Shown here in pieces: positions 1-64,000 of a DNA stretch of 64,000 bases (position 1 is its first letter; each line of letters opens with the position of its first letter). The translations under genes were made by a program, and so were the position numbers. The DNA comes from Dyella amyloliquefaciens (GTDB lineage Bacteria > Pseudomonadota > Gammaproteobacteria > Xanthomonadales > Rhodanobacteraceae). The stretch spans positions 1 to 64,000 of the forward strand of contig NZ_SAYT01000003.1 in the NCBI RefSeq assembly GCF_004296575.1, in the 5' to 3' direction. The notes beneath the pieces are model-generated. The model was given only the letters and a program-made list of their open reading frames with translations. It did no database searches and was not told the origin of the DNA.

Positions 1-34
1 TGGCGATGTCGATCCCAATGCGCGTAAGCTTCAT
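1..34 (-). CDS. IS110-family transposase, N-terminal fragment cut by window edge
   Basis: Read on the minus strand from an ATG at 34, the first eleven codons give MKLTRIGIDIA, the typical start of IS110/IS1111 transposases, whose N-terminal RuvC-like DEDD domain begins with this GIDIAK-type strand and its first catalytic Asp. A strong Shine-Dalgarno sequence (GAGGAGGAG) lies just upstream. The rest of the gene is outside the window, so whether it is intact is unknown. Confidence 0.75.
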   Translation of the reverse strand, partial: MKLTRIGIDIA

Positions 35-118
35 GAGTGGACTCCTCCTCACTGTGACTGGTTGTCTCGCAACTCCAGTCTGGCACTCTTAGATGCCGAG
101 GGTGGGGAGGAGTCCATC
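35..118 (-). mobile_element. Putative non-coding end of the IS110-family element
   Basis: Two 15-base inverted copies with one mismatch (TGGACTCCTCCTCAC at 38-52; its inverse at 102-116) flank the transposase leader. Between them a stem-loop at 56-80 pairs GACTG with CAGTC and GTTG with CAAC. Subterminal inverted repeats are typical of the IS1111 branch. IS110 elements encode a bridge RNA in a non-coding end, but about 85 bases is short for a complete one. The outer boundary near 118 is inferred. Confidence 0.4.
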
Positions 119-123
119 CCATT

Positions 124-146
124 GCTTTCGACCCGAAGCGGATATT
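124..146. repeat. Degenerate CCGCTTTCGACCCAAAGCGG-type intergenic repeat
   Basis: The stretch reads GCTTTCGACCCGAAGCGGAT, a decayed copy of an imperfect palindrome that I recall as common between genes in Xanthomonadales and related bacteria. A second decayed copy lies at 1004-1027. Seen by eye only; its extent is approximate. Confidence 0.3.
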
Positions 147-201
147 GCAGGAATATCGTAACGATCATCTGGCGAAGGTCTAAATAGTCGAGGGGAAGGA
201 A

Positions 202-555
202 ATGGGCGTTCTCGAATTTGCTGGAGGGGCGCTCATCTTCGGCCTCGGCCTTTGGATTGTGCTGGGAGCTTGGCAATCGCAGCTCGTTCGTATTGCGAGT
301 CAGCATGACTTGCCGACGAGATTAAAAGTGGCCGAACGTTGGTATGTATTCGGGATATTTCCGCTGCTTCTGTTCATCATTGGTGGCACTTTCCTGCTGA
401 GCTTGATCGGTGCCAGCCAGATGGGTGGTGACGCTACAGAGCGTCGAGTTCACTTGCTTCTCTTGGTCGGCTTGTACGTTTTGACTGCCTATCCTGGCTG
501 CGAAAGGTGGTTCAAGGCTTCACCGGCGCGAATTGCCGTTGGCTACAAGTGGTGA
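202..555 (+). CDS. Small hypothetical inner-membrane protein
   Basis: This 117-residue protein starts at an ATG preceded by GAGGGGAAGGA, a good ribosome binding site. It has three likely membrane segments: about residues 5-24, 48-70 (IFPLLLFIIGGTFLLSLIG) and 85-96. No catalytic motif or family is recognised. It stands beside an IS110 end and upstream of a lipoprotein and Rhs toxin genes. A role in immunity to a contact-dependent toxin is possible from context alone but not shown by the sequence. Confidence 0.6.
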   Translation: MGVLEFAGGALIFGLGLWIVLGAWQSQLVRIASQHDLPTRLKVAERWYVFGIFPLLLFIIGGTFLLSLIGASQMGGDATERRVHLLLLVGLYVLTAYPGCERWFKASPARIAVGYKW

Positions 556-629
556 TTACCTTCGAAAGCGCCATGGCGTAGTGTCTGCTGTCGACCCAGT
601 ACGGACCTAATCACAATCGGAGAGATGGA

Positions 630-998
630 TTGGCTGAGATTCGAATAGCGCCGGCTGTGTGGCTAATGTCGATGATGATCGCCGTTTGCCTTGCATCTTG
701 TAAGCAATCCGATGCCCCTCCTGCACCGCGTGGCGCGCGGTCCGTGCAAGAGCTTCACGCGGGCTGTGCAGCGCTTGCGGAGTTTGCGAAGGATCTGCAG
801 GCACAAGCCCCAAAGAATGACTTTCAGCGATTCGCCGCCTCCCCAAATAGCTATACGTTTGTCGTTAGAGAGAGTAGCGACTCCTACACCTTCTACTTTG
901 CGCTGAAGCCCTTTCGCGGACGACCAGTAATTGATGAAGGCACGGCCTACAAAGTAGACAAGGCCAACATGAAAGCCGTGGGAGTTGCGTCTCACTGA
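630..998 (+). CDS. Small hypothetical lipoprotein
   Basis: The 122-residue frame opens at a TTG at 630, six bases after GGAGAG. An in-frame ATG at 666 is the alternative start. Either gives an N-terminal hydrophobic stretch (MSMMIAVCLASC) ending in an LASC lipobox, so the mature protein is probably anchored through the Cys. The remaining ~95 residues are soluble and rich in Ala, Ser and Phe, with no recognised domain. It lies in the accessory patch before the RAYT gene; its function is unknown. Confidence 0.55.
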   Translation: MAEIRIAPAVWLMSMMIAVCLASCKQSDAPPAPRGARSVQELHAGCAALAEFAKDLQAQAPKNDFQRFAASPNSYTFVVRESSDSYTFYFALKPFRGRPVIDEGTAYKVDKANMKAVGVASH

Positions 999-1033
999 AA
1001 CGACCGCTCTCGACCGAAAGTGGACATCGCACT

Positions 1034-1058
1034 CCCAAAAGGGGCCGGAGGCTGTTAA
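1034..1058. repeat. Inverted partner of the 45-bp repeat flanking the RAYT gene
   Basis: CCCAAAAGGGGCCGGAGGC and the following TGTTAA match the reverse complement of 1903-1927 at 22 of 25 positions. It sits just past the 3' end of the minus-strand RAYT gene, while the partner copies lie upstream of that gene, so the gene is bracketed by inverted repeats. Confidence 0.5.
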
Positions 1059-1087
1059 GGGTCTCATGCGATACATGCCTGCCAAAC

Positions 1088-1789
1088 TCAGACTATCGAG
1101 GTTTGTGATCGTGACGGGCGCCCGGGTGATCTAACGGATGCCGGTCGTCCAAGCGTCTTTTCAACCATGGCTTGGAAACGTTGGTCGCCAAGTGCGCGCC
1201 CTTGCTTCAGGTGCAATCGAATGGCCGCAATTTCATCGTCGCTAACGCCTTGGCGCAACCACGAACGGTAGGCTTCTGCACGTTGCAGTGCATCTGGCGC
1301 CATGGTCAGGAACGTCTCGTGCGGGGTAACGAGAGGATCAGCGGACCGCCCGAGATTGGCATGCACACTGGACCACGGATGATCTTCTGGTGCCTGCACC
1401 ATGCCAGCCCGGACCGGGTTAAGTTCAATGTAGCGGTAGACCGTCAATAGATACTGATCAGTATTCACCAGGCATGACTTGAAACGTCCTTCCCAAAGCG
1501 TGCCGCTACGTCGATGCCGACGATTGAAGGAAGGTACATAGCTTTGTCCGATTTGCCGCATCGCGTTGGATACACCCCTGGCTTGAGCCGTACTGACGAG
1601 CAAGTGGACGTGGTTGCCCATGAGAACGTATGCGTGTACGGCAAGTTCGTGATCACGAGCACTTTCCGCGAGAAGCATCAGATAATGTTGCCGATCATCG
1701 TCATCAACGAATACAGCACCGCGATTGACGCCGCGCTGGGTGACGTGAAGAGGATGCAAAGGTAGTTCAAGTCGCAATCCGCGTGGCAT
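1088..1789 (-). CDS. REP-associated tyrosine transposase (RAYT, Y1 HUH family)
   Basis: This 233-residue protein belongs to the IS200/IS605-like Y1 transposase superfamily, RAYT branch. Members nick and move REP palindromes as single-stranded DNA rather than moving a classical IS. The N-terminus (MPRGLRLELPLHPLHVTQRG) matches the RAYT opening. The metal-binding HUH motif is in GNHVHLLV at about residues 58-65, and the nucleophilic Tyr is probably in YRYIELNPVRAG at about 118-129. The ~70-residue C-terminal tail is basic. The gene stands alone, bracketed by inverted repeats (1034-1058 and 1886-1975). REP-like palindromes resembling those of other RAYT systems occur at 37.9, 53.3 and 55.0 kb. 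It appears intact. Confidence 0.88.
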   Translation of the reverse strand: MPRGLRLELPLHPLHVTQRGVNRGAVFVDDDDRQHYLMLLAESARDHELAVHAYVLMGNHVHLLVSTAQARGVSNAMRQIGQSYVPSFNRRHRRSGTLWEGRFKSCLVNTDQYLLTVYRYIELNPVRAGMVQAPEDHPWSSVHANLGRSADPLVTPHETFLTMAPDALQRAEAYRSWLRQGVSDDEIAAIRLHLKQGRALGDQRFQAMVEKTLGRPASVRSPGRPSRSQTSIV

Positions 1790-1885
1790 GCTGCAAGTCC
1801 GCTAGGGGAGGGCTTGTGCATCTTTGACGATTTGCTGGTTGGGGTGATGTCCGTGCATATGCGGGTGCAGCGACAGATGAAGTCT

Positions 1886-1975
1886 CAGCCGAAAGTGATC
1901 GTTTAACTACCTCCGGTCCCTTTTGGGCGACAGCCGAAAGTGATCGTTTAACTACCTCCGGTCCCTTTTGGGCGA
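1886..1975. repeat. Perfect tandem duplication of a 45-bp sequence
   Basis: Positions 1886-1930 and 1931-1975 are identical 45-base units beginning CAGCCGAAAGTGATCG and ending CCCTTTTGGGCGA. The second unit abuts the point where Rhs coding sequence begins (about 1976). An in-frame TGA at 1941-1943 shows that the Rhs frame does not continue upstream. The units look like the end of the RAYT-associated element, duplicated where it meets the rhs locus. Confidence 0.9.
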
Positions 1976-2990
1976 GACCTTCGGCTACGGCTACAACGGC
2001 CGCAACCGAATGACAGTCGTGCAACGCAATGGCGCCGCCGTGGGTACCTATACGTACAACGCCCTGGGCCAACGCACGGCAAAGGCGGCGACGCTCCCTG
2101 TCGCGCTCAATCAGCGCTTCGTGTACGACGAAGGCAGCCAGCTGTTGGGTGAGTATGGAGATACCACGCGGGACTACATCTGGCTCGGCAGCTTGCCGGT
2201 GGCCGTGGTCGATACCGCCGGGTCCTCGAGTACCGTGAGCTACGTGCATGCGGATGGCCTTAATACCCCGCGCGCCGTCGCAGATGGGAGTGGCAACACT
2301 GTCTGGCAATTGGCTTATCAAAACAATGCTTTTGGCGAGGAGCAGCCAAGCAGTGCGAGCGGCTATGCCTTCAATTTGCGCTTTCCCGGCCAGTATTACG
2401 ATGCTGAATCTGGAATCGCTAATAATATGAATCGTGACTACGAGGCGGCGTCAGGTCGATATGTGCAGAGCGACCCTGTTGGGCTGACTGGCGGCGCAAA
2501 TACCTATGCCTATGTGAGCGGCAACCCGCTGAATATGATTGATCCGTTGGGTCTTTCGGGAATCTATATCAACTACCCGGATTACCCGATAACCATTCCT
2601 GGAACGTCGACTCAAATAGCGCTTGGCCACGCTGCGGTTGTCGCGATAGACGACAACACCGGTACGACTCAGTACTTCGAGTATGGGAGATATGACAGCG
2701 ACTTTGGCAACGCGAGGCAGGAGCCTGTGCCAAATGTCCAAATAGGGGATGACGGTTTACCCACGCAGGCATCACTCACGAACCTGATGAACTTCGTCTC
2801 TAAGCACTATGGGCATGGCAGCCCTGTGGATGCCCAGTATTATCAGGACGCGGACTACCAGAAGACAGTTGATTTCGCTCGGAACCGGATCCGAGACAAG
2901 AATCGTGATGCCTACAGCTGGAATCCCCTTCATATGAACACGTGCAAGACCTTCGCACATGACGCTATATCAGCAGGACTAGGGAAATGA
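1968..2990 (+). pseudogene. 5'-truncated Rhs protein: core end plus papain-like C-terminal toxin
   Basis: The frame (340 codons from a TTG) encodes only the end of an Rhs/YD-repeat protein. YD-type repeats (YTYNALGQRTAK, FVYDEGSQLLGEY) are followed by the Rhs core (GQYYDAESG, GRYVQSDPVGLTGG, NTYAYVSGNPL) ending in the self-cleavage motif NPLNMIDPLGL near residue 194. The last ~145 residues are a variable toxin domain. LGHAAVV with a His and MNTCKTFAHDA with a Cys, in that order, suggest a permuted papain-like (NlpC/P60-type) hydrolase that could attack peptidoglycan or acyl bonds. The beginning of the gene is missing, cut off at the 45-bp repeats, so secretion as a full Rhs is not expected from this copy. 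The next gene overlaps its stop as ATGA. Confidence 0.8.
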
Positions 2991-3364
2991 GCATGATGAC
3001 CAAGCGGAACATTTCAACGATCGTTATATGGGTGCTGTCGGTCGCCTTGGTGGGAGCCACTTCATTGCTCTTGTTTGTTTCGGCGAACTCCGGGGTATCG
3101 CTGGATAACGCACGGCAAGCGCAGGGCTCGTACCGAGAAGAGGCCAGTGTTCTACGGTCACTTCTTTTGAATGTGGCATCCCTAAACCAGGAAGATGCAC
3201 TTCGCGTCATTCAGGGGAAGTACTCAGGCTCACATGTGGTCAAGCACGACGTGCAAAGCATTAGCGTTGATTCCGTTCTTCTGAAATATCAAAACGGAAG
3301 GCTCGCCCAGGTGTGCTCTGCGCAAGATGACTCATTGAACTCGTGTATAAGCCGCTCTGACTAG
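2987..3364 (+). CDS. Putative immunity protein for the first Rhs toxin (membrane-anchored)
   Basis: This 125-residue protein starts inside the stop of the toxin frame (ATGA overlap), the usual toxin-immunity coupling. It has an N-terminal signal-anchor (about residues 9-32, TIVIWVLSVALVGATSLLLF) and a periplasmic-facing soluble part with two Cys near the C-terminus (QVCSAQDDSLNSC). A periplasmic location fits protection against a cell-wall-acting papain-like toxin. No known immunity family is recognised, so the assignment comes from position and topology. Its TAG stop at 3362 is in the same frame as the next Rhs tip. Confidence 0.6.
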   Translation: MSMMTKRNISTIVIWVLSVALVGATSLLLFVSANSGVSLDNARQAQGSYREEASVLRSLLLNVASLNQEDALRVIQGKYSGSHVVKHDVQSISVDSVLLKYQNGRLAQVCSAQDDSLNSCISRSD

Positions 3365-3406
3365 CAGGGTCTTGCGAGGCCCAGCGGACCAGACATATAT
3401 GCGTAC

Positions 3407-3922
3407 GTGAACGGGAATCCCTTGGCGCACTGGGACGTCCTTGGCTTGGCTGACCTGTACTACTGGAGGGGTGTTGGTGGTGACTGGGGACACGTTGGAT
3501 TGATGCTGAATGACGGGAGCACTTATGTAAGTTGGTGGCCCGTGGACTACGGCCATGTTCATCCGCTGGGCAACCAGACGTTCGAGCATTACTGGGAAGC
3601 AGATGCTAGGCCGAATTACACCCCCGAGGCTGATACCAAAGGTGAGGGATATCGGCCACCAACAATTATTCACTTAGACGGGCTGGACGAGGATGCCATA
3701 CGAGATTGGTGGGACACGTTCAAGAAGTCACCTCGGTGGAACTCTGTGTCTCAGAATTGTTCGACGACGGTGGCAGACGCGCTTAGAGCGGGAGGAATGG
3801 AAGGTGTCATGGCAGGGTATCCGAAACCCTTGATATGGAGCCCAGAGGCAGTTGTTGATTACGTAAATACGTACAACGATGTTCGTGCCAATCCAGCTAG
3901 TCACGCTTGGTTACTGCGTTAA
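3407..3922 (+). CDS. Orphan Rhs C-terminal tip with a second papain-like toxin
   Basis: Coding similarity starts right after the preceding stop (about 3365) with GLARPSGPDIYAYVNGNPL, the end of an Rhs core. No start is obvious; a GTG at 3407 gives 171 residues. The cleavage motif has changed from DPxGL to DVLGL. The toxin part has DWGHVGLMLNDG and SWWPVDYGHV with a candidate His near residue 28, and later SQNCSTTVADAL with a candidate Cys near 121: again His before Cys, the permuted papain-like order. It is a typical displaced rhs-CT cassette, normally silent unless recombined onto a full-length rhs gene. A lipoprotein follows in the immunity position. Confidence 0.7.
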   Translation: MNGNPLAHWDVLGLADLYYWRGVGGDWGHVGLMLNDGSTYVSWWPVDYGHVHPLGNQTFEHYWEADARPNYTPEADTKGEGYRPPTIIHLDGLDEDAIRDWWDTFKKSPRWNSVSQNCSTTVADALRAGGMEGVMAGYPKPLIWSPEAVVDYVNTYNDVRANPASHAWLLR

Positions 3923-3947
3923 CTACTGTTACGAATTCGAGGTAACA

Positions 3948-4376
3948 ATGAAGTCAATCTACCGACATGGACCCTTGTCCTTCTTGGTCGCAATTGCTCT
4001 TATCGGTTGTGGAAGCCCTGCAGGCTCGGAGGTGGGGGGCTCTCAGTCAATTTCTGCGTCCTGCAAGTCAGTAACCGCTGAAGACCAAGCTGCTCTGGTT
4101 GCCAATGTGGCTAAGCTTCAGATTGGTGATTCGCAATCAAGGGTTGAATTATTGCTAGGTAAGCCAGGCGACGTGGATCGCCCGCTTGGAAAACCTTCGG
4201 GTCAAGTCATCGGAACCGAATACATGTATTTTGTGAAAAAGTGTGACGCCAGCCCGCATGCAGGTTGGGACGATGACTACGTTAGGCTTAGCTTTGATCT
4301 TGATGGTCGATTGGGGCTCATTGAGGGGATCCGTGTACAAGGAGTGACTGTGCGTACTCAACAACTCCGGAAGTAG
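3948..4376 (+). CDS. BamE-like lipoprotein, putative immunity protein for the second toxin
   Basis: The ATG at 3948 follows GAGGTAAC and gives a 142-residue protein. MKSIYRHGPLSFLVAIALIGC is a lipoprotein signal with the lipobox ALIGC. The mature part reads LQIGDSQSRVELLLGKPGDV and then Y-Y-F and V-R-L-S-F-D strands. This is the opening helix-turn pattern of BamE/SmpA-OmlA proteins and of the BLIP-like inhibitor fold they share. An inhibitor-like fold anchored in the periplasm suits neutralising a wall-acting toxin. It stands 25 bp after the toxin stop. The immunity role is inferred from position. Confidence 0.6.
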   Translation: MKSIYRHGPLSFLVAIALIGCGSPAGSEVGGSQSISASCKSVTAEDQAALVANVAKLQIGDSQSRVELLLGKPGDVDRPLGKPSGQVIGTEYMYFVKKCDASPHAGWDDDYVRLSFDLDGRLGLIEGIRVQGVTVRTQQLRK

Positions 4377-4390
4377 CACTTGAGGCATTC

Positions 4391-4416
4391 CAAAACGGGG
4401 TCAAAACGGGGTCAGG
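4391..4416. repeat. Tandem 11-bp repeat with GGGGTCAGGTTCACTT-type element
   Basis: CAAAACGGGGT occurs twice in a row (4391-4401, 4402-4412), followed by CAGGTTCACTT. I recall the word GGGGTCAGGTTCACTT as recurring near RAYT genes and other decayed mobile DNA. It marks the right edge of the accessory patch. The 4417-4539 stretch before the next gene holds no convincing gene. Confidence 0.5.
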
Positions 4417-4539
4417 TTCACTTCTGTCGCGGTGGGCGATGGGCGGGCCCAATACTGGCGAAGCGATGCGTTTTGGCCTCCATCATCGCCTTGAAGCAGT
4501 CACGCCCAAATGCGCGGTTCGCCTATGCTCGGCGCGAAA

Positions 4540-5553
4540 TCACTTTGACGACGTGGGCGTCTTCGTCGATGCAAACCGCTGCGCATAGCCACTTTCCTGC
4601 AGAATCATCTGCGGGTCCTTCAGCGCGATGAGCACCTGCAAGGCCTCGTCCTTGTCTGCCGCACGCTGGTAATAGGCAGCGGCGATGCGCATCCCTATCC
4701 AGTATCCCGCTTCGGCGGGCCAGCCTTCGGGCGCGGCACCCTGGTTCCACATCCAGCGGTGCATTGCGGCTTGCCACTCGGCATCGGGCTTACCGTCGAC
4801 CGGCGGATGCGCGAGTATCGTTGCCCGGTCCTGCGTGAACTGCTTCCACAGGGCTTGCTCCTGCGGCAGACCCCATGCGTCGTGCGAATCCGGATCACCC
4901 GTTACCAGGCCCCCGATCAAATTGGCGACGCCTTCGCGCAGTGCCTGGGCAAGCAGGTCGTTGTCCTGGTCGTCGGGCATGGGCGGTTGCAGGGTGTGGA
5001 CGGTCTCGTGCGCGAACAGGCCACGCAGCCGTCGTCGCAGGTCGGCCGCGTCGACCACGCCATTACAGGCGGCTTCCAGGCCGATGACCTGTGCCCCCGG
5101 CTCGGCGGAGCCTCCGGCGTTGCCCGCGCCAAACACCGCGTATACCTGAGGCAGAACAACACCGGGCATCATTCGCTGATACGCCGAATAGATGGTGCGC
5201 AGTTCGGGAGTGGCGGTTTTCGCCGCAGGAAGGCAAACGTCAATCGCGTGCTGGTAGATCGGTTGCCTTTCCGCCACCACCTGCGCGAGGTGGGTTGCAT
5301 CGATGATGCGGTAGGGCGTGAACACGGCGATGCCAGGTGTGCCCTTGTCGAGATAGTCGGACTGCAATTGCGCGGCGGTGGGCCGGCCGTGGGTCCGCTT
5401 GAACAGCGCGGCGAATCGATCGGCGTCTGCGGTATCGACGACAGCTGTCTGCGGGTCCCTTACCGTGTTCTTGGTCGGGGCATCCTGTGCCGTCGCAGTC
5501 GCCCACGACAGGAGCGCGAGCAAACCCATCCCTGTATTCGTCAGCATTCGCAT
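4540..5553 (-). CDS. Exported HExxH metallopeptidase-like protein
   Basis: The ATG at 5553 follows GGAGGT and gives 337 residues. A signal peptide (MRMLTNTGMGLLALLSWATA, then TAQ-DAP) indicates export. The zinc-binding motif is HETVH at about 182-186, in a helix (LRRRLRGLFAHETVHTLQP). A downstream Glu in ALREGVANLIGGL (about 209) is a candidate third ligand, as in gluzincins and DUF2268-type predicted Zn proteases. Substrate unknown. Monocistronic; 3' end near the decayed repeat region. An upstream in-frame start would add 22 residues lacking signal character. Confidence 0.6.
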   Translation of the reverse strand: MRMLTNTGMGLLALLSWATATAQDAPTKNTVRDPQTAVVDTADADRFAALFKRTHGRPTAAQLQSDYLDKGTPGIAVFTPYRIIDATHLAQVVAERQPIYQHAIDVCLPAAKTATPELRTIYSAYQRMMPGVVLPQVYAVFGAGNAGGSAEPGAQVIGLEAACNGVVDAADLRRRLRGLFAHETVHTLQPPMPDDQDNDLLAQALREGVANLIGGLVTGDPDSHDAWGLPQEQALWKQFTQDRATILAHPPVDGKPDAEWQAAMHRWMWNQGAAPEGWPAEAGYWIGMRIAAAYYQRAADKDEALQVLIALKDPQMILQESGYAQRFASTKTPTSSK

Positions 5554-5660
5554 CGTACCTCCGGTTATCCCTGACCTCTGGCCACGGCATCGTAATCCGC
5601 ATCCGGTCCATCGTGCCAACCCATCGCGATGATGCCAATGAAACAGGGATGGAGTGGACT

Positions 5661-5810
5661 TCAGGTGATGACTGGCGTCCTGACGATGCCGGCCGGGTTC
5701 TCCAGCACCATGCCTCGTGCGAATTGCCTCTTTAGCGCCTCGCGAAATCGCTAAGGCCCCAGTACGTATTGCACATGCAGGCGGATCGATTCGAGTTCAT
5801 CGTTCGACAT
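5661..5810 (-). pseudogene. Remnant of a small protein gene with an in-frame stop
   Basis: On the minus strand an ATG at 5810 opens MSNDELESIRLHVQYVLGP, then meets TAG (5751-5753). The same frame continues RFREALKRQFARGMVLENP and AGIVRTPVIT to a TGA at 5661. The peptide reads like a natural protein on both sides of the stop, suggesting a roughly 49-residue gene broken by one nonsense change. No family recognised. It is the only gene-like content of the 5554-5916 gap. Confidence 0.3.
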
Positions 5811-5916
5811 GGCCTTCGTTGGCAACGTACGGCAGACAACGTGTCGTTCTGCTGCGCGCCGAGAGATAAATGGCCGCCATGAGCCACGGCAGGGTGTCCA
5901 GGTGTCGCCCACCGGC

Positions 5917-6747
5917 TTAGTGCTCGATGGCGTAGCTCGAACAGGTGGCGAGCCGATACCGGCCGGGCGTCACGCCCTCGTGTTGCTTGAAGCGGCGGGT
6001 GAAGTGACTTTGGTCGGCGTAGCCGAGGCGCAATGCGATATCGACGATGGAGAGCGTCGATTTGAGCATGTGTCTGGCTATGCCCATGCGAACGGCTTCT
6101 GCATAGATGGCGATGGGAGCACCGACCTCGGCTGTGAAGACGTGCGCCAGATGGTAAGGGCTCATTCCGGCGATCTGCGCCAGTTCCACCAGCGAATGAT
6201 TGCGTGTCGGATCGTCATGAATCGCGGACCGGACCTTGCGCACCGCGGGTCGATGGGAGGGACAGGTTCGAGCGGGTGCGTTCTGCTCCGCGTTACGAGC
6301 GATCAGCGCTTCGATAAAGTCGATGAGAAGCTGCTCGCACGCGAGAGTCGGGAGGCCAGTATCCATCGCCTCGTGCAGGGCGACGAGACCGGCATGGAGC
6401 TTCGCGTTGTAGATGACGGGATCCCTGAAATGCAGTTCATGGAACCGGTGGTCGTCAAACAGGCGGCGAAGCACGCTCATATCCAGGCAAAGGCTTCGAT
6501 AGGTGTAGCCGTGCTCGTCGCCGGCCTCGCCCGTGTGCGCCTCGCCGACATTGACGAAGAAGAGTCCCTTCGGACCGGTGACATGACGACCGCCGCGGTA
6601 GACATAGGACTGCAGTCCGGATTCAACGAGGCCGATGACCGCGTGCTCGTGCGCGTGGCGGCTATATCGATAGGCTTGAAAATGGGCGCGCAGGACTTCG
6701 ATGCCGGGAAGATCCGGGCGAACCAGCATGTCCGCATGATCGCTCAT
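5917..6747 (-). CDS. AraC-family transcriptional regulator
   Basis: The start at 6747 (MSDHADMLV, preceded by AGGA) gives 276 residues; a longer frame to 6837 is less likely. The N-terminal half is a cupin-like AraC ligand-binding domain (HAHEHAVIGLVESGLQSYVY, then KGLFFVNVGEAHTG). The C-terminal ~100 residues carry the two helix-turn-helix motifs (LVELAQIAGMSPYHLAHVF and IVDIALRLGYADQSHFTRRF) and the terminal GVTPGRYR. It is transcribed away from the cupin and PhzF genes and is a likely regulator of one or both; the ligand is unknown. Confidence 0.85.
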   Translation of the reverse strand: MSDHADMLVRPDLPGIEVLRAHFQAYRYSRHAHEHAVIGLVESGLQSYVYRGGRHVTGPKGLFFVNVGEAHTGEAGDEHGYTYRSLCLDMSVLRRLFDDHRFHELHFRDPVIYNAKLHAGLVALHEAMDTGLPTLACEQLLIDFIEALIARNAEQNAPARTCPSHRPAVRKVRSAIHDDPTRNHSLVELAQIAGMSPYHLAHVFTAEVGAPIAIYAEAVRMGIARHMLKSTLSIVDIALRLGYADQSHFTRRFKQHEGVTPGRYRLATCSSYAIEH

Positions 6748-6951
6748 TTCGGCATTCCTGATATTGGGTCGCGGTGACTCGCTGCGTCGAGCTTGGTCCG
6801 TGGGTTCACCACCGTCGAAAGTGTATCTCCAGTCCATTGATGCTCACCAGAGCGCAAGCGAGCGACTGACAGTCTGGATCCTCGCAAGATCGTTCAAGAC
6901 GTGGAAACGCTCGTCGCTAGTATGCGAAGGCAACTACCGAGGAGCAGGCCA

Positions 6952-7332
6952 ATGGTCAACGATAATCTCGACGTTCTCTTGAAGCGATTCGAACAGCCCG
7001 ATGAAGTCCATGAAATGGAGAAGGGCAGGTTCGAGGTAGTCCGGCTTGGCGGCATGACGATCGGGCGTGCGACGTATGAGCCCGGTTGGCGTTGGTCCGA
7101 GCACGTCGGGCGGCAGCAGGGCGTTGCGCTTTGCGAGGTGGAGCACGTTGGCATGGTCGTCGCAGGACAGGCGACGGCGGCCATGAGCGATGGCCAAGTA
7201 TTCGTGATGTCTGCCGGCGACGTTTTCTATGTGCCGCCCGGTCACGACAGCTGGGTCGTGGGAGAGCATCCCTATGTCTCTCTCCACTTCATCGGGGCGG
7301 ACCACTATGCTCGTGACTTGGCCGTTGATTGA
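6952..7332 (+). CDS. Cupin-domain protein
   Basis: The ATG at 6952, after GAGGAG, gives 126 residues. A single cupin barrel covers most of the protein. Motif 1 is around WRWSEHVG (about residues 43-50) and motif 2 is DVFYVPPGHDSWVVGEHPYV (about 93-112), with His residues suited to a metal. Such one-domain cupins act as small-molecule sensors, isomerases or dioxygenases, and the sequence does not choose between them. It lies opposite the AraC gene, with a 204-bp gap for divergent promoters, and 126 bp before the PhzF gene. Confidence 0.75.
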   Translation: MVNDNLDVLLKRFEQPDEVHEMEKGRFEVVRLGGMTIGRATYEPGWRWSEHVGRQQGVALCEVEHVGMVVAGQATAAMSDGQVFVMSAGDVFYVPPGHDSWVVGEHPYVSLHFIGADHYARDLAVD

Positions 7333-7458
7333 GCGCGATGGATGCTGGCTGCCGCGGAGATGGTTCCGGCGCCGTCGCGTCGTTCGCCACCGAACGTCAG
7401 GGCTGTGGCATGGCAACAAAACGAACGACGGCTAACGTGTCACATGGGAAATATTCGA

Positions 7459-8322
7459 ATGAAACTCGAATTTCGCCACGTCGACGTCTTTACATCGCAG
7501 CCGTACAGCGGAAACAGCCTGCCGGTCTTCCTGGATGCCGGCGGGCTGTCGGCCCGACAAATGCTCCGCATTACACAGGAGCTGCGGCATTTCGAGGCGA
7601 TTTTTCTCGAGCGGACTGAACGGCCTGATACGGTTCGCGCGCGCGTTTTCGACCTGTTCGAAGAGCTTCCTTTTGCGGGCCACCCGGTTATCGGAGCGGC
7701 AGCGGCGTTGCATGAGCATACGGACGTCGAAGATAAATACCTGTGGAACTTCTGTCTTCCCGACAAGACGGTGACGGTCGCGACCGAGCGAACCGAGACT
7801 GGCTTCTTTGGTCTGCTCGAGCAGGGGCGGCCGGAAATCATCGGGCCGCCTCTCGATCAGGCGTGGATGGCTTCGGCGTTCGGTTTGGAAAGCTCTGACC
7901 TTCATCGCCAGTTGCCTGTCGAGATTGTCAGCACGGGGCTGCGATATCTGATCGTCCCGCTGATACCGGAAGCGCTCGGCCGCGCGCGGATCGCGCGCGA
8001 TATCAGCTCACAACTCGAGGCCGTCGGCGCGCAGTTTGCGGTCTTGTGGGATGAGTCGGCGGCGGAAGCCAGGCACTGGAACAACGATGGCGTGATTGAG
8101 GATGTTGCAACTGGCAGTGCCGCCGGCACCATTGGCGCGTATCGCTTGCGCCACGGTCTCGCAAGATCGGGCGAAACCTTCGTTCTCCATCAGGGGCGAT
8201 TCACAGGAAGGCCCAGCATCCTGCGTGTCTGCCCGGTGGGTTCGAGCCAAAACATCGAGAACGTCAGCGTAGGCGGAGACGTCGCGATGGTTGGCCGTGG
8301 TTGGCTGGATGTCCGGCCATGA
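7459..8322 (+). CDS. PhzF-family isomerase/epimerase
   Basis: The start at 7459 gives 287 residues; an ATG at 7444 would add five. The protein shows the PhzF pattern: LEFRHVDVFTSQPYSGNSLP at the N-terminus, the catalytic Glu in ITQELRHFEAIFLER, the half-barrel link FAGHPVIGAAAAL, and in the second half GVIEDVATGSAAGTIGAYRL. The family includes the phenazine enzyme PhzF and many uncharacterised isomerases that use a Glu as acid-base catalyst. No phenazine genes are nearby, so the substrate is unknown. Confidence 0.85.
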   Translation: MKLEFRHVDVFTSQPYSGNSLPVFLDAGGLSARQMLRITQELRHFEAIFLERTERPDTVRARVFDLFEELPFAGHPVIGAAAALHEHTDVEDKYLWNFCLPDKTVTVATERTETGFFGLLEQGRPEIIGPPLDQAWMASAFGLESSDLHRQLPVEIVSTGLRYLIVPLIPEALGRARIARDISSQLEAVGAQFAVLWDESAAEARHWNNDGVIEDVATGSAAGTIGAYRLRHGLARSGETFVLHQGRFTGRPSILRVCPVGSSQNIENVSVGGDVAMVGRGWLDVRP

Positions 8323-8372
8323 TCGCTCGTGCTTGGGGCGAAGCCGTGAAGCGATGATCACTCCGAGGATAG

Positions 8373-8468
8373 TCAGTGCGAATGAGTTGCCTGCATGTAT
8401 CTCGCGAAGCCGACGGGATCCCGGTGCGAGTCGTCGTTGTACATACGGGTGGGTCGATTGGTGGTCAT
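8373..8468 (-). CDS. Possible 31-residue small protein
   Basis: An ATG at 8468 on the minus strand is preceded by GGAGGTACTTTGGGAGC, with two purine-rich boxes, and encodes a hydrophilic peptide MTTNRPTRMYNDDSHRDPVG-FARYMQATHSH. It is downstream of the old yellow enzyme gene on the same strand. It may be a real small gene or the surviving 5' end of a lost one; no family recognised. Confidence 0.25.
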   Translation of the reverse strand: MTTNRPTRMYNDDSHRDPVGFARYMQATHSH

Positions 8469-8500
8469 GCTCCCAAAGTACCTCCGTGGGAAGCATTTGC

Positions 8501-9613
8501 TCAGGCCACGGCCAACACGGGGTAATCCGTGAGGCCGTGTGCGCTGCCGCCGAAAAGCGTGGCGCGGTCATGCGTATTGAGCGCCGCCCCGGTACGCAGT
8601 CGCTCCGGCAGGTCAGGGTTGGCGACGAACGGACGGCCAAACGCGATGAGGTCGGCCCATCCTTCGCTGAGCGCGGCGCGGGCACGCTCGGCGGTGTACT
8701 TGCCAGCGTAGATCAGCGTGCCGGGGAAGGCGGCGCGCAGCTTCTGCTTGAACTCGACCGGCATGTGCGGGGCATCGTCCCAGTCGGCCTCGGCGATATG
8801 GATATAGGCGATACCTAGCGTGCCGAGCAGCTTCGCCGCGGCCAGATACGTGGTTTCCGGATCGGCGTCGGCGCAGCCATTGAGCGTGGTCAGCGGCGCC
8901 AGGCGAACGCCCACGCGACGCTTGTCGCCGGTGCTTTCGATCAGCGCCTGCGTGACTTCGGCGAGGAAGCGCAGTCGGTTCTCCAGTGATCCGCCATAGG
9001 CGTCGGTGCGATCGTTGGCGTTGGAGTCGATGAACTGGTTGACCAGATAGCCATTGGCCGCATGCAGCTCGACGCCGTCGAAGCCGGCCGCCATGGCGTT
9101 GCGTGCCGCCTGGCGGTAGTCATCGACGATAGCGTGGATTTCCTCCACCTTGACTGCTCGCGGCTTGGACGCCTGCACGAAGCCGGGCGTGCCGTTGCTC
9201 TCGGCGACAAAGACGTTCACGCCCTCGGCCTGGATGGCCGACGACGAGACGGGCGCCTGGCCATCGAGCAGACTGGTGTGGCTCAGGCGGCCGACGTGCC
9301 AGAGCTGGGCAAAGATGCGCCCGCCGGCCTTGTGCACTGCCTGCGTGATCTTGCGCCATCCAGCGACCTGCGCCGGCGAATGGATGCCCGGCGTCCACGC
9401 ATAGCCTTTGCCGAGCGGCGAGATCCAGGTGCCTTCGCTGACGATCAGGCCGGCGCTGGCACGCTGCGCGTAGTACTCGGCCATCAACTCGTTGGGTACG
9501 TCGCCGGGCTGGCTCGCGCGGGAGCGCGTCATCGGCGGCATGACGATGCGGTTGGGCAGTTCGAGACTGCCGAGCGCATAGGGTTGGAAGAGGGCATCCG
9601 ATGTATCAGACAT
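8501..9613 (-). CDS. Old yellow enzyme family alkene reductase (NADH:flavin oxidoreductase)
   Basis: The ATG at 9613 follows GGAGA and gives 370 residues. It is an FMN-binding TIM barrel: LPNRIVMPPMTRSRA at the N-terminus, AQLWHVGRLSH, the substrate-binding His/Asn pair in ELHAANGYLVNQF, the family signature DRTDAYGGSLENRLRF, and the phosphate-binding end IAFGRPFVANPDLPERL. NemA/XenB-type members reduce activated alkenes, quinones and nitro compounds with NAD(P)H. It is the last gene of an MFS-dkgB-OYE operon on the minus strand, 86 bp after dkgB, suggesting detoxification of electrophiles. Confidence 0.93.
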   Translation of the reverse strand: MSDTSDALFQPYALGSLELPNRIVMPPMTRSRASQPGDVPNELMAEYYAQRASAGLIVSEGTWISPLGKGYAWTPGIHSPAQVAGWRKITQAVHKAGGRIFAQLWHVGRLSHTSLLDGQAPVSSSAIQAEGVNVFVAESNGTPGFVQASKPRAVKVEEIHAIVDDYRQAARNAMAAGFDGVELHAANGYLVNQFIDSNANDRTDAYGGSLENRLRFLAEVTQALIESTGDKRRVGVRLAPLTTLNGCADADPETTYLAAAKLLGTLGIAYIHIAEADWDDAPHMPVEFKQKLRAAFPGTLIYAGKYTAERARAALSEGWADLIAFGRPFVANPDLPERLRTGAALNTHDRATLFGGSAHGLTDYPVLAVA

Positions 9614-9699
9614 GAGGGTCTCCGTGACCGGCACATGCATGCCGGTCGATGAGTAGAGTGGGTGGCGTCAACGCCGGTTCGTGCGATCGACAGTCGCGA

Positions 9700-10503
9700 T
9701 CAATCCCATACCGGCGCGAGGCCAGCCGGGTTCACTTCGCGGCCATCACGCTCGAGCGCAGCGATCTTCGTCATGTCGTCGGCGTCGAGTTGCAGGTCGC
9801 GGGCAAGCAGGTTGCTGGCGAGGTTCTCGCGCTTGGTGGACGAGGGAATCACCGCATAACCAAGCTGCAATGCCCACGCCAGCGCCACCTGGGCCACGGT
9901 CGCCTGATGCTTGTTCGCGATCTGCGCCAGTACCGGATCCTTCAGCACCTTGCCGTAGGCAAGCGTCATATAGGACGTGACCGTGATGCCCTGTTCCTTG
10001 AGGAACGAAGTCAGCTTGCGGCTCTGAAGATAGGGGCTCAGCTCGATCTGGTTGGTGGCGATCTCGTTCTTTCCAACGGCCGCAATCGCTTGCTTCGTCA
10101 GCTCGATGTTGAAGTTGGAAATGCCGATCTGCCGGGTCAGGCCCAGGACCTTCGCTTCCGCCAGCGCCGTCATGTATTCGGACAGCTCGACACCGTTGCC
10201 GGGTGCCGGCCAGTGGATCAGGGTGAGATCGACATAGGGCATGCGCAGCTTTTCGAGGCTTTCGCGCAGGCTGGGCACCAGCTTGTTCTTCGCGTAGTTC
10301 TCGGTCCAGATCTTGGTGGTGACGAACAACTCGTCGCGGTTGATGCCGCTGTCGGCGATGGCCTGTCCGACTTCGGCTTCATTGCCGTAGATCTGCGCGG
10401 TGTCGACGGCGCGATAGCCGAGTTCCAGCGCGGTACGCACCGAGTCGATGACGGTCTGGCCGGTCAGGCGGAAGGTACCGACGCCAAAGGATGGAATGCT
10501 CAT
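9700..10503 (-). CDS. dkgB: Aldo/keto reductase, 2,5-diketo-D-gluconate reductase B type
   Basis: The 267-residue protein closely follows E. coli Dkg[39 protein letters not shown] with the catalytic Asp and Tyr, TKIW with the Lys, LIHWPAPG with the His, IGISNFN, and [13 protein letters not shown] for the NADPH phosphate. The family reduces ketoaldehydes such as methylglyoxal and 2,5-diketogluconate with NADPH. The start follows AGGAGTCCCCC. It is the middle gene of the three-gene operon, 41 bp after the MFS gene. Placement with an efflux pump and an ene-reductase suggests reactive-carbonyl detoxification. Confidence 0.93.
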
Positions 10504-10544
10504 GGGGGACTCCTGAGGGAATAGGTCGATGGAGGGAAGGGAGA

Positions 10545-11729
10545 TCAGGCTTGGGCGAGCTGGGTCGATGCCTGGCGGTTATCCAGGCGGCCGGCGAGTA
10601 CGGTCAGTCCGAAGGCGCCGAGCGTTACCAGTGCGGCGATCCAGGGCGTATGCGCCAGACCGAGATGACTCACCACTTGCGCACCGGCCCAGGAACCACC
10701 GGCTACGCCGAGATTGAATGCGGAGATGTTGAAGCCGGCGGCGACATCCGTGGCTTCGGGCGCCACCTGTTCGGCCTGCCGCACGACGTACACCTGCAGG
10801 GCCGGTACGTTGCCGAATGCCACGGCGCCCCATGCCAGCACCGTCAACACCACCAGCGGCTTGCTGGGTGCGGTGAAGGTGAGCACGAGCAGCACGACAG
10901 CCAGCAATCCGAAGATGATCTTCAGTGCGCTCACCGGTCCGCGATGGTCGGCGAGGCGTCCGCCCCACACATTGCCGATCGCCACCGAGACGCCGTAGGC
11001 CAGCAGCACCACGCCCACCATGTCGGGTTTGAAACCGGCGAGGTCTTCCAGGATCGGCGCAAGGAAGGTGAACGCGATCAGCGAGCCGCCGTAACCCACC
11101 GCCGTCATCGCATAGACTAGCAACAGGCGCGGTTCCAGCAATACGCGCATCTGGCGACGCAGCGGCGCCGGCGCGGCATGCGGGATGTTGTTCGGCACCA
11201 GCGCCAGGGTGCCGATCAGGGCGACCACGCCGAACGCGGCAACGGCAAGGAACGTCATGCGCCAACCGAAGTGCTGGCCGATGAAGGTGCCCAACGGGAT
11301 GCCGGTGACGAATGCCACCGTCATGCCGCTGAACATGGTGGCGATGGCGCTGGCTGCCTTCTCGCGCGGCACCAGGCTGGTGGCGACGATCGAGCCCACC
11401 GAGAAGAACACACCGTGCGCCAGGCCGGTGAGCAGGCGGGCAACGATCAGCGTGTTGTAACCCGGCGCCATCCACGCCACCACATTGCCGATGGTGAACA
11501 GCGCCATCAGGCCGACGAGCAGCGGCTTGCGCGGCACGCGGCCGGTAAGCGCGGAGAGGATGGGCGCGCCGACTGCCACGCCGAGGGCATAAAGGCTGAC
11601 CAGCAGGCCGGCCGAAGGAAGGCCCACGCCGAGGTCGCCGGCAATCGTCGGGATCAGGCCGACGATGACGAACTCCGTGGTACCGATGGCGAATGCCGCC
11701 AGGGTCAGGGCAAGCAGTGCGAGAGGCAT
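10545..11729 (-). CDS. MFS efflux transporter (DHA1, AraJ/YdeA-like)
   Basis: This 394-residue protein has 12 predicted membrane helices. The DHA1 opening is [19 protein letters not shown]; the loop 2-3 motif is [20 protein letters not shown]; the antiporter-type motif in helix 5 is in [18 protein letters not shown]. Relatives (AraJ, sugar efflux and chloramphenicol-type pumps) export small molecules by proton antiport; the substrate is not readable here. It is the promoter-proximal gene of the MFS-dkgB-OYE operon, divergent from a LysR regulator. The ribosome binding site is weak. Confidence 0.9.
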
Positions 11730-11813
11730 GACTGGGATCCGGGAGGGGAATCGATGGAGCGCAGTCTGACGGCTTTACATTTGCTGATTAAGCCGCGTAT
11801 AAGCGAAATACTA

Positions 11814-11828
11814 TTGATTTGAAATCAA
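11814..11828. promoter_or_regulatory. Perfect palindrome, candidate LysR operator
   Basis: TTGATTTGAAATCAA is a perfect 15-base palindrome with a central base, containing the LysR-type T-N11-A pattern. It ends two bases before the LysR start codon at 11831 and lies in the 101-bp gap shared with the divergent MFS operon. That position suits autoregulation and control of the operon. Confidence 0.5.
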
Positions 11829-11830
11829 CA

Positions 11831-12733
11831 ATGAAAACGACCCTCGATGAATTGCTGGCATTCGTGGCCGTCGTGGACACCGGCTCGATCACCGCGGCGG
11901 CGGAACAGCTGGGGCTGACCATCTCCGCCACCAGCCGCACCCTGAGCCGGCTCGAGGAAAAGCTGCAGACCACGCTGCTCACGCGAACCACGCGGCGACT
12001 GGAGCTGACGGAGGAGGGCGCCGCGTTCCTGCAGCACGCCCGCACCATCCTCGCCTCGGTGGACGAAGCGGAAGAGCAGATGGCGGCGCGGCGCCTGCGC
12101 CCGGTGGGTCGCCTTCGGGTCGATGCCGCCACGCCTTTCATGCTGCACGTGATCGTGCCGCACCTTGCCGGATTCCGTGAGCGCTTTCCCGAGGTCGAGC
12201 TGGAACTCAATTCCAACGAGGGCATCATCGACCTGATCGAGAAGCGCACCGACGTCGCGTTTCGCATCGGCACACTGAAAGACTCCACGCTGCACGCACG
12301 CCCCATCGGAACCAGTCGCGTGCGTGTTCTCGCAAGCCCCGATTACCTGAAACGCCGCGGCACTCCCGTCAAGGCCATTCAGCTGGAGCAACACGATCTT
12401 CTCGGCTTCAACCAGCCGGACAGCCTGAACGACTGGCCCCTGCGCGATGCCAGCGGAAACACCGTCCACATCGCGCCGACGGTCGCCTCATCGAGCGGCG
12501 AAACGCTGAGGCAGATGGCCCTGGCAGGACTGGGCATCGTCTGCCTGTCGGACTTCATGACCCGCCAAGATCGCCAATCCGGTCGACTGATCCCGCTGTT
12601 CCCCCGGCAAACGCTGGACGTCCGACAGCCGATCAACGCGGTCTATTATCGAAACACCACGCTTGCGTCGCGTATCACGTGCTTTGTCGATTACCTTGTC
12701 GAGGCGCTGGGCAAGAGGCCCTTTGAAGAGTGA
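11831..12733 (+). CDS. LysR-family regulator of the divergent efflux/reductase operon
   Basis: The ATG at 11831 gives 300 residues. The winged HTH is at residues 3-62 (LLAFVAVVDTGSITAAAEQL, then ISATSRTLSRLEEKL), followed by a periplasmic-binding-protein-like effector domain from about 90. The sequence resembles the large DsdA/PgrR/YafC-like group of LysR proteins often paired with oxidoreductases. It is transcribed divergently from MFS-dkgB-OYE, with a palindrome immediately upstream. The inducer is unknown; an electrophile or quinone is a guess from the target genes. Confidence 0.92.
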   Translation: MKTTLDELLAFVAVVDTGSITAAAEQLGLTISATSRTLSRLEEKLQTTLLTRTTRRLELTEEGAAFLQHARTILASVDEAEEQMAARRLRPVGRLRVDAATPFMLHVIVPHLAGFRERFPEVELELNSNEGIIDLIEKRTDVAFRIGTLKDSTLHARPIGTSRVRVLASPDYLKRRGTPVKAIQLEQHDLLGFNQPDSLNDWPLRDASGNTVHIAPTVASSSGETLRQMALAGLGIVCLSDFMTRQDRQSGRLIPLFPRQTLDVRQPINAVYYRNTTLASRITCFVDYLVEALGKRPFEE

Positions 12734-12752
12734 GTCCGACAGGAGCGGGAAT

Positions 12753-12956
12753 ATGCAGGAAGCTGGAGCAAGCCGAATAGGCAGAGCCGCATGGTTTGCC
12801 ATTTGCCTGATCGGATTCGTGTTGATCCGACACTATTTTGGCGAGGAGCCCTTGGCATCTCGCCCGGATGCAAGCCGTGCGGTTGGCGAGTTCATGGTCG
12901 TATGCCCCGTCTGGCGCCTGGGTGATTTTCGACTGAAGAGACATAAAGCCCAGTGA
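12753..12956 (+). CDS. Small single-pass membrane protein, unknown function
   Basis: The ATG at 12753 follows AGGAGCGGG and gives 67 residues. One hydrophobic helix (AAWFAICLIGFVLIR, about residues 12-26) is followed by a short soluble tail with one Cys and a basic C-terminus (RLKRHKAQ). It starts 19 bp after the LysR stop, so it may be co-transcribed. No family recognised. Confidence 0.4.
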   Translation: MQEAGASRIGRAAWFAICLIGFVLIRHYFGEEPLASRPDASRAVGEFMVVCPVWRLGDFRLKRHKAQ

Positions 12957-13091
12957 CCATGGTTCGTGTATGGATGTTCCGGGGGCATCACGACGCCCGC
13001 CATGACCATCGGCACCCGTGTGACCAATGACCCATGGCGACCGCCAGGCCCGTGGCTACGCTGGCCCGGTCGAAATGGGAATGGCCACGTC

Positions 13092-13733
13092 ATGAAGATG
13101 AAAGCCTTGGCTGCTTTGGTATTCCTGGCAGGAGCCTCCGGAGCCGCAGCGCAGGATGCGTTGCTCACCCAAGCACTCGCCCGGCCCGCGCTACCTGTAG
13201 ATGAGCTGCATGGCAGTGTGCGTACGACTACCGTCGTGCGTGGTGGCAAGTCGCCCGAGACGGAGGTCGAAACGATCGACCTCGCCAAGTCGCCCGACAA
13301 GGCACTGGCCTCTTACGCCGAGTTGAAGGATGTCATTGGCCCCAATGCCCACGTTGCCAGCCAGGGTGCCGGACGCACCGTTTACGCCTTCACCACCCAT
13401 CGACTTCCGCGTGGGCACACCGGCGGTACTTACGTGCACGCCAACTCCGACGGCGAGGATCGTGACGAGCTGTTTGCCGGCGAGGCTGAGGTAACCATGG
13501 ACAGCCATGGTCAACCCTTCATCAGTCGCCTTGACCTGCACACCCCCAAGGCGACAGGCAACATCCTGGCCCACGTGAAGAAGCTCGAGGTCAGCTACGC
13601 CTTCATCCCGGCCGCGATGAAAGACGCCATGGTGACGACGGCCGTATCCGTCCACGTCGACGTTCGCGCGCTGCTTTTCGTGCACCGGGACGTGCATGCG
13701 GAGTCGGTGCTGCTGGCTGATGCCGAGCACTGA
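13092..13733 (+). CDS. Exported protein of unknown function
   Basis: The ATG at 13092 gives 213 residues with a clear signal peptide (MKMKALAALVFLAGASGAAA, cut before QDA). The mature protein is beta-rich and polar, with His-containing segments (AFTTHRLPRGHTGGTYVHAN) and a C-terminal strand region rich in Val and His. No catalytic motif or domain is recognised. It is isolated and followed by a hairpin at 13757-13782. A longer frame to 12966 lacks a signal sequence and is less likely. Confidence 0.65.
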   Translation: MKMKALAALVFLAGASGAAAQDALLTQALARPALPVDELHGSVRTTTVVRGGKSPETEVETIDLAKSPDKALASYAELKDVIGPNAHVASQGAGRTVYAFTTHRLPRGHTGGTYVHANSDGEDRDELFAGEAEVTMDSHGQPFISRLDLHTPKATGNILAHVKKLEVSYAFIPAAMKDAMVTTAVSVHVDVRALLFVHRDVHAESVLLADAEH

Positions 13734-13756
13734 GTAGGCGCGTCGCCGTAGGGGTC

Positions 13757-13782
13757 GTGGCAAATCCCTGCGGGATTGCCAC
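13757..13782 (+). terminator. Hairpin without clear U-tract after the exported-protein gene
   Basis: GTGGCAAATCCC and GGGATTGCCAC can pair around a 3-base loop, 23 bp after the stop at 13733. There is no T-run, so it may be a weak terminator or an mRNA 3'-end stabiliser. Confidence 0.4.
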
Positions 13783-13922
13783 ACGCCCGGTTTGTGATCC
13801 GCTGGCGCTGACCGAGTTGTAAGCTCCCAGCTGACGCAGGCACCACCGCGTGGCCCGAACGGGCGGGTTTCACCGTCGTCAGCGCTTGCTTTAAACCCAG
13901 GGCGAATCAAGGAAGTGTTGCG

Positions 13923-14669
13923 ATGACGACGATTGAGGCTACGCCGCAACGGTATGCACGCGTGGGCGGGTTGCTGTACTTGCTCATCATCGTGTTCGGC
14001 GGCTTCGCCGAGGGATACGTGATGAACAGTCTTGTCGTGGCCGGCGATGCCGCGGCAACGGCCCACAACATCATGGCGTCGCCCGGACTCTGGAATCTCA
14101 GCGTTGCCGGCAATCTGCTCGTACCCGTATTCGCCGTTGCGCAGACATGGATCTTCTATCTGCTGCTACGGCCGGTGAGCAGGCAGCTGGCTTTGCTCTC
14201 GGTGGTCTTCATGCTGGTGTCCCTGTCTGTGGAGTCCGTCAGCAAGTTGTTTCTCCTCGCCGTCATGCCCATCCTGGCGAGCGCCGCCCATCCGGGAGCA
14301 TTCGATCCCGTCCAGGCGCAGTCTCTTGCTCATCTTTCGCTGATCCTGCACGACATTGCATTCAATATCGCCCTGATCTTCTTTGGTGTCGGCTGCCTGG
14401 TGGATGGCTTTCTGATCATCAAGTCCGGCTACCTGCCCAAGCTGATCGGCTGGCTGATGCAAATCGCGGGGTTGTGCTATCTGATCGCCTGCTTTGCTGC
14501 GCTGATTGCCCCTGCACTCGCCAATGCGATCACGCCGGCCATCCTGATTCCGCCGCTGATTGGCGAGGCGTCGTTCTGCCTCTGGCTGCTTTTCAAGGGC
14601 GTCAACGTCGCGAAATGGAAGGAGCGCGCTGGCATCGCGATGACGAACGTGAAGACGGCCTCGATATAG
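13923..14669 (+). CDS. DUF4386-family integral membrane protein
   Basis: The 248-residue protein starts after AGGAAGTGTTGCG. It has about seven membrane helices. The DUF4386 pattern is visible: RYARVGGLLYLLIIVFGGFA, then GDAAATAHNIMASPGLW, FMLVSLSVESVSKLF, and near the end SGYLPKLIGWLMQIAGLCYL. The family is widespread but uncharacterised; no substrate or partner can be named. It converges on the LytTR regulator gene, with 54 bp between their 3' ends. Confidence 0.85.
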   Translation: MTTIEATPQRYARVGGLLYLLIIVFGGFAEGYVMNSLVVAGDAAATAHNIMASPGLWNLSVAGNLLVPVFAVAQTWIFYLLLRPVSRQLALLSVVFMLVSLSVESVSKLFLLAVMPILASAAHPGAFDPVQAQSLAHLSLILHDIAFNIALIFFGVGCLVDGFLIIKSGYLPKLIGWLMQIAGLCYLIACFAALIAPALANAITPAILIPPLIGEASFCLWLLFKGVNVAKWKERAGIAMTNVKTASI

Positions 14670-14723
14670 GGCCCCGCCACCGTAACCGACCTTGCCGCTA
14701 CGGCCGCTCCGAACGAGTCGCGA

Positions 14724-15473
14724 TCAACGCGCCAGTTCGCGAAAAACCTGCGCCTTGCTTTTGCTCACCGGCAACTCGATGCCGGAGTGCAGCACAGCCA
14801 TCAGCCGACCATCGAGCTCCCGCCTGAAGCGCGCCAGTTGGTCGAGGTTGATGAGATGGGTGCGATGGATGCGGGCGAAGCGCTGCGGGTCCAGTCGAAC
14901 CTCGAGGCGGCCCAGCGCGAGATGCAGGATATGGTCGCCGCCTGCGGTATGCGCCACGACATAGTCGCCGACTGCCTCGAACCAGTGGATGTCGTCGACG
15001 GCGACCGGCTGGATGCTGCGTCCGTTGCGTACGAAAAGGCGCTGCATGGGACCGTTGGCCAGCATTTCACCGTAGCGGTCCAGCGCCGGTGGCAGCGGCT
15101 CGCCGATGGATGCCCGGACCCGGTCGAGGGCCGCGGCGAGGCGGGTGGCTCCAAACGGTTTGAGCAGGTAGTCGAGCGCGCCCAGCTCGAAGGCGGCCAC
15201 GGCATGTTCTGCATACGCCGTGGTGAAGATGATGCGAGGGGCAGGCTGCGGCAACTGACGCAGGACGTCGATGCCCGAGCATCCCGGCATCTGGACGTCC
15301 AGCAGGACCAGTTCGGGTTGCAGCCGGTGAATGGCTGCGACGGCGGCCGGGCCGTCCGCGGCGTCACCTACGCAGCGTATCCAGTCGACCTCCTGCAAAA
15401 GATGGCGCAGGCCAGCGCGAGCCAGAGGCTCGTCGTCGACGATGAGGGTGGAGACTGCGTCGCGCTCAGTCAT
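14724..15473 (-). CDS. LytTR-type two-component response regulator
   Basis: The ATG at 15473 overlaps the kinase stop by 8 bp and gives 249 residues. The receiver domain has the acidic pair DDE at about 13-15, the phospho-acceptor Asp59 in LLDVQMP, the conserved Thr in IIFTTAY and the Lys in YLLKPF. After a linker, the LytTR DNA-binding domain (about 140-245) has FVRNGRSIQPV, DIHWFEAVGDYV, and RFARIHRTHLINL. Such regulators bind paired direct repeats. Likely targets are the neighbouring DUF1579 and ABC exporter genes; this is inferred from position. Confidence 0.93.
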   Translation of the reverse strand: MTERDAVSTLIVDDEPLARAGLRHLLQEVDWIRCVGDAADGPAAVAAIHRLQPELVLLDVQMPGCSGIDVLRQLPQPAPRIIFTTAYAEHAVAAFELGALDYLLKPFGATRLAAALDRVRASIGEPLPPALDRYGEMLANGPMQRLFVRNGRSIQPVAVDDIHWFEAVGDYVVAHTAGGDHILHLALGRLEVRLDPQRFARIHRTHLINLDQLARFRRELDGRLMAVLHSGIELPVSKSKAQVFRELAR

Positions 15474-16536
15474 TGTCGTTGCCTGTCGCATGGGCCGTCG
15501 TGCGCGCGGCCAGCGTGGCCGGCAAATGCAGTGCCGCGGTGACGCCTGTCGGGGACGCCTGGATCGCCAGCCTGGCGTTGCTGCCGTAGAGGGCAGTCAG
15601 CCGCTCGCGCAATCGCTGCAAGCCCGTTCCACCAGCCTGGTCCAAGGCCTCGGGCTCGGCACCGGCGCCATCATCGCTGATCACGAGACACAACCGCCCT
15701 TGTTCGATGCTGGCTTGAATGTGCAGATGCGTCGCGCTGACCTTGGGGGCCGCGCCGTGTCGCACGGCATTTTCCACCAGCGTCTGCAACGCAAACGAAG
15801 GTAGGGAGGCGTCCATCAGGTTGGCGGGTAGAGCAGCGGTCACCAGCAGCCGGTCGCCGAAGCGCAGCTGTTCGATCGCCAGATAGCGCTCCACGAAACG
15901 CCATTCCTCCGCGAGCGGGATCTGGTCCCGTCGCTCGTCCAGCGCCGAGCGCAGCAGGTCGGCCAGTTGCTCCGCCGCGTGGCTGGCCTCGGCGGGATCG
16001 AGCGGTATCAACTGCACGACGGTGTGCAGGGCATTGAACAGGAAATGCGGGTGCAGCTGGGCGTGCAGCGCAGCGAGCTGTGCGCGCGCCGTCGCCGCCT
16101 GGATCAGGGCGGTGCGCTGGGTCGCCTGCTGGGCATAAGACACTGCAGCGATCATCAGATACAGCCAGATGCCGGTCACCATGAAGCGACCCAGGCCGGG
16201 GCCCACGTCGAACACGAGGTGCCAGCGAACCAGGCTTTCGACCAGGCTATAAGCCGCCGCCCACAGCAAGGAGTACAAGGTGGCGGCGAACGTATGGATC
16301 AGCAGGAACGACCAGCGAAACGGGTAGGGCCACGGACATCGCCGGACCAGCGCGCTCACGCCCAGCCCCACGACAGCGCCGCTGACGATCATGCGCAGCG
16401 CCACTTTTGCAGCGCCAGCGAAAGGCGCGCTGTGTACGTTCATGATCAACACGGTGAACAAGCCCCACATCGGCAGCCAGCCGATGATGAGCTGCAGCCA
16501 GAACCAGCTGCGCGAAGGCTGCGGCGAGTTCGTCAC
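15466..16536 (-). CDS. LytS/YpdA-type sensor histidine kinase
   Basis: About four membrane helices (residues 10-115) are followed by the His_kinase domain with the phospho-accepting His in LHPHFLFNALHTVVQ, and an ATPase domain with the N-box (LQTLVENAVRHGA) and G-boxes (ISDDGAGAE, GTGLQRLRERL). The start is uncertain. A GTG at 16536 lies 6 bp beyond the DUF1579 stop; a GTG at 16590 has a better ribosome binding site (AAGGA) but overlaps that gene by 49 bp. It forms a translationally coupled pair with the LytTR regulator. The sensed signal is unknown; an envelope cue is plausible, since the sensor part is almost entirely membrane-embedded. Confidence 0.9.
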   Translation of the reverse strand: MTNSPQPSRSWFWLQLIIGWLPMWGLFTVLIMNVHSAPFAGAAKVALRMIVSGAVVGLGVSALVRRCPWPYPFRWSFLLIHTFAATLYSLLWAAAYSLVESLVRWHLVFDVGPGLGRFMVTGIWLYLMIAAVSYAQQATQRTALIQAATARAQLAALHAQLHPHFLFNALHTVVQLIPLDPAEASHAAEQLADLLRSALDERRDQIPLAEEWRFVERYLAIEQLRFGDRLLVTAALPANLMDASLPSFALQTLVENAVRHGAAPKVSATHLHIQASIEQGRLCLVISDDGAGAEPEALDQAGGTGLQRLRERLTALYGSNARLAIQASPTGVTAALHLPATLAARTTAHATGNDND

Positions 16537-16541
16537 GCGGG

Positions 16542-17123
16542 TCAGTTGCCCGTACGAATGGCGTTGAGTGTCACGAAAGCCGTTTCCCACGTCTTTCCTT
16601 CATCGTATGAGCGGTCCTGCACCATGTGGAACCCCGTCGACGTGATGGCGTTGAAATGCGTGCGGCTTCGATAGCGCTTGCCTTCATGGTCCGTGCCGCT
16701 GCCGATGACCACCATTTCGCCGTCTTGCCAATGGCCGGTCGAGGGCTGCGCACGGCCCTCGCGGGCATCGAGCACGGTGATCTTCCAGCAGTTTTCTTCG
16801 CGGGAAAAGATGCGGGTGGATTGCACTGACGATAGCGGGTTGCCCGAAGGGTCGGTCAGTCGCAGTTCGTCCTCGATGCCCCTGCCATCCACGGCGTGCC
16901 ACGCCTTCCAGTTGCCCGTCAGCTTTGGCATGCCGTGGATCAATGCCACCAGTCCTCCGACTTTCACCTCGCCCTTCACTTGCCATTGACCGAGCAGGAA
17001 ATCGAACTGGTGGAGCTCTGCTGCATTGGCCGTCGGGGTTCCGGCATCAGCCGCGTGGGTCATGCCGGCTGCGAAGCTCAGGGACAAGGCAGCGACGAAC
17101 GCGCGGCGAAGGAACGGTGTCAT
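16542..17123 (-). CDS. Exported DUF1579-family protein
   Basis: The ATG at 17123 gives 193 residues with a signal peptide (FLRRAFVAALSLSFAAGMTH, then AAD). The mature part has the DUF1579-type opening LHQFDFLLGQWQVKGEV and a beta-rich, lipocalin-like pattern of strands (GSGTDHEGKRYRSRTHFNAI). Such proteins are uncharacterised and may bind a small lipophilic ligand. It is probably the first gene of an operon with the LytS/LytTR pair and lies divergent from the ABC exporter, 166 bp apart. Confidence 0.75.
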   Translation of the reverse strand: MTPFLRRAFVAALSLSFAAGMTHAADAGTPTANAAELHQFDFLLGQWQVKGEVKVGGLVALIHGMPKLTGNWKAWHAVDGRGIEDELRLTDPSGNPLSSVQSTRIFSREENCWKITVLDAREGRAQPSTGHWQDGEMVVIGSGTDHEGKRYRSRTHFNAITSTGFHMVQDRSYDEGKTWETAFVTLNAIRTGN

Positions 17124-17289
17124 GGTGATGCCTCGATGTGGGATGGGACGCCTCGAGACTGCCACGGCACCCCATGCCCCAAGCACCCGGATTCGCCGAA
17201 TCGCCGAAACAGGCCGGTGAACGGTCGGCACCCATCAGGCGGGCCTGCCTACGCTATGCATCAACCCCAGGCCACGTCGGGAGTCACCC

Positions 17290-18007
<718 letters not shown>

Positions 18008-18015
<8 letters not shown>

Positions 18016-20377
18016 TACGCGCTGGCGCAAAACGCTGCGGGATGCTTGGGGCCATCGTGCGCGGACCTTGCTCGTGGTGCTTGCTGTAGCGCTGGGACTC
18101 ATCGGCGCCGGGGCGATACTCGATGCATGGGCACTGGTGCGCGTGACGACGCAGGCCAGCTATGTTGCCAGTCACCCGGTCGCGGCGACATTGCAGATCA
18201 CGCCGTTGGATGGTGCATTCTTGGCTCGCGTCCGCACGGTGCCCGGGGTGGCCGCTGCCCGGTTGCGCCGAACGGTCGTGGTGACTACGCAAGGGCCCGG
18301 CGAGCAAAAAACGGTCGTGCTGCATGCTCTCGATGACGTATCCCGCCCGGACATCGGACGACTGCAGGATGCGCAGGGCGGATGGCCGCCGAAGGACGGG
18401 GAGATCATGATCGAGCGTTCGTCGCTGGGCTATTCCGGCGCGACGGTCGGCGCGGCTCTTGCCGTGGCGGTGGCGGGCAAGCCGCCCGTCACGCTTCAGG
18501 TCGGCGGCCTCGTGCGCGACGTCTCGGTGGCGCCCGGCTGGATGGATCACCTGGTGTATGGCTTCTCCAGTCCGGCAACCTTGGCTCGGCTGGGCGTGTC
18601 GTCCGCGTTCGACGAACTGCAGATCACGGTGTCGGACCCGCACCCCACGCAGCAGGCTGTGCGGCAACTGGCGTGGCGCATCAAGGCGCTGGCGGAAGCG
18701 GAAGGTCGTCGAGTGGGCCACCTCGACGTGCCCGTGCCGGGCCAGCACATCCACGCTGCCCAGATGAGCACCCTGATGCTCACGCAGGGAGGCTTCGGCA
18801 TCCTGACCCTGCTCGTGTGTGGCTGCCTGATCGTCAACCTGGTCTCGGCGATGCTGGCGGGACAGCAGCGCGAGCTCGGCATCATGAAAGCGGTTGGCGC
18901 CAGCGAGGGGCAATTGGCCGTGCAGGTCCTGGCCCTGGCGGGCGCTTTGGGATTGCTCGCCGTAGCCATGGCGTTGCCTGCGGCGGCGTGGTTGGGGCGA
19001 CGCTACGGCAGTTTCCAGGGCGAGCTGTTGAACTTCCCGGTCGATCGCTACGCCATTCCTGTATGGGCATTCGTTGCACAGGCGGCCGTTGGTGTCCTGT
19101 TGCCTGTCCTTGCGGCTGCCGTGCCCGTCGCTCGCGCCTGTCGCCAGTCCGTGATGGCAGCGCTGCACGGGCAGGACTTATCCGATGCGCCGACCACAGT
19201 TAGCGCACGTCGCTGGCTGCAAGGCATGCCGCTCGCGCGTCCGCAACTGCTGTCGTTGCACAACGTCTTTCGCCAGCGTCAGCGTTGCATGCTCACCTTG
19301 GCGGCGCTGGCAACCGCGGGTGCCGTTTTCGTCGGCGCGAGCAACCTGCGCGCGGCAGTGGAGCGATCGGTGGATCTGCTCTTCGTCAATCAACATCACG
19401 ACCTCACGCTGCGCCTGCTCGATCCACAGCCGGCGAGTCGCCTGATCGAGACGGCGAAGGCCGTGCCTGGCATCACCCTGGCCGAAGCATGGGGCACTGC
19501 CCGTGCAGGCGTGGCACGCGCCGATGGCACCGTGGGCAACATGTTCAGCCTCCTTGCGGTTCCGAGGAGCAGTCGTCTGCTTACGCCCGCCATGCAAAAC
19601 GGACGCTGGCTGAGCGATGACGATGCCGACGCCGTGGTGATCGGTAGCGGGGTGCTCAGGAGTGAACCGGCATTGCAGGTAGGGCAGCCGTTACAACTGA
19701 CGATCGATGGTCGACAGACGACCTTGCGGATCGCCGGCATCATCGACAGCGGGCCAGAGCCAGTGGCGTTCATGTCGCAACACGGGTTCGCCACATCGAG
19801 CGGGCGCGACCTCACTTCACTGTTGCTGGTAAGCACCGCTGCCCGCGACAAGGACGGTCAACTCGACGTCATTCGGCGATTGCGCGATGCCTTCGACCGG
19901 CAAGGCATGGTCGTCTCCAGCACCCAGTTGCTCAGCGAAGAAAGGCAAGGGATCGAGGATCACCTGCAAATGGTGGTGAGCTTCCTCGGCGGCATGGGCT
20001 GGGTGATGATCATCGTCGGCGGCATGGGCCTGGCATCGACCATGAGCGTGGCCGTGCTGGAGCGTCAGCGCGAAATCGGCGTGCTGCGGGCCATCGGTGC
20101 GCGCGGCCGCACCATCCTAGGCATGGTGCAACTGGAAGGGCTGGTGATGGCATGGCTGGGCTGGCTGTTGTCGCTGCCGCTGTCCGTGCCCATCAGCATG
20201 GTGCTGGCGCGAGGCTTTGCCGCCGTGATGTTTCCCGTACCCACGTCGTTGCTTCCTGAGCCTGCCGGTGCATGGTATTGGCTGGCGCTGGTAAGCAGCG
20301 TTTCGGTGATCGCCTGTGCGTGGCCCGCACGGCGAGCCCTGCGCTTATCGGTGGTGAGGGCGTTGCAGTACGAGTGA
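18008..20377 (+). CDS. FtsX-like ABC transporter permease, duplicated form
   Basis: The ATG at 18008 lies inside the end of the ATPase gene and gives 789 residues. The protein has two FtsX units. Each has an N-terminal helix (LLVVLAVALGLIGAGAIL at about 22; LAALATAGAVFVGASNL at about 430), a large periplasmic domain, and a helix bundle containing the typical ELGIMKAVGAS (about 295) or REIGVLRAIGARG (about 685) coupling helix. It is the MacB-like permease fold found in antimicrobial-peptide exporters and lipoprotein-related systems. No periplasmic adaptor or outer-membrane channel gene is adjacent, so the cargo is unknown. Confidence 0.92.
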
Positions 20378-20488
20378 CTGTCGCTCACCTCGATTGGGTG
20401 CGGGTGGCCTAGACAAGAGACCGGAGCACGGTGAAGCGCATGATGCTCGCTTCACCGCGCGCCGACCCCGTCCACCGCAAATTTCGTA

Positions 20489-20764
20489 TCAGTGACCCTT
20501 GCCCTTGGTCTTGGTCAGACCTTTGCCGTTGGACTTGTCGTGAGCCACATTGCGCACCTCGGGGCCCACCTTCTCGTCGGCAGCCTTGGCGGATTTGGCC
20601 TCTGCCGAAACGGCGTCGCCATGCGCGTCATGATTCATGGGCATGCTCGTCGGCATGTCCGAAGCGTGACCACCGCCACCACCGTGGCCATGAGCTTGCG
20701 GAGCGGCCATGGCGGGCATGGCGACGATCGAGGCGAGTAGTGCGAATGCGATGAGTGTGCGCAT
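20489..20764 (-). CDS. Small exported His/Gly-rich protein
   Basis: The ATG at 20764 follows GGAG and gives 91 residues: a signal peptide (MRTLIAFALLASIVAMPAMA, then A-PQ), then a low-complexity mature part with an HGHGGGGGHASD cluster, several Met and His residues (MPTSMPMNHDAHGDA), and a Lys-rich C-terminus (KGLTKTKGKGH). The His/Met richness suggests metal binding in the periplasm, but no family is recognised. Monocistronic, divergent from the Vgb-like gene. Confidence 0.6.
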   Translation of the reverse strand: MRTLIAFALLASIVAMPAMAAPQAHGHGGGGGHASDMPTSMPMNHDAHGDAVSAEAKSAKAADEKVGPEVRNVAHDKSNGKGLTKTKGKGH

Positions 20765-21079
20765 GACGGAACTCCAGGAAGAAGGGCGGCCGTAGCACCT
20801 GTGGCGAAGACGGCGCCGGTAACATGGCACAGCCGGCGCGAAGTTCGATGAATAGATGGCGCAACGCATACGAAAAAATCGAGCGTTGTTCAGTGCGTCT
20901 TTCTCTTGCGTCAGCCATGTGAAAGATACGGTGGCTGGCGCTCGCCATTCGTGATGCATCACGTCAGCGTGGCGTACGGAAACCCTCACTATGCACAGGT
21001 CCAGCCGCCAACCGGGATAAGTGCCACAATGCTTCGACCTACGGGCTTTGCAACTCGTACATCACGAGGGGAGGTAGCC
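20765..21079. other. Intergenic region between divergent small His-rich and Vgb-like genes
   Basis: This 315-bp gap must hold both promoters. I see no convincing gene, RNA or long inverted repeat in it. Confidence 0.5.
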
Positions 21080-22123
21080 ATGCTGGGGATCGCGAACGCG
21101 AGCGTATCGTTGGCAACCCATAAGGCATCGGGCCGGGGATGGGCCGCGTGTCTCATGGTGGTCCTGCTGGGCGTCCTGCCCATGATGGGGTGGGCCCAGG
21201 CGCAGCCGTCTTCCTTTCAATCATTCGATGTCCCTGCCGGTAGCGGGCCACACGACGTGGCTCCATCACCAGATGGCACGGTGTGGTACACCGCGCAGGC
21301 GCGTGGTGCGGTCGGGCGACTGGATCCGCGTAGTGGCAAGGCCGATTGGGTGCCACTCGGTACGGGTTCCGCGCCACACGGCGTCATCGTCGGGGCCGAC
21401 CATGCCGCGTGGATCACGGATGGTGGCCTGAATGCGATCGTCCGGATCGACGCAAAGACGCTCGCCGTCACGCGCTTCCCGCTGCCGAAGGATCGGCCAG
21501 ACGCCAATCTCAACACGGCCGTATTCGATAAGCATGGCCATCTGTGGTTTACCGGACAGAACGGCATCTATGGTGAACTCGATCCCGCAAGCGGTCGCAT
21601 GCGCGTCTTCGATGCACCGCGTGGTCGAGGGCCATACGGTATCTGCGTGACTCCGGATGGCAGCCTGTACTACGCGTCGCTGGCTGGCAGCTATCTCGGC
21701 CACATCGACCCCAAGAGTGGTTCGACGCAAGTGATCGAGCCGCCGACAGCGAACCAAGGGGCACGCCGTGTGTGGTCCGATTCGAAGGGGCACGTATGGG
21801 TCAGCGAGTGGACGGCGGGAAAAGTCGGCATGTTCGATCCCGCGAAGCATCAATGGCGCGAATGGTCGTTGCCGGGCAATGGCCCGCATGCCTACGCGAT
21901 ATTCGTCGACGACCATGACGTGGTCTGGCTAAGCGAGTGGACGGCCAACGCGCTCGTGCGGTTCGACCCACGTACCGAGCATTTCGACGTAATGACGTTT
22001 CCCCTGCCGAATTCAAACGTCCGCCAGATGATGGGGCGAAAGGGCGAGGTCTGGATGTCTGCATCGGGCACGGATCATGTGCTGCTTCACCAGACGCAGG
22101 CGAATGATGCGGGAAGCAAGTGA
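21080..22123 (+). CDS. Virginiamycin B lyase-like (Vgb) beta-propeller, exported
   Basis: The ATG at 21080 follows GGGGAGGTAG and gives 347 residues. A signal peptide ends near GWAQAQ (about residue 43). The body is built of propeller blades with the streptogramin-lyase pattern: GSGPHDVAPSPDGTVWYTAQ, GSAPHGVIVGADHAAWITDG, GPYGICVTPDGSLYYASLAG, GPHAYAIFVDDHDVVWLSEW. True Vgb linearises type B streptogramins by elimination. Most chromosomal homologues are of unknown substrate, and the export signal argues against simple cytosolic drug inactivation. Monocistronic. Confidence 0.8.
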   Translation: MLGIANASVSLATHKASGRGWAACLMVVLLGVLPMMGWAQAQPSSFQSFDVPAGSGPHDVAPSPDGTVWYTAQARGAVGRLDPRSGKADWVPLGTGSAPHGVIVGADHAAWITDGGLNAIVRIDAKTLAVTRFPLPKDRPDANLNTAVFDKHGHLWFTGQNGIYGELDPASGRMRVFDAPRGRGPYGICVTPDGSLYYASLAGSYLGHIDPKSGSTQVIEPPTANQGARRVWSDSKGHVWVSEWTAGKVGMFDPAKHQWREWSLPGNGPHAYAIFVDDHDVVWLSEWTANALVRFDPRTEHFDVMTFPLPNSNVRQMMGRKGEVWMSASGTDHVLLHQTQANDAGSK

Positions 22124-22330
22124 TGTCGTGATCGCGGGCCAGCACGGCGCGGATCGGTCATCGACACGCCGTAGCTCAGTGATGGCTTGACTTCTTACTT
22201 CGCGAACCGTGCAGGATGAGAGTAACAACTGCTAGCTTGTGCCAGCGTGGCTGCGCCGCGCGGATCACGGATTTCCACGTTCGACGCGATGCGCGCTTGG
22301 AAATGCATGGATCGCACCATCAATGTGAGT

Positions 22331-23023
22331 TCATGGCGAGCGATGACTCGGTCCTCGCAGCGCATCCTGTATGGCCCGGGCGACGGTAGTTGCGATCTCT
22401 CGATACCCCTCATCCGAGTAGTGCACATTTTGAGGGCGCTTGAAGAGCTTGGGTTCGAAGCCCTTGGTCAGGTTATACAGATCGACCACAGGGATGCTGT
22501 GTTCATCCATGATCTCCTTGGCAGCCTGGTTGTACTTGATGGCGTCCTCGGGGTATCGCCCACTTTCACCCTCGGGAACAAACGTCGAGTTCTCCCAGAT
22601 GAGATGCGCCTTCGTCCTCTGCAGGCGCTCAACGATCGCTTCCAGGTTTCTCTTGTATTGGTCCAGACTGATGGCAATCGCGCCATGGATCTTGTCGCGA
22701 TCGTTCCCATCGGGAAGTGACGGGTTGTGATAGCAAAAGTCCCATTGACCGAAGTTGAAGCTGATGACGTCCCACTTCGTGGACCCCAACCATTCGTCCA
22801 TGCGCTCGAGTCCATAAGCAGACGTCTGCCCGTTTTCCGGATTTCGGATCACTTCAGCCTCGCCACCAAGAAGCGTGGTCACATGCGGTGTATAGCCCTG
22901 CGAAATCGAGTCCCCGATGATGAGCACCTTCGGCAGCGAAGGTGCCGCGTACACCGGCGTTGCAAATAAGAGAGCGAGGAACGCGATGGTCAAAAAACGC
23001 CTTATCCGTGCAATTGCCCACAT
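22331..23023 (-). CDS. Exported SGNH/GDSL hydrolase
   Basis: This 230-residue protein has a signal peptide (FLTIAFLALLFATPVYA) and the SGNH blocks: block I IIGDSISQGY with the nucleophilic Ser (about 39), a block III-like NFGQWDFC with Asn and Gly, and block V NVHYSDEGY with the catalytic His. The family comprises esterases and carbohydrate or peptidoglycan deacetylases. The start follows AAGGAG. It is convergent with the Vgb-like gene and divergent from the alpha/beta hydrolase cluster. Confidence 0.85.
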   Translation of the reverse strand: MWAIARIRRFLTIAFLALLFATPVYAAPSLPKVLIIGDSISQGYTPHVTTLLGGEAEVIRNPENGQTSAYGLERMDEWLGSTKWDVISFNFGQWDFCYHNPSLPDGNDRDKIHGAIAISLDQYKRNLEAIVERLQRTKAHLIWENSTFVPEGESGRYPEDAIKYNQAAKEIMDEHSIPVVDLYNLTKGFEPKLFKRPQNVHYSDEGYREIATTVARAIQDALRGPSHRSP

Positions 23024-23305
23024 GCGGCTAAGCTCCTTGCCGGCGTCGTAGATGGAGCGATAGTAGTGAAAGGGGCGACCACATCCATCACCCCCGCATT
23101 GAAGCCGTCTGAACGCGCCGTCTGTGAATTACCAGCTTCTGCTGCGCCGCGGCATTTGCTGGGGATGGGTTGTATGTAATGTCGGCTTCCGATCCCGGAG
23201 TAGACAATTGAGGTAACGGGCTAAGTCAAGTTGTCCGAGGAATCCAGGGGATTCAGAGTTGCTGATACGCTGGCGCGCCAACGCGGTTGAGGGATCATCA
23301 GATCG

Positions 23306-24370
23306 ATGAAACAGTGCTGTTTACTATCGTTCGGGTTGGCCTGCTTGATCGCGACAAGCTTCGCCAGCGGACGGGCTGCAAATGACCGCATCGCCCTCAA
23401 GGAGTACACCCACCCGCATCTGCTGGTGGAGGTGGATCCAGGCCGCCACCTAAATGTCTTCTGCACCGGCAGCGGCTCACCAACTGTGGTTTTTGAAGCT
23501 GGCGGTGGCGACGACAGCGCGAGTTTCCGCTCTGTGCAGCTTGGTATCTCCAAATTTACCCGTGTGTGCGCCTACGACCGGGCGGGTATCGGCTTCAGCG
23601 ATCCGGCCCCATGGCCATCCACTGCGGTGAACACCGTCGCAGACTTACATCGTCTGGTGCGGATCATCAGTCCGAGCCAACCGGCGATATTCGTTGGCCA
23701 TTCGGATGGTGGCCTCTATGTGTCGCTCTACGCGTCGACTTATCCAGAGGACGTCGCGGGACTGGTGCTGATAGATCCATTCACTGTTGGCGCAGACAAG
23801 GTGGCGTCGGCCGTACTTACACGTCGCCAACGGGACGCCTGGTACGCATCGGACAATCGCGATATCGCTGACGCGAGGAAGTGCCTGGAACTTGCCCGCA
23901 CCGGAGTACTCGCAAGGCCTGAGGGGAAGACGTCGTCCTGCCTGGATAATCCTGCCAGCCCGGACAATGCGCGCCATAAGATTTTGAACGAGCAACTCGC
24001 TCGTGCCAGCGAGCAGAGCGCCTTGCTCTCTGCCTTGGTTGACACCTATCCGGCACCAGATCATGGGATGTCGGCCGCCGAGCTTGCGCTGCAAAAGGCC
24101 AATTCCAACTTTGGAATGACGCCGCTTGTCGTTCTAACCGCGGGCAAGGACGAGCAGACGGCACTTCCCAGGCAGACGCGAATAGCGATCGCTAGCGCAT
24201 GGAAGAAGAACAACGATGAACTGGCCGCCCGGTCGGGGCGCGGAAAGAATATCGTGGTCCCGAATACACACCACTATATCCAGGAAGAGCAACCGGACGC
24301 CGTCATCGATGCAGTGCACCAGGTGATAGTTGAAGTTCGCGGTCGGGCCGAGTCGCCATCGCGGCATTAG
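23306..24370 (+). CDS. Exported alpha/beta hydrolase (paralogue 1)
   Basis: This 354-residue protein has a signal peptide (CCLLSFGLACLIATSFASGR, then AAN). The alpha/beta fold shows VVFEAGGGDDSASF for the oxyanion region, CAYDRAGIGFSDP, the nucleophile elbow VGHSDGG with Ser133, and a C-terminal NTHHYIQEEQPDAV with the His. It resembles the exported hydrolase of the next gene over its whole length, pointing to a tandem duplication. Substrate unknown. Confidence 0.85.
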   Translation: MKQCCLLSFGLACLIATSFASGRAANDRIALKEYTHPHLLVEVDPGRHLNVFCTGSGSPTVVFEAGGGDDSASFRSVQLGISKFTRVCAYDRAGIGFSDPAPWPSTAVNTVADLHRLVRIISPSQPAIFVGHSDGGLYVSLYASTYPEDVAGLVLIDPFTVGADKVASAVLTRRQRDAWYASDNRDIADARKCLELARTGVLARPEGKTSSCLDNPASPDNARHKILNEQLARASEQSALLSALVDTYPAPDHGMSAAELALQKANSNFGMTPLVVLTAGKDEQTALPRQTRIAIASAWKKNNDELAARSGRGKNIVVPNTHHYIQEEQPDAVIDAVHQVIVEVRGRAESPSRH

Positions 24371-24658
24371 CTCGGGCTGGCCAAGTGGGGCGGCCCCAAT
24401 GCACCTACTTTGCTTGGGGCGGCGCCAAGAAGGACGCTTAGCCTGGGTGCGATGAGTGTCCATTTCGCTCCGGGGCAGATGCCCGCATGTACCTGGAAAC
24501 GGGGCCTTGGCTGACCATTTCCCGCGCGTTACGGGCTTCCTCTCTACCGGTTTTGCCATGGCATGAGTGAATGTGCCGAACTTTCCTGGTCTCGACCGAG
24601 TCGATAAGAGCACATGCCGGGCGGCTCGCCGAGCTGCCGCACCTCGAAGGGGAAGGCT

Positions 24659-25684
24659 GTGGACGGAAAGCTTTGGAAGGCAAGCCAGGTAACCCTGTGG
24701 TTGTTCTTGGCGAGCAGTGCGCATGCTGTCAGCGGCGCGACCATCCATGTGCCTGATCACATCCCGGACAGCTACGCGCAAGCAGCGACCCTCGTCACCA
24801 TTGCACCAGGCCGAACATTGAATCTTCGCTGTGAGGGCAAGGGCACCCAGACGGTGCTTCTCGAAGCCGGCTCGCATGCCGATACCACGACCTGGTTCAA
24901 AGTGCAGCCGCTGTTGGCCTCATCCGTCAAAGTGTGTTCGTACGATCGGGCCGGCTTTGGCTTCAGCAACGAAGGCCCATTGCCGCGAAACCTGGATGCC
25001 GAAGTTGCCGACCTGCACGCGTTGATCCAGCACGCCAGCCTGAAGACGCCATTGGTCCTGGTCGGACACTCGAGGGGGAGCAATATCGCTCGACTGTATG
25101 CGCAGCGTTACCCGGCCGATATCAGTGGCATGGTTCTGGTCGACCCTCCGGCGCAGGATGTGGCTTCCGTCGCGCCGAAGTGGGCTCGGGAAGAGGATCA
25201 GATGAACGAGCAGCGGTTTGCCTTCATCCGCGAGTGTGAAGCCGGTGCCGAAAAACATCAGCTGGCTTCCCCGCCGCCTGCATTGGCGCGCTGCGTTGCC
25301 GGCAGTAATCCGAGTGCCAGTGCCAAGGTGAATGCGGCCATCGTTTCATACAAATACGAGCCGGCGTTCTGGCGCACGCTGAGATCGGAGCTTGAGGACA
25401 ACGCGGTCGTGTATGGCCAACCTGTATCGCCTGAGGAAACCCTTGGTGCGTTGCCGGTTGTCGTGCTGAGGGCTTCGGACACCGATGCGGATGCCCCTGC
25501 CGATATTCGCAAGACGCTGGAAGCGGCAAGGGACAAGACGCAGGCGAAGATTCTCTCCACGACGACTCATGGCCAGCACGTCATGGTCGATCACGCCTCT
25601 CACGATATCCAGCTGGACCAGCCCGAAGTGGTAACCAACGCCGTAACTTCCTTATTGAAGGAGGCGACCGTTTCAGCCCATTGA
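24659..25684 (+). CDS. Exported alpha/beta hydrolase (paralogue 2)
   Basis: A GTG at 24659, after GGGGAAGG, gives 341 residues with a signal peptide (VTLWLFLASSAHAVSGA). A longer frame to 24614 lacks a better start. It has LLEAGSHADTTTWF, CSYDRAGFGFSNEGP, the nucleophile elbow VGHSRGS with Ser138, and DHASHDIQLDQPEVV with the His. The pattern parallels the preceding gene (YDRAG.GFS, VGHS.G, QLDQP versus QEEQP), so the two are paralogues 288 bp apart. Substrate unknown. Confidence 0.83.
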   Translation: MDGKLWKASQVTLWLFLASSAHAVSGATIHVPDHIPDSYAQAATLVTIAPGRTLNLRCEGKGTQTVLLEAGSHADTTTWFKVQPLLASSVKVCSYDRAGFGFSNEGPLPRNLDAEVADLHALIQHASLKTPLVLVGHSRGSNIARLYAQRYPADISGMVLVDPPAQDVASVAPKWAREEDQMNEQRFAFIRECEAGAEKHQLASPPPALARCVAGSNPSASAKVNAAIVSYKYEPAFWRTLRSELEDNAVVYGQPVSPEETLGALPVVVLRASDTDADAPADIRKTLEAARDKTQAKILSTTTHGQHVMVDHASHDIQLDQPEVVTNAVTSLLKEATVSAH

Positions 25685-25890
25685 TGCGCGTGAGCTGGAT
25701 CGTTACATGGCCCACGATGCGATGCGCTGACCGACTGAGGTCGTAGCCCAAAGCGGCCATCGCAATCTGTCGGACTCCGTGGGATCAAGTCGGGGCCAGT
25801 ACGGCTGGCAGGAAGGGAACATAAACCTTATCGCGTCGTGTGGCATCCAATGCGGAAGTTGTTTGCCCTCACCAGTCAAATAGGCACCCC

Positions 25891-27003
25891 ATGGATGGTT
25901 CAGTGAAATTGCGAAGCGGCGTGGATCGGCACGCCGGCTGGCGATTCGTGCTTGCAGGGTTGGCCTTGCTCATGAGTCTTCCGGCCTTGGCGGACTGCGG
26001 CCGTTGTGCAGCGATCGCCCGGCGCTTTGCCGCGGACAACGGATTCAACGGCGTGGTGCTGGTGGGGCATGACAACAAGGTCGACTACGCGGAGGCGTTC
26101 GGCTTGGCTGACGCCGGGGCAGGCACACGCATCTCCGTTGATACACCATTCGAGGCAGGGTCCGTCTCAAAATGGATCGCGGCGATGGTGGTGATGCGCC
26201 TTGTTCAACAAGGCCAGCTCGCGCTCGACGAGCCCATATCAACGTACCTTCCTGATTACCGTCATGACAGTGGTGCCAAGCTGACGCTACGCAGTCTGAT
26301 GACCCATGCCAGCGGCGTTCCGAACGAGATCGATGAGGCCATCAAGCGCGATCCGGCTACGCGTGCGCTGTCGCTGAGCAACGCAGAGGCCGTGCATCGT
26401 TTTGCCAGCGGCGACCTGCATTTCGAACCGGGAACGGACTGGGACTACTCACACTCGAATTGGCTATTGGTCAAGGCGATTGTCGAGAAGGCCACCGGGC
26501 GTGACTATGCGTCGTTGGTCGACGGTTTCGTGGTCCAGCCGCTCGCGTTGCATCACAGCGGCATCTACAGTGGAAGTTCTTCCACCGTGCCGGGCATGGC
26601 GCGTGGGTACCTGCGGCTCACTCCCTACGCCGAGCTGCTCGACAAACCCACCCCGAACTTCATGGTCCTGGCCGGAGGGTTCTACTCCAGCGCCAGCGAC
26701 CTCTTCGTCTTGATGGATGGCCTATTCGCGGGGCGAATCCTGTCGCCCGAGTCGACGCGCACTCTGATGACCGTTGAGCGTCCGGCCCAGAATTACGCGC
26801 TGGGTGGCCGCACCAAAACGCTGACGTTCGCAGGCATGGAGCATTCCGTCGCCTGGGAATATGGATCCAACGGTGCCTTTCGGGTACTTGCCTGGCGCAC
26901 GCTCGATGGCGGGCATACGGTCATTGTGATGAACAACACCAGCTTCGATCACATGAAGATCGGAGAGCTTGGCACGGCGTTGATGGAGGCCAGCTATCGC
27001 TGA
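25891..27003 (+). CDS. Exported beta-lactamase-fold serine hydrolase (class C/PBP-like)
   Basis: The ATG at 25891 gives 370 residues; a GTG at 25840 is an alternative. After a signal peptide (FVLAGLALLMSLPALA) come the active-site SxxK motif in EAGSVSKWIAA (Ser91, Lys94), a Y-x-(N/S)-type motif in WDYSHSNWLLV (about 185), and late GGRTKTLTF and EYGSNGAF regions. PF00144 members include AmpC, esterases and D-alanyl carboxypeptidases. The motif YSHS rather than YxN and the lack of an ampR partner argue against a dedicated AmpC. Third in a run of exported hydrolases. Confidence 0.85.
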   Translation: MDGSVKLRSGVDRHAGWRFVLAGLALLMSLPALADCGRCAAIARRFAADNGFNGVVLVGHDNKVDYAEAFGLADAGAGTRISVDTPFEAGSVSKWIAAMVVMRLVQQGQLALDEPISTYLPDYRHDSGAKLTLRSLMTHASGVPNEIDEAIKRDPATRALSLSNAEAVHRFASGDLHFEPGTDWDYSHSNWLLVKAIVEKATGRDYASLVDGFVVQPLALHHSGIYSGSSSTVPGMARGYLRLTPYAELLDKPTPNFMVLAGGFYSSASDLFVLMDGLFAGRILSPESTRTLMTVERPAQNYALGGRTKTLTFAGMEHSVAWEYGSNGAFRVLAWRTLDGGHTVIVMNNTSFDHMKIGELGTALMEASYR

Positions 27004-27252
27004 ATCGTTTGACGACGAGGCCCCAGCGAAGCTGCTTCTTGATCCGCTCACCAGCCGATGCCGTGTCGCAATATGGGCGAATTTTCGAGACGAAAGGGTG
27101 GCGTACGGCGTTTGGTTGTAAGGTTCGTCGCCCGGGCCGGAGGTGGATCTGAGTTCGAGCGAAAGCCGTGGGCGTCGTTTGCCAGGCGGCGTTACGATTA
27201 GCCAATGGCGCCCGCAAGGTGGCGCACGAGTGATCAGCAAGGGCGGTAGTCG

Positions 27253-27405
27253 GTGCAGAGTCTGAAGGCGAAAATACATTCGATTTTTTGGGGCTTGGCC
27301 CATGGGAAGCCAATCGGCAGCCCTAAATACGACGTTATGGAAAACATGCTTCCGCTGTTGCTGGCCGTTGTCGCGATCGGCGTCAAATTGTGGCTGTACT
27401 GGTAA
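27253..27405 (+). CDS. Possible 50-residue membrane protein
   Basis: A GTG at 27253, preceded by AAGGGCGG, opens 50 codons to TAA at 27403. The peptide begins MQSLKAKIHSIFWGLAHGKP and ends with a clean hydrophobic helix, MLPLLLAVVAIGVKLWLYW. The amphipathic N-terminus plus C-terminal tail-anchor pattern looks protein-like. No homologue recalled. The surrounding 27004-27567 stretch holds nothing else convincing. Confidence 0.4.
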   Translation: MQSLKAKIHSIFWGLAHGKPIGSPKYDVMENMLPLLLAVVAIGVKLWLYW

Positions 27406-27567
27406 ATGCAGCTGTGACAGCTGCATTCGAACCTTCGGGTACCTGACGGCCGCGCGTTGAGTCGCGCTGCAGTGGGGAAGAGGGCAGGGCCGCTTCGAAA
27501 GAGGCGATCCTGGGTTCATCAATTAGCCGCGCCTTATGTGCTGGCGTCGCCAGTCGCGCGAGACGTA

Positions 27568-28101
27568 TCAAGCAGGTGCATACGTCAATCGAATCACGCT
27601 CTCGCCGATCAATTCGCTGGTCACGTAGCGAAGTGGTGATCTAGGGCCTGCGAAGAATGGCTTGCCGTGACCAAGCACGACGGGCTGAAGATAGAGCTGG
27701 TACTCATCTATGAGGCCCAGGTCCGTCAGGCTTTGGGCCAGCTCGGGTCCAGCGACTTCGATCTCACCCGGGCGATCTGCCTTCAATCTCCGTATCACCG
27801 CCTCGATGTCGTCGGCGATCAGGGTGGCGTTTGGGCCGACTGACTTCAGTGTGCGCGATACGACCCACTTCGGTCGGCTTCGCCATACCGCGGCGTACTC
27901 GCGTTCATCGGCACCCCAGTCGGCAGCGTCGTCGTCCCAATACCGCATGACCTCGTACATGCGGCGGCCGTAGAGCATGCCTGTCTGGTCGCGCACTTGT
28001 TGCGTGAAATGACGAAAGAGCACGGGATCAGGCGCTCCCATTCTCTGGTGTTCGACGTAGCCATCCAGCGACACGTTCAACCCGAAGACAAACTTCGCCA
28101 T
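27568..28101 (-). CDS. Dihydrofolate reductase-fold protein (RibD C-terminal type)
   Basis: The ATG at 28101 gives 177 residues (MAKFVFGLNVSLDGYVEH). It has the RibD_C/YyaP pattern: an N-terminal strand with SLDGY, MLYGRRMYEVMRYWDDD, VVSRTLKSVGPNATLI, EVAGPELAQSLTDLGLIDEY and a final VVLGHGKPFF. These NADPH-dependent DHFR-like proteins are widespread; most have no known substrate. It is monocistronic and not next to riboflavin genes, so a riboflavin role is unlikely. Confidence 0.88.
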   Translation of the reverse strand: MAKFVFGLNVSLDGYVEHQRMGAPDPVLFRHFTQQVRDQTGMLYGRRMYEVMRYWDDDAADWGADEREYAAVWRSRPKWVVSRTLKSVGPNATLIADDIEAVIRRLKADRPGEIEVAGPELAQSLTDLGLIDEYQLYLQPVVLGHGKPFFAGPRSPLRYVTSELIGESVIRLTYAPA

Positions 28102-28616
28102 GGAACGTCTCCGCGCGCGGGGGGGCTTTAGCGTAGCGCGCCTATGTGCGGTGGAGAAGCGAAGAGCCCCGTCCCCAGGAAGGCTTCCTGTCAACGGACG
28201 TATCGAGCGTATTGGCAACGAATGTATGAAGGCAGCGCTCAGGCGGCTCGCATTTTCATGCGTTTTCTTGGGGCGCGCCGATTGCCCGGTATCGATATCG
28301 GAAAATGGATATGTGAGGCATCGCTCTGAGGTGCCTGGCCGGGGCAGCGAGCAGGACTCGTTCGAGCTTCACATTCCGGGTTTGCATGAGCATGCCCCCG
28401 GTGGGCGCCCTTCTTTCGAGCCGCCACTTTCTCGCTACGGAGCCATTTGAGATGGTTTACATGGCCACACCTGCACGGCTTGCGACGGCAGCAAAGCGTC
28501 ATGCGCGTACCCGCGTGGTGGCCGGGTGGGACGGGTTTCCGGTGTGGCGCATGTTTTTCATTGACTCCATGCGAGCCGTGTCGTAGTTGTTTCGCTGACC
28601 CGAAGGAGCCTCGCGC
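28102..28616. other. 515-bp gap without a well-supported gene
   Basis: This stretch separates the RibD-like and diguanylate cyclase genes. The best candidate is a 44-codon frame at 28452-28586 (MVYMATPARLATAAKRHART...), with GGAG eight bases upstream; it is basic and has no recognised family. Another frame, running to 28450, begins like a signal peptide but continues as unconvincing sequence. I would not call either a gene on this evidence. Confidence 0.4.
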
Positions 28617-30116
28617 TTGGCTGTCGTCCTACTCATCGTGCTGCTGGTGGCCCATCTGGCCTTGGCGTACTGGTACGGCCATGTGGAGGCCGTGCCTCCC
28701 CAACTGGCCATGCTGGCGGTGCAGGCGATGGCGGTGTGGGCGGTGTTTACGCGTTACCGGCGTAGCCCGGCTCTGATCCGGCTGCCGTGGCTTCTGCTGG
28801 CGGTGGCCGTGTCGATGCAGATGCTATGGGACAGCACCAATGTGCTGGCGTCGGTACTGGGAGACAAGGGCGGTTACCTGGCGGCGCTCGCCACGGTGTT
28901 GTCGGCGCTGTACATGATCCCTTGCATGTTCATGTCCACACGCTCGTTCACGATGCACGAACCGCGTGCCGTGGCCGTGCTGGACCTGGTGCTGCTCTTT
29001 ATGGTGGCGGTGCTGGTGTACCAGTTCTTCACCACGCTGTTGAGCGGGCCGCTGGCGTCCGATCCTGCCAGCATCCACGTCGTGGTCGACCTGGCCGACG
29101 CCATCGATTTTTCGCTGGCTGCCATGGCGATCGTGCGCCTGTTTGGAGCGCGAAGCTTCCGGTGGCGATTCTTCTACTACACGGCTGGCGCCTATCTGCT
29201 GGTCAACGCGACGGTCGCCTGTATCTACAACCGTATGGAAATGCACGGTCTGCCATGGTGGGCGGGTTCCCTGATCGATATTCCACACGCCCTGCTGGTA
29301 GTGGTGGTCCTGCGCCAGCCGCCTCGGTGGTTGCGCTCCTACCATCCATCGCTGGGCGTTTCGCAGACCATCGCCTCGTTCGCGCCGATCCTGCTGGCGA
29401 CAATGGTGGTGATGCTCTGCATCAGCACGTCACGCTTCAATTTCGTTCCCAGCCTGGTGGTGGGGGCGTTGGCGGTGCTGTTTTACGGGTTGCGCGTGGC
29501 ATTCATCCAGAGTCGGCAAATCGACCAGCAGCGTGCCATCGATCAAAGCGCCTGGCGCTTGGAACAACAGCTGGGCCGCGATCCGCTTACCGGCATCGCT
29601 AATCGCGTCACGCTGGACAAGCGCCTGCGCGAGACGATGGAGGAGGGGCGCAGGACGGGGCGTTTCTGCTCGCTGCTGATGATCGATATCGACTACTTCA
29701 AGCAGTACAACGACAGCTTCGGCCATATTGCCGGTGACGCTTGCCTGGTGCAGGTGGCTGGCGCCCTGACCCGCAGCCGTGTGCGCGTGCACGACCTGGT
29801 GGCGCGCTACGGTGGCGAGGAGTTTGCCATCGTGTTGATCGATACCAGCATGGACATGGCACAAGAGGTCGCACGCCGCCTGATCACCGCGATCGAGCAC
29901 CTGCAGATTGCGCATCCGGCCTGTCCGCTCGGGCGTCTCTCGATCAGCATTGGAGTGGCCACCCAGACCGCACAGACGCCGATCGATCCGGTTGTCATGC
30001 TCGCCGAAGCCGACCATGCGCTGTATCGCGCCAAGCACAATGGGCGCAATCGCTTCGAGGCGGGTGCAGGCGACGTCGGTCCTTCCTCCGTGTTGGCGGG
30101 CGCCAGCAACGCGTAG
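28617..30116 (+). CDS. Membrane-bound diguanylate cyclase (GGDEF)
   Basis: A TTG at 28617, eight bases after AAGGAG, gives 499 residues. The first ~300 residues hold eight or nine membrane helices of no recognised sensor class. The GGDEF domain begins at RDPLTGIANRVTLDKRL (about 322) with IDIDYFKQYNDSFGH for Mg/GTP and the active GGEEF at about 400. The inhibitory I-site RxxD is present as RVHDLVARYGGEEF. All catalytic residues are intact, so it should make c-di-GMP with product inhibition. There is no EAL domain. Monocistronic. Confidence 0.93.
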   Translation: MAVVLLIVLLVAHLALAYWYGHVEAVPPQLAMLAVQAMAVWAVFTRYRRSPALIRLPWLLLAVAVSMQMLWDSTNVLASVLGDKGGYLAALATVLSALYMIPCMFMSTRSFTMHEPRAVAVLDLVLLFMVAVLVYQFFTTLLSGPLASDPASIHVVVDLADAIDFSLAAMAIVRLFGARSFRWRFFYYTAGAYLLVNATVACIYNRMEMHGLPWWAGSLIDIPHALLVVVVLRQPPRWLRSYHPSLGVSQTIASFAPILLATMVVMLCISTSRFNFVPSLVVGALAVLFYGLRVAFIQSRQIDQQRAIDQSAWRLEQQLGRDPLTGIANRVTLDKRLRETMEEGRRTGRFCSLLMIDIDYFKQYNDSFGHIAGDACLVQVAGALTRSRVRVHDLVARYGGEEFAIVLIDTSMDMAQEVARRLITAIEHLQIAHPACPLGRLSISIGVATQTAQTPIDPVVMLAEADHALYRAKHNGRNRFEAGAGDVGPSSVLAGASNA

Positions 30117-30326
30117 TGGGCCTGGTTGTGCCAGCGATGGTTGGTGACCGTATGCTGGCCTAGTTCATCGGCATGAAAGTCGCTGCCCGATAGTCGCCGA
30201 ATCGCCGGTTTCCCTGGGCTGTGGCGAAGGGCGCGCCATGCGAACCCCTGCGTGCCGGAAGCGTCCACCTGGCGATGCTGCATCCTTTAGGATGGGCGCT
30301 CTGCTACCTGACCGAGGCGGCCCTTC

Positions 30327-31916
30327 ATGCGTACGGCTTTTCCGTATTCGTACCGGTTTCTCCTGGCCCTGGCCCTGGTGCTGCCCGTTCCGTGGGCCGC
30401 CGCTGCCGATGCCGGGCCGATAGTGCGGATCGACACCGGCAGCGTGTCGGGTGTCCCAAATGCACAGGCTGGTCTGGATGAGTTCAAGGGCATCCCCTAC
30501 GCCGCGCCGCCCGTCGACACGCTGCGCTGGAAGCCTCCGCAGCCAGCGGCCGCATGGAAAGGCGTGCGCACGGCAGACCGTTTCGGCCCGCGCTGCATGC
30601 AGCGCCCGATCTACAGCGACCAGGTGTTCCACTCCGATGGCATGGGCGAAGACTGCCTCTACCTCAACGTGTGGAAGCCTGCGCACGCCGGCAACGGCAA
30701 GCTGCCGGTGCTGGTGTATTTCTATGGCGGCGGCTTTATCACTGGCGACAGTTCCGAGGCGCGCTACGACGGTGCCAGCCTGGCGCAACGCGGCATCGTC
30801 ACGGTGACCGTGAACTATCGGCTGGACGTGTTTGGTTTTCTCGCCTTGCCTGCACTGGCCGCGGAGTCGCCGGCACACGCCACCGGCAACTATGGCCTGC
30901 TCGATCAGGTGGCCGCGCTGCGTTGGGTACAGCACAACATCGCAGCGTTTGGCGGTGATCCGCAGCAGGTCACCATTGCCGGCGAGTCGGCAGGTTCGAT
31001 GTCCGTGTCGGCCTTGATGGCTTCGCCGCTGTCGAAGGGATTGATGCAGCGTGCGATTGGCGAGAGCGGCGCAGTGTTCGGTCAACGCCAGCCGGCGTCG
31101 CGGGCATCCGCCGAACAGCAGGGAGCGGCCTACATGCAGCATGTAGGCGCGCATTCACTGGCGGATTTGCGCGCGATGAAGGCGGATGTGCTGCTCAAGG
31201 CTTGCGGTGACGAGGGCGTCACCAAGTTTGGACCTTCCATCGATGGCGACCTCCTGCCGCGTACACCCGCAGCCATCTATGAGGCTGGTGCGCAGGCACA
31301 CATTCCCTTGCTGGCAGGGTCCAATTCGCAGGAGCAAGACTGGCATGCGCTGCTCGGCGACAAGCCGCCCACGCCTGCCAATTACCGCGCCGCCGTGCAG
31401 CGGGAATTCGGTGCGAACGCCGAGGAGGTGTTGCGGTTGTACCCGGGCGGTGACGAAGCCGAGGTGAGGGCTTCCGGCACTGCACTGGGGGGCGACCGCT
31501 TCATGGGCTACCCCACCTGGCGCTGGATGCATCTCCAGTACAAGACGGGCGCTCCGGTGTACTACTACCGTTTCGAGCAACCACGCCCCGCCAAGCGAGA
31601 CGGCAGCGCCGGCCCGGACCCGGGCGCCGTACACAGCGGCGAAATCGAATACGCATTGGGCAATCTCGACGGCAACCCGATCTACGCATGGACCGCCACC
31701 GATCGCGGCGTGTCGTGCGTGATGGAAGGCTACTTCGCCAACTTCATCAAGACCGGCAACCCCAACGGTCCAGGCCTGCCGCATTGGCCGGCCGTGGCGA
31801 GCCAGGAGGGCGGTCTGCTGCGCCAGGCCATCGGCGCGGATACGCATTCCTACATCGACCGTGACGCCGCACGTCATGAGCTCCTGCAACGAGTCGATCC
31901 CGACAGGCAACCCTGA
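30327..31916 (+). CDS. Exported type-B carboxylesterase
   Basis: This 529-residue protein has a signal peptide (FLLALALVLPVPWAAA) and the type-B carboxylesterase blocks: FKGIPYAAPPV, EDCLYLNVWKP, oxyanion hole YFYGGGFITGD, nucleophile elbow IAGESAGSMS with Ser221, and the catalytic His in GAVHSGEIEYALGN. It hydrolyses esters in the periplasm or outside; the substrate is unknown. The start follows GAGGCGG. It ends 35 bp before the strong terminator hairpin it shares with convergent ssrA. Confidence 0.92.
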   Translation: MRTAFPYSYRFLLALALVLPVPWAAAADAGPIVRIDTGSVSGVPNAQAGLDEFKGIPYAAPPVDTLRWKPPQPAAAWKGVRTADRFGPRCMQRPIYSDQVFHSDGMGEDCLYLNVWKPAHAGNGKLPVLVYFYGGGFITGDSSEARYDGASLAQRGIVTVTVNYRLDVFGFLALPALAAESPAHATGNYGLLDQVAALRWVQHNIAAFGGDPQQVTIAGESAGSMSVSALMASPLSKGLMQRAIGESGAVFGQRQPASRASAEQQGAAYMQHVGAHSLADLRAMKADVLLKACGDEGVTKFGPSIDGDLLPRTPAAIYEAGAQAHIPLLAGSNSQEQDWHALLGDKPPTPANYRAAVQREFGANAEEVLRLYPGGDEAEVRASGTALGGDRFMGYPTWRWMHLQYKTGAPVYYYRFEQPRPAKRDGSAGPDPGAVHSGEIEYALGNLDGNPIYAWTATDRGVSCVMEGYFANFIKTGNPNGPGLPHWPAVASQEGGLLRQAIGADTHSYIDRDAARHELLQRVDPDRQP

Positions 31917-31955
31917 TCGGTATGGGGGGCACGACGTTTGGCGAGCCAACAAAAA

Positions 31956-31984
31956 AGCCCGGCGATCACTCGCCGGGCTTTTTT
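31956..31984. terminator. Bidirectional intrinsic terminator (carboxylesterase / ssrA)
   Basis: GCCCGGCGA (31957-31965) pairs with TCGCCGGGC (31970-31978) around TCAC. It is flanked by a run of A on the left (31951-31956) and T on the right (31979-31984), so it can stop transcription from both converging genes. Confidence 0.92.
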
Positions 31985-31988
31985 GTTG

Positions 31989-32342
<354 letters not shown>

Positions 32343-32365
32343 GGGGAAACGATTGCTGGTCGCCC

Positions 32366-32395
32366 AGTATATGTAGGTGGAAGGGCTTCCTTCAA
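32366..32395 (-). promoter_or_regulatory. Sigma-70 promoter of ssrA
   Basis: On the minus strand, TTGAAG (32395-32390) and TATACT (32371-32366) are separated by 18 bases. The -10 box lies about 24 bases upstream of the mature 5' end, leaving a short leader for RNase P to remove. Confidence 0.75.
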
Positions 32396-32448
32396 GGCGG
32401 CATAGCAACGCTATCGTGTGCGCCGACCACCACCGGAAGGGAAGGGCC

Positions 32449-32961
32449 ATGCTGCGAACTCGTCAGGCTGGGCTGTCCGATGCAGGTGTGTTGACCCAAT
32501 TGCGATGTGCCTTCCTGGAGGACGAGCTCCACCAGGCACTGCCGGACGGTTTCGCCGACCAGCTGCGAGGCTGGATCGAGGAGGCGATTCCCGAGGGCCG
32601 CTTGTTGTTCTGGCTGGCCGAGCTGGACGGGCGTGCCGCCGGCTGCGTGGCGGTGCACCCGTACACCCATATGCCTTCGGCGTATTTCCTCCGGGGCGTG
32701 GGCTGGTACCTGCTCAACATGTACGTGAAGCCGGCTCACCGGCGGCAGGGCGTCGCCAATGCGCTGCTGGCCGCCGTGGGGGCGTCGGCGCGGGAGCAGG
32801 ACGTGGATTCGATCAATCTGCATTCCACCTCGGAAGCGCACAAGATGTACGAACGCTTCGGCTTCGGCACCTCGATTGACGCCATGAACATGATGCTGCG
32901 TGCCAACGTGGTGGGGCTCTCCGAGGGAGAGCCCGGCTTGCGCTGGGGCAAATCAGGCTGA
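32449..32961 (+). CDS. GNAT-family N-acetyltransferase
   Basis: The ATG at 32449 follows GGAAGGGAAGGG and gives 170 residues. The GNAT fold is clear: [15 protein letters not shown] for the central strands, [20 protein letters not shown] for the acetyl-CoA site (R-R-x-G-x-A, about 92-98), and [18 protein letters not shown] for motif B. Substrate unknown. It sits between ssrA and smpB on the opposite strand; its last 9 bases overlap the 3' end of smpB. Confidence 0.9.
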
Positions 32962-33441
32962 GCGGTTGTGGGCGCGCATGGTGCGCTGCTTTTCGCGCTG
33001 CCAGTCGCGCTCCTTCTCCGTCTCGCGCTTGTCGTGGGCCTGCTTGCCCTTGGCCAGGCCCAGTTCCACCTTCACCTTGTTGCCTTTCCAGTACATGGCC
33101 GTGGGGATGAGGGTGTAGCCCTTGCGCTCGACGGCGCCGATCAGCGTGTCGATCTCGGCGCGATGCAGCAGCAGCTTGCGCGTGCGGCGATCGTTGGCGA
33201 TCACGTGCGTGGAGGCGCTGATCAGCGGCGGGATGGAGGTGCCCACCAGCTGGATCTCGTTGGCGATGACCATGGCGTAGCTATCGCCGAAGTTGATGCG
33301 TCCTGCGCGCAGCGACTTCACCTCCCAGCCCTGAAGCTCGATGCCGGCCTCGAAGCGCTGGTCGATGTGGTACTCGTGGCGGGCGCGCTTGTTGAGCGCG
33401 ATGGTGCCGCCCTGCTTGTCTTTGTCCTTAGCCTTGGCCAT
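32953..33441 (-). CDS. smpB: SsrA-binding protein SmpB
   Basis: The 162-residue protein binds tmRNA and brings it to stalled ribosomes. The beta-barrel motifs are intact: [73 protein letters not shown]. The basic C-terminal tail ([20 protein letters not shown]), which enters the mRNA channel, is present. It is 610 bp from ssrA on the same strand and divergent from ratA. Confidence 0.98.
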
Positions 33442-33521
33442 GTCCGTTAAACTTCGGGCTGTTTGCCCTGACTTGATCCCGCCATAAGGCGTGGATCTGA
33501 TGAATTCGAAAAGAGGCTGAT

Positions 33522-33953
33522 GTGATCGAGATCCGCCGCAGCGCCCTGGTGCGATATTCGCCGGCCCAGATGTTCGACCTGGTCAATGACGTCGAAGCAT
33601 ACCCAAAGCGCTTCCCCTGGTGTGTCGGCGCCGAGATCCTCGAGCGTGGCGATGATGTGCTGGTCGCACGGCTGGATCTCAAGTACGCCGGCTTCCGCCA
33701 GAGCTTTACCACCCGCAATACCACCGTGCGTCCGCAGCGCCTGCACATGAGCCTGGTGGATGGTCCTTTCCGCAGTCTCGATGGACTGTTCGAGTTCATT
33801 GCGCTGGGCGAGGCCGGTTGCAAGATCTCTTTCGCGCTGGATTTCGACTATGCCGGCAAGCTCGGCGGTACGGCGCTGAAGCTGGGTTTCCAGGGGCTCG
33901 CCGGCCGCATGGTCGACGACTTCTGCCGCGAGGCGGAGCGCACCTATGGCTGA
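33522..33953 (+). CDS. ratA: RatA/Coq10-like START-domain protein
   Basis: A GTG start gives 143 residues of the polyketide cyclase/START fold: [39 protein letters not shown], the central [15 protein letters not shown], and C-terminal [21 protein letters not shown]. coli RatA was described as blocking 70S formation, while the eukaryotic relative Coq10 binds ubiquinone; which activity applies here is not decidable from sequence. It overlaps rnfH by 8 bp, forming the conserved ratA-rnfH pair. Confidence 0.95.
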
Positions 33954-34227
33954 GCAAGTCCATGTCGAAGTCGTCTATGCCGAGGCCGCACGCCAGGTGG
34001 TACGTCGCGTGGCCTTGCCGGCAGGCAGCACGGTGATGCAGGCCATCGAGGCGTCGGGCATGGTCCGGGAGATTCCCGGGCTGGTCGTCGATCCGGCCCG
34101 GCTGGGCGTCTTTTCCCGCAAGGCCGCACCCGACCAGGTGCTAGGCGAGGGCGACCGGGTGGAAATCTACCGGCCGCTCACGCTCGATCCGAAAGAAGCA
34201 CGCCGGCGCCGCGCCCACGAGTGCTGA
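33946..34227 (+). CDS. rnfH: RnfH-family ubiquitin-like protein
   Basis: This 93-residue protein of the RnfH/UPF0125 family has a beta-grasp fold: VHVEVVYAEAARQVVRRVAL, LPAGSTVMQAIEASGM, VDPARLGVFSRKAAPDQVL, DRVEIYRPLTLDPKEARRRR. Its cellular role is poorly defined. It overlaps ratA and converges with bamE, 16 bp apart. Confidence 0.95.
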   Translation: MAEQVHVEVVYAEAARQVVRRVALPAGSTVMQAIEASGMVREIPGLVVDPARLGVFSRKAAPDQVLGEGDRVEIYRPLTLDPKEARRRRAHEC

Positions 34228-34243
34228 CGCCGGCCAGGCTGGC

Positions 34244-34702
34244 TCAGTGGCCGTCGTTGCCGCCGCCGTTGTCGCCGCCCTTGTCGCCGTCACTGCTGCC
34301 GCCGGTGTTCTTGTCACCCTTGGTTTCGTCCACCGGGTAGCTGGCGTGGTACTTCTTGGTGTCGTCGACCAGCTTCTGGGCGTCTTCGGCGAAGAAATCA
34401 CCGTCCGTGCGCACCAGCGAGTCGTTGTTGAAGGTAAGCGTGAGCGTGCGGATCTTGATATCGCCACCGCGGTGCTGCTGGGTGGAGACGTAATTCCACT
34501 GGTTCTGGTTGAACGGCGAGTTCACCGAGGGCGAGCCCATCAGTACCAGCACCTGGCGCTTGGTCATGCCCGGCTGCAGCTGATCCACGTTCTTCTTGTC
34601 GAGCAGGTTGCCCTGCTGCACGTCAGGGGTGTAAATGAGGCGGCAGCTGGCCAGCGAGACGGCCAGCATGGCGAAACCCAGCGTGCGAATCAGCTTATGC
34701 AT
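34244..34702 (-). CDS. bamE: Outer-membrane assembly lipoprotein BamE
   Basis: This 152-residue lipoprotein has the signal LIRTLGFAMLAVSLASC with a lipobox and the BamE pattern: VQQGNLLDKKNVDQLQPGMT, KRQVLVLMGSPSVNSPFNQN, QWNYVSTQQHRGGDIKIRTL. BamE stabilises the BamA-BamD contact in the beta-barrel assembly complex. The C-terminus is extended by an Asp/Gly/Lys-rich tail (about 30 residues) beyond the E. coli protein. It is divergent from fur across 76 bp, the usual neighbourhood. Confidence 0.95.
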   Translation of the reverse strand: MHKLIRTLGFAMLAVSLASCRLIYTPDVQQGNLLDKKNVDQLQPGMTKRQVLVLMGSPSVNSPFNQNQWNYVSTQQHRGGDIKIRTLTLTFNNDSLVRTDGDFFAEDAQKLVDDTKKYHASYPVDETKGDKNTGGSSDGDKGGDNGGGNDGH

Positions 34703-34778
34703 GCGTGTTGCGTCCGGATCGTAAAGGTGTCGGATGATACACTAACGGCCTTGTGGCGCCGTGTGCGTGGAGCTTGCT

Positions 34779-35195
34779 ATGGAACAGGAAACCAAAGAAC
34801 TGCGCAAAGCCGGGCTGAAGGTGACGCACCCCCGCATGCGCATCCTGCAGATCTTCGAAGACGAGGAGGTTCACCACCTCACCGCCGAAGACGTCTACAA
34901 GAAGCTGCTTGCCCACCAGGAAGACATCGGCCTGGCCACCGTCTACCGGGTGCTGACCCAGTTCGAGGCCGCTGGCATCGTCGTCAAGCACAACTTCGAG
35001 GGTGGTCAGGCCGTCTACGAACTCGACCGCGGCAAGCATCATGACCACATGATCGATGTTGACAGCGGAACGGTCATTGAGTTCGTCAGCGAGGAGATCG
35101 AACGCCTCCAGCACGAAATCGCGGCGCGCCACGGCTATGTGATCGAGGATCACAGCCTGGTGCTGTACGTGCGGCCCAAGCAGAAGGCCAAGTAA
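34779..35195 (+). CDS. fur: Ferric uptake regulator Fur
   Basis: The ATG at 34779 follows GGAG and gives 138 residues. The winged helix has LRKAGLKVTHPRMRILQIFE and LAHQEDIGLATVYRVLTQFE; the dimerisation domain has the His-rich HHDHMIDVDSGTVIEF. The CxxC zinc site of many Fur proteins is absent, as in several Xanthomonadales and Pseudomonas Fur proteins. It represses iron-uptake genes when bound to Fe(II). The gene is followed by a strong terminator. Confidence 0.96.
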   Translation: MEQETKELRKAGLKVTHPRMRILQIFEDEEVHHLTAEDVYKKLLAHQEDIGLATVYRVLTQFEAAGIVVKHNFEGGQAVYELDRGKHHDHMIDVDSGTVIEFVSEEIERLQHEIAARHGYVIEDHSLVLYVRPKQKAK

Positions 35196-35219
35196 GTCCC
35201 TGAAAGGGCGGGCCTGCGG

Positions 35220-35251
35220 AAAGCCGGTGGCGGCGCCATCGGCTTTTTTTT
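35220..35251 (+). terminator. Intrinsic terminator of fur
   Basis: AAAGCCGGTGGC (35220-35231) pairs with GCCATCGGCTTT (35235-35246) around GGC, followed by T to 35251. Confidence 0.92.
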
Positions 35252-35332
35252 GTGGCCGACGACATGGGTCCCGGGAAGGCAGGGACAGTGACTCGTGCAG
35301 GTGAGGGGGCGAGGGGGCTGGCATTCGCCCAT

Positions 35333-35526
35333 AAAAAAAGCCGCGGGAGGACTCCTGTCCGCCCTGCGGCTTGATCCGTTACCGGATGGCCCCTGGAGAT
35401 GGCGAGTTGCTCGCTCAACCCGGTCGTGCCACCGATTCCGGCGGAACGGCATCCTGCCGCTCTTCTTGCCCACCGTCCCCACGGTTGGCAAGGCTCACCA
35501 TCTTGCGATGGTGGCTCCCCCACATC
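35333..35526 (-). ncRNA. Candidate structured small RNA, possibly RsmA/CsrA-binding
   Basis: This non-coding stretch folds on the minus strand into consecutive hairpins: CACCATC-GCAA-GATGGTG (35513-35496), ACCGT-GGGG-ACGGT extended by TGCCA/TGGCA (35490-35467), CGGCA-GGA-TGCCG (35459-35447), GCGAG-CAA-CTCGC (35414-35402), ATCCG-GTAA-CGGAT (35387-35374), and a terminator stem with an AGGA loop followed by seven T. Two GNRA loops and the U-run fix the strand. At least three apical loops display GGA, the recognition core of RsmA/CsrA, as in RsmY/RsmZ/CsrB. The 5' end near 35526 is a guess and no clear promoter is seen. It lies between the convergent fur and MASE1-kinase genes. Confidence 0.5.
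35338..35372 (-). terminator. Intrinsic terminator of the candidate small RNA / kinase gene
   Basis: On the minus strand AAGCCGC, GGG and GGAC pair with GTCC, CCC and GCGGCTT around an AGGA loop, followed by TTTTTTT (35339-35333). On the plus strand only two T follow. Confidence 0.85.
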
Positions 35527-35589
35527 GATGTAGCCAGACTAACGAAGCCTTCACACGTCCGGTATTGGAAAATTTCCTATGTAACGTTC

Positions 35590-37185
35590 CTAAGTGCGAG
35601 CCACGTCACCGGTTTGCGTGTTGCTGCGCAGCAAAATGCGCAGATGGACCCCCTGGGACTCCGGCCGCACGCGGAACAGCCCGCCCAGCGCGGTGACCCG
35701 GTCGCGCATGCCCTGCATGCCGCGTCCGCCCCGCGGCATCCGGGCCGGCAGGCCGATACCGTTGTCACGGATGTCCAGTAGCGCCAGCGCCGCACCCTGG
35801 CGTTCGCCAATGCGAAGGCGCAGCTGGAAGATGTCGGCGTGGGCGTGTTTCACCGCGTTGGTGGCGCTTTCCTGGACCAGGCGATAGATCACCGTACGGG
35901 TGTCGTCGTCGAGCAGTCGCGGGTCGCCGCGCAGTTCGGTGCGATAGGCGACGCCCGCGGCGTTCAGCAGGTCGCGGATCGGGCCTTCGTCCAGGGCGCG
36001 CAACAGGCCGAATTCGTCCAGTACCGCAGGGCGCAGGTCGTCCAGCAGCCGGTGCAGGGCGCGGCGCATGTGGCCCAGGATCGCGTTGATCGATACCCCG
36101 ATGTCGTCCATGCCGGCCTGCGCCAGGCGGGACTGGGCGAGCTTGACGTGCGTCTGGATCGCAGTGAGGTTCTGCCCCAGCTCGTCGTGCAGCTCGGCGG
36201 CCATGTGCCGGCGCTGATTTTCCTCGGCCTGCAAATTGCCTCGGGCGGCGTCCCTGAGCTGGCGGGCAAGGTGGTCCAGGCGGCGGTTCACGGCGGCCAG
36301 GTAGACGTTCTGCTCGGCCACGCGCTCGCTGCTGCGGCGCAGGGCATCGGTGGCGGAGCCGAGCATCAGCGCACCCGTGCCGGCTACCGCCAGGAACAGC
36401 TCCCCGGCTGCGCTGGGAATGCCGTGGCCGGAAATGTGGTCCATCAGTGTCATGCCGAGGCTGGAGATCAGCATGGACAGGCTGGCGCCGCGCCAGCCAT
36501 GGCGGAACGCGAAGAACAGCACCGGCGCGAGCGACAGCACGCGGGCGAACTGCGGTTGAGGTGCGGCGTGCGAGGACAGCACCATCAGGATGGCCAGCGA
36601 CGGCACCAGCACCAGCAGGCCGTCCATCAGCAGGCGGCCCCAGGCCCGTTTGGCCAGCCGGGCGCGCAGCAGCATCACCAGCAGGGGGACTACCAGCAGC
36701 ACGCCGACGTAGTTGCCGAGCAGGTCCTGCCCCAGGGCCTGGATCATCAGGTCCGAGGTGGGGCTGGCGTGCACCAGGGCCAGCAGGACGGCGTCGGTGG
36801 CGGTGGTGGCGGCCACCGTGAAGGCGGCCGAGAGCAGCAGTCGTGCGACGTCTTCCGGGTCGCGCAGGCTGGGGTGCAGATTGGCGCGACGCATCAGCCA
36901 GAGGCAGATCGCCACCACGACGGGTTCAGGAATTTCGCCGAGGAAAAAGCCGGTCCAGCCCAGAGGGAGGCCGTGTACCGTGGCCAGCAGCCCCGTGGCG
37001 GCAAATTCGGCGCCCAGCAGCCAGGGCCACATCCGCACGGGAGCGAGCAGCAATGCGCCGAAGCGCAGGCCGTAGGGCAGCATCCAATACGGCTGCTCCG
37101 TTGGCCACAGCAGCAGCCAAAGCAGGAAGTAGCCGACCGCAAGCAAAAAACCGGTAGCAGGGAACACAGAAGATTTCGATGGCAT
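35590..37185 (-). CDS. MASE1-domain sensor histidine kinase (UhpB/NarX type)
   Basis: The ATG at 37185 gives 531 residues. About eight membrane helices in the first ~300 residues resemble a MASE1 sensor (YWMLPYGLRFGALLLAPVRM, FFLGEIPEPVVVAICLWLM). A coiled-coil (SSERVAEQNVYLAAVNRRLD) leads to the HisKA_3 helix with the phospho-accepting His in HMAAELHDELGQNLTAIQTH and a HATPase domain (ESATNAVKHAHAD, DNGIGLPARMPRGGRGMQGM). It is divergent from, and surely paired with, the LuxR-type regulator at 37255. This pair interrupts the usual fur-recN neighbourhood. Confidence 0.9.
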   Translation of the reverse strand: MPSKSSVFPATGFLLAVGYFLLWLLLWPTEQPYWMLPYGLRFGALLLAPVRMWPWLLGAEFAATGLLATVHGLPLGWTGFFLGEIPEPVVVAICLWLMRRANLHPSLRDPEDVARLLLSAAFTVAATTATDAVLLALVHASPTSDLMIQALGQDLLGNYVGVLLVVPLLVMLLRARLAKRAWGRLLMDGLLVLVPSLAILMVLSSHAAPQPQFARVLSLAPVLFFAFRHGWRGASLSMLISSLGMTLMDHISGHGIPSAAGELFLAVAGTGALMLGSATDALRRSSERVAEQNVYLAAVNRRLDHLARQLRDAARGNLQAEENQRRHMAAELHDELGQNLTAIQTHVKLAQSRLAQAGMDDIGVSINAILGHMRRALHRLLDDLRPAVLDEFGLLRALDEGPIRDLLNAAGVAYRTELRGDPRLLDDDTRTVIYRLVQESATNAVKHAHADIFQLRLRIGERQGAALALLDIRDNGIGLPARMPRGGRGMQGMRDRVTALGGLFRVRPESQGVHLRILLRSNTQTGDVART

Positions 37186-37243
37186 GCGCTCGATGTTACC
37201 TGTAGGGGTCGGGGGGTATAGGCGGTCATCCTTCCGGCTGCTA

Positions 37244-37259
37244 TACATGCAGCCATGTA
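37244..37259. promoter_or_regulatory. Inverted repeat overlapping the regulator start
   Basis: TACATG-CAGC-CATGTA spans 37244-37259 and includes the regulator start codon (37255), in the 69-bp gap between the divergent kinase and regulator genes. It could be an operator for autoregulation. Confidence 0.3.
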
Positions 37260-37890
37260 CAGCATTGTCCTGGTCGATGACCATGCCATCGTACGCGAGG
37301 GGTTCAAGAGGCTGATCGAGCTGGAGCCGGATCTGGAGGTGGTTGCGGAGTGCCGCAGCGCCGACGATGCGGTGGAAGCGGTTGGCCAGCGTCGACCCGA
37401 TCTCGTGGCGCTCGATCTCTCGCTGCCGGATGGCAGCGGGCTGCCGTTGATCGAACATCTGCGCAGCGTGGCGGTGGACACACGCATCGTGGTGCTCAGC
37501 ATGCACGATGGCGAACCCTATGTTTCCGAAGCGCTACGCCGTGGTGCCAGCGGTTACGTGACCAAGGGCGTGGCCCCGGAAGAGCTCGTGGCCGGCCTGC
37601 GCGCGGTGATGCAGGGCGAGTGCTTCCTCAGCTCGGACCTGCGCAAGCGTCGCGCCGAACGGCCGAGCGAATCACGCGATCCGATTCACCGCCTGACCGC
37701 ACGCGAACGCGAAGTCTTCCTGTTGCTGGCGGCGGGTCGCGCACCCAAGCAGGTGGCCGGCGAACTGGGCATCGGGCAGAAGACCGTCTACATCCACCGC
37801 GCGAGCCTGATGGGCAAGCTGGGCGCGGGCTCGGAACTGGACCTGTACCGCATGGCCGCCGAGCGCGGGCTGCTGCCGCGCAAGAACTAG
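37255..37890 (+). CDS. NarL/UhpA-type response regulator
   Basis: This 211-residue protein has a receiver domain (VDDHAIVREGFKRLIELEPD; phospho-acceptor Asp in LVALDLSLPDGSG at about 54; Lys in GYVTKGV) and a LuxR-type HTH (HRLTAREREVFLLLAAGRAP, then VAGELGIGQKTVYIHRASLM, about 145-190). It is the partner of the divergent MASE1 kinase. Relatives UhpA and NarL activate transport or metabolism genes; the targets here are not evident. Confidence 0.94.
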   Translation: MYSIVLVDDHAIVREGFKRLIELEPDLEVVAECRSADDAVEAVGQRRPDLVALDLSLPDGSGLPLIEHLRSVAVDTRIVVLSMHDGEPYVSEALRRGASGYVTKGVAPEELVAGLRAVMQGECFLSSDLRKRRAERPSESRDPIHRLTAREREVFLLLAAGRAPKQVAGELGIGQKTVYIHRASLMGKLGAGSELDLYRMAAERGLLPRKN

Positions 37891-37916
37891 CCCGCGCCAC
37901 ATCCCATTGACCTTGT

Positions 37917-38117
37917 TGTAGGAGCGCACCCAGTGCGCGATCGCGGGGTCACGTCGCGCCTCAGTCGCCAATTTCCGCCGACTCGATAGAGGATGGATCC
38001 AACGTTGTGGGAGCGCACCCTGTGCGCGACTGCAAAGGAACCCGGGCGCCGCATCGTTCATTGCAGCACCACGGGGGCCATCGCCAGATGGTGTCGCGCA
38101 CAGGGTGCGCTCCCACA
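37917..38117. repeat. REP-like palindromes: one single copy plus one inverted pair
   Basis: TGTAGGAGCGCACC-CAGTGCGCGAT occurs at 37917-37941. TGTGGGAGCGCACC-CTGTGCGCGACTG occurs at 38006-38032 and in inverse at 38093-38117. Each unit has a GTAG/GTGG head and an inner GCGCAC...GTGCGC palindrome, the form of RAYT-mobilised REPs. The inverted pair encloses 60 bases, like a BIME. It fills the space between the regulator and recN, which converge here. Confidence 0.9.
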
Positions 38118-38152
38118 GCAGGTCGTGGTCGGCGGCCTCTGCCGAAAACGCC

Positions 38153-39823
38153 TCAGACCTGCGCGCGATCCAGCATCTGCTTCGCATGCGCCTTGGTTTC
38201 GCGTGTGATCTCCACGCCACCCAGCATGCGTGCCAGCTCGTCGCGGCGTCCGTTCGCATCCAGCTTTTCGATGCGCGTATGCGTGGATTCGCCGTCGCTG
38301 GCCTTGCTCACGCGCAGGTGCGCGTGGCCCTGCGCAGCCACCTGAGGCAGATGGGTCACGCACAGTACCTGACGCTCGCCGCCGAGTGCGCGCAGCTTCT
38401 GGCCCACCACTTCGGCCACGGCGCCGCCGATGCCGGTATCCACTTCGTCGAACACCATGGTGCCGATGGTGTCCTTGCCCAGCGTGGCCACTTCGATGGC
38501 GAGGCTGATGCGCGCGAGTTCGCCACCCGAGGCCACCTTGCGCAGCGGACGCGGCGGCTGGCCCGGATTGGCGCTGACCAGCAGTTCGCAGCGTTCCTGG
38601 CCCTGCACGTCCGGGTCGCTTTCGCCGGTGGCTTCCAGTTCGATCACCAGGCGGCCGCCGCTCATGCCGAGTTCGGCCATCAAGGCGCTCACCTCGTCGC
38701 CGAGTCGGGAGGCAGCCTCCTGGCGCGAGCGACTCAGTGTGGCGGCGTGTTCGTCATAGCGTTGCTGCAGCTGCTGGCGCTGGCGGGACAACTTGTCGAC
38801 CGCGTCGCCGGCGCCTTCCAGTTCGGCGAGTTCATCGCGCAGGGTGGCCGCCTTGTCGTGCAGTTCGGCTGTCGGTACGCGATGGCGGCGCGACAGTTCG
38901 TGCAGCCGCGTCAGGTGCGTGTCGACTTCGGAGAAGCGTTCCGGATCGAGGTCGACGTCCAGCGCATAGCGCCCCAGGCCGTCGGAGGCCTCGGTGAGCT
39001 GGATGGATGCGTTGTCCAGCAGCTCGAGCAGCGGGGCGAGCCGGTCGTCGAGCATGGCCAGCTTGCTCATTTCCAGCTGCGCGCGACCGAGCGCACGACG
39101 CAGCGCGAACTCGCTGTCGCCATCGATCAGCTCGACGACGCCGCCGGCGCCTTCCGCCAGACGTCCCGCGTTGGCGAGTCGCTTGTGACTCGTTTCGAGT
39201 TCGACCAATTGCTCAGGCGGCAGGGCCCATTTCTCCAGCTCGTCAAGTTCATGGCGCAACAGTTCGATGCGTTGTTCGCGGTCGTCGCCGCCGCTCAGCT
39301 TTCGGATGCGCTGGCCGAGCTCTCGCCACTGCGTAGCCAGTTCCCGCACCTGGCTTACCAACGCCTCGTTGCCCGCGTAGGCGTCGAGCAGTTCGAGCTG
39401 GTGGGCGCGCGACAGCAGCGCCTGGTGTTCGTGCTGGCCATGGATCTCGACCAGCAGCGTGGCGAGTTCACCCAGCTGGCTGGCGTTGGCGGGGCGGCCG
39501 TTGATCCAGGCGCGTGAGCTGCCTTCGGCGCGGATCACGCGGCGCAGCTGGCAGGTGTCTTCCTCGTCCAGTTCCTCGCGGCGCAGCCATTCGCGGGCTT
39601 CGGGCAGGTCGGACAGGTCGAACTCGGCGGTGAGTTCGGCGCGGTCGCTGCCGGCGCGCACCATACCGCTGTCGGCGCGGGCGCCGGCCAGCAGCATCAG
39701 GGCGTCCACCAGCAGGGACTTGCCCGCGCCGGTTTCACCGCTGACCACGGTAAGTCCCGGGCCGAAGGCGATCTCGGCTTCTTCGACGACGGCGAAATGA
39801 CGAACGTAGAGCGAGGTGAGCAT
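38153..39823 (-). CDS. recN: DNA repair protein RecN (SMC-like)
   Basis: The ATG at 39823 gives 556 residues. The N-terminal half-ATPase has LTSLYVRHFAVVEEAEIAFG and Walker A GETGAGKS (about 30-37), then VEIHGQHEHQALL. Long coiled-coil arms fill about 150-350. The C-terminal half has the signature KVASGGELARISLAIE, Walker B TMVFDEVDTGIGG and the switch CVTHLPQVAAQ. RecN acts on double-strand break ends with RecA. It is divergent from hrcA, the order usual in this group. Confidence 0.97.
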   Translation of the reverse strand: MLTSLYVRHFAVVEEAEIAFGPGLTVVSGETGAGKSLLVDALMLLAGARADSGMVRAGSDRAELTAEFDLSDLPEAREWLRREELDEEDTCQLRRVIRAEGSSRAWINGRPANASQLGELATLLVEIHGQHEHQALLSRAHQLELLDAYAGNEALVSQVRELATQWRELGQRIRKLSGGDDREQRIELLRHELDELEKWALPPEQLVELETSHKRLANAGRLAEGAGGVVELIDGDSEFALRRALGRAQLEMSKLAMLDDRLAPLLELLDNASIQLTEASDGLGRYALDVDLDPERFSEVDTHLTRLHELSRRHRVPTAELHDKAATLRDELAELEGAGDAVDKLSRQRQQLQQRYDEHAATLSRSRQEAASRLGDEVSALMAELGMSGGRLVIELEATGESDPDVQGQERCELLVSANPGQPPRPLRKVASGGELARISLAIEVATLGKDTIGTMVFDEVDTGIGGAVAEVVGQKLRALGGERQVLCVTHLPQVAAQGHAHLRVSKASDGESTHTRIEKLDANGRRDELARMLGGVEITRETKAHAKQMLDRAQV

Positions 39824-39959
39824 GGGCGAGGGCGTGGTGAAGTCGGAGGATTGTAAAGGGCAGGGGGCGGGGGGCGGATAGAGGGGGCTCTTTCGGGCGT
39901 GCGAACGGGTCGCCATGCGACCTGGAACCACTTTGGATGCCCCGTGACCCGCTCCCTTT

Positions 39960-39988
39960 CTTGCAAACTTTTCCGCCAGACCTTATTT
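39960..39988 (+). promoter_or_regulatory. Sigma-32-like promoter upstream of hrcA
   Basis: CTTGCAA (39960-39966), 14 bases, then CCTTATTT (39981-39988) resembles the heat-shock consensus CTTGAAA-N13-17-CCCCATnT. It lies about 28 bp before the hrcA start. No CIRCE element (TTAGCACTC-N9-GAGTGCTAA) is visible here. Confidence 0.55.
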
Positions 39989-40015
39989 CTTTGGTGTCTC
40001 ACGGATTGCTACAGC

Positions 40016-41068
40016 ATGCCCGCCGCCGATCTCGATGCCCGCGCACGCCGCCTGTTGCGCACATTGATTGCCCAATACCTCGCCGATGGCGAGCCCGTAG
40101 GGTCGCGCACGTTGTCGCGCTCCTCCGGCCTGGACGTCAGCCCCGCCACCATCCGCAACATCATGGCCGACCTGGAAGAAGCCGGCCTGGTCGCCTCGCC
40201 GCATACATCGGCTGGTCGGGTACCCACGCCGCGCGGCCTGCGCCTGTTCGTGGACAGCCTGATCGAGCTGCAGCCGCTGCCGGTGGACGAAATGGCCCGC
40301 CTGCGGCGCGAGCTGCCGCCCGGGCCAACCACCACCCGCGACCTGCTGGGCAACGTCTCGACCCTGCTGTCGGCGATGACGCGCTTCGCCGGCGTGGTCA
40401 CGGTGCCGCGGCAGGCTGATTTCCCGTTGCGCCACATCGATTTCGTGGCGCTGCCCGATGCCCGCGTGCTGGTGATCCTGGTGTTCTCGGACAACCAGGT
40501 GCAGAACCGCATCGTGCAGCTGGCCAAGCCGCTGGACGGCCGCGAGCTGGAACAGGCCGCCAACTACCTCAACAGCCAGTTCGCCGGCCTGCGCCTGGAC
40601 GACATCCGGGCCCACCTGCTGCGCGAACTCAGGGAGGCGAGCGGCGAACTCAACCGCCTGGTATCGAGTGCGGTAGAGCTGGCTGCGGCCTCGTTCGCTC
40701 CGCAGGCCGAGAGTGACGACGTGCTGGTCAGCGGCCAGACCAACCTCATGGGGTACTCGGAGCTGGCCAACCTGGAGCGCCTGCGCGAGCTGTTCGAGGC
40801 CTTCCAGAAGAAAAACGAGCTGCTGCAGCTGATGGAGGTCTGCGCCAAGGCCCCCGGCGTACGGCTGTTCATCGGCGAGGAATCGGGCTTTGCCGCCCTC
40901 GACGGCTGCAGCGTGGTCACTGCCAGCTATGGCGCGCAAGGGCGCGTGCTGGGGGCGGTCGGGGTCATCGGGCCGACCCGGATGGCCTATGAACGGGTGA
41001 TCCCGGTGGTCCAGGCCACGGCCGGATTGCTCAGCGACGCCTTGAATCGCGTCGCTACGACCTTATAA
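40016..41068 (+). CDS. hrcA: Heat-inducible transcription repressor HrcA
   Basis: The ATG at 40016 gives 350 residues. The N-terminal winged helix has ARRLLRTLIAQYLADGEPVG, SRTLSRSSGLDVSPATIRNI and PHTSAGRVPTPRGLRLFVDS; the GAF-like inserted and dimerisation regions follow, ending with YERVIPVVQATAGLLSDALN. HrcA represses chaperonin genes by binding CIRCE. Since no CIRCE is visible in this cluster, its target is probably groESL outside the window. First gene of hrcA-grpE-dnaK-dnaJ. Confidence 0.96.
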   Translation: MPAADLDARARRLLRTLIAQYLADGEPVGSRTLSRSSGLDVSPATIRNIMADLEEAGLVASPHTSAGRVPTPRGLRLFVDSLIELQPLPVDEMARLRRELPPGPTTTRDLLGNVSTLLSAMTRFAGVVTVPRQADFPLRHIDFVALPDARVLVILVFSDNQVQNRIVQLAKPLDGRELEQAANYLNSQFAGLRLDDIRAHLLRELREASGELNRLVSSAVELAAASFAPQAESDDVLVSGQTNLMGYSELANLERLRELFEAFQKKNELLQLMEVCAKAPGVRLFIGEESGFAALDGCSVVTASYGAQGRVLGAVGVIGPTRMAYERVIPVVQATAGLLSDALNRVATTL

Positions 41069-41153
41069 CCCGCACGGGAGGCGGGGTTTTACCCGCAGGT
41101 ATTTGACGGCAGGTGCCAGGGGCACCGGCCACGGATGAGGCTTGGAGTCATTC

Positions 41154-41687
41154 ATGCAGAGCAACGATCCAACGGCGTCGAACGAGGCGCAGGGCAGTGG
41201 CGGACAGGGCGAAGCCCATAACGCCGAACTGGAGGCGCTGAAGGCGCGCATCGCGGAGTTGGAAGCCGGCAACGTGGAGCTGCGCGACACCGTGCTGCGC
41301 GAGAAGGCCGAGATCGAGAACCAGCGCCGTCGCCTGCATCGCGACGTGGAGCAGGCACGCCGCTTCGCCAACGAGAAGCTGCTGAACGAGCTGCTGCCGG
41401 TCTATGACGGCCTCGAGCGCGGTCTGGAAGTGGAAGGTGGTGACGTCGCCAGCGTGCGCGAAGGCATCGCCCTCACGCTGAAGTCGCTGCTGAAGATCGC
41501 CGAGAACAACGGCCTGGTGCAGGTCGATCCCGTCGGCCAGCCGCTGGATCCGGAGCGTCACCACGCGGTGAGCATGGTGGATGCCCCTGGTGCGGCGCCG
41601 AACACGGTGGTCAGCGTGCTGCAGAAGGGATATGTGTTGAACGATCGGCTGTTGCGCCCTGCGCTGGTGGCGGTCGCGAAGGAATGA
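41154..41687 (+). CDS. grpE: Nucleotide exchange factor GrpE
   Basis: The ATG at 41154 follows GGAG and gives 177 residues. A disordered acidic N-terminus is followed by the long dimerising coiled coil (AELEAGNVELRDTVLREKAE, NQRRRLHRDVEQARRFANEK) and the beta domain that opens the DnaK nucleotide cleft (QPLDPERHHAVSMVDAPGAA, SVLQKGYVLNDRLLRPALVA). It lies 85 bp after hrcA and before dnaK. Confidence 0.96.
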   Translation: MQSNDPTASNEAQGSGGQGEAHNAELEALKARIAELEAGNVELRDTVLREKAEIENQRRRLHRDVEQARRFANEKLLNELLPVYDGLERGLEVEGGDVASVREGIALTLKSLLKIAENNGLVQVDPVGQPLDPERHHAVSMVDAPGAAPNTVVSVLQKGYVLNDRLLRPALVAVAKE

Positions 41688-41766
41688 CGCCCCTGCCGGC
41701 GGTTTGGACGCCTGAACAGCGTCCCCTGCCGGCGTCGGTGGCAAAGACATCGGAGCGCTTGCCGGC

Positions 41767-41793
41767 ATTGAGTTAAGAAGCCGCGAGCCCCAT
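41767..41793 (+). promoter_or_regulatory. Sigma-32-like promoter upstream of dnaK
   Basis: ATTGAGT (41767-41773), 14 bases, then a perfect CCCCAT -10 core (41788-41793) in the 158-bp grpE-dnaK gap, about 50 bp before the dnaK start. It would let dnaK-dnaJ be induced separately from hrcA-grpE. Confidence 0.6.
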
Positions 41794-41845
41794 CTGGAAA
41801 CCAGTCGCGGCCGAGGGGTCGCTTAAGAATTCGGGAGTAGACAAC

Positions 41846-43774
<1,929 letters not shown>

Positions 43775-43804
43775 GATAGACCGGTCGGCGCTGCCGATCT
43801 GACG

Positions 43805-43844
43805 CAGCCCGCGTCCGGACTCAAGTCTGGTCGCGGGCTGTTTG
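43805..43844 (+). terminator. Hairpin between dnaK and dnaJ
   Basis: CAGCCCGCG pairs with CGCGGGCTG, with an inner CCGGAC/GTCTGG stem around TCAA, followed by TTTGTT. It is 30 bp after dnaK and probably lowers read-through into dnaJ rather than abolishing it. Confidence 0.75.
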
Positions 43845-43905
43845 TTGATAGGACATGGATCGGACGATCCATGTAGCAAGAGAGCGATCCATGCCGGATG
43901 CAACG

Positions 43906-45033
43906 ATGAGCAAGCGTGATTACTACGAAGTCCTGAGTGTCGAACGTACCGTCACCGAGGTCGAGCTGAAGAAGTCTTTCCGCCGCCTGGCGATGAAGTA
44001 CCACCCGGACCGTTGCCCGGATGATCCGCATGCGCAGGAGAAGTTCAAGGAGGCCAAGGAGGCCTACGAAGTGCTATCCGACGCGCAGAAGCGCGCGATG
44101 TACGACCAGCACGGCCATGCCGCCTTCGAGCACGGCATGGGCGGTCGCGGTGGCGCCGGCTTCGGCGACATGGGCGACATCTTCGGCGACATCTTCGGCG
44201 ATATTTTCGGCATGGGTGGTGGCGGCCGTGGTCGCCAGCGCCGTGGTTCCGATCTCCGTTACATCATGGAACTTGATCTTGAAGAGGCCGTGTTCGGCGT
44301 CGAGAGGAAGATCGAGATTCCGACCCAGGTGAACTGCCATCACTGCAATGGCAGCGGCTCCGACGACGGCAAGACGGTGACCTGCAAGACCTGCGCGGGT
44401 CATGGCCGCGTACGCATGCAGAACGGCATTTTCTCCATCCAGCAGGCCTGCCCGCATTGCGGTGGTAGCGGCCAGTCGATCGAGAAGCCGTGCAAGGAAT
44501 GCGATGGCGAAGGCCTGTTGCAGGAAACGCGCACGCTGTCGGTCAACATCCCCGCGGGCGTGGACAACGGCGACCGCATTCGCCTCACCGGCCAGGGTGA
44601 AGCCGGTCCGCAGGGCGCGGAAGCCGGCGATCTCTATGTGGAAGTGCGCGTGCGCGAGCACGCCATCTTCCAGCGCGAAGGCAACGACCTGCATTGTGAG
44701 CTGCCGATCCGCTTCTCGCAGGCGGCGCTGGGCGCGGAGCTGTTGGTGCCGACGCTGGAAGGCGAGGTGCCGATCAGCATCCCGCAGGAGACGCAGACCG
44801 GGCAGCTGTTCCGCCTGCGCGGCCGCGGCGTGAAGTCGGTGCGCAGCAATCGCTCGGGCGACCTGATCTGCCGCGTCGTGGTGGAAACACCGGTACGCCT
44901 GACCAAGCAGCAGCGCGACTTGTTCGAGCAGCTCGAGGCCACCTTCGCCGGTGGCGAAGCGGACAAGCACACGCCGCGCGCCAAGACCTGGGTCGATGGC
45001 GTGAAGCAGTTCTGGTCGCGCGTCACTTCGTAA
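43906..45033 (+). CDS. dnaJ: Chaperone co-factor DnaJ (Hsp40)
   Basis: The conventional start [10 protein letters not shown] at 43906 gives 375 residues; an ATG at 43891 with a better ribosome binding site (AGAGAG) would add five. The J-domain has the HPD tripeptide ([11 protein letters not shown]). A Gly/Phe-rich segment with repeated FGDI follows, then four zinc-binding repeats [32 protein letters not shown], and two C-terminal substrate domains. It delivers clients to DnaK and triggers ATP hydrolysis. Confidence 0.98.
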
Positions 45034-45178
45034 CTCTTTGCGGGAAAGCCGGGCGCCGGCGTTTCCCGACTTGATGTGCCGTGCCATCGCGTGACTTCAG
45101 CTCGCGCGTGTACGCCGGCGACGGCAGGCAGTAGCATCACGCCCTTCCTGTCACGCTGCGCCGGTCGCGGAGTCCTGA

Positions 45179-45982
45179 ATGAGCCATCCCGTTCGTCTTG
45201 CCATCAATGGTGCCACCGGCCGCATGGGACAGGCGCTGGTGCAACTGGTCAAAGGTGACAAGCGTTTCGTCCTGGTGGCTGCCATGTCGTCGCCCAATTC
45301 CGCGCTGCTGGGGCAACCGGTGTTCGCGGGCGAGGGCGCTCCGACCTACACCAGTGGCTGGCCGGGTGCGGACGCACTCGATGTGGTGATCGATTTCAGC
45401 GGTCCTGCAGGGCTTGCCGGAGCATTGACCTATTGCGAGTCCCATGGCGTCGCGCTGGTGACCGGTACCACGGGACTCGATCCCACGTTCGGCAAGCGTC
45501 TGGCCGTCTCTTCGCAGCGCATTGCGCTGCTGCGTTCCGCCAACTTCAGCCTGGGCGTCGCCGTGCTGACGCGGCTGCTGCGCGAGGCTGCCGCCACCTT
45601 GCCGAACTGGGACCTGGACATCTTCGAGGCGCATCACAATCGCAAGGAAGATGCACCTTCGGGCACGGCACTCGCCCTGGGCGAAGCCGCCGCCGAGGCG
45701 CGCGGTACGACGCTGGCTGAAAGTGGTGTGTATTCACGCGAAGGCCGTACCGGCGCTCGTCAGCCTGGCACCATCGGTTTCGCGGTGGTTCGCGGTGGCG
45801 ACATCGTGGGCGAACACGAGGCGTGGTTGATGGGGGCCGGGGAGCGTATCGAGCTCACGCATCGCGCCACCGATCGCTCGATCTTCGCGCGTGGTGCGTT
45901 GGAGGCTGCGCATTGGCTCAGCGGCCGCCAGCCGGGTGCCTACGATCTGGATGCCATGCTGAGCGAGCGCGCTTCGCGTTGA
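45179..45982 (+). CDS. dapB: 4-hydroxy-tetrahydrodipicolinate reductase
   Basis: This 267-residue enzyme of the lysine/diaminopimelate pathway reduces 4-hydroxy-tetrahydrodipicolinate with NAD(P)H. It shows the nucleotide-binding AINGATGRMGQALVQL, DVVIDFSGPAGLAGALTYCE, TGTTGLDPTFGKRL, SANFSLGVAVLTRLL and the catalytic EAHHNRKEDAPSGTAL with the His pair and Lys. GGAG lies six bases upstream of the ATG. It follows dnaJ, as usual in Xanthomonadales. Confidence 0.97.
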   Translation: MSHPVRLAINGATGRMGQALVQLVKGDKRFVLVAAMSSPNSALLGQPVFAGEGAPTYTSGWPGADALDVVIDFSGPAGLAGALTYCESHGVALVTGTTGLDPTFGKRLAVSSQRIALLRSANFSLGVAVLTRLLREAAATLPNWDLDIFEAHHNRKEDAPSGTALALGEAAAEARGTTLAESGVYSREGRTGARQPGTIGFAVVRGGDIVGEHEAWLMGAGERIELTHRATDRSIFARGALEAAHWLSGRQPGAYDLDAMLSERASR

Positions 45983-46092
45983 GCTTGGCGTGCCCGAAGG
46001 CAGGTTCCGTAACGGACATGCCAGTGCTCGAAGCATGACCCGCCGTTTGAGTGGCAAACCGGCCCTCGCGACAGGCGATCGCAGGATTTCGC

Positions 46093-46121
46093 TTGTTCGC
46101 GCGGATACCCGCAGCTAAAAT
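46093..46121 (+). promoter_or_regulatory. Sigma-70 promoter ahead of the manganese riboswitch
   Basis: TTGTTC (46093-46098) and TAAAAT (46116-46121) are 17 bases apart; transcription would start near 46128, just before the aptamer. Confidence 0.65.
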
Positions 46122-46130
46122 AACCTTGTT

Positions 46131-46318
46131 GTCATTGGGGAGTAGCCATCCTCACCCCACGCAGCCCCGATTGGGCTGCATATCCCAGAGGAATCCGCGT
46201 CAACAGACTTGAAGCTCAGGCTTCATGGCGTGGATGGTGAACGACACTTTCGGTGTCGGCAGCCCGGCGAGACCTTTGGCCGCGACGCGCTCACCTTTGC
46301 CGGGCGAGCTCGCGTCGT
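46131..46318 (+). ncRNA. yybP-ykoY manganese riboswitch
   Basis: The leader contains the conserved words of the yybP-ykoY aptamer in order: TTGGGGAGTAGCC (46135-46147), GTCAACAGACTTG (46199-46211), CTTCATGGCGTGGATGG, and the late GGCGAGACCTTTGG (46266-46279). After it, CGACGCG (46283-46289) and CGCGTCG (46311-46317) can form the expression-platform hairpin, 44 bp before the ATG at 46361. This class senses Mn(II) and turns on exporters such as MntP and Alx. Short frames inside the leader are artefacts of the structured RNA. Confidence 0.92.
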
Positions 46319-46360
46319 CGAGCCAATGGTTTTCCGCTCGCCCGGCCCTTGGAAGAAAAC

Positions 46361-47368
46361 ATGCTTACCGCGTTGTTGTTCCTGCTATCGGCTGGTGCGA
46401 TCTATCTCGCCTGCGAGTACTTCGTGAACGGCGTGGAGTGGTTCGGCCAGAAGCTCAACCTGGGCGCTACCGCCACGGGCACGATCCTCGCTGCATTCGG
46501 CACGGCGCTGCCGGAAAGTGCGGTCACCTTCGTGGCCGTGATTCTCGGCAAGACGCCCGAGCAGAAAGATATCGGCGTCGGCGCAGCGCTGGGTGGCCCG
46601 TTGGTGCTGGCCACCATTGCCTACACCGTGGTGGGCGTGGCGCTGTGGATGAACCGACGGCGGTTGCAGCGCGCCGACAACCTGGTCCGTGTCGAACACG
46701 GCCGGCTGGCGCGCGACCAGGCGTGGTTCCTCGCCATCTTCGTGGTGAAGTGCTCGCTGGGCCTGATCGCCTTTGCGTTCAAGCCGTGGCTGGGCGTGCT
46801 GTTTCTTTCGGCTTACGGCCTCTACGTCTGGCGTGAGCTGAAGAGCGACGACACGGCGCCTGAGGAAGAAATACTCGAGCCGCTCAAGCTGCAGCCGAAG
46901 GCGGCGAATCCATCGCTGTGGTGGGTATCCGCGCAGACCGTGCTGGCCCTGCTGGTGATCGCCATCGCCTCGCATACGTTCGTGAAGCAGATCGAAGCGA
47001 TCGGCGTGGCGCTGCAGTTGTCGCCGCATCTGGTCGCGCTGGTCCTGAGCCCGGTCGCTACCGAATTGCCGGAAACCATGAATGCGTTGATCTGGGTGCG
47101 CCAGGGCAAGGAACGCCTCGCGCTGGCCAACATCTCCGGCGCCATGATGATCCAGGCGACCATCCCGAGTTCGCTCGCGCTGTTCGCCACACCCTGGATG
47201 TTCGATGCGCCGTTGATGGTGGCCGGCGTGCTCACCGGCGTCGCCATCGTGTACCTGTGGTGGCTGTTTCGCCGCGGTCGCGTCGACGCGCGCTGGCTGG
47301 TGCCGGTGGGGCTGCTATACGGCGTATTCGCGGCATACATCGCCTGGCATTTCGGTAGCCAGGCCTGA
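46361..47368 (+). CDS. CaCA-family cation antiporter under Mn riboswitch control
   Basis: The ATG at 46361 follows GGAAG and gives 335 residues with about ten membrane helices. The two inverted alpha-repeats of the Na/Ca exchanger superfamily are present: AAFGTALPESAVTFVAVILG (about 43-62) and LVLSPVATELPETMNALIWV (about 228-247), each with the ion-binding Glu. This group is usually annotated as Na+/Ca2+ or H+/Ca2+ antiport (YrbG/ChaA-like). The upstream riboswitch implies that its physiological role here is export of manganese. Confidence 0.9.
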   Translation: MLTALLFLLSAGAIYLACEYFVNGVEWFGQKLNLGATATGTILAAFGTALPESAVTFVAVILGKTPEQKDIGVGAALGGPLVLATIAYTVVGVALWMNRRRLQRADNLVRVEHGRLARDQAWFLAIFVVKCSLGLIAFAFKPWLGVLFLSAYGLYVWRELKSDDTAPEEEILEPLKLQPKAANPSLWWVSAQTVLALLVIAIASHTFVKQIEAIGVALQLSPHLVALVLSPVATELPETMNALIWVRQGKERLALANISGAMMIQATIPSSLALFATPWMFDAPLMVAGVLTGVAIVYLWWLFRRGRVDARWLVPVGLLYGVFAAYIAWHFGSQA

Positions 47369-47501
47369 TCGATGTCCGAGGTTTCGGCTGTCGCCCTGAG
47401 TATCCATGGCGACAGCCGCGCAGGCCGGGAACGGCGTCAAGTCGTCTTGAGGCCGCCAAGTACGCCGTTCCCGGGCCGCTCGCCGAGGTCCGCGCTGCGC
47501 G

Positions 47502-48197
47502 TCAGTCCTTGTGCGAGGCGTTGCGATCGCGACCCGCGCCCAGCTTGCGGTCGAGCGAGCCGAACAGCTTCTTGAAGGCGCGGGAGAATTTGCCACGCTT
47601 GGTCTTGCGCAGCTTTTCCTCTTCGCTGGTGAGCCAGGCCACCTGGATCACGCGGCGCTCGCCCTCGTAGGGCAGGTGGCCGTGGAACGAGTTGTCGCAG
47701 CGCTTGAACACGGCGAATTCGCCGTACAGCGGCTTGAGCTCCGGCGCGACCATGTTGTCGATATTGTCGATGCTGCCAAGGAAGCGCAAGCAGCCGTCGC
47801 TGGTGTCCGGCCACAGGGTGTTGAGATAGAGCAGGGCCGTGGCGACCTTGGACTTGCTGTCGGTATGGATGGTGCCATGGCGCTTGTTGAGCAGTCGGCA
47901 CAAGGTGATCAGGGTGGGGTATCCGCCGAGATCGGCGATGCCCAGGCGCTCACCGATGGCGCTGGCGAACTCCGGCGAGCTGAGACGCTGCACCAGGGCA
48001 TTGACCGAAGGGCCGCAATCGCTGGCGTCGTAGGGGAAAAAGCCGGCGCTGGCGTACCGGGGGAAATCGCGCTCCAGGTCACCACGCGCCTCATCCGGAA
48101 GCTGGCCGTGCGCGATCATGAAGGGGAACGGGTCCAGCCGCACGTCTGTATCCGGTCGGTCGAGTCGGGAAGGATCGAGCAGTGCGGCTGTGTTCAT
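47502..48197 (-). CDS. 2-oxoglutarate/Fe(II)-dependent oxygenase-like protein
   Basis: The ATG at 48197 gives 231 residues. A jelly-roll oxygenase pattern is visible: HGTIHTDSKSKVATALLYLN with the His-x-Asp iron ligands (about 112-114 of the short form), then DNSFHGHLPYEGERRVIQVA with the distal His and the Arg that binds 2-oxoglutarate. A basic C-terminal tail (LRKTKRGKFSRAFKKLFGSL) follows. The substrate is unknown; relatives hydroxylate proteins or modify surface polysaccharides. It converges with the antiporter gene and is divergent from carA. Confidence 0.8.
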   Translation of the reverse strand: MNTAALLDPSRLDRPDTDVRLDPFPFMIAHGQLPDEARGDLERDFPRYASAGFFPYDASDCGPSVNALVQRLSSPEFASAIGERLGIADLGGYPTLITLCRLLNKRHGTIHTDSKSKVATALLYLNTLWPDTSDGCLRFLGSIDNIDNMVAPELKPLYGEFAVFKRCDNSFHGHLPYEGERRVIQVAWLTSEEEKLRKTKRGKFSRAFKKLFGSLDRKLGAGRDRNASHKD

Positions 48198-48349
48198 AAG
48201 GTCCGTCTGGGAGCGGGGCGTGGGTAGTGTAACGCTCGGGAGGCCGGCCGTTAGGCCTTTCGGCAGGTCACGGACCAGCTGTTTTGGGTGGACAGAAAGG
48301 GGTCTTGCACCTATCATTGCCACCCGCCCTGAAACGTTCCTCGACCAAG

Positions 48350-48382
48350 GTCCACAAGCTGCTTTTGCAGCGGCTTGCGGAC
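48350..48382 (+). promoter_or_regulatory. Leader hairpin just upstream of carA
   Basis: GTCC, CAAG and CTGC pair with GCAG, CTTG and GGAC around TTTT, making a long imperfect hairpin that ends 28 bp before the carA start. It could act in attenuation or shield the translation start. The 48198-48410 gap otherwise holds only the divergent promoters. Confidence 0.35.
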
Positions 48383-48410
48383 TTTGCTGCACCTAAAAGG
48401 CGGTCCTCCC

Positions 48411-49539
48411 ATGCCTATCCCTGCTCTGCTTGCCCTCGAAGACGGCAGCGTGTTCCACGGCCACGCCGTGGGCGCGACTGGTGAAACCGTCGGCGAGGTG
48501 GTTTTCAACACCGCCATGACCGGCTACCAGGAGATCCTCACCGATCCCTCGTACAGCCGGCAGCTCGTCACCCTGACGTATCCCCATATCGGCAACACCG
48601 GCGTTAACGTCGAGGACGAAGAGTCCGACACCGTGCACGCCGCTGGCCTGATCGTGCGCGACGTGCCGCGTCGCGCCAGCAACTGGCGCAGCACCGAAAG
48701 CCTGCCCGATTACCTCAAGCGCCACGGCATCGTGGCCATCGCGGGCATCGACACCCGCCGCCTCACCCGCATCCTGCGCGACAAGGGCGCGCTGTCCGGC
48801 TGCATCGTTGCCGGAGAGACGGTGGATGCCGAAGCCGCATTGGCGAAGGCGCGTGCCTTCCCGGGCCTCAACGGCATGGACCTGGCCAAGGTGGTCAGCG
48901 TCGGTGAGTCGTACCAGTGGAACGAGGGCGTCTACGACCTCGACAAGACCGCGTTCAATCAGCCGTCCAAACGCTTCAAGGTCGTGGCCTACGACTTCGG
49001 CGTGAAGTACAACATCCTGCGCCTGCTGGCCGAGCAGGGCTGCGACATCACCGTGGTGCCTGCGCAGACGCCGGCCGCCGACGTGCTGGCGATGAAGCCC
49101 GACGGCGTGTTCCTCTCCAATGGCCCCGGCGATCCGGCGGCCTGCGACTACGCGGTGGAAGCCACGCGCCAGTTCCTGGAGGTGAAGATCCCGCTGTTCG
49201 GCATCTGCCTGGGCCACCAGATCATGGGCCTGGCCGTCGGTGCCAAGACGCTGAAAATGAAGTTCGGCCATCACGGCGCGAACCATCCGGTGAAGGACCA
49301 GGATGACGGCCGCGTGCTGATCACCTCGCAGAACCACGGCTTCGCCGTCGATCCGGCCACGCTGCCGGCCAACACGCGCGTCACCCACACCTCGCTGTTC
49401 GATGGTTCGCTGCAGGGCTTCGCGCTCACCGACCGTCCGGCCTTCTGCTTCCAGGGTCATCCGGAAGCCAGCCCCGGTCCGCACGACATCGGCTATCTGT
49501 TTGATCGTTTTGCCGCACTGATGCAGGAGGCCCGCACGA

Positions 49540-49547
<8 letters not shown>
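48411..49547 (+). CDS. carA: Carbamoyl-phosphate synthase small (glutaminase) subunit
   Basis: The ATG at 48411 gives 378 residues. The N-terminal CarA domain has [40 protein letters not shown] and [16 protein letters not shown]; the class I glutaminase has [13 protein letters not shown], the nucleophilic Cys in [14 protein letters not shown], and the His-Glu pair in [14 protein letters not shown]. It supplies ammonia to CarB for carbamoyl phosphate, used in pyrimidine and arginine synthesis. Its stop overlaps carB by 8 bp. Confidence 0.98.
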
Positions 49548-52763
<3,216 letters not shown>

Positions 52764-52767
<4 letters not shown>

Positions 52768-53243
52768 GTCGGGCGCCCATTACCAAGGCTGGTTCGGAGC
52801 GTCTGCGCAGTGAACTGGAAAGGCTGAAGTCCAGCGACCGGCCGCACATCATCGCGGCCATCGCCGAAGCGCGTGCGCACGGTGATCTGAAGGAGAACGC
52901 GGAGTACCACGCCGCGCGCGAGCAGCAGAGCTTCATCGAGGGGCGTATCGCTTCCCTGGAGGGGCTGCTGTCCACGGCGGAGGTGATCGACGTGAGCCGC
53001 CTCGGCGCGGGCAATCGCGTGGTGTTCGGCGCGACGGTGGATCTGGAGGATGAGGACAGCGGCGAAGCCGTGACCTACCAGATCGTTGGTGACCTGGAAG
53101 CCGACATCAAGCTGCGCCTGATTGCCGTATCCTCGCCGATCGCGCGTGCGCTGATCGGCAAGAGCGAAGGCGACAGCTTCGAGTTCACCGCACCGAACGG
53201 CGTGAAGCACTACGAGATCACCGGCGTGCGTTACGTCGCCTGA
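52764..53243 (+). CDS. greA: Transcription elongation factor GreA
   Basis: This 159-residue protein has the N-terminal coiled coil with the acidic tip ([20 protein letters not shown], containing the D-x-x-E-N-A-E motif that enters the polymerase channel) and the C-terminal FKBP-like domain ([33 protein letters not shown]). It stimulates RNA cleavage in backtracked polymerase. It is coupled to carB by an ATGA overlap and followed by a strong terminator. Confidence 0.98.
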
Positions 53244-53266
53244 GAGCGGTTTTGCTCGAGGTGTGA

Positions 53267-53304
53267 AAACGAAGAAGGGCCGCGCAAGCGGCCCTTCTTC
53301 GTTT
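53267..53304 (+). terminator. Intrinsic terminator of carAB-greA
   Basis: AAACGAAGAAGGGCCGC (53267-53283) pairs perfectly with GCGGCCCTTCTTCGTTT (53288-53304) around GCAA. Confidence 0.92.
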
Positions 53305-53333
53305 GGTGATCGACGTATGGATCGCGATAAGCG

Positions 53334-53416
53334 TGTGGGAGCGCACCCTGTGCGCGACCGCAAGGCATCGTAGTCACGGCGCCAATCGGCGGTCGCGCAC
53401 AGGGTGCGCTCCTACA
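53334..53416. repeat. REP-like inverted pair (BIME-like)
   Basis: TGTGGGAGCGCACC-CTGTGCGCGACCGC at 53334-53361 faces its inverse at 53392-53416, whose outer end reads TGTAGGAGC on the minus strand. The 30 bases between form the loop. The inner GCGCACCCTGTGCGC core is the same as at 38.0 and 55.0 kb. Confidence 0.92.
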
Positions 53417-53444
53417 AGAGCCCATCTGCTTTTGCACGCAACAA

Positions 53445-53470
53445 AAAAGGGCCGCTTTCGCGGCCCTTTT
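53445..53470 (-). terminator. Intrinsic terminator of rpmJ
   Basis: AAAAGGGCCGC pairs with GCGGCCCTTTT around TTTC, 24 bp beyond the rpmJ stop on the minus strand; the run of A at 53443-53448 gives the U-tract. Confidence 0.85.
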
Positions 53471-53493
53471 CGTCGACTCATCGCAGCTAGAAA

Positions 53494-53619
53494 TTAGCGC
53501 TGACGAGCCTTGAAACGCGGGTTGCTCTTGCAGATCACGAACACCTTGCCGCGACGACGCACAACCTTGCAGTCACGGTGCCGCGCCTTGGCGGACTTCA
53601 AAGAGGAAAGCACCTTCAC
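53494..53619 (-). CDS. rpmJ: 50S ribosomal protein L36, zinc-free (C-minus/YkgO) form
   Basis: A GTG at 53619, eight bases after AGGAG, encodes 41 residues: [20 protein letters not shown], then [21 protein letters not shown]. It aligns with L36 type B, also called YkgO. Only two of the four zinc ligands of the canonical protein are kept (Cys17 and Cys30); the first Cys and the His are missing. Such C-minus forms work without zinc and in other bacteria replace the zinc form under zinc starvation. It is monocistronic with its own terminator. The main ribosomal operon copy, if any, lies outside the window. Confidence 0.95.
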
Positions 53620-53777
53620 GGCCAGCTCCTGAAACTATCGAAATGAAAAAGACAAGACAGAAATGGTAAACAATTTGCCGACTTGGCACAAGTCCTTGGG
53701 CCGAAGGGCAAAAAACGGACGATTTGAACCGGGTTGGCGCCCGGAGGCCTGCACTGTTTAGGTGACAGGCAACGTAT

Positions 53778-54674
53778 TTACTCCGGCTCGGTCATCGCAC
53801 TAAGGAAGCGTCGTACCACCGGCGAAGGGTCGTCGACCCTGCTTGCGAGGGCCAGCAGCATATACGCATCCGGATCCTCCAGTCGCAGGTAACTGACGCC
53901 GGGAAGGCTCACCGAGCGCATCGAGGCAGGCACCAGGGCCAGACCCATGCCGGCGGCCACCAGCACCAGCAGGCCGTTGATCTGCTGGGCATGCTGGCGG
54001 ATCTGCGGGTGGAAATTGGCCTTGGCGGCGATCTGGGCCAGGCGGTCGTACAGGGTGGCCGCCAGTTCGCGAGGCTGGACGACGAAGGCCTCCATGGCTG
54101 CCTCACGCAGCCAGATGCTCTCCCGGGCTGCCAGGGGGTGGTTCGACGGCAGTGCGAGCAACAGGGGTTCGCGATCGATGACGTCCAGCCGCAGGTGGCG
54201 CGCCATGCCGGGGTGTTCGGGTTCGTCGCGGACGAAGCCCACGTCCAGCTCGCCTGCCATCAGGGCGGCGTACTGCTGCTCGGTGTACATCTCGCTGAGG
54301 ATCAGGCGCACCTGTGGGGCGAAGCTGCGGTAGCGCAGCAGGGTCTGGGGCAGGGCGGGGTGGAACGTCACCGACACCGTATAGGCCAGCCGCAGCTTGC
54401 CGCTGAAGCCGGTGGCGGCATCGGCCATCTGCGCGCGGGCCTCTTCGGCTTTGTCGAGGATCTGGCGGGCCTGTTCCAGAAACAGTTTGCCCGGTTCCGT
54501 CAGGGAGACGTTGCGCTTGTTCCGCTCGAGCAAGCGGACCCCAAGGTCGTTCTCAAGTGACTGTATCTGCTGGGAAAGTGGGGGCTGGGAGATGTATAGC
54601 CGCTGGGCCGCCCGAGTGAAGCTCAGTTCCTCGGCGACCGTTACAAAGTAACGAAGCTGACGGAAGTCGAACAT
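53778..54674 (-). CDS. LysR-family transcriptional regulator
   Basis: This 298-residue protein has an HTH at 1-60 (FDFRQLRYFVTVAEELSFTR, AAQRLYISQPPLSQQIQSLE) of the BenM/CatM/CbbR-like subclass, and an effector domain starting near GKLRLAYTVSVTFHP. The start is preceded by AAAGG. It faces a 369-bp region rich in hairpins; beyond it lies fadH on the same strand. The target is unknown; BenM-like regulators usually control aromatic degradation or related transport. Confidence 0.93.
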   Translation of the reverse strand: MFDFRQLRYFVTVAEELSFTRAAQRLYISQPPLSQQIQSLENDLGVRLLERNKRNVSLTEPGKLFLEQARQILDKAEEARAQMADAATGFSGKLRLAYTVSVTFHPALPQTLLRYRSFAPQVRLILSEMYTEQQYAALMAGELDVGFVRDEPEHPGMARHLRLDVIDREPLLLALPSNHPLAARESIWLREAAMEAFVVQPRELAATLYDRLAQIAAKANFHPQIRQHAQQINGLLVLVAAGMGLALVPASMRSVSLPGVSYLRLEDPDAYMLLALASRVDDPSPVVRRFLSAMTEPE

Positions 54675-54944
54675 AAGAGGCCTTTAATATGCTTTTCGTA
54701 TAAGTAAGGGCCTAAATATATATTTGTTTCTATAACGGGTCGATCATAAGATTGCATCCGTCCCGCCACCGTCCCCTCCCCCCAGGTGGCGGCGACCCTC
54801 GCCCCGCTGCGACGCTATCCCCGCGATATCTGGTCTTCCTCCCCCCTGACCCATATCGACGCGTCGCCCAGCGGGGCGCTTTCTTTTCAAAGCACGACGC
54901 CCGGCCATTGAGCCGGGCGTCGTCGTTTGGGCGGTCCTTTTTCC
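54675..54944. other. LysR upstream region with hairpins, no gene
   Basis: The AT-rich part near 54680-54740 probably holds the LysR promoter. A perfect 12-bp stem (ACGACGCCCGGC at 54894-54905 with GCCGGGCGTCGT at 54912-54923) could end transcription from fadH. A smaller CGCCC/GGGCG stem followed by CTTTCTTTT lies near 54866-54884. The 54760-54840 stretch is C-rich on this strand, with no protein-like frame. Confidence 0.5.
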
Positions 54945-55024
54945 TGTGGGGGCGCACCCTGTGCGCGACTGCCGGACGGAGGAGGGGCCTCGGGCTCCGC
55001 GGTCGCGCACAGGGTGCGCTCCCA
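54945..55024. repeat. REP-like inverted pair downstream of fadH
   Basis: TGTGGGGGCGCACC-CTGTGCGCGACTGC at 54945-54972 faces its inverse at 55002-55024. Same core as the pairs at 38.0 and 53.3 kb, with one base change in the head. It lies 19 bp beyond the fadH stop. Confidence 0.9.
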
Positions 55025-55043
55025 CTGGGACAGGGCTATCGCC

Positions 55044-57074
<2,031 letters not shown>

Positions 57075-57347
57075 TCAAACGATCGTATGAATGTGCCTGC
57101 TGGGGGCGTTTGAAAGCAAGGGGTTCCGACTTCAACCAGCGCGGCAGGGGCTCGCCATCATCCCGGCGCGACAAGCCGGAAGTCTCCCTGGCGGCCTCCC
57201 GAAAGAGGCAGGTACGTCGCTACACGCCGCAACTTTCAGTCGCAGCGTGGAAGCAAAATCGTGGTGCCCGGCTATCGTCGGGTCGGCGTTCGGGGAGCTT
57301 GGGCTAGGGGTGGGTTCGAGCTTTTGAGCCCAGGCCGAGAGGGGTGC

Positions 57348-57605
57348 TCAGCTCAGCAGCTCTCGCACCAGGTCGATGTAACGCTGCATCGCCTCGTCTT
57401 CGGGGGTGTCTCGCAATTGCGCCCAGGCTTCGTATTTGGCGGTGCCAACGAAGTCGAAGAAGCCAGGCTGTTCGCTATGGACGTTGCCTTCCGAACCCTG
57501 CTTGTAGAGGGCGTAGAGCTTGAGCAGCGTGTCGTTGTCCGGCCGCTGGCCAAGCTGCTGGATGTCTTCGGCGGCTTGTTCGAATTCGCGGCGCAGATCG
57601 GTCAT
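57348..57605 (-). CDS. Acyl-CoA-binding protein
   Basis: The 85-residue protein (start at 57605) is a complete ACBP four-helix domain: REFEQAAEDIQQLGQRPDND, the ligand motif LKLYALYKQGSEGNV, and KYEAWAQLRDTPEDEAMQRY. It binds long-chain acyl-CoA esters in the cytoplasm. Bacterial ACBPs are scattered in distribution. Being on the same strand just upstream of fadH suggests handling of acyl-CoA during beta-oxidation. The ribosome binding site is weak. Confidence 0.93.
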   Translation of the reverse strand: MTDLRREFEQAAEDIQQLGQRPDNDTLLKLYALYKQGSEGNVHSEQPGFFDFVGTAKYEAWAQLRDTPEDEAMQRYIDLVRELLS

Positions 57606-57722
57606 GGTGTGGACGTGCATGGTTCTGACAGACGTAAGTAAGGGCAACTGGACAACCCGCGTTCCGTGCGAGGACCAACGCGATAGAATAAGCGTTTTCC
57701 TTCGCCGCTGTCAGGAGACCCC

Positions 57723-58403
57723 ATGAGCCCATCCACGACCGTCCCCGTGCTGACTATCGACGGACCCTCGGGATCGGGCAAGGGCACCATCAGCCGGCGG
57801 GTGGCCGAGACCCTGGGCTGGCGGCTGCTGGACTCCGGAGCGCTGTACCGCGCGGTGGGCTACGCCGCGGGCGCCGAAGGGCTGGACCTGTCCGACGTGG
57901 ACGCCATGACCCGGTGCGCCCAGACCACCAAGATCCGTTTCCATGCGGCCGCGGATGGAAGTGACACCCGGGTGCTGGTCAACGGTCACGATGCCACCGA
58001 CGAATTGCGCACCGAAACGGCCGGCGCAGCCGCCTCGGCGATCGCCTCGATTCCTTCGGTGCGTCAAGCACTTGTGGACATGCAGCTGGCGTTTCGCAAG
58101 AACCCTGGGCTGGTGGCTGACGGCCGCGACATGGGCACTGTGATCTTCCCGGATGCCCCGTTCAAGGTCTTCCTCACCGCCAGCGCCGCCGAACGGGCCA
58201 AAAGGCGCTATAAGCAGTTGAAGGAAAAGGGGCTGAGCGTTACACTTGCTACCCTTCAGCGCGAGATCGAAGCGCGTGACGCCCGCGATGCCTCGCGGAC
58301 AGTCGCGCCGCTCAAGCCGGCCGTGGATGCGGTTTTCATCGACACCACCGGCATGGGCATCGAGGACGTCGTGGCGAAAGTATTGGCTGTCGTGCGGCCC
58401 TGA
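57723..58403 (+). CDS. cmk: Cytidylate kinase
   Basis: The 226-residue kinase starts after AGGAG. It has the P-loop [19 protein letters not shown] (about residues 9-27), the NMP-binding segment [16 protein letters not shown], the CMP-specific insert region and [20 protein letters not shown] with the catalytic Arg/Asp. It phosphorylates CMP and dCMP. It precedes rpsA, the order conserved in most proteobacteria. Confidence 0.97.
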
Positions 58404-58572
58404 AAGGGTTGCGGGCGGCTTTTGGTGCCCCTGGCTAAGCTGGGGGTGATTGGGTCAACGGTGACAAGGGAGCGATCCCGCGACACCCATAACCGGTGGG
58501 CCGACAGTCCGTGCGCCAGTCGATTTACGGCGTGCACAGGACCTAAGGCCTTTTATCATTTCTGGAATCAAC

Positions 58573-60246
58573 ATGACTGAAAGTTTTGCCGAACTGTTTG
58601 AACAGAGCCAACAGGCCATCTCCAAGCTGAAGCCGGGCGCGATCGTCACGGGCATCGTTGTGGAAATCCGCAACGACGTCGTCGTGATCAACGCTGGCCT
58701 GAAGAGCGAAGGCATCGTCCCGATCGAGCAATTCAAGGACGAGAGCGGAGAGCTGGAAGTGCAGGTGGGCGACGAGGTGAAGGTTGCCCTCGACGCGCTG
58801 GAAGACGGTTTCGGCGAGACCAAGCTCTCCCGTGAGAAAGCCAAGCGTTCCATGGTTTGGGACGACCTCGAGCAGGCCTTCGACAAGGAAGAGACCATCA
58901 CCGGCAAGATCTCCGGCAAGGTCAAGGGCGGCTTCACCGTCGACATCAAGGACGTCCGCGCATTCCTGCCGGGCTCGCTGGTCGACGTCCGTCCGGTCCG
59001 CGATCCGGTCTACCTGGAAGGCAAGGACCTCGAGTTCAAGATCATCAAGCTCGACCGCAAGCGCAACAACGTTGTGGTCAGCCGCCGCGCCGTCGTCGAG
59101 ACCGAGTTCTCCGAGGAGCGCGAGAAGCTGCTTGAGCGCCTGACCGAAGGCGCAGTGGTCAAGGGCACGGTCAAGAACCTCACCGACTACGGCGCGTTCG
59201 TGGATCTGGGCGGTATCGACGGCCTGCTGCACATCACCGACATGGCGTGGAAGCGCGTGCGTCATCCGTCCGAAGTCGTCAACGTCGGCGACGAGCTGGA
59301 CGTCCGCGTGCTGAAGTACGACCGCGAGCGCAACCGCGTGTCGCTGGGCCTCAAGCAGCTGGGTGACGATCCGTGGGTCGCCATCGCCCGCCGCTACCCG
59401 GTCGGCAGCCGCCTGTTCGGCAAGGTCTCCAACGTCACCGATTACGGTTGCTTCGTTGAGATCGAGCCGGGCGTGGAAGGCCTGGTCCACGTGTCCGAAA
59501 TGGACTGGACCAACAAGAACGTCAACCCGGCCAAGGTCGTGCAGGTTGGTGACGAGACCGAAGTGATGGTGCTGGACGTGGATGAAGAGCGTCGCCGCAT
59601 CTCGCTGGGTATCAAGCAGACCCGCTCGAACCCGTGGGAAGCTTTCGCAGCGATGCACAAGAAGAACGACAAGGTGTCCGGTCAGATCAAGTCGATCACC
59701 GACTTCGGCATCTTCATCGGTCTGGATGGCGGCATCGACGGCCTGGTCCACCTGTCCGACATCTCCTGGCAGGCTTCCGGCGAAGACCTCGTCCGCAACT
59801 TCAAGAAGGGCGACGAGATCGAAGCCGTGGTGCTGGCCGTGGATCCGGAGCGCGAGCGCATCTCCCTCGGCATCAAGCAGATGGAGCAGGATCCGTTCGG
59901 TCAGTTCATGGCCACCAATCCGCGCGGCACCATCGTCAATGGCACCGTGAAGGAAGTGGATGCCAAGGGCGCCGTGATCGATCTGGGCGAGGGCGTCGAG
60001 GGTTACCTGCGCGCCAACGACATCGCCAAGGAGCGCATCGACGATGCGACCCAGCACCTGAAGGTGGGCGACAAGGTCGAAGCCAAGTTCACCGGCATGG
60101 ACCGCAAGGGCCGCCAGCTGCAGCTGTCGATCCGCGCGAAGGACGAAGAAGAACTGCACGACGCCATGGCCGAGTACTCGAACGCCTCCGGCGGTACGAC
60201 GAAGCTCGGTGCGCTGCTCAAGGAGCAGCTCAACAAGGCTGACTAA
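58573..60246 (+). CDS. rpsA: 30S ribosomal protein S1
   Basis: The 557-residue protein holds six S1/OB repeats. The first two (from about residue 20) bind the ribosome. The last four have the RNA-binding pattern, e.g. [80 protein letters not shown]. It brings mRNAs with weak ribosome binding sites to the 30S subunit. Its own start lacks a strong Shine-Dalgarno, consistent with the known S1 autoregulation in E. coli. Followed by a hairpin. Confidence 0.98.
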
Positions 60247-60264
60247 GCAGTTGTAGAAGGAAGG

Positions 60265-60290
60265 GCGGGGCGGCCACTTGGCCGCCCCGC
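60265..60290 (+). terminator. GC-rich hairpin after rpsA
   Basis: GCGGGGCGGCC pairs with GGCCGCCCCGC around ACTT, followed only by TTGGTT. The short T-run suggests partial termination, letting some transcripts continue into ihfB. Confidence 0.75.
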
Positions 60291-60319
60291 TTGGTTCACG
60301 TCACGGACATTGGGGACCC

Positions 60320-60607
60320 ATGACCAAATCCGAATTGATCGAGGCGCTGGCACGGCGTCAGACCCATCTCGCGTTCGCGGATGTGGAGCTGGCAGTCAAA
60401 AGCGTGATCGAACAGATGAGCCATGCGCTGTCACATGGCGAGCGCATCGAGGTTCGCGGTTTCGGCAGCTTCGCGCTGCACTACCGCCCACCGCGCATGG
60501 GCCGCAACCCCAAGACGGGTGATGCGGTCGCTCTGCCGGGCAAGCATGTGCCGCACTTCAAGCCGGGCAAGGAATTGCGCGAGCGCGTCAACATGGACCT
60601 AGTGTGA
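60320..60607 (+). CDS. ihfB: Integration host factor subunit beta
   Basis: The ATG at 60320 follows GGGGA and gives 95 residues. It matches IHF-beta: [60 protein letters not shown] and the DNA-intercalating arm [20 protein letters not shown]. With IhfA it bends DNA sharply at specific sites. It lies between rpsA and lapA, as usual. Confidence 0.97.
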
Positions 60608-60640
60608 CACCCGCCCGCGGGTGTCGATGAAAGACATGAC

Positions 60641-60679
60641 GAAGGCAGGCGGCGATGAGCCGTTCCTGCCTTCTTTTTT
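60641..60679 (+). terminator. Intrinsic terminator of ihfB
   Basis: GAAGGCAGG and CGGC pair with GCCG and CCTGCCTTC, followed by TTTTTT (60674-60679). A second small hairpin (GACACCCGC/GCGGGTGTC, 60606-60625) overlaps the stop codon. Confidence 0.88.
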
Positions 60680-60789
60680 GCACGTTTTCGGCAAGGCCCC
60701 ATGGCCTGAGAAGACGCCCTGCTCAAATCCTGAACGAAGGGGCGGATTCCCGCCTGTGCCGGCCATCGGCAATCGGTTAAAGTCGCCGC

Positions 60790-61050
60790 ATGCGACTGAT
60801 CGTGACGCTGATCCTCCTGCTTTTCATTGCTGCCGGCATTGCGCTGGGGGCATTGAACGCCGACCTCGTCGGTTATGACCTGGGCTTCGCCCACATGGAA
60901 CTGCCCAAGGGGGCGGCCCTGCTGCTGGCCCTGGTGATCGGCTGGCTGCTGGGCGGCCTCACCGCGTGGCTGGGTGTCAGCTTCGGCCATCGTCGCCAGC
61001 GTCGGCAAAAGCCCGCTGGAAAGACCAAGACCACGCCGGCCGGCGCATGA
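60790..61050 (+). CDS. lapA: LPS assembly protein A (DUF1049)
   Basis: This 86-residue inner-membrane protein has two helices (LIVTLILLLFIAAGIALGAL; AALLLALVIGWLLGGLTAWL) separated by NADLVGYDLGFAHMELPKG, then a basic cytoplasmic tail. LapA/YciS is encoded with LapB and works with it in the control of LpxC and LPS amount. It overlaps lapB by 4 bp (ATGA). Confidence 0.93.
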   Translation: MRLIVTLILLLFIAAGIALGALNADLVGYDLGFAHMELPKGAALLLALVIGWLLGGLTAWLGVSFGHRRQRRQKPAGKTKTTPAGA

Positions 61051-62222
61051 ACGCGCTTCAGTACGTCCTCATCCTGCTGGTACCCGCAGCATTCGCCAGT
61101 GGCTGGTTGACTGCCAGGAAAGCGGGCGCACGCCGTTCCGGTGCGCAGGTCAGCGAGCTGTCGTCCGACTACTTCCGCGGCCTCAATTACCTGCTCAACG
61201 AAGAACAGGACAAGGCCATCGAGGTGTTCCTCAAGCTGGCCGAATACAACCGCGACACGGTGGAAACTCACCTGGCGCTGGGCAACCTGTTCCGCCGTCG
61301 TGGCGAGGTCGATCGCGCCATCCGCCTGCATCAGCATCTGGTGTCGCGCCCTGGTCTGTCCGATGCCATGAAGACCGTGGCCCTGCTGGAGCTGGGCGAG
61401 GACTACATGCGCGCCGGTCTGCTGGATCGCGCCGAGACGCTGTTTTCCGATCTGGTTGCCATGGATGCGCATGCGCCATCGGCACTTCGCCACCTGATCG
61501 CGATCTACCAGCACGAGCGCGACTGGCACAAGGCGATCGAGCACGCGCGCCGGCTGGAAGCCATGACCGGCGAAGACGAAGCAGACATGATCGCGCAGTT
61601 CTATTGCGAGCTGGCCGAACAGTCGCGGCAGCATGGCGCACGACAGGACGCGCGCGAATACCTGCGCCAGGCCTTCTCCTGCCAGGCGGACTGCGTGCGC
61701 GCCTTCATGCTGACCGGACGCCTCTATGCCGAGGAAGGCCAGCATGCCGAGGCCGCCAACGCCTACGAGAAGGCGGTGGAAGCAGACATCGCCTTCGTGC
61801 CGGAAATCCTGCCGCCGCTGCTCAATAGCTATGCACGCTCCCAGCAGATGGAGCATGCCGAGCATTTCCTGCGTGACATCCTCGAGCGTTATCACGGCAT
61901 TTCGCCGGTGCTTGCACTGACGCGCCTGTACCAGCAGCGCGACGGCGAGCGCACCGCGATCGAGTTCCTCACTTCGCAGCTGCGCCAGCGTCCCTCGGTG
62001 CGGGGGCTGATGGCATTGATCGACGCCACCATGGACAAGATCGAAGGCGAGGCGCGCGAGAACTTCCTGATCCTGCGCGACCTGACCAAGAAGCTGCTGG
62101 AAGGGCAGGCGATGTATCGCTGCAGCCGTTGCGGCTTCGGTGCCAAGGCGCATCACTGGCAGTGTCCCAGCTGCAAGAGCTGGAGCACGATTCGCCCGAT
62201 CCACGGCGTCGCCAACGAATGA
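61047..62222 (+). CDS. lapB: LPS assembly protein B (TPR/rubredoxin-like)
   Basis: The ATG at 61047 gives 391 residues. An N-terminal membrane anchor (LQYVLILLVPAAFASGWLTA) is followed by tetratricopeptide repeats (e.g. LNYLLNEEQDKAIEVFLKLA, ETHLALGNLFRRRGEVDRAI). The C-terminal rubredoxin-type metal site is complete: YRCSRCGFGAKAHHWQCPSC. LapB (YciM) presents LpxC to FtsH for degradation and so limits LPS synthesis. Confidence 0.96.
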   Translation: MNALQYVLILLVPAAFASGWLTARKAGARRSGAQVSELSSDYFRGLNYLLNEEQDKAIEVFLKLAEYNRDTVETHLALGNLFRRRGEVDRAIRLHQHLVSRPGLSDAMKTVALLELGEDYMRAGLLDRAETLFSDLVAMDAHAPSALRHLIAIYQHERDWHKAIEHARRLEAMTGEDEADMIAQFYCELAEQSRQHGARQDAREYLRQAFSCQADCVRAFMLTGRLYAEEGQHAEAANAYEKAVEADIAFVPEILPPLLNSYARSQQMEHAEHFLRDILERYHGISPVLALTRLYQQRDGERTAIEFLTSQLRQRPSVRGLMALIDATMDKIEGEARENFLILRDLTKKLLEGQAMYRCSRCGFGAKAHHWQCPSCKSWSTIRPIHGVANE

Positions 62223-62229
62223 GGCAAGG

Positions 62230-63261
62230 ATGAGTCCGACTTCGCTGGCGATAGGGATGGTGCTGGCCTCGTTGGTGATCTCCCTGGCCGTCGTGCGCGG
62301 CGCGATTGCCTATGCCCATCACCGGGGCATGATGGACCTGCCCGGGCAGCGCCGCTCCCATACGATCCCCACGCCACGTGGCGGGGGCATCGGCATCGTG
62401 GTGGCTTCACTCGCGACGTTGCCGGCTGCCTTGGGACTGCTCACCGGACCATGGCCGGTGCCGGTGGTCGCCGCACTGGCTGTCGCGACCGTATCCGTGG
62501 CTGCCGTGGGTTGGTGGGACGACCATCATCCGTTGCCGGTCCTCCCCCGGTTTGGCATCCAGCTGCTGTCGGCTTTGCTGGTCGCGGGGGCGCTTGTCAT
62601 GCAAGGGATGTCAGGCTGGTGGCTGCCTTTGGTGGTGCTGGCGGGCACCTGGAGCATCAACCTGCATAACTTCATGGATGGGATCGATGGCCTGCTGGCC
62701 CAGCAGGTAGTCTTCGTCGGTCTGGGACTGGCCCTGCTGGCCTGGGCCACCGCCCAGCCGGCCCTCGCCTGGGCGGCGGCCTGCCTGGCAGCGGCCGCGC
62801 TCGGCTTCTGGTACTTCAACCGGCCCCGGGCACGCATTTTCATGGGAGATGTGGGCAGCGGCACCATGGGGCTGCTCCTGTTTGCCCTGACGGCCATGCT
62901 CTGGCGGGTGGACTGGCACCTGCTGTGGCCCGCCTTGATCCTCAGTTCATCTTTTGTAGCGGACGCTACCCTTACCCTGTTGGGGCGGATGGCGAGTGGT
63001 CGCCGTTGGTACACTGCCCATCGCGAACACCTGTACCAGTGGCTGGTTCGCAGTGGGTTCTCGCATGCAACGGGGGGAGCATGCTATCTGGCCTGGAACC
63101 TGTTGGTCGCGGCGCCGTTGGCCGCGTTGGCGTGGTTCCAGCCTGAATGGTCAGTGCCGGTGTTCGTCGGTACCTACCTGATAGCGGCCGCCGTATGGAT
63201 ACTCATGAAGCGCCAATGCCTGAGGCGCGTTTCGAACAAGGGCCGTCATGTCGCTTCGTAA
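62230..63261 (+). CDS. WecA/MraY-like undecaprenyl-phosphate sugar-1-phosphate transferase
   Basis: The ATG at 62230, after AGGCAAGG, gives 343 residues with about ten membrane helices. The family pattern is intact: MMDLPGQRRSHTIPTPRGGG, the acidic AVGWWDDHHPLPVLPRFGIQ, the catalytic NLHNFMDGIDGLLAQQ, and ARIFMGDVGSGTMGLLLFAL, with the C-terminal HREHLYQWLVRSG of the GT4 WecA/WbpL/TagO branch. It starts O-antigen or other surface-glycan synthesis by loading HexNAc-1-P on undecaprenyl phosphate. It lies 7 bp after lapB and overlaps the next polysaccharide gene. Confidence 0.93.
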   Translation: MSPTSLAIGMVLASLVISLAVVRGAIAYAHHRGMMDLPGQRRSHTIPTPRGGGIGIVVASLATLPAALGLLTGPWPVPVVAALAVATVSVAAVGWWDDHHPLPVLPRFGIQLLSALLVAGALVMQGMSGWWLPLVVLAGTWSINLHNFMDGIDGLLAQQVVFVGLGLALLAWATAQPALAWAAACLAAAALGFWYFNRPRARIFMGDVGSGTMGLLLFALTAMLWRVDWHLLWPALILSSSFVADATLTLLGRMASGRRWYTAHREHLYQWLVRSGFSHATGGACYLAWNLLVAAPLAALAWFQPEWSVPVFVGTYLIAAAVWILMKRQCLRRVSNKGRHVAS

Positions 63262-64000
63262 ACTGATCGGTGTCATCCATCCGCGTATGGCCGTGGTGAT
63301 CCACGACCTGCTGATGGCTGCGCTGGCCTGGTGGGTGGCCAAGGCCTTGCGCTATGCGCTGATCGACAATGCCGCGATCACCTTCCACCTGCTCGAGTTC
63401 CCACTGGTGCTGCTGGTGCAGGGCGCCGTGCTGAGCTGGACGGGCCTGTACAAGGGCGTATGGCGGTTCGCGAGCCTGCCGGACCTGTGGAATATCTTCC
63501 GCGCCGCCGTGCTGGGTGCGCTGGCGATCGCAGCGGCGTTGATGCTCTACAACCGCCTGGAAGACGTGCCCCGTTCGGTGCTCCTGCTGTATCCGATGGT
63601 ATTGGCCGTACTGCTCGGGACGCCGCGGTTGATGTATCGCTTCTGGAAGGACAGCCGCCTCGATTTGTTCCAGGACAAGCCCCTGCAGCGAGTGGTGATC
63701 GTTGGCGCCGATCGTGCCGGCGAAGCGCTGTCGCGCGACCTGCATCATGACAGCGGCTATGTCGTGGTGGGCTTCGTCGACGACAAGGAAAGCCTGCGCG
63801 GCGCCAGCATCAATGGACGTCCGGTGCTCGGCCGAATCGATCAGATCCCGCAGTTGGCGCGCGAAGTGGCAGCGCAGATGTTGCTGATCGCCATGCCTGG
63901 CGCCTCCACGCAGGAAATGCGCCGGATCGTCGAATTGTGCGACCAGAGCGGGTTGCCTTATCGCACCGTGCCGAAGCTGGAGGACGTGGTCTCCGGCCGC
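63248..64000 (+). CDS. WbpM/CapD-like polysaccharide biosynthesis protein, cut by window end
   Basis: The ATG at 63248 overlaps the transferase gene by 14 bp, and the frame stays open to the window edge (251 codons seen). Four N-terminal membrane helices (MAVVIHDLLMAALAWWVAKA through VLLLYPMVLAVLLGTPRLMY) are followed by a first Rossmann-like CoA-binding domain (VVIVGADRAGEALSRDLHHD, YVVVGFVDDKESLRGASING, GRPVLGRIDQIPQLA). This is the architecture of WbpM/PglF/CapD nucleotide-sugar 4,6-dehydratases; the catalytic SDR domain would lie outside the window. It probably makes the sugar used by the neighbouring transferase. Confidence 0.9.
   Translation, partial: MSLRKLIGVIHPRMAVVIHDLLMAALAWWVAKALRYALIDNAAITFHLLEFPLVLLVQGAVLSWTGLYKGVWRFASLPDLWNIFRAAVLGALAIAAALMLYNRLEDVPRSVLLLYPMVLAVLLGTPRLMYRFWKDSRLDLFQDKPLQRVVIVGADRAGEALSRDLHHDSGYVVVGFVDDKESLRGASINGRPVLGRIDQIPQLAREVAAQMLLIAMPGASTQEMRRIVELCDQSGLPYRTVPKLEDVVSGR

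Follow-up and report, generated by a model that had tools for sequence, protein, structure and literature searches.

The question raised by this locus is whether the short region between fur and a gene for a MASE1-type histidine kinase in Dyella amyloliquefaciens encodes a small RNA that acts on CsrA and, if so, what switches it on. An earlier note, made from the sequence alone, had read the minus strand as a chain of about six hairpins ending in an intrinsic terminator, with GGA in apical loops as in the RNAs that titrate RsmA/CsrA, and had likened its two-component neighbour to Gac/Rsm wiring. Within the window (the whole stretch of 64,000 nucleotides that was analysed), the hairpins, loops, terminator and neighbouring genes are all found where that note had placed them (Table 1). 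The RNA gene lies between fur, which is convergent with it, and the kinase gene, which is on the same strand and ends at 35590; the order of the module is regulator, MASE1 kinase, box, RNA, fur. The start codon of the kinase, the ATG at 37185, was picked by eye, the reading frame being open to 37506. We give a probability of roughly 0.75 to the reading that the region encodes a Csr/Rsm-type sponge RNA, switched on by the neighbouring UhpB/UhpA-like pair through a palindromic promoter box.

Table 1. Features of the locus, in window coordinates
Feature	Position	Strand	Basis or remarks
fur, convergent with the RNA	34779..35195	+	Pfam FUR; start picked by eye
Small RNA, ~197 nt, proposed CsrA/RsmA sponge	35333..35529	-	covariance-model match at 35333-35532 (the window sequence is part of the model), covariation, GGA loop test
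Intrinsic terminator	35333..35370	-	stem 35340-35370, AGGA loop 35356-35353, U-run 35339-35333; both-side changes in 6/10 pairs
Small hairpin GCGAGCAACUCGC in the variable middle	35402..35414	-	kept in most rows of alignment A1; absent from the consensus fold
Hairpin SL3, AGGA(U) loop 35455-35452, canonical A(N)GGA site	35445..35461	-	both-side changes in 4/6 pairs
Hairpin SL2, invariant apex CGUGGGGACG, GGA overlapping the loop edge	35466..35491	-	both-side changes in 7/10 pairs, 3 invariant
Hairpin SL1, loop mostly GNRA	35496..35513	-	both-side changes in 6/7 pairs
5' G-run GGGGGAG, holds a GGA	35515..35521	-	invariant columns in A1
Probable -10 hexamer TAGTCT	35536..35541	-	by eye
Palindromic promoter box TAGGAAATTTTCCAATA, presumed response-regulator site	35563..35579	-	centre ~32 nt before the -10, near -44
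Histidine kinase, MASE1 + HisKA_3 + HATPase_c, UhpB-like	35590..37185	-	Pfam
NarL/FixJ-type response regulator, divergent from the kinase	37255..37890	+	Pfam Response_reg + GerE

That the conserved structured RNA at this locus is real is near certain. Alignment A1 comprises 52 of 85 extracted sequences, which are the 88 first-fetched loci minus three without an exact 5' anchor (L085 and L086, which are chance matches, and L011 from genome G012, a true homolog with 201.3 bits). It was made on sequence with MAFFT, and the structure was derived with RNAalifold from the same alignment, which favours structure somewhat: in SL1, SL2, SL3 and the terminator, 97.3% of the 1716 cells are standard pairs, compared with 87.0% for shuffled controls, and slid partners give no more than 47.5%. 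Both sides change in 23 of the 33 pairs, and the covariation score was reached in none of 500 shuffles, so that the compensatory changes which the earlier note had proposed to look for among relatives are strong across Rhodanobacteraceae. Its count of about six hairpins agrees with the folds, which predict five to six, whereas covariation backs four: SL1, SL2, SL3 and the terminator. The stretch from SL3 to the terminator is variable in A1 except for a small, mostly conserved GCGAGCAAYTCGC hairpin, and the longest invariant stretches are the leader UGUGGGGGAG and the apex of SL2.

For the minus strand of 35333-35526, the folding energy is -99.6 kcal/mol, compared with -78.0 +/- 4.9 kcal/mol for shuffled sequences (z -4.4), but the plus strand also folds well (z -4.95), so that the strand cannot be told from fold energy. 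The assignment rests on the U-run terminator, on the promoter (box and -10) and on the loops, including the mostly GNRA loop of SL1. The GNRA loops and U-run invoked previously thus stand to this extent, joined by the promoter box and the -10 hexamer. A plus-strand reading was rejected despite its equally good fold, its loops being UCC-rich and the U-run terminator and -10 belonging to the minus strand. The terminator was read by eye and from the fold; the terminator pattern scan did not list it. Nor did it list what, by eye, appears to be the own terminator of fur, which faces the RNA on the plus strand at 35220-35251 (GCCGGTGGC..GCCATCGGC followed by a T-run). The 5' end of the RNA had been placed nearly right, at 35526; with the -10 placed by eye at 35541-35536, transcription would probably begin near 35529. 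Covariation, together with the conserved terminator and U-run, points to a free-standing structured RNA with an intrinsic terminator.

Across 99 promoters, the consensus is TAGGAAaTTTTCCgATAcC, then cGTgAAggctTCGTTAggaT, and TWNNNT occurs in the -10 interval of all 99, which is a loose test. There is no recognisable -35, and a scan with the sigma-70 consensus found no promoter here; the missing match fits an activator-dependent promoter but equally amounts to an absence of support. Both the box and the 5' G-run were located in 92 loci; they are 54 nt apart in 74 of these and 52-56 nt apart in 90. An exact copy of the box occurs only here in the genome, with 4 more sites at 3 mismatches versus 2 for the reversed control pattern, and no copy was seen by eye in the intergenic region between kinase and regulator. 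In form, the box presumably resembles sites of the NarL/FixJ family, such as the RcsB box. Given the observed linkage of box and kinase, the conserved spacing and the uniqueness in the genome, the palindrome is a candidate NarL/FixJ-type site.

This linkage extends to the whole module. Homologs of the kinase and of the regulator (E 1e-40 and 1e-45) always occur together, in 100 of the 147 family genomes, of which four (G054, G090, G121 and G131) were dropped because they hold only distant paralogs (kinase identity of at most 42% in tblastn). In 94 of the remaining 96, the box or the RNA directly follows the kinase ortholog. Among 92 fetched ortholog loci, the palindromic box is located just 3' of the kinase in 90; the exceptions are G130, where the contig ends, and G060, a rearranged locus whose fetched stretch lacks fur and has no box within 520 nt. 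In the four unfetched genomes (G047, G105, G135 and G136), the RNA lies directly after the kinase by coordinates. Conversely, fur loci were fetched from genomes in which no RNA was detected (16 from other families and 4 from Rhodanobacteraceae); none of these 20 has a kinase match, and recN is in the fetched stretch at 14. At E 1e-75, a regulator ortholog was found in 64 of 299 genomes of the order, all of them Rhodanobacteraceae. Two paralogous pairs of a MASE1 kinase and a NarL-type regulator were also seen, L284 (G090:C36) and L294 (G108:C35), with kinases 34-36% identical in tblastn; there, palindromes just after the kinase (CTAGAAATTTTCTAG and GAGAAATTTTCTC, respectively) precede other sequence. 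Each paralogous regulator may thus have its own box beside its kinase.

The RNA itself was traced with several methods, in which the genome searches (BLAST, R1, kinase and regulator) scored limited first-pass candidates per genome, so that diverged copies may be missed in the counts above and below. With BLAST, the region is found in all 20 genomes of the genus and, at E 0.01, in 86 of the 147 from the family, including a few short pieces that match by chance. Counted as chance were matches of 36-39 bits over 20-32 nt in G034, G054 and G109, and a weak match in G045 (L085) that is not at the kinase; the true kinase locus of G045 is L279. Among 398 genomes of the order, the covariance model R1, built from A1, detects the RNA in 98, of which 97 belong to Rhodanobacteraceae. 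The sole match outside the family (G207, 19.0 bits) is marginal, as is a second match in G025 (19.5 bits), and both, which lack fur, kinase, regulator and recN, were counted as chance. A two-block DNA pattern, used in a looser version after a stricter one had missed even the window, yielded 102 stretches in named genomes; among the 80 listed, 78 match R1, spanning Dyella, Rhodanobacter, Luteibacter, Frateuria, Fulvimonas, Oleiagrimonas, Pinirhizobacter and MAGs, and the two that fail R1 (L209 and L223) were counted as chance. The RNA is also present on contigs labelled Thiobacillaceae and Candidatus Eremiobacteraeota (L187 and L224; 181 and 196 bits), which probably come from Rhodanobacteraceae and were assigned to the wrong bins.

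BLAST no longer detects the RNA in genera g2, g7 and g25, where it has diverged too far, and the box and the position are kept. R1 scores at the expected place are clear for L272 (61.7 bits), L287 (38.0) and L288 (36.4) and weak for L292 (21.6), L282 (18.8), L286 (15.5) and L278 (14.6), the latter four overlapping or nearing the chance range of the same search (L275, 19.0; L276, 19.5; L261, 13.1 bits). The match of L279 (14.6 bits) extends into fur, and no useful match was obtained for L277 and L281. For the weakly scoring or non-scoring diverged RNAs, a common origin is suggested by position and box.

Comparison with Rfam at the gathering threshold identified no family at the locus, in agreement with the earlier note, which could not match the RNA to a named family and had proposed this covariance-model search; 6S, tmRNA and other named RNAs were accordingly rejected for the locus. 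In the window, the only matches at this threshold are a tmRNA gene at 31990-32342 on the minus strand (200.8 bits) and a manganese riboswitch (yybP-ykoY) at 46125-46296 on the plus strand (64.2 bits). At a relaxed threshold, the best match at the locus is PrrB/RsmZ, with the whole model covered (19.9 bits versus a gathering threshold of 44, E 0.016). This match is a hint only and proves little alone because unrelated models appear at similar weakness, namely, Chlorobi-1 on the plus strand (E 0.036), Rhodo-rpoB (3.5) and ar14 (8.3). Among the homologs scanned in the same way, L286 matched RsmW with 16.2 bits (cut-off 52, E 1.8), and three others gave no Rsm match and otherwise unrelated weak matches. 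Our literature search found no paper on this RNA, nor on CsrA control in Rhodanobacteraceae.

The stronger case for the sponge reading comes from the placement of GGA. In predicted hairpin loops, GGA ranks first of the 64 trinucleotides in the main group (3.00 per RNA versus 0.72 expected; 15 RNAs), in the g13 group (4.33 versus 0.59; 3 RNAs) and in the diverged homologs (2.86 versus 0.53; 7 RNAs). In the same test, with 40 shuffles each, GGA also comes first in E. coli CsrB (9 versus 2.35) and CsrC (4 versus 1.45, with a z of only 2.0), but 21st in 6S, 21st in RNase P and 9th in the tmRNA of the window. The representatives, 17 of the 85 sequences and 8 of the 11 diverged RNAs, were chosen by us, and the members of a group are related, which inflates z. 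Other trinucleotides are raised in loops as well: AGG and TGG less than GGA, and GGG in all three groups, with z of 3.1-4.5 compared with 7.4-8.8 for GGA. Because close relatives of theirs were already included, L282, L288 and L292 were omitted; two of them, L282 and L292, show no loop enrichment when taken singly. In the RNA of the window, the raw count of A(N)GGA is not above shuffles (3 versus 2.04), and 3 GGA lie in hairpin loops versus 0.67 expected, a number reached in a fraction of 0.02 of 100 shuffles. Loop placement of GGA is not above shuffles in 3 of the 11 diverged RNAs, where fractions of 0.47 (L272), 0.35 (L282) and 0.39 (L292) reach it; in these, the A(N)GGA counts are raised (0.01, 0.00 and 0.01 of shuffles, respectively). 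L281, L285 and L287 show the converse, loop placement being above shuffles and the A(N)GGA count not.

At the level of individual sites, all 85 sequences have an A(N)GGA within the 40 nt that follow SL2, the place of SL3 (AGGA in 77, AAGGA in 4 and AGGGA in 4). The terminator loop reads CAGGAG in 84 of the 85 and CATGGAG in the remaining one, and in A1 the terminator stem varies from GGAC/GTCC to GGGC/GCCC or GAAC/GTTC under an unchanged loop. In the RsmE-RsmZ structures, as described in PMC4005645, A(N)GGAX loops are closed by C-G, with G-C below in SL3; the same account gives a lower affinity of RsmE when N is omitted and high-affinity binding of AGGGA and AAGGA pentaloops. SL3 of the Dyella RNA has an AGGAX loop closed by C-G and then G-C, fitting the published SL3 of RsmZ (PMC4005645), and is a canonical A(N)GGAX loop on a C-G-closed stem; the AGGA tetraloop of the terminator, without N and X, is a partial, reduced site. 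With two candidate hairpin sites, the RNA has fewer of them than CsrB. The earlier note had also listed the GGGG loop of SL2 among the GGA-type loops; this loop exists and does not vary in A1, yet it does not match the canonical A(N)GGA site. The Dyella genome contains one CsrA gene (91.9 bits, cut-off 27), and CsrA is present in 144 of the 147 family genomes. With GGA as the top loop trinucleotide, as in CsrB and CsrC, and a CsrA to bind, the sponge reading put forward previously gains support, and the RNA is very likely a CsrA sponge.

What remains of the comparison with Gac/Rsm is the presence of a two-component neighbour, whereas the identity of that neighbour is not Gac. The regulator scores 166 bits with the NCBIfam model of MctR, 150 with UhpA, 148 with NarL and 127 with GacA/UvrY (NF007018, cut-off 280), all below the cut-offs, and is thus not assigned as a GacA/UvrY ortholog; the kinase reaches 183 bits with UhpB (cut-off 408). 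UhpB, for the kinase, and MctR and UhpA, for the regulator, are the best full-length model matches, all below curated cut-offs. Known members of the UhpB/UhpA and MctS/MctR systems control transporter genes, whereas the linked target here is apparently an RNA. The GacA-type upstream element is TGTAAG-N6-CTTACA; allowing up to 3 mismatches, none is present near the promoter (35530-35600), and the 6 matches elsewhere in the window, all at 3 mismatches, are at chance level. A GacA/UvrY-like regulator is encoded elsewhere in the genome (G000:C11:81369-82004, L304; 217 bits, cut-off 280). The wiring thus appears to be Gac-like with different parts, and we consider that the RNA is probably controlled by the neighbouring kinase and regulator.

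Several other explanations deserve weighing. The RNA could be a CsrA sponge driven by the GacA/UvrY-like regulator encoded elsewhere, the adjacent kinase and regulator being linked to it for other reasons. Control of Csr RNAs by UvrY/GacA is the established wiring, as described in PMC4682653, and GacA/UvrY-like model matches occur in all 147 family genomes, none over the cut-off. These matches, however, occur whether or not the RNA was found, the entities that co-occur being the kinase, regulator, box and RNA, and the vicinity of the promoter contains no GacA-type site within 3 mismatches of the pattern; on these grounds, we rate this scheme as quite unlikely. A 3' UTR-type element of the kinase mRNA, involved in its stability or processing and without a promoter of its own, is very unlikely: the RNA does follow the kinase on the same strand, and in the window the box starts 10 bases past the stop codon, but the tight spacing of box and RNA contrasts with the distance from the box to the end of the kinase match, which ranges from -7 to 221.

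Another reading keeps the transcript and changes its partner: a base-pairing small RNA would use its invariant G-rich leader and SL2 loop to pair with C-rich partners, whether mRNAs or small RNAs, and its GGA loops would be incidental. The leader and the SL2 apex are indeed invariant in A1 over more length than a GGA site needs, and this strict invariance in the main family is unaccounted for by CsrA; the loop enrichment of GGG points the same way. Against this, GGA outranks GGG in all three groups, and the g2 homologs L277 and L279, which by eye lack the G-rich SL2 apex (the leader is still G-rich), carry 6 A(N)GGA copies versus 0.84 and 1.01 expected, respectively, so we regard a base-pairing small RNA as unlikely. 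Finally, the conserved AUGUGG, with AUG in 82 of the 85 sequences, could be taken for the start of a small protein. Coding is highly improbable because the frames between conserved blocks are not kept: from the leader to SL2, the frame is split 60 versus 25 among the 85 sequences, and from SL2 to the terminator loop it is spread 32/30/23. The open reading frames range from 18 codons to open, and the changes fit base pairs instead.

Under the preferred reading, a sponge RNA controlled by its neighbours, the membrane-bound MASE1 kinase would sense a signal and phosphorylate the neighbouring NarL/FixJ-type regulator, which would bind the TAGGAAAT-TTTCC palindrome and activate an otherwise weak promoter. 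The RNA would then present GGAs in loops, a canonical one in SL3, a reduced one in the terminator and others in the 5' leader, SL2 and elsewhere; these would bind CsrA dimers and withdraw CsrA from its target mRNAs. Transcription, binding of the regulator and of CsrA, and the effect on targets are steps that we infer from the locus. On balance, we also lean towards the view that this is a self-contained Csr switch, in which an UhpAB-type pair has turned into a one-target system with the sole job of switching on the adjacent CsrA sponge. A regulator with one target would be in keeping with known systems because, according to PMC4682653, the main targets of GacA in Pseudomonas and of UvrY in E. 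coli are their own Csr RNAs.

If so, Rhodanobacteraceae would have a counterpart of Gac/Rsm that was wired independently and keeps sensor, regulator and sponge together in one locus. CsrA is a global regulator, and Dyella, Rhodanobacter, Luteibacter, Frateuria and their relatives would gain both a CsrA antagonist and its sensor; a Csr sponge could then sit under a two-component system other than Gac/BarA. Owing to the compactness of the locus, the signal of the MASE1 kinase could be tested with one reporter, and with R1, a covariance model is now at hand for an RNA that no Rfam 15 family matches at threshold.

Among known systems, RsmZ/PrrB (RF00166), RsmY, RsmX and RsmW of Pseudomonas are similar to the Dyella RNA in size range and in the chain of hairpins ending in a terminator, and RsmZ shares with it AGGAX loops on C-G-closed stems, the SL3 of one resembling that of the other (PMC4005645). 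Unlike these RNAs, the Dyella RNA has an invariant G-rich leader and SL2 apex and is linked to a non-Gac two-component system, and its canonical loops are fewer, RsmZ having eight GGA motifs as described in PMC4005645. E. coli CsrB and CsrC likewise have GGA as the top loop trinucleotide in the same test, but CsrB is longer (369 nt), has 9 loop GGAs and, as described in PMC4682653, is driven by BarA-UvrY via an inverted repeat far upstream. Closer in taxonomy, RsmU (sRX061) of Xanthomonas campestris also belongs to the CsrA/RsmA-binding class, in a related family, and arises from the XC1332 mRNA (PMC7694677), unlike the Dyella RNA, a distinction drawn from its published description. According to the same paper, sequenced Xanthomonas genomes have no homolog of the CsrB/RsmB/RsmY/RsmZ type. 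As judged from its sequence, the Dyella RNA would thus work like RsmZ and CsrB, yet by score it belongs to none of the Csr/Rsm families of Rfam (clan CL00106).
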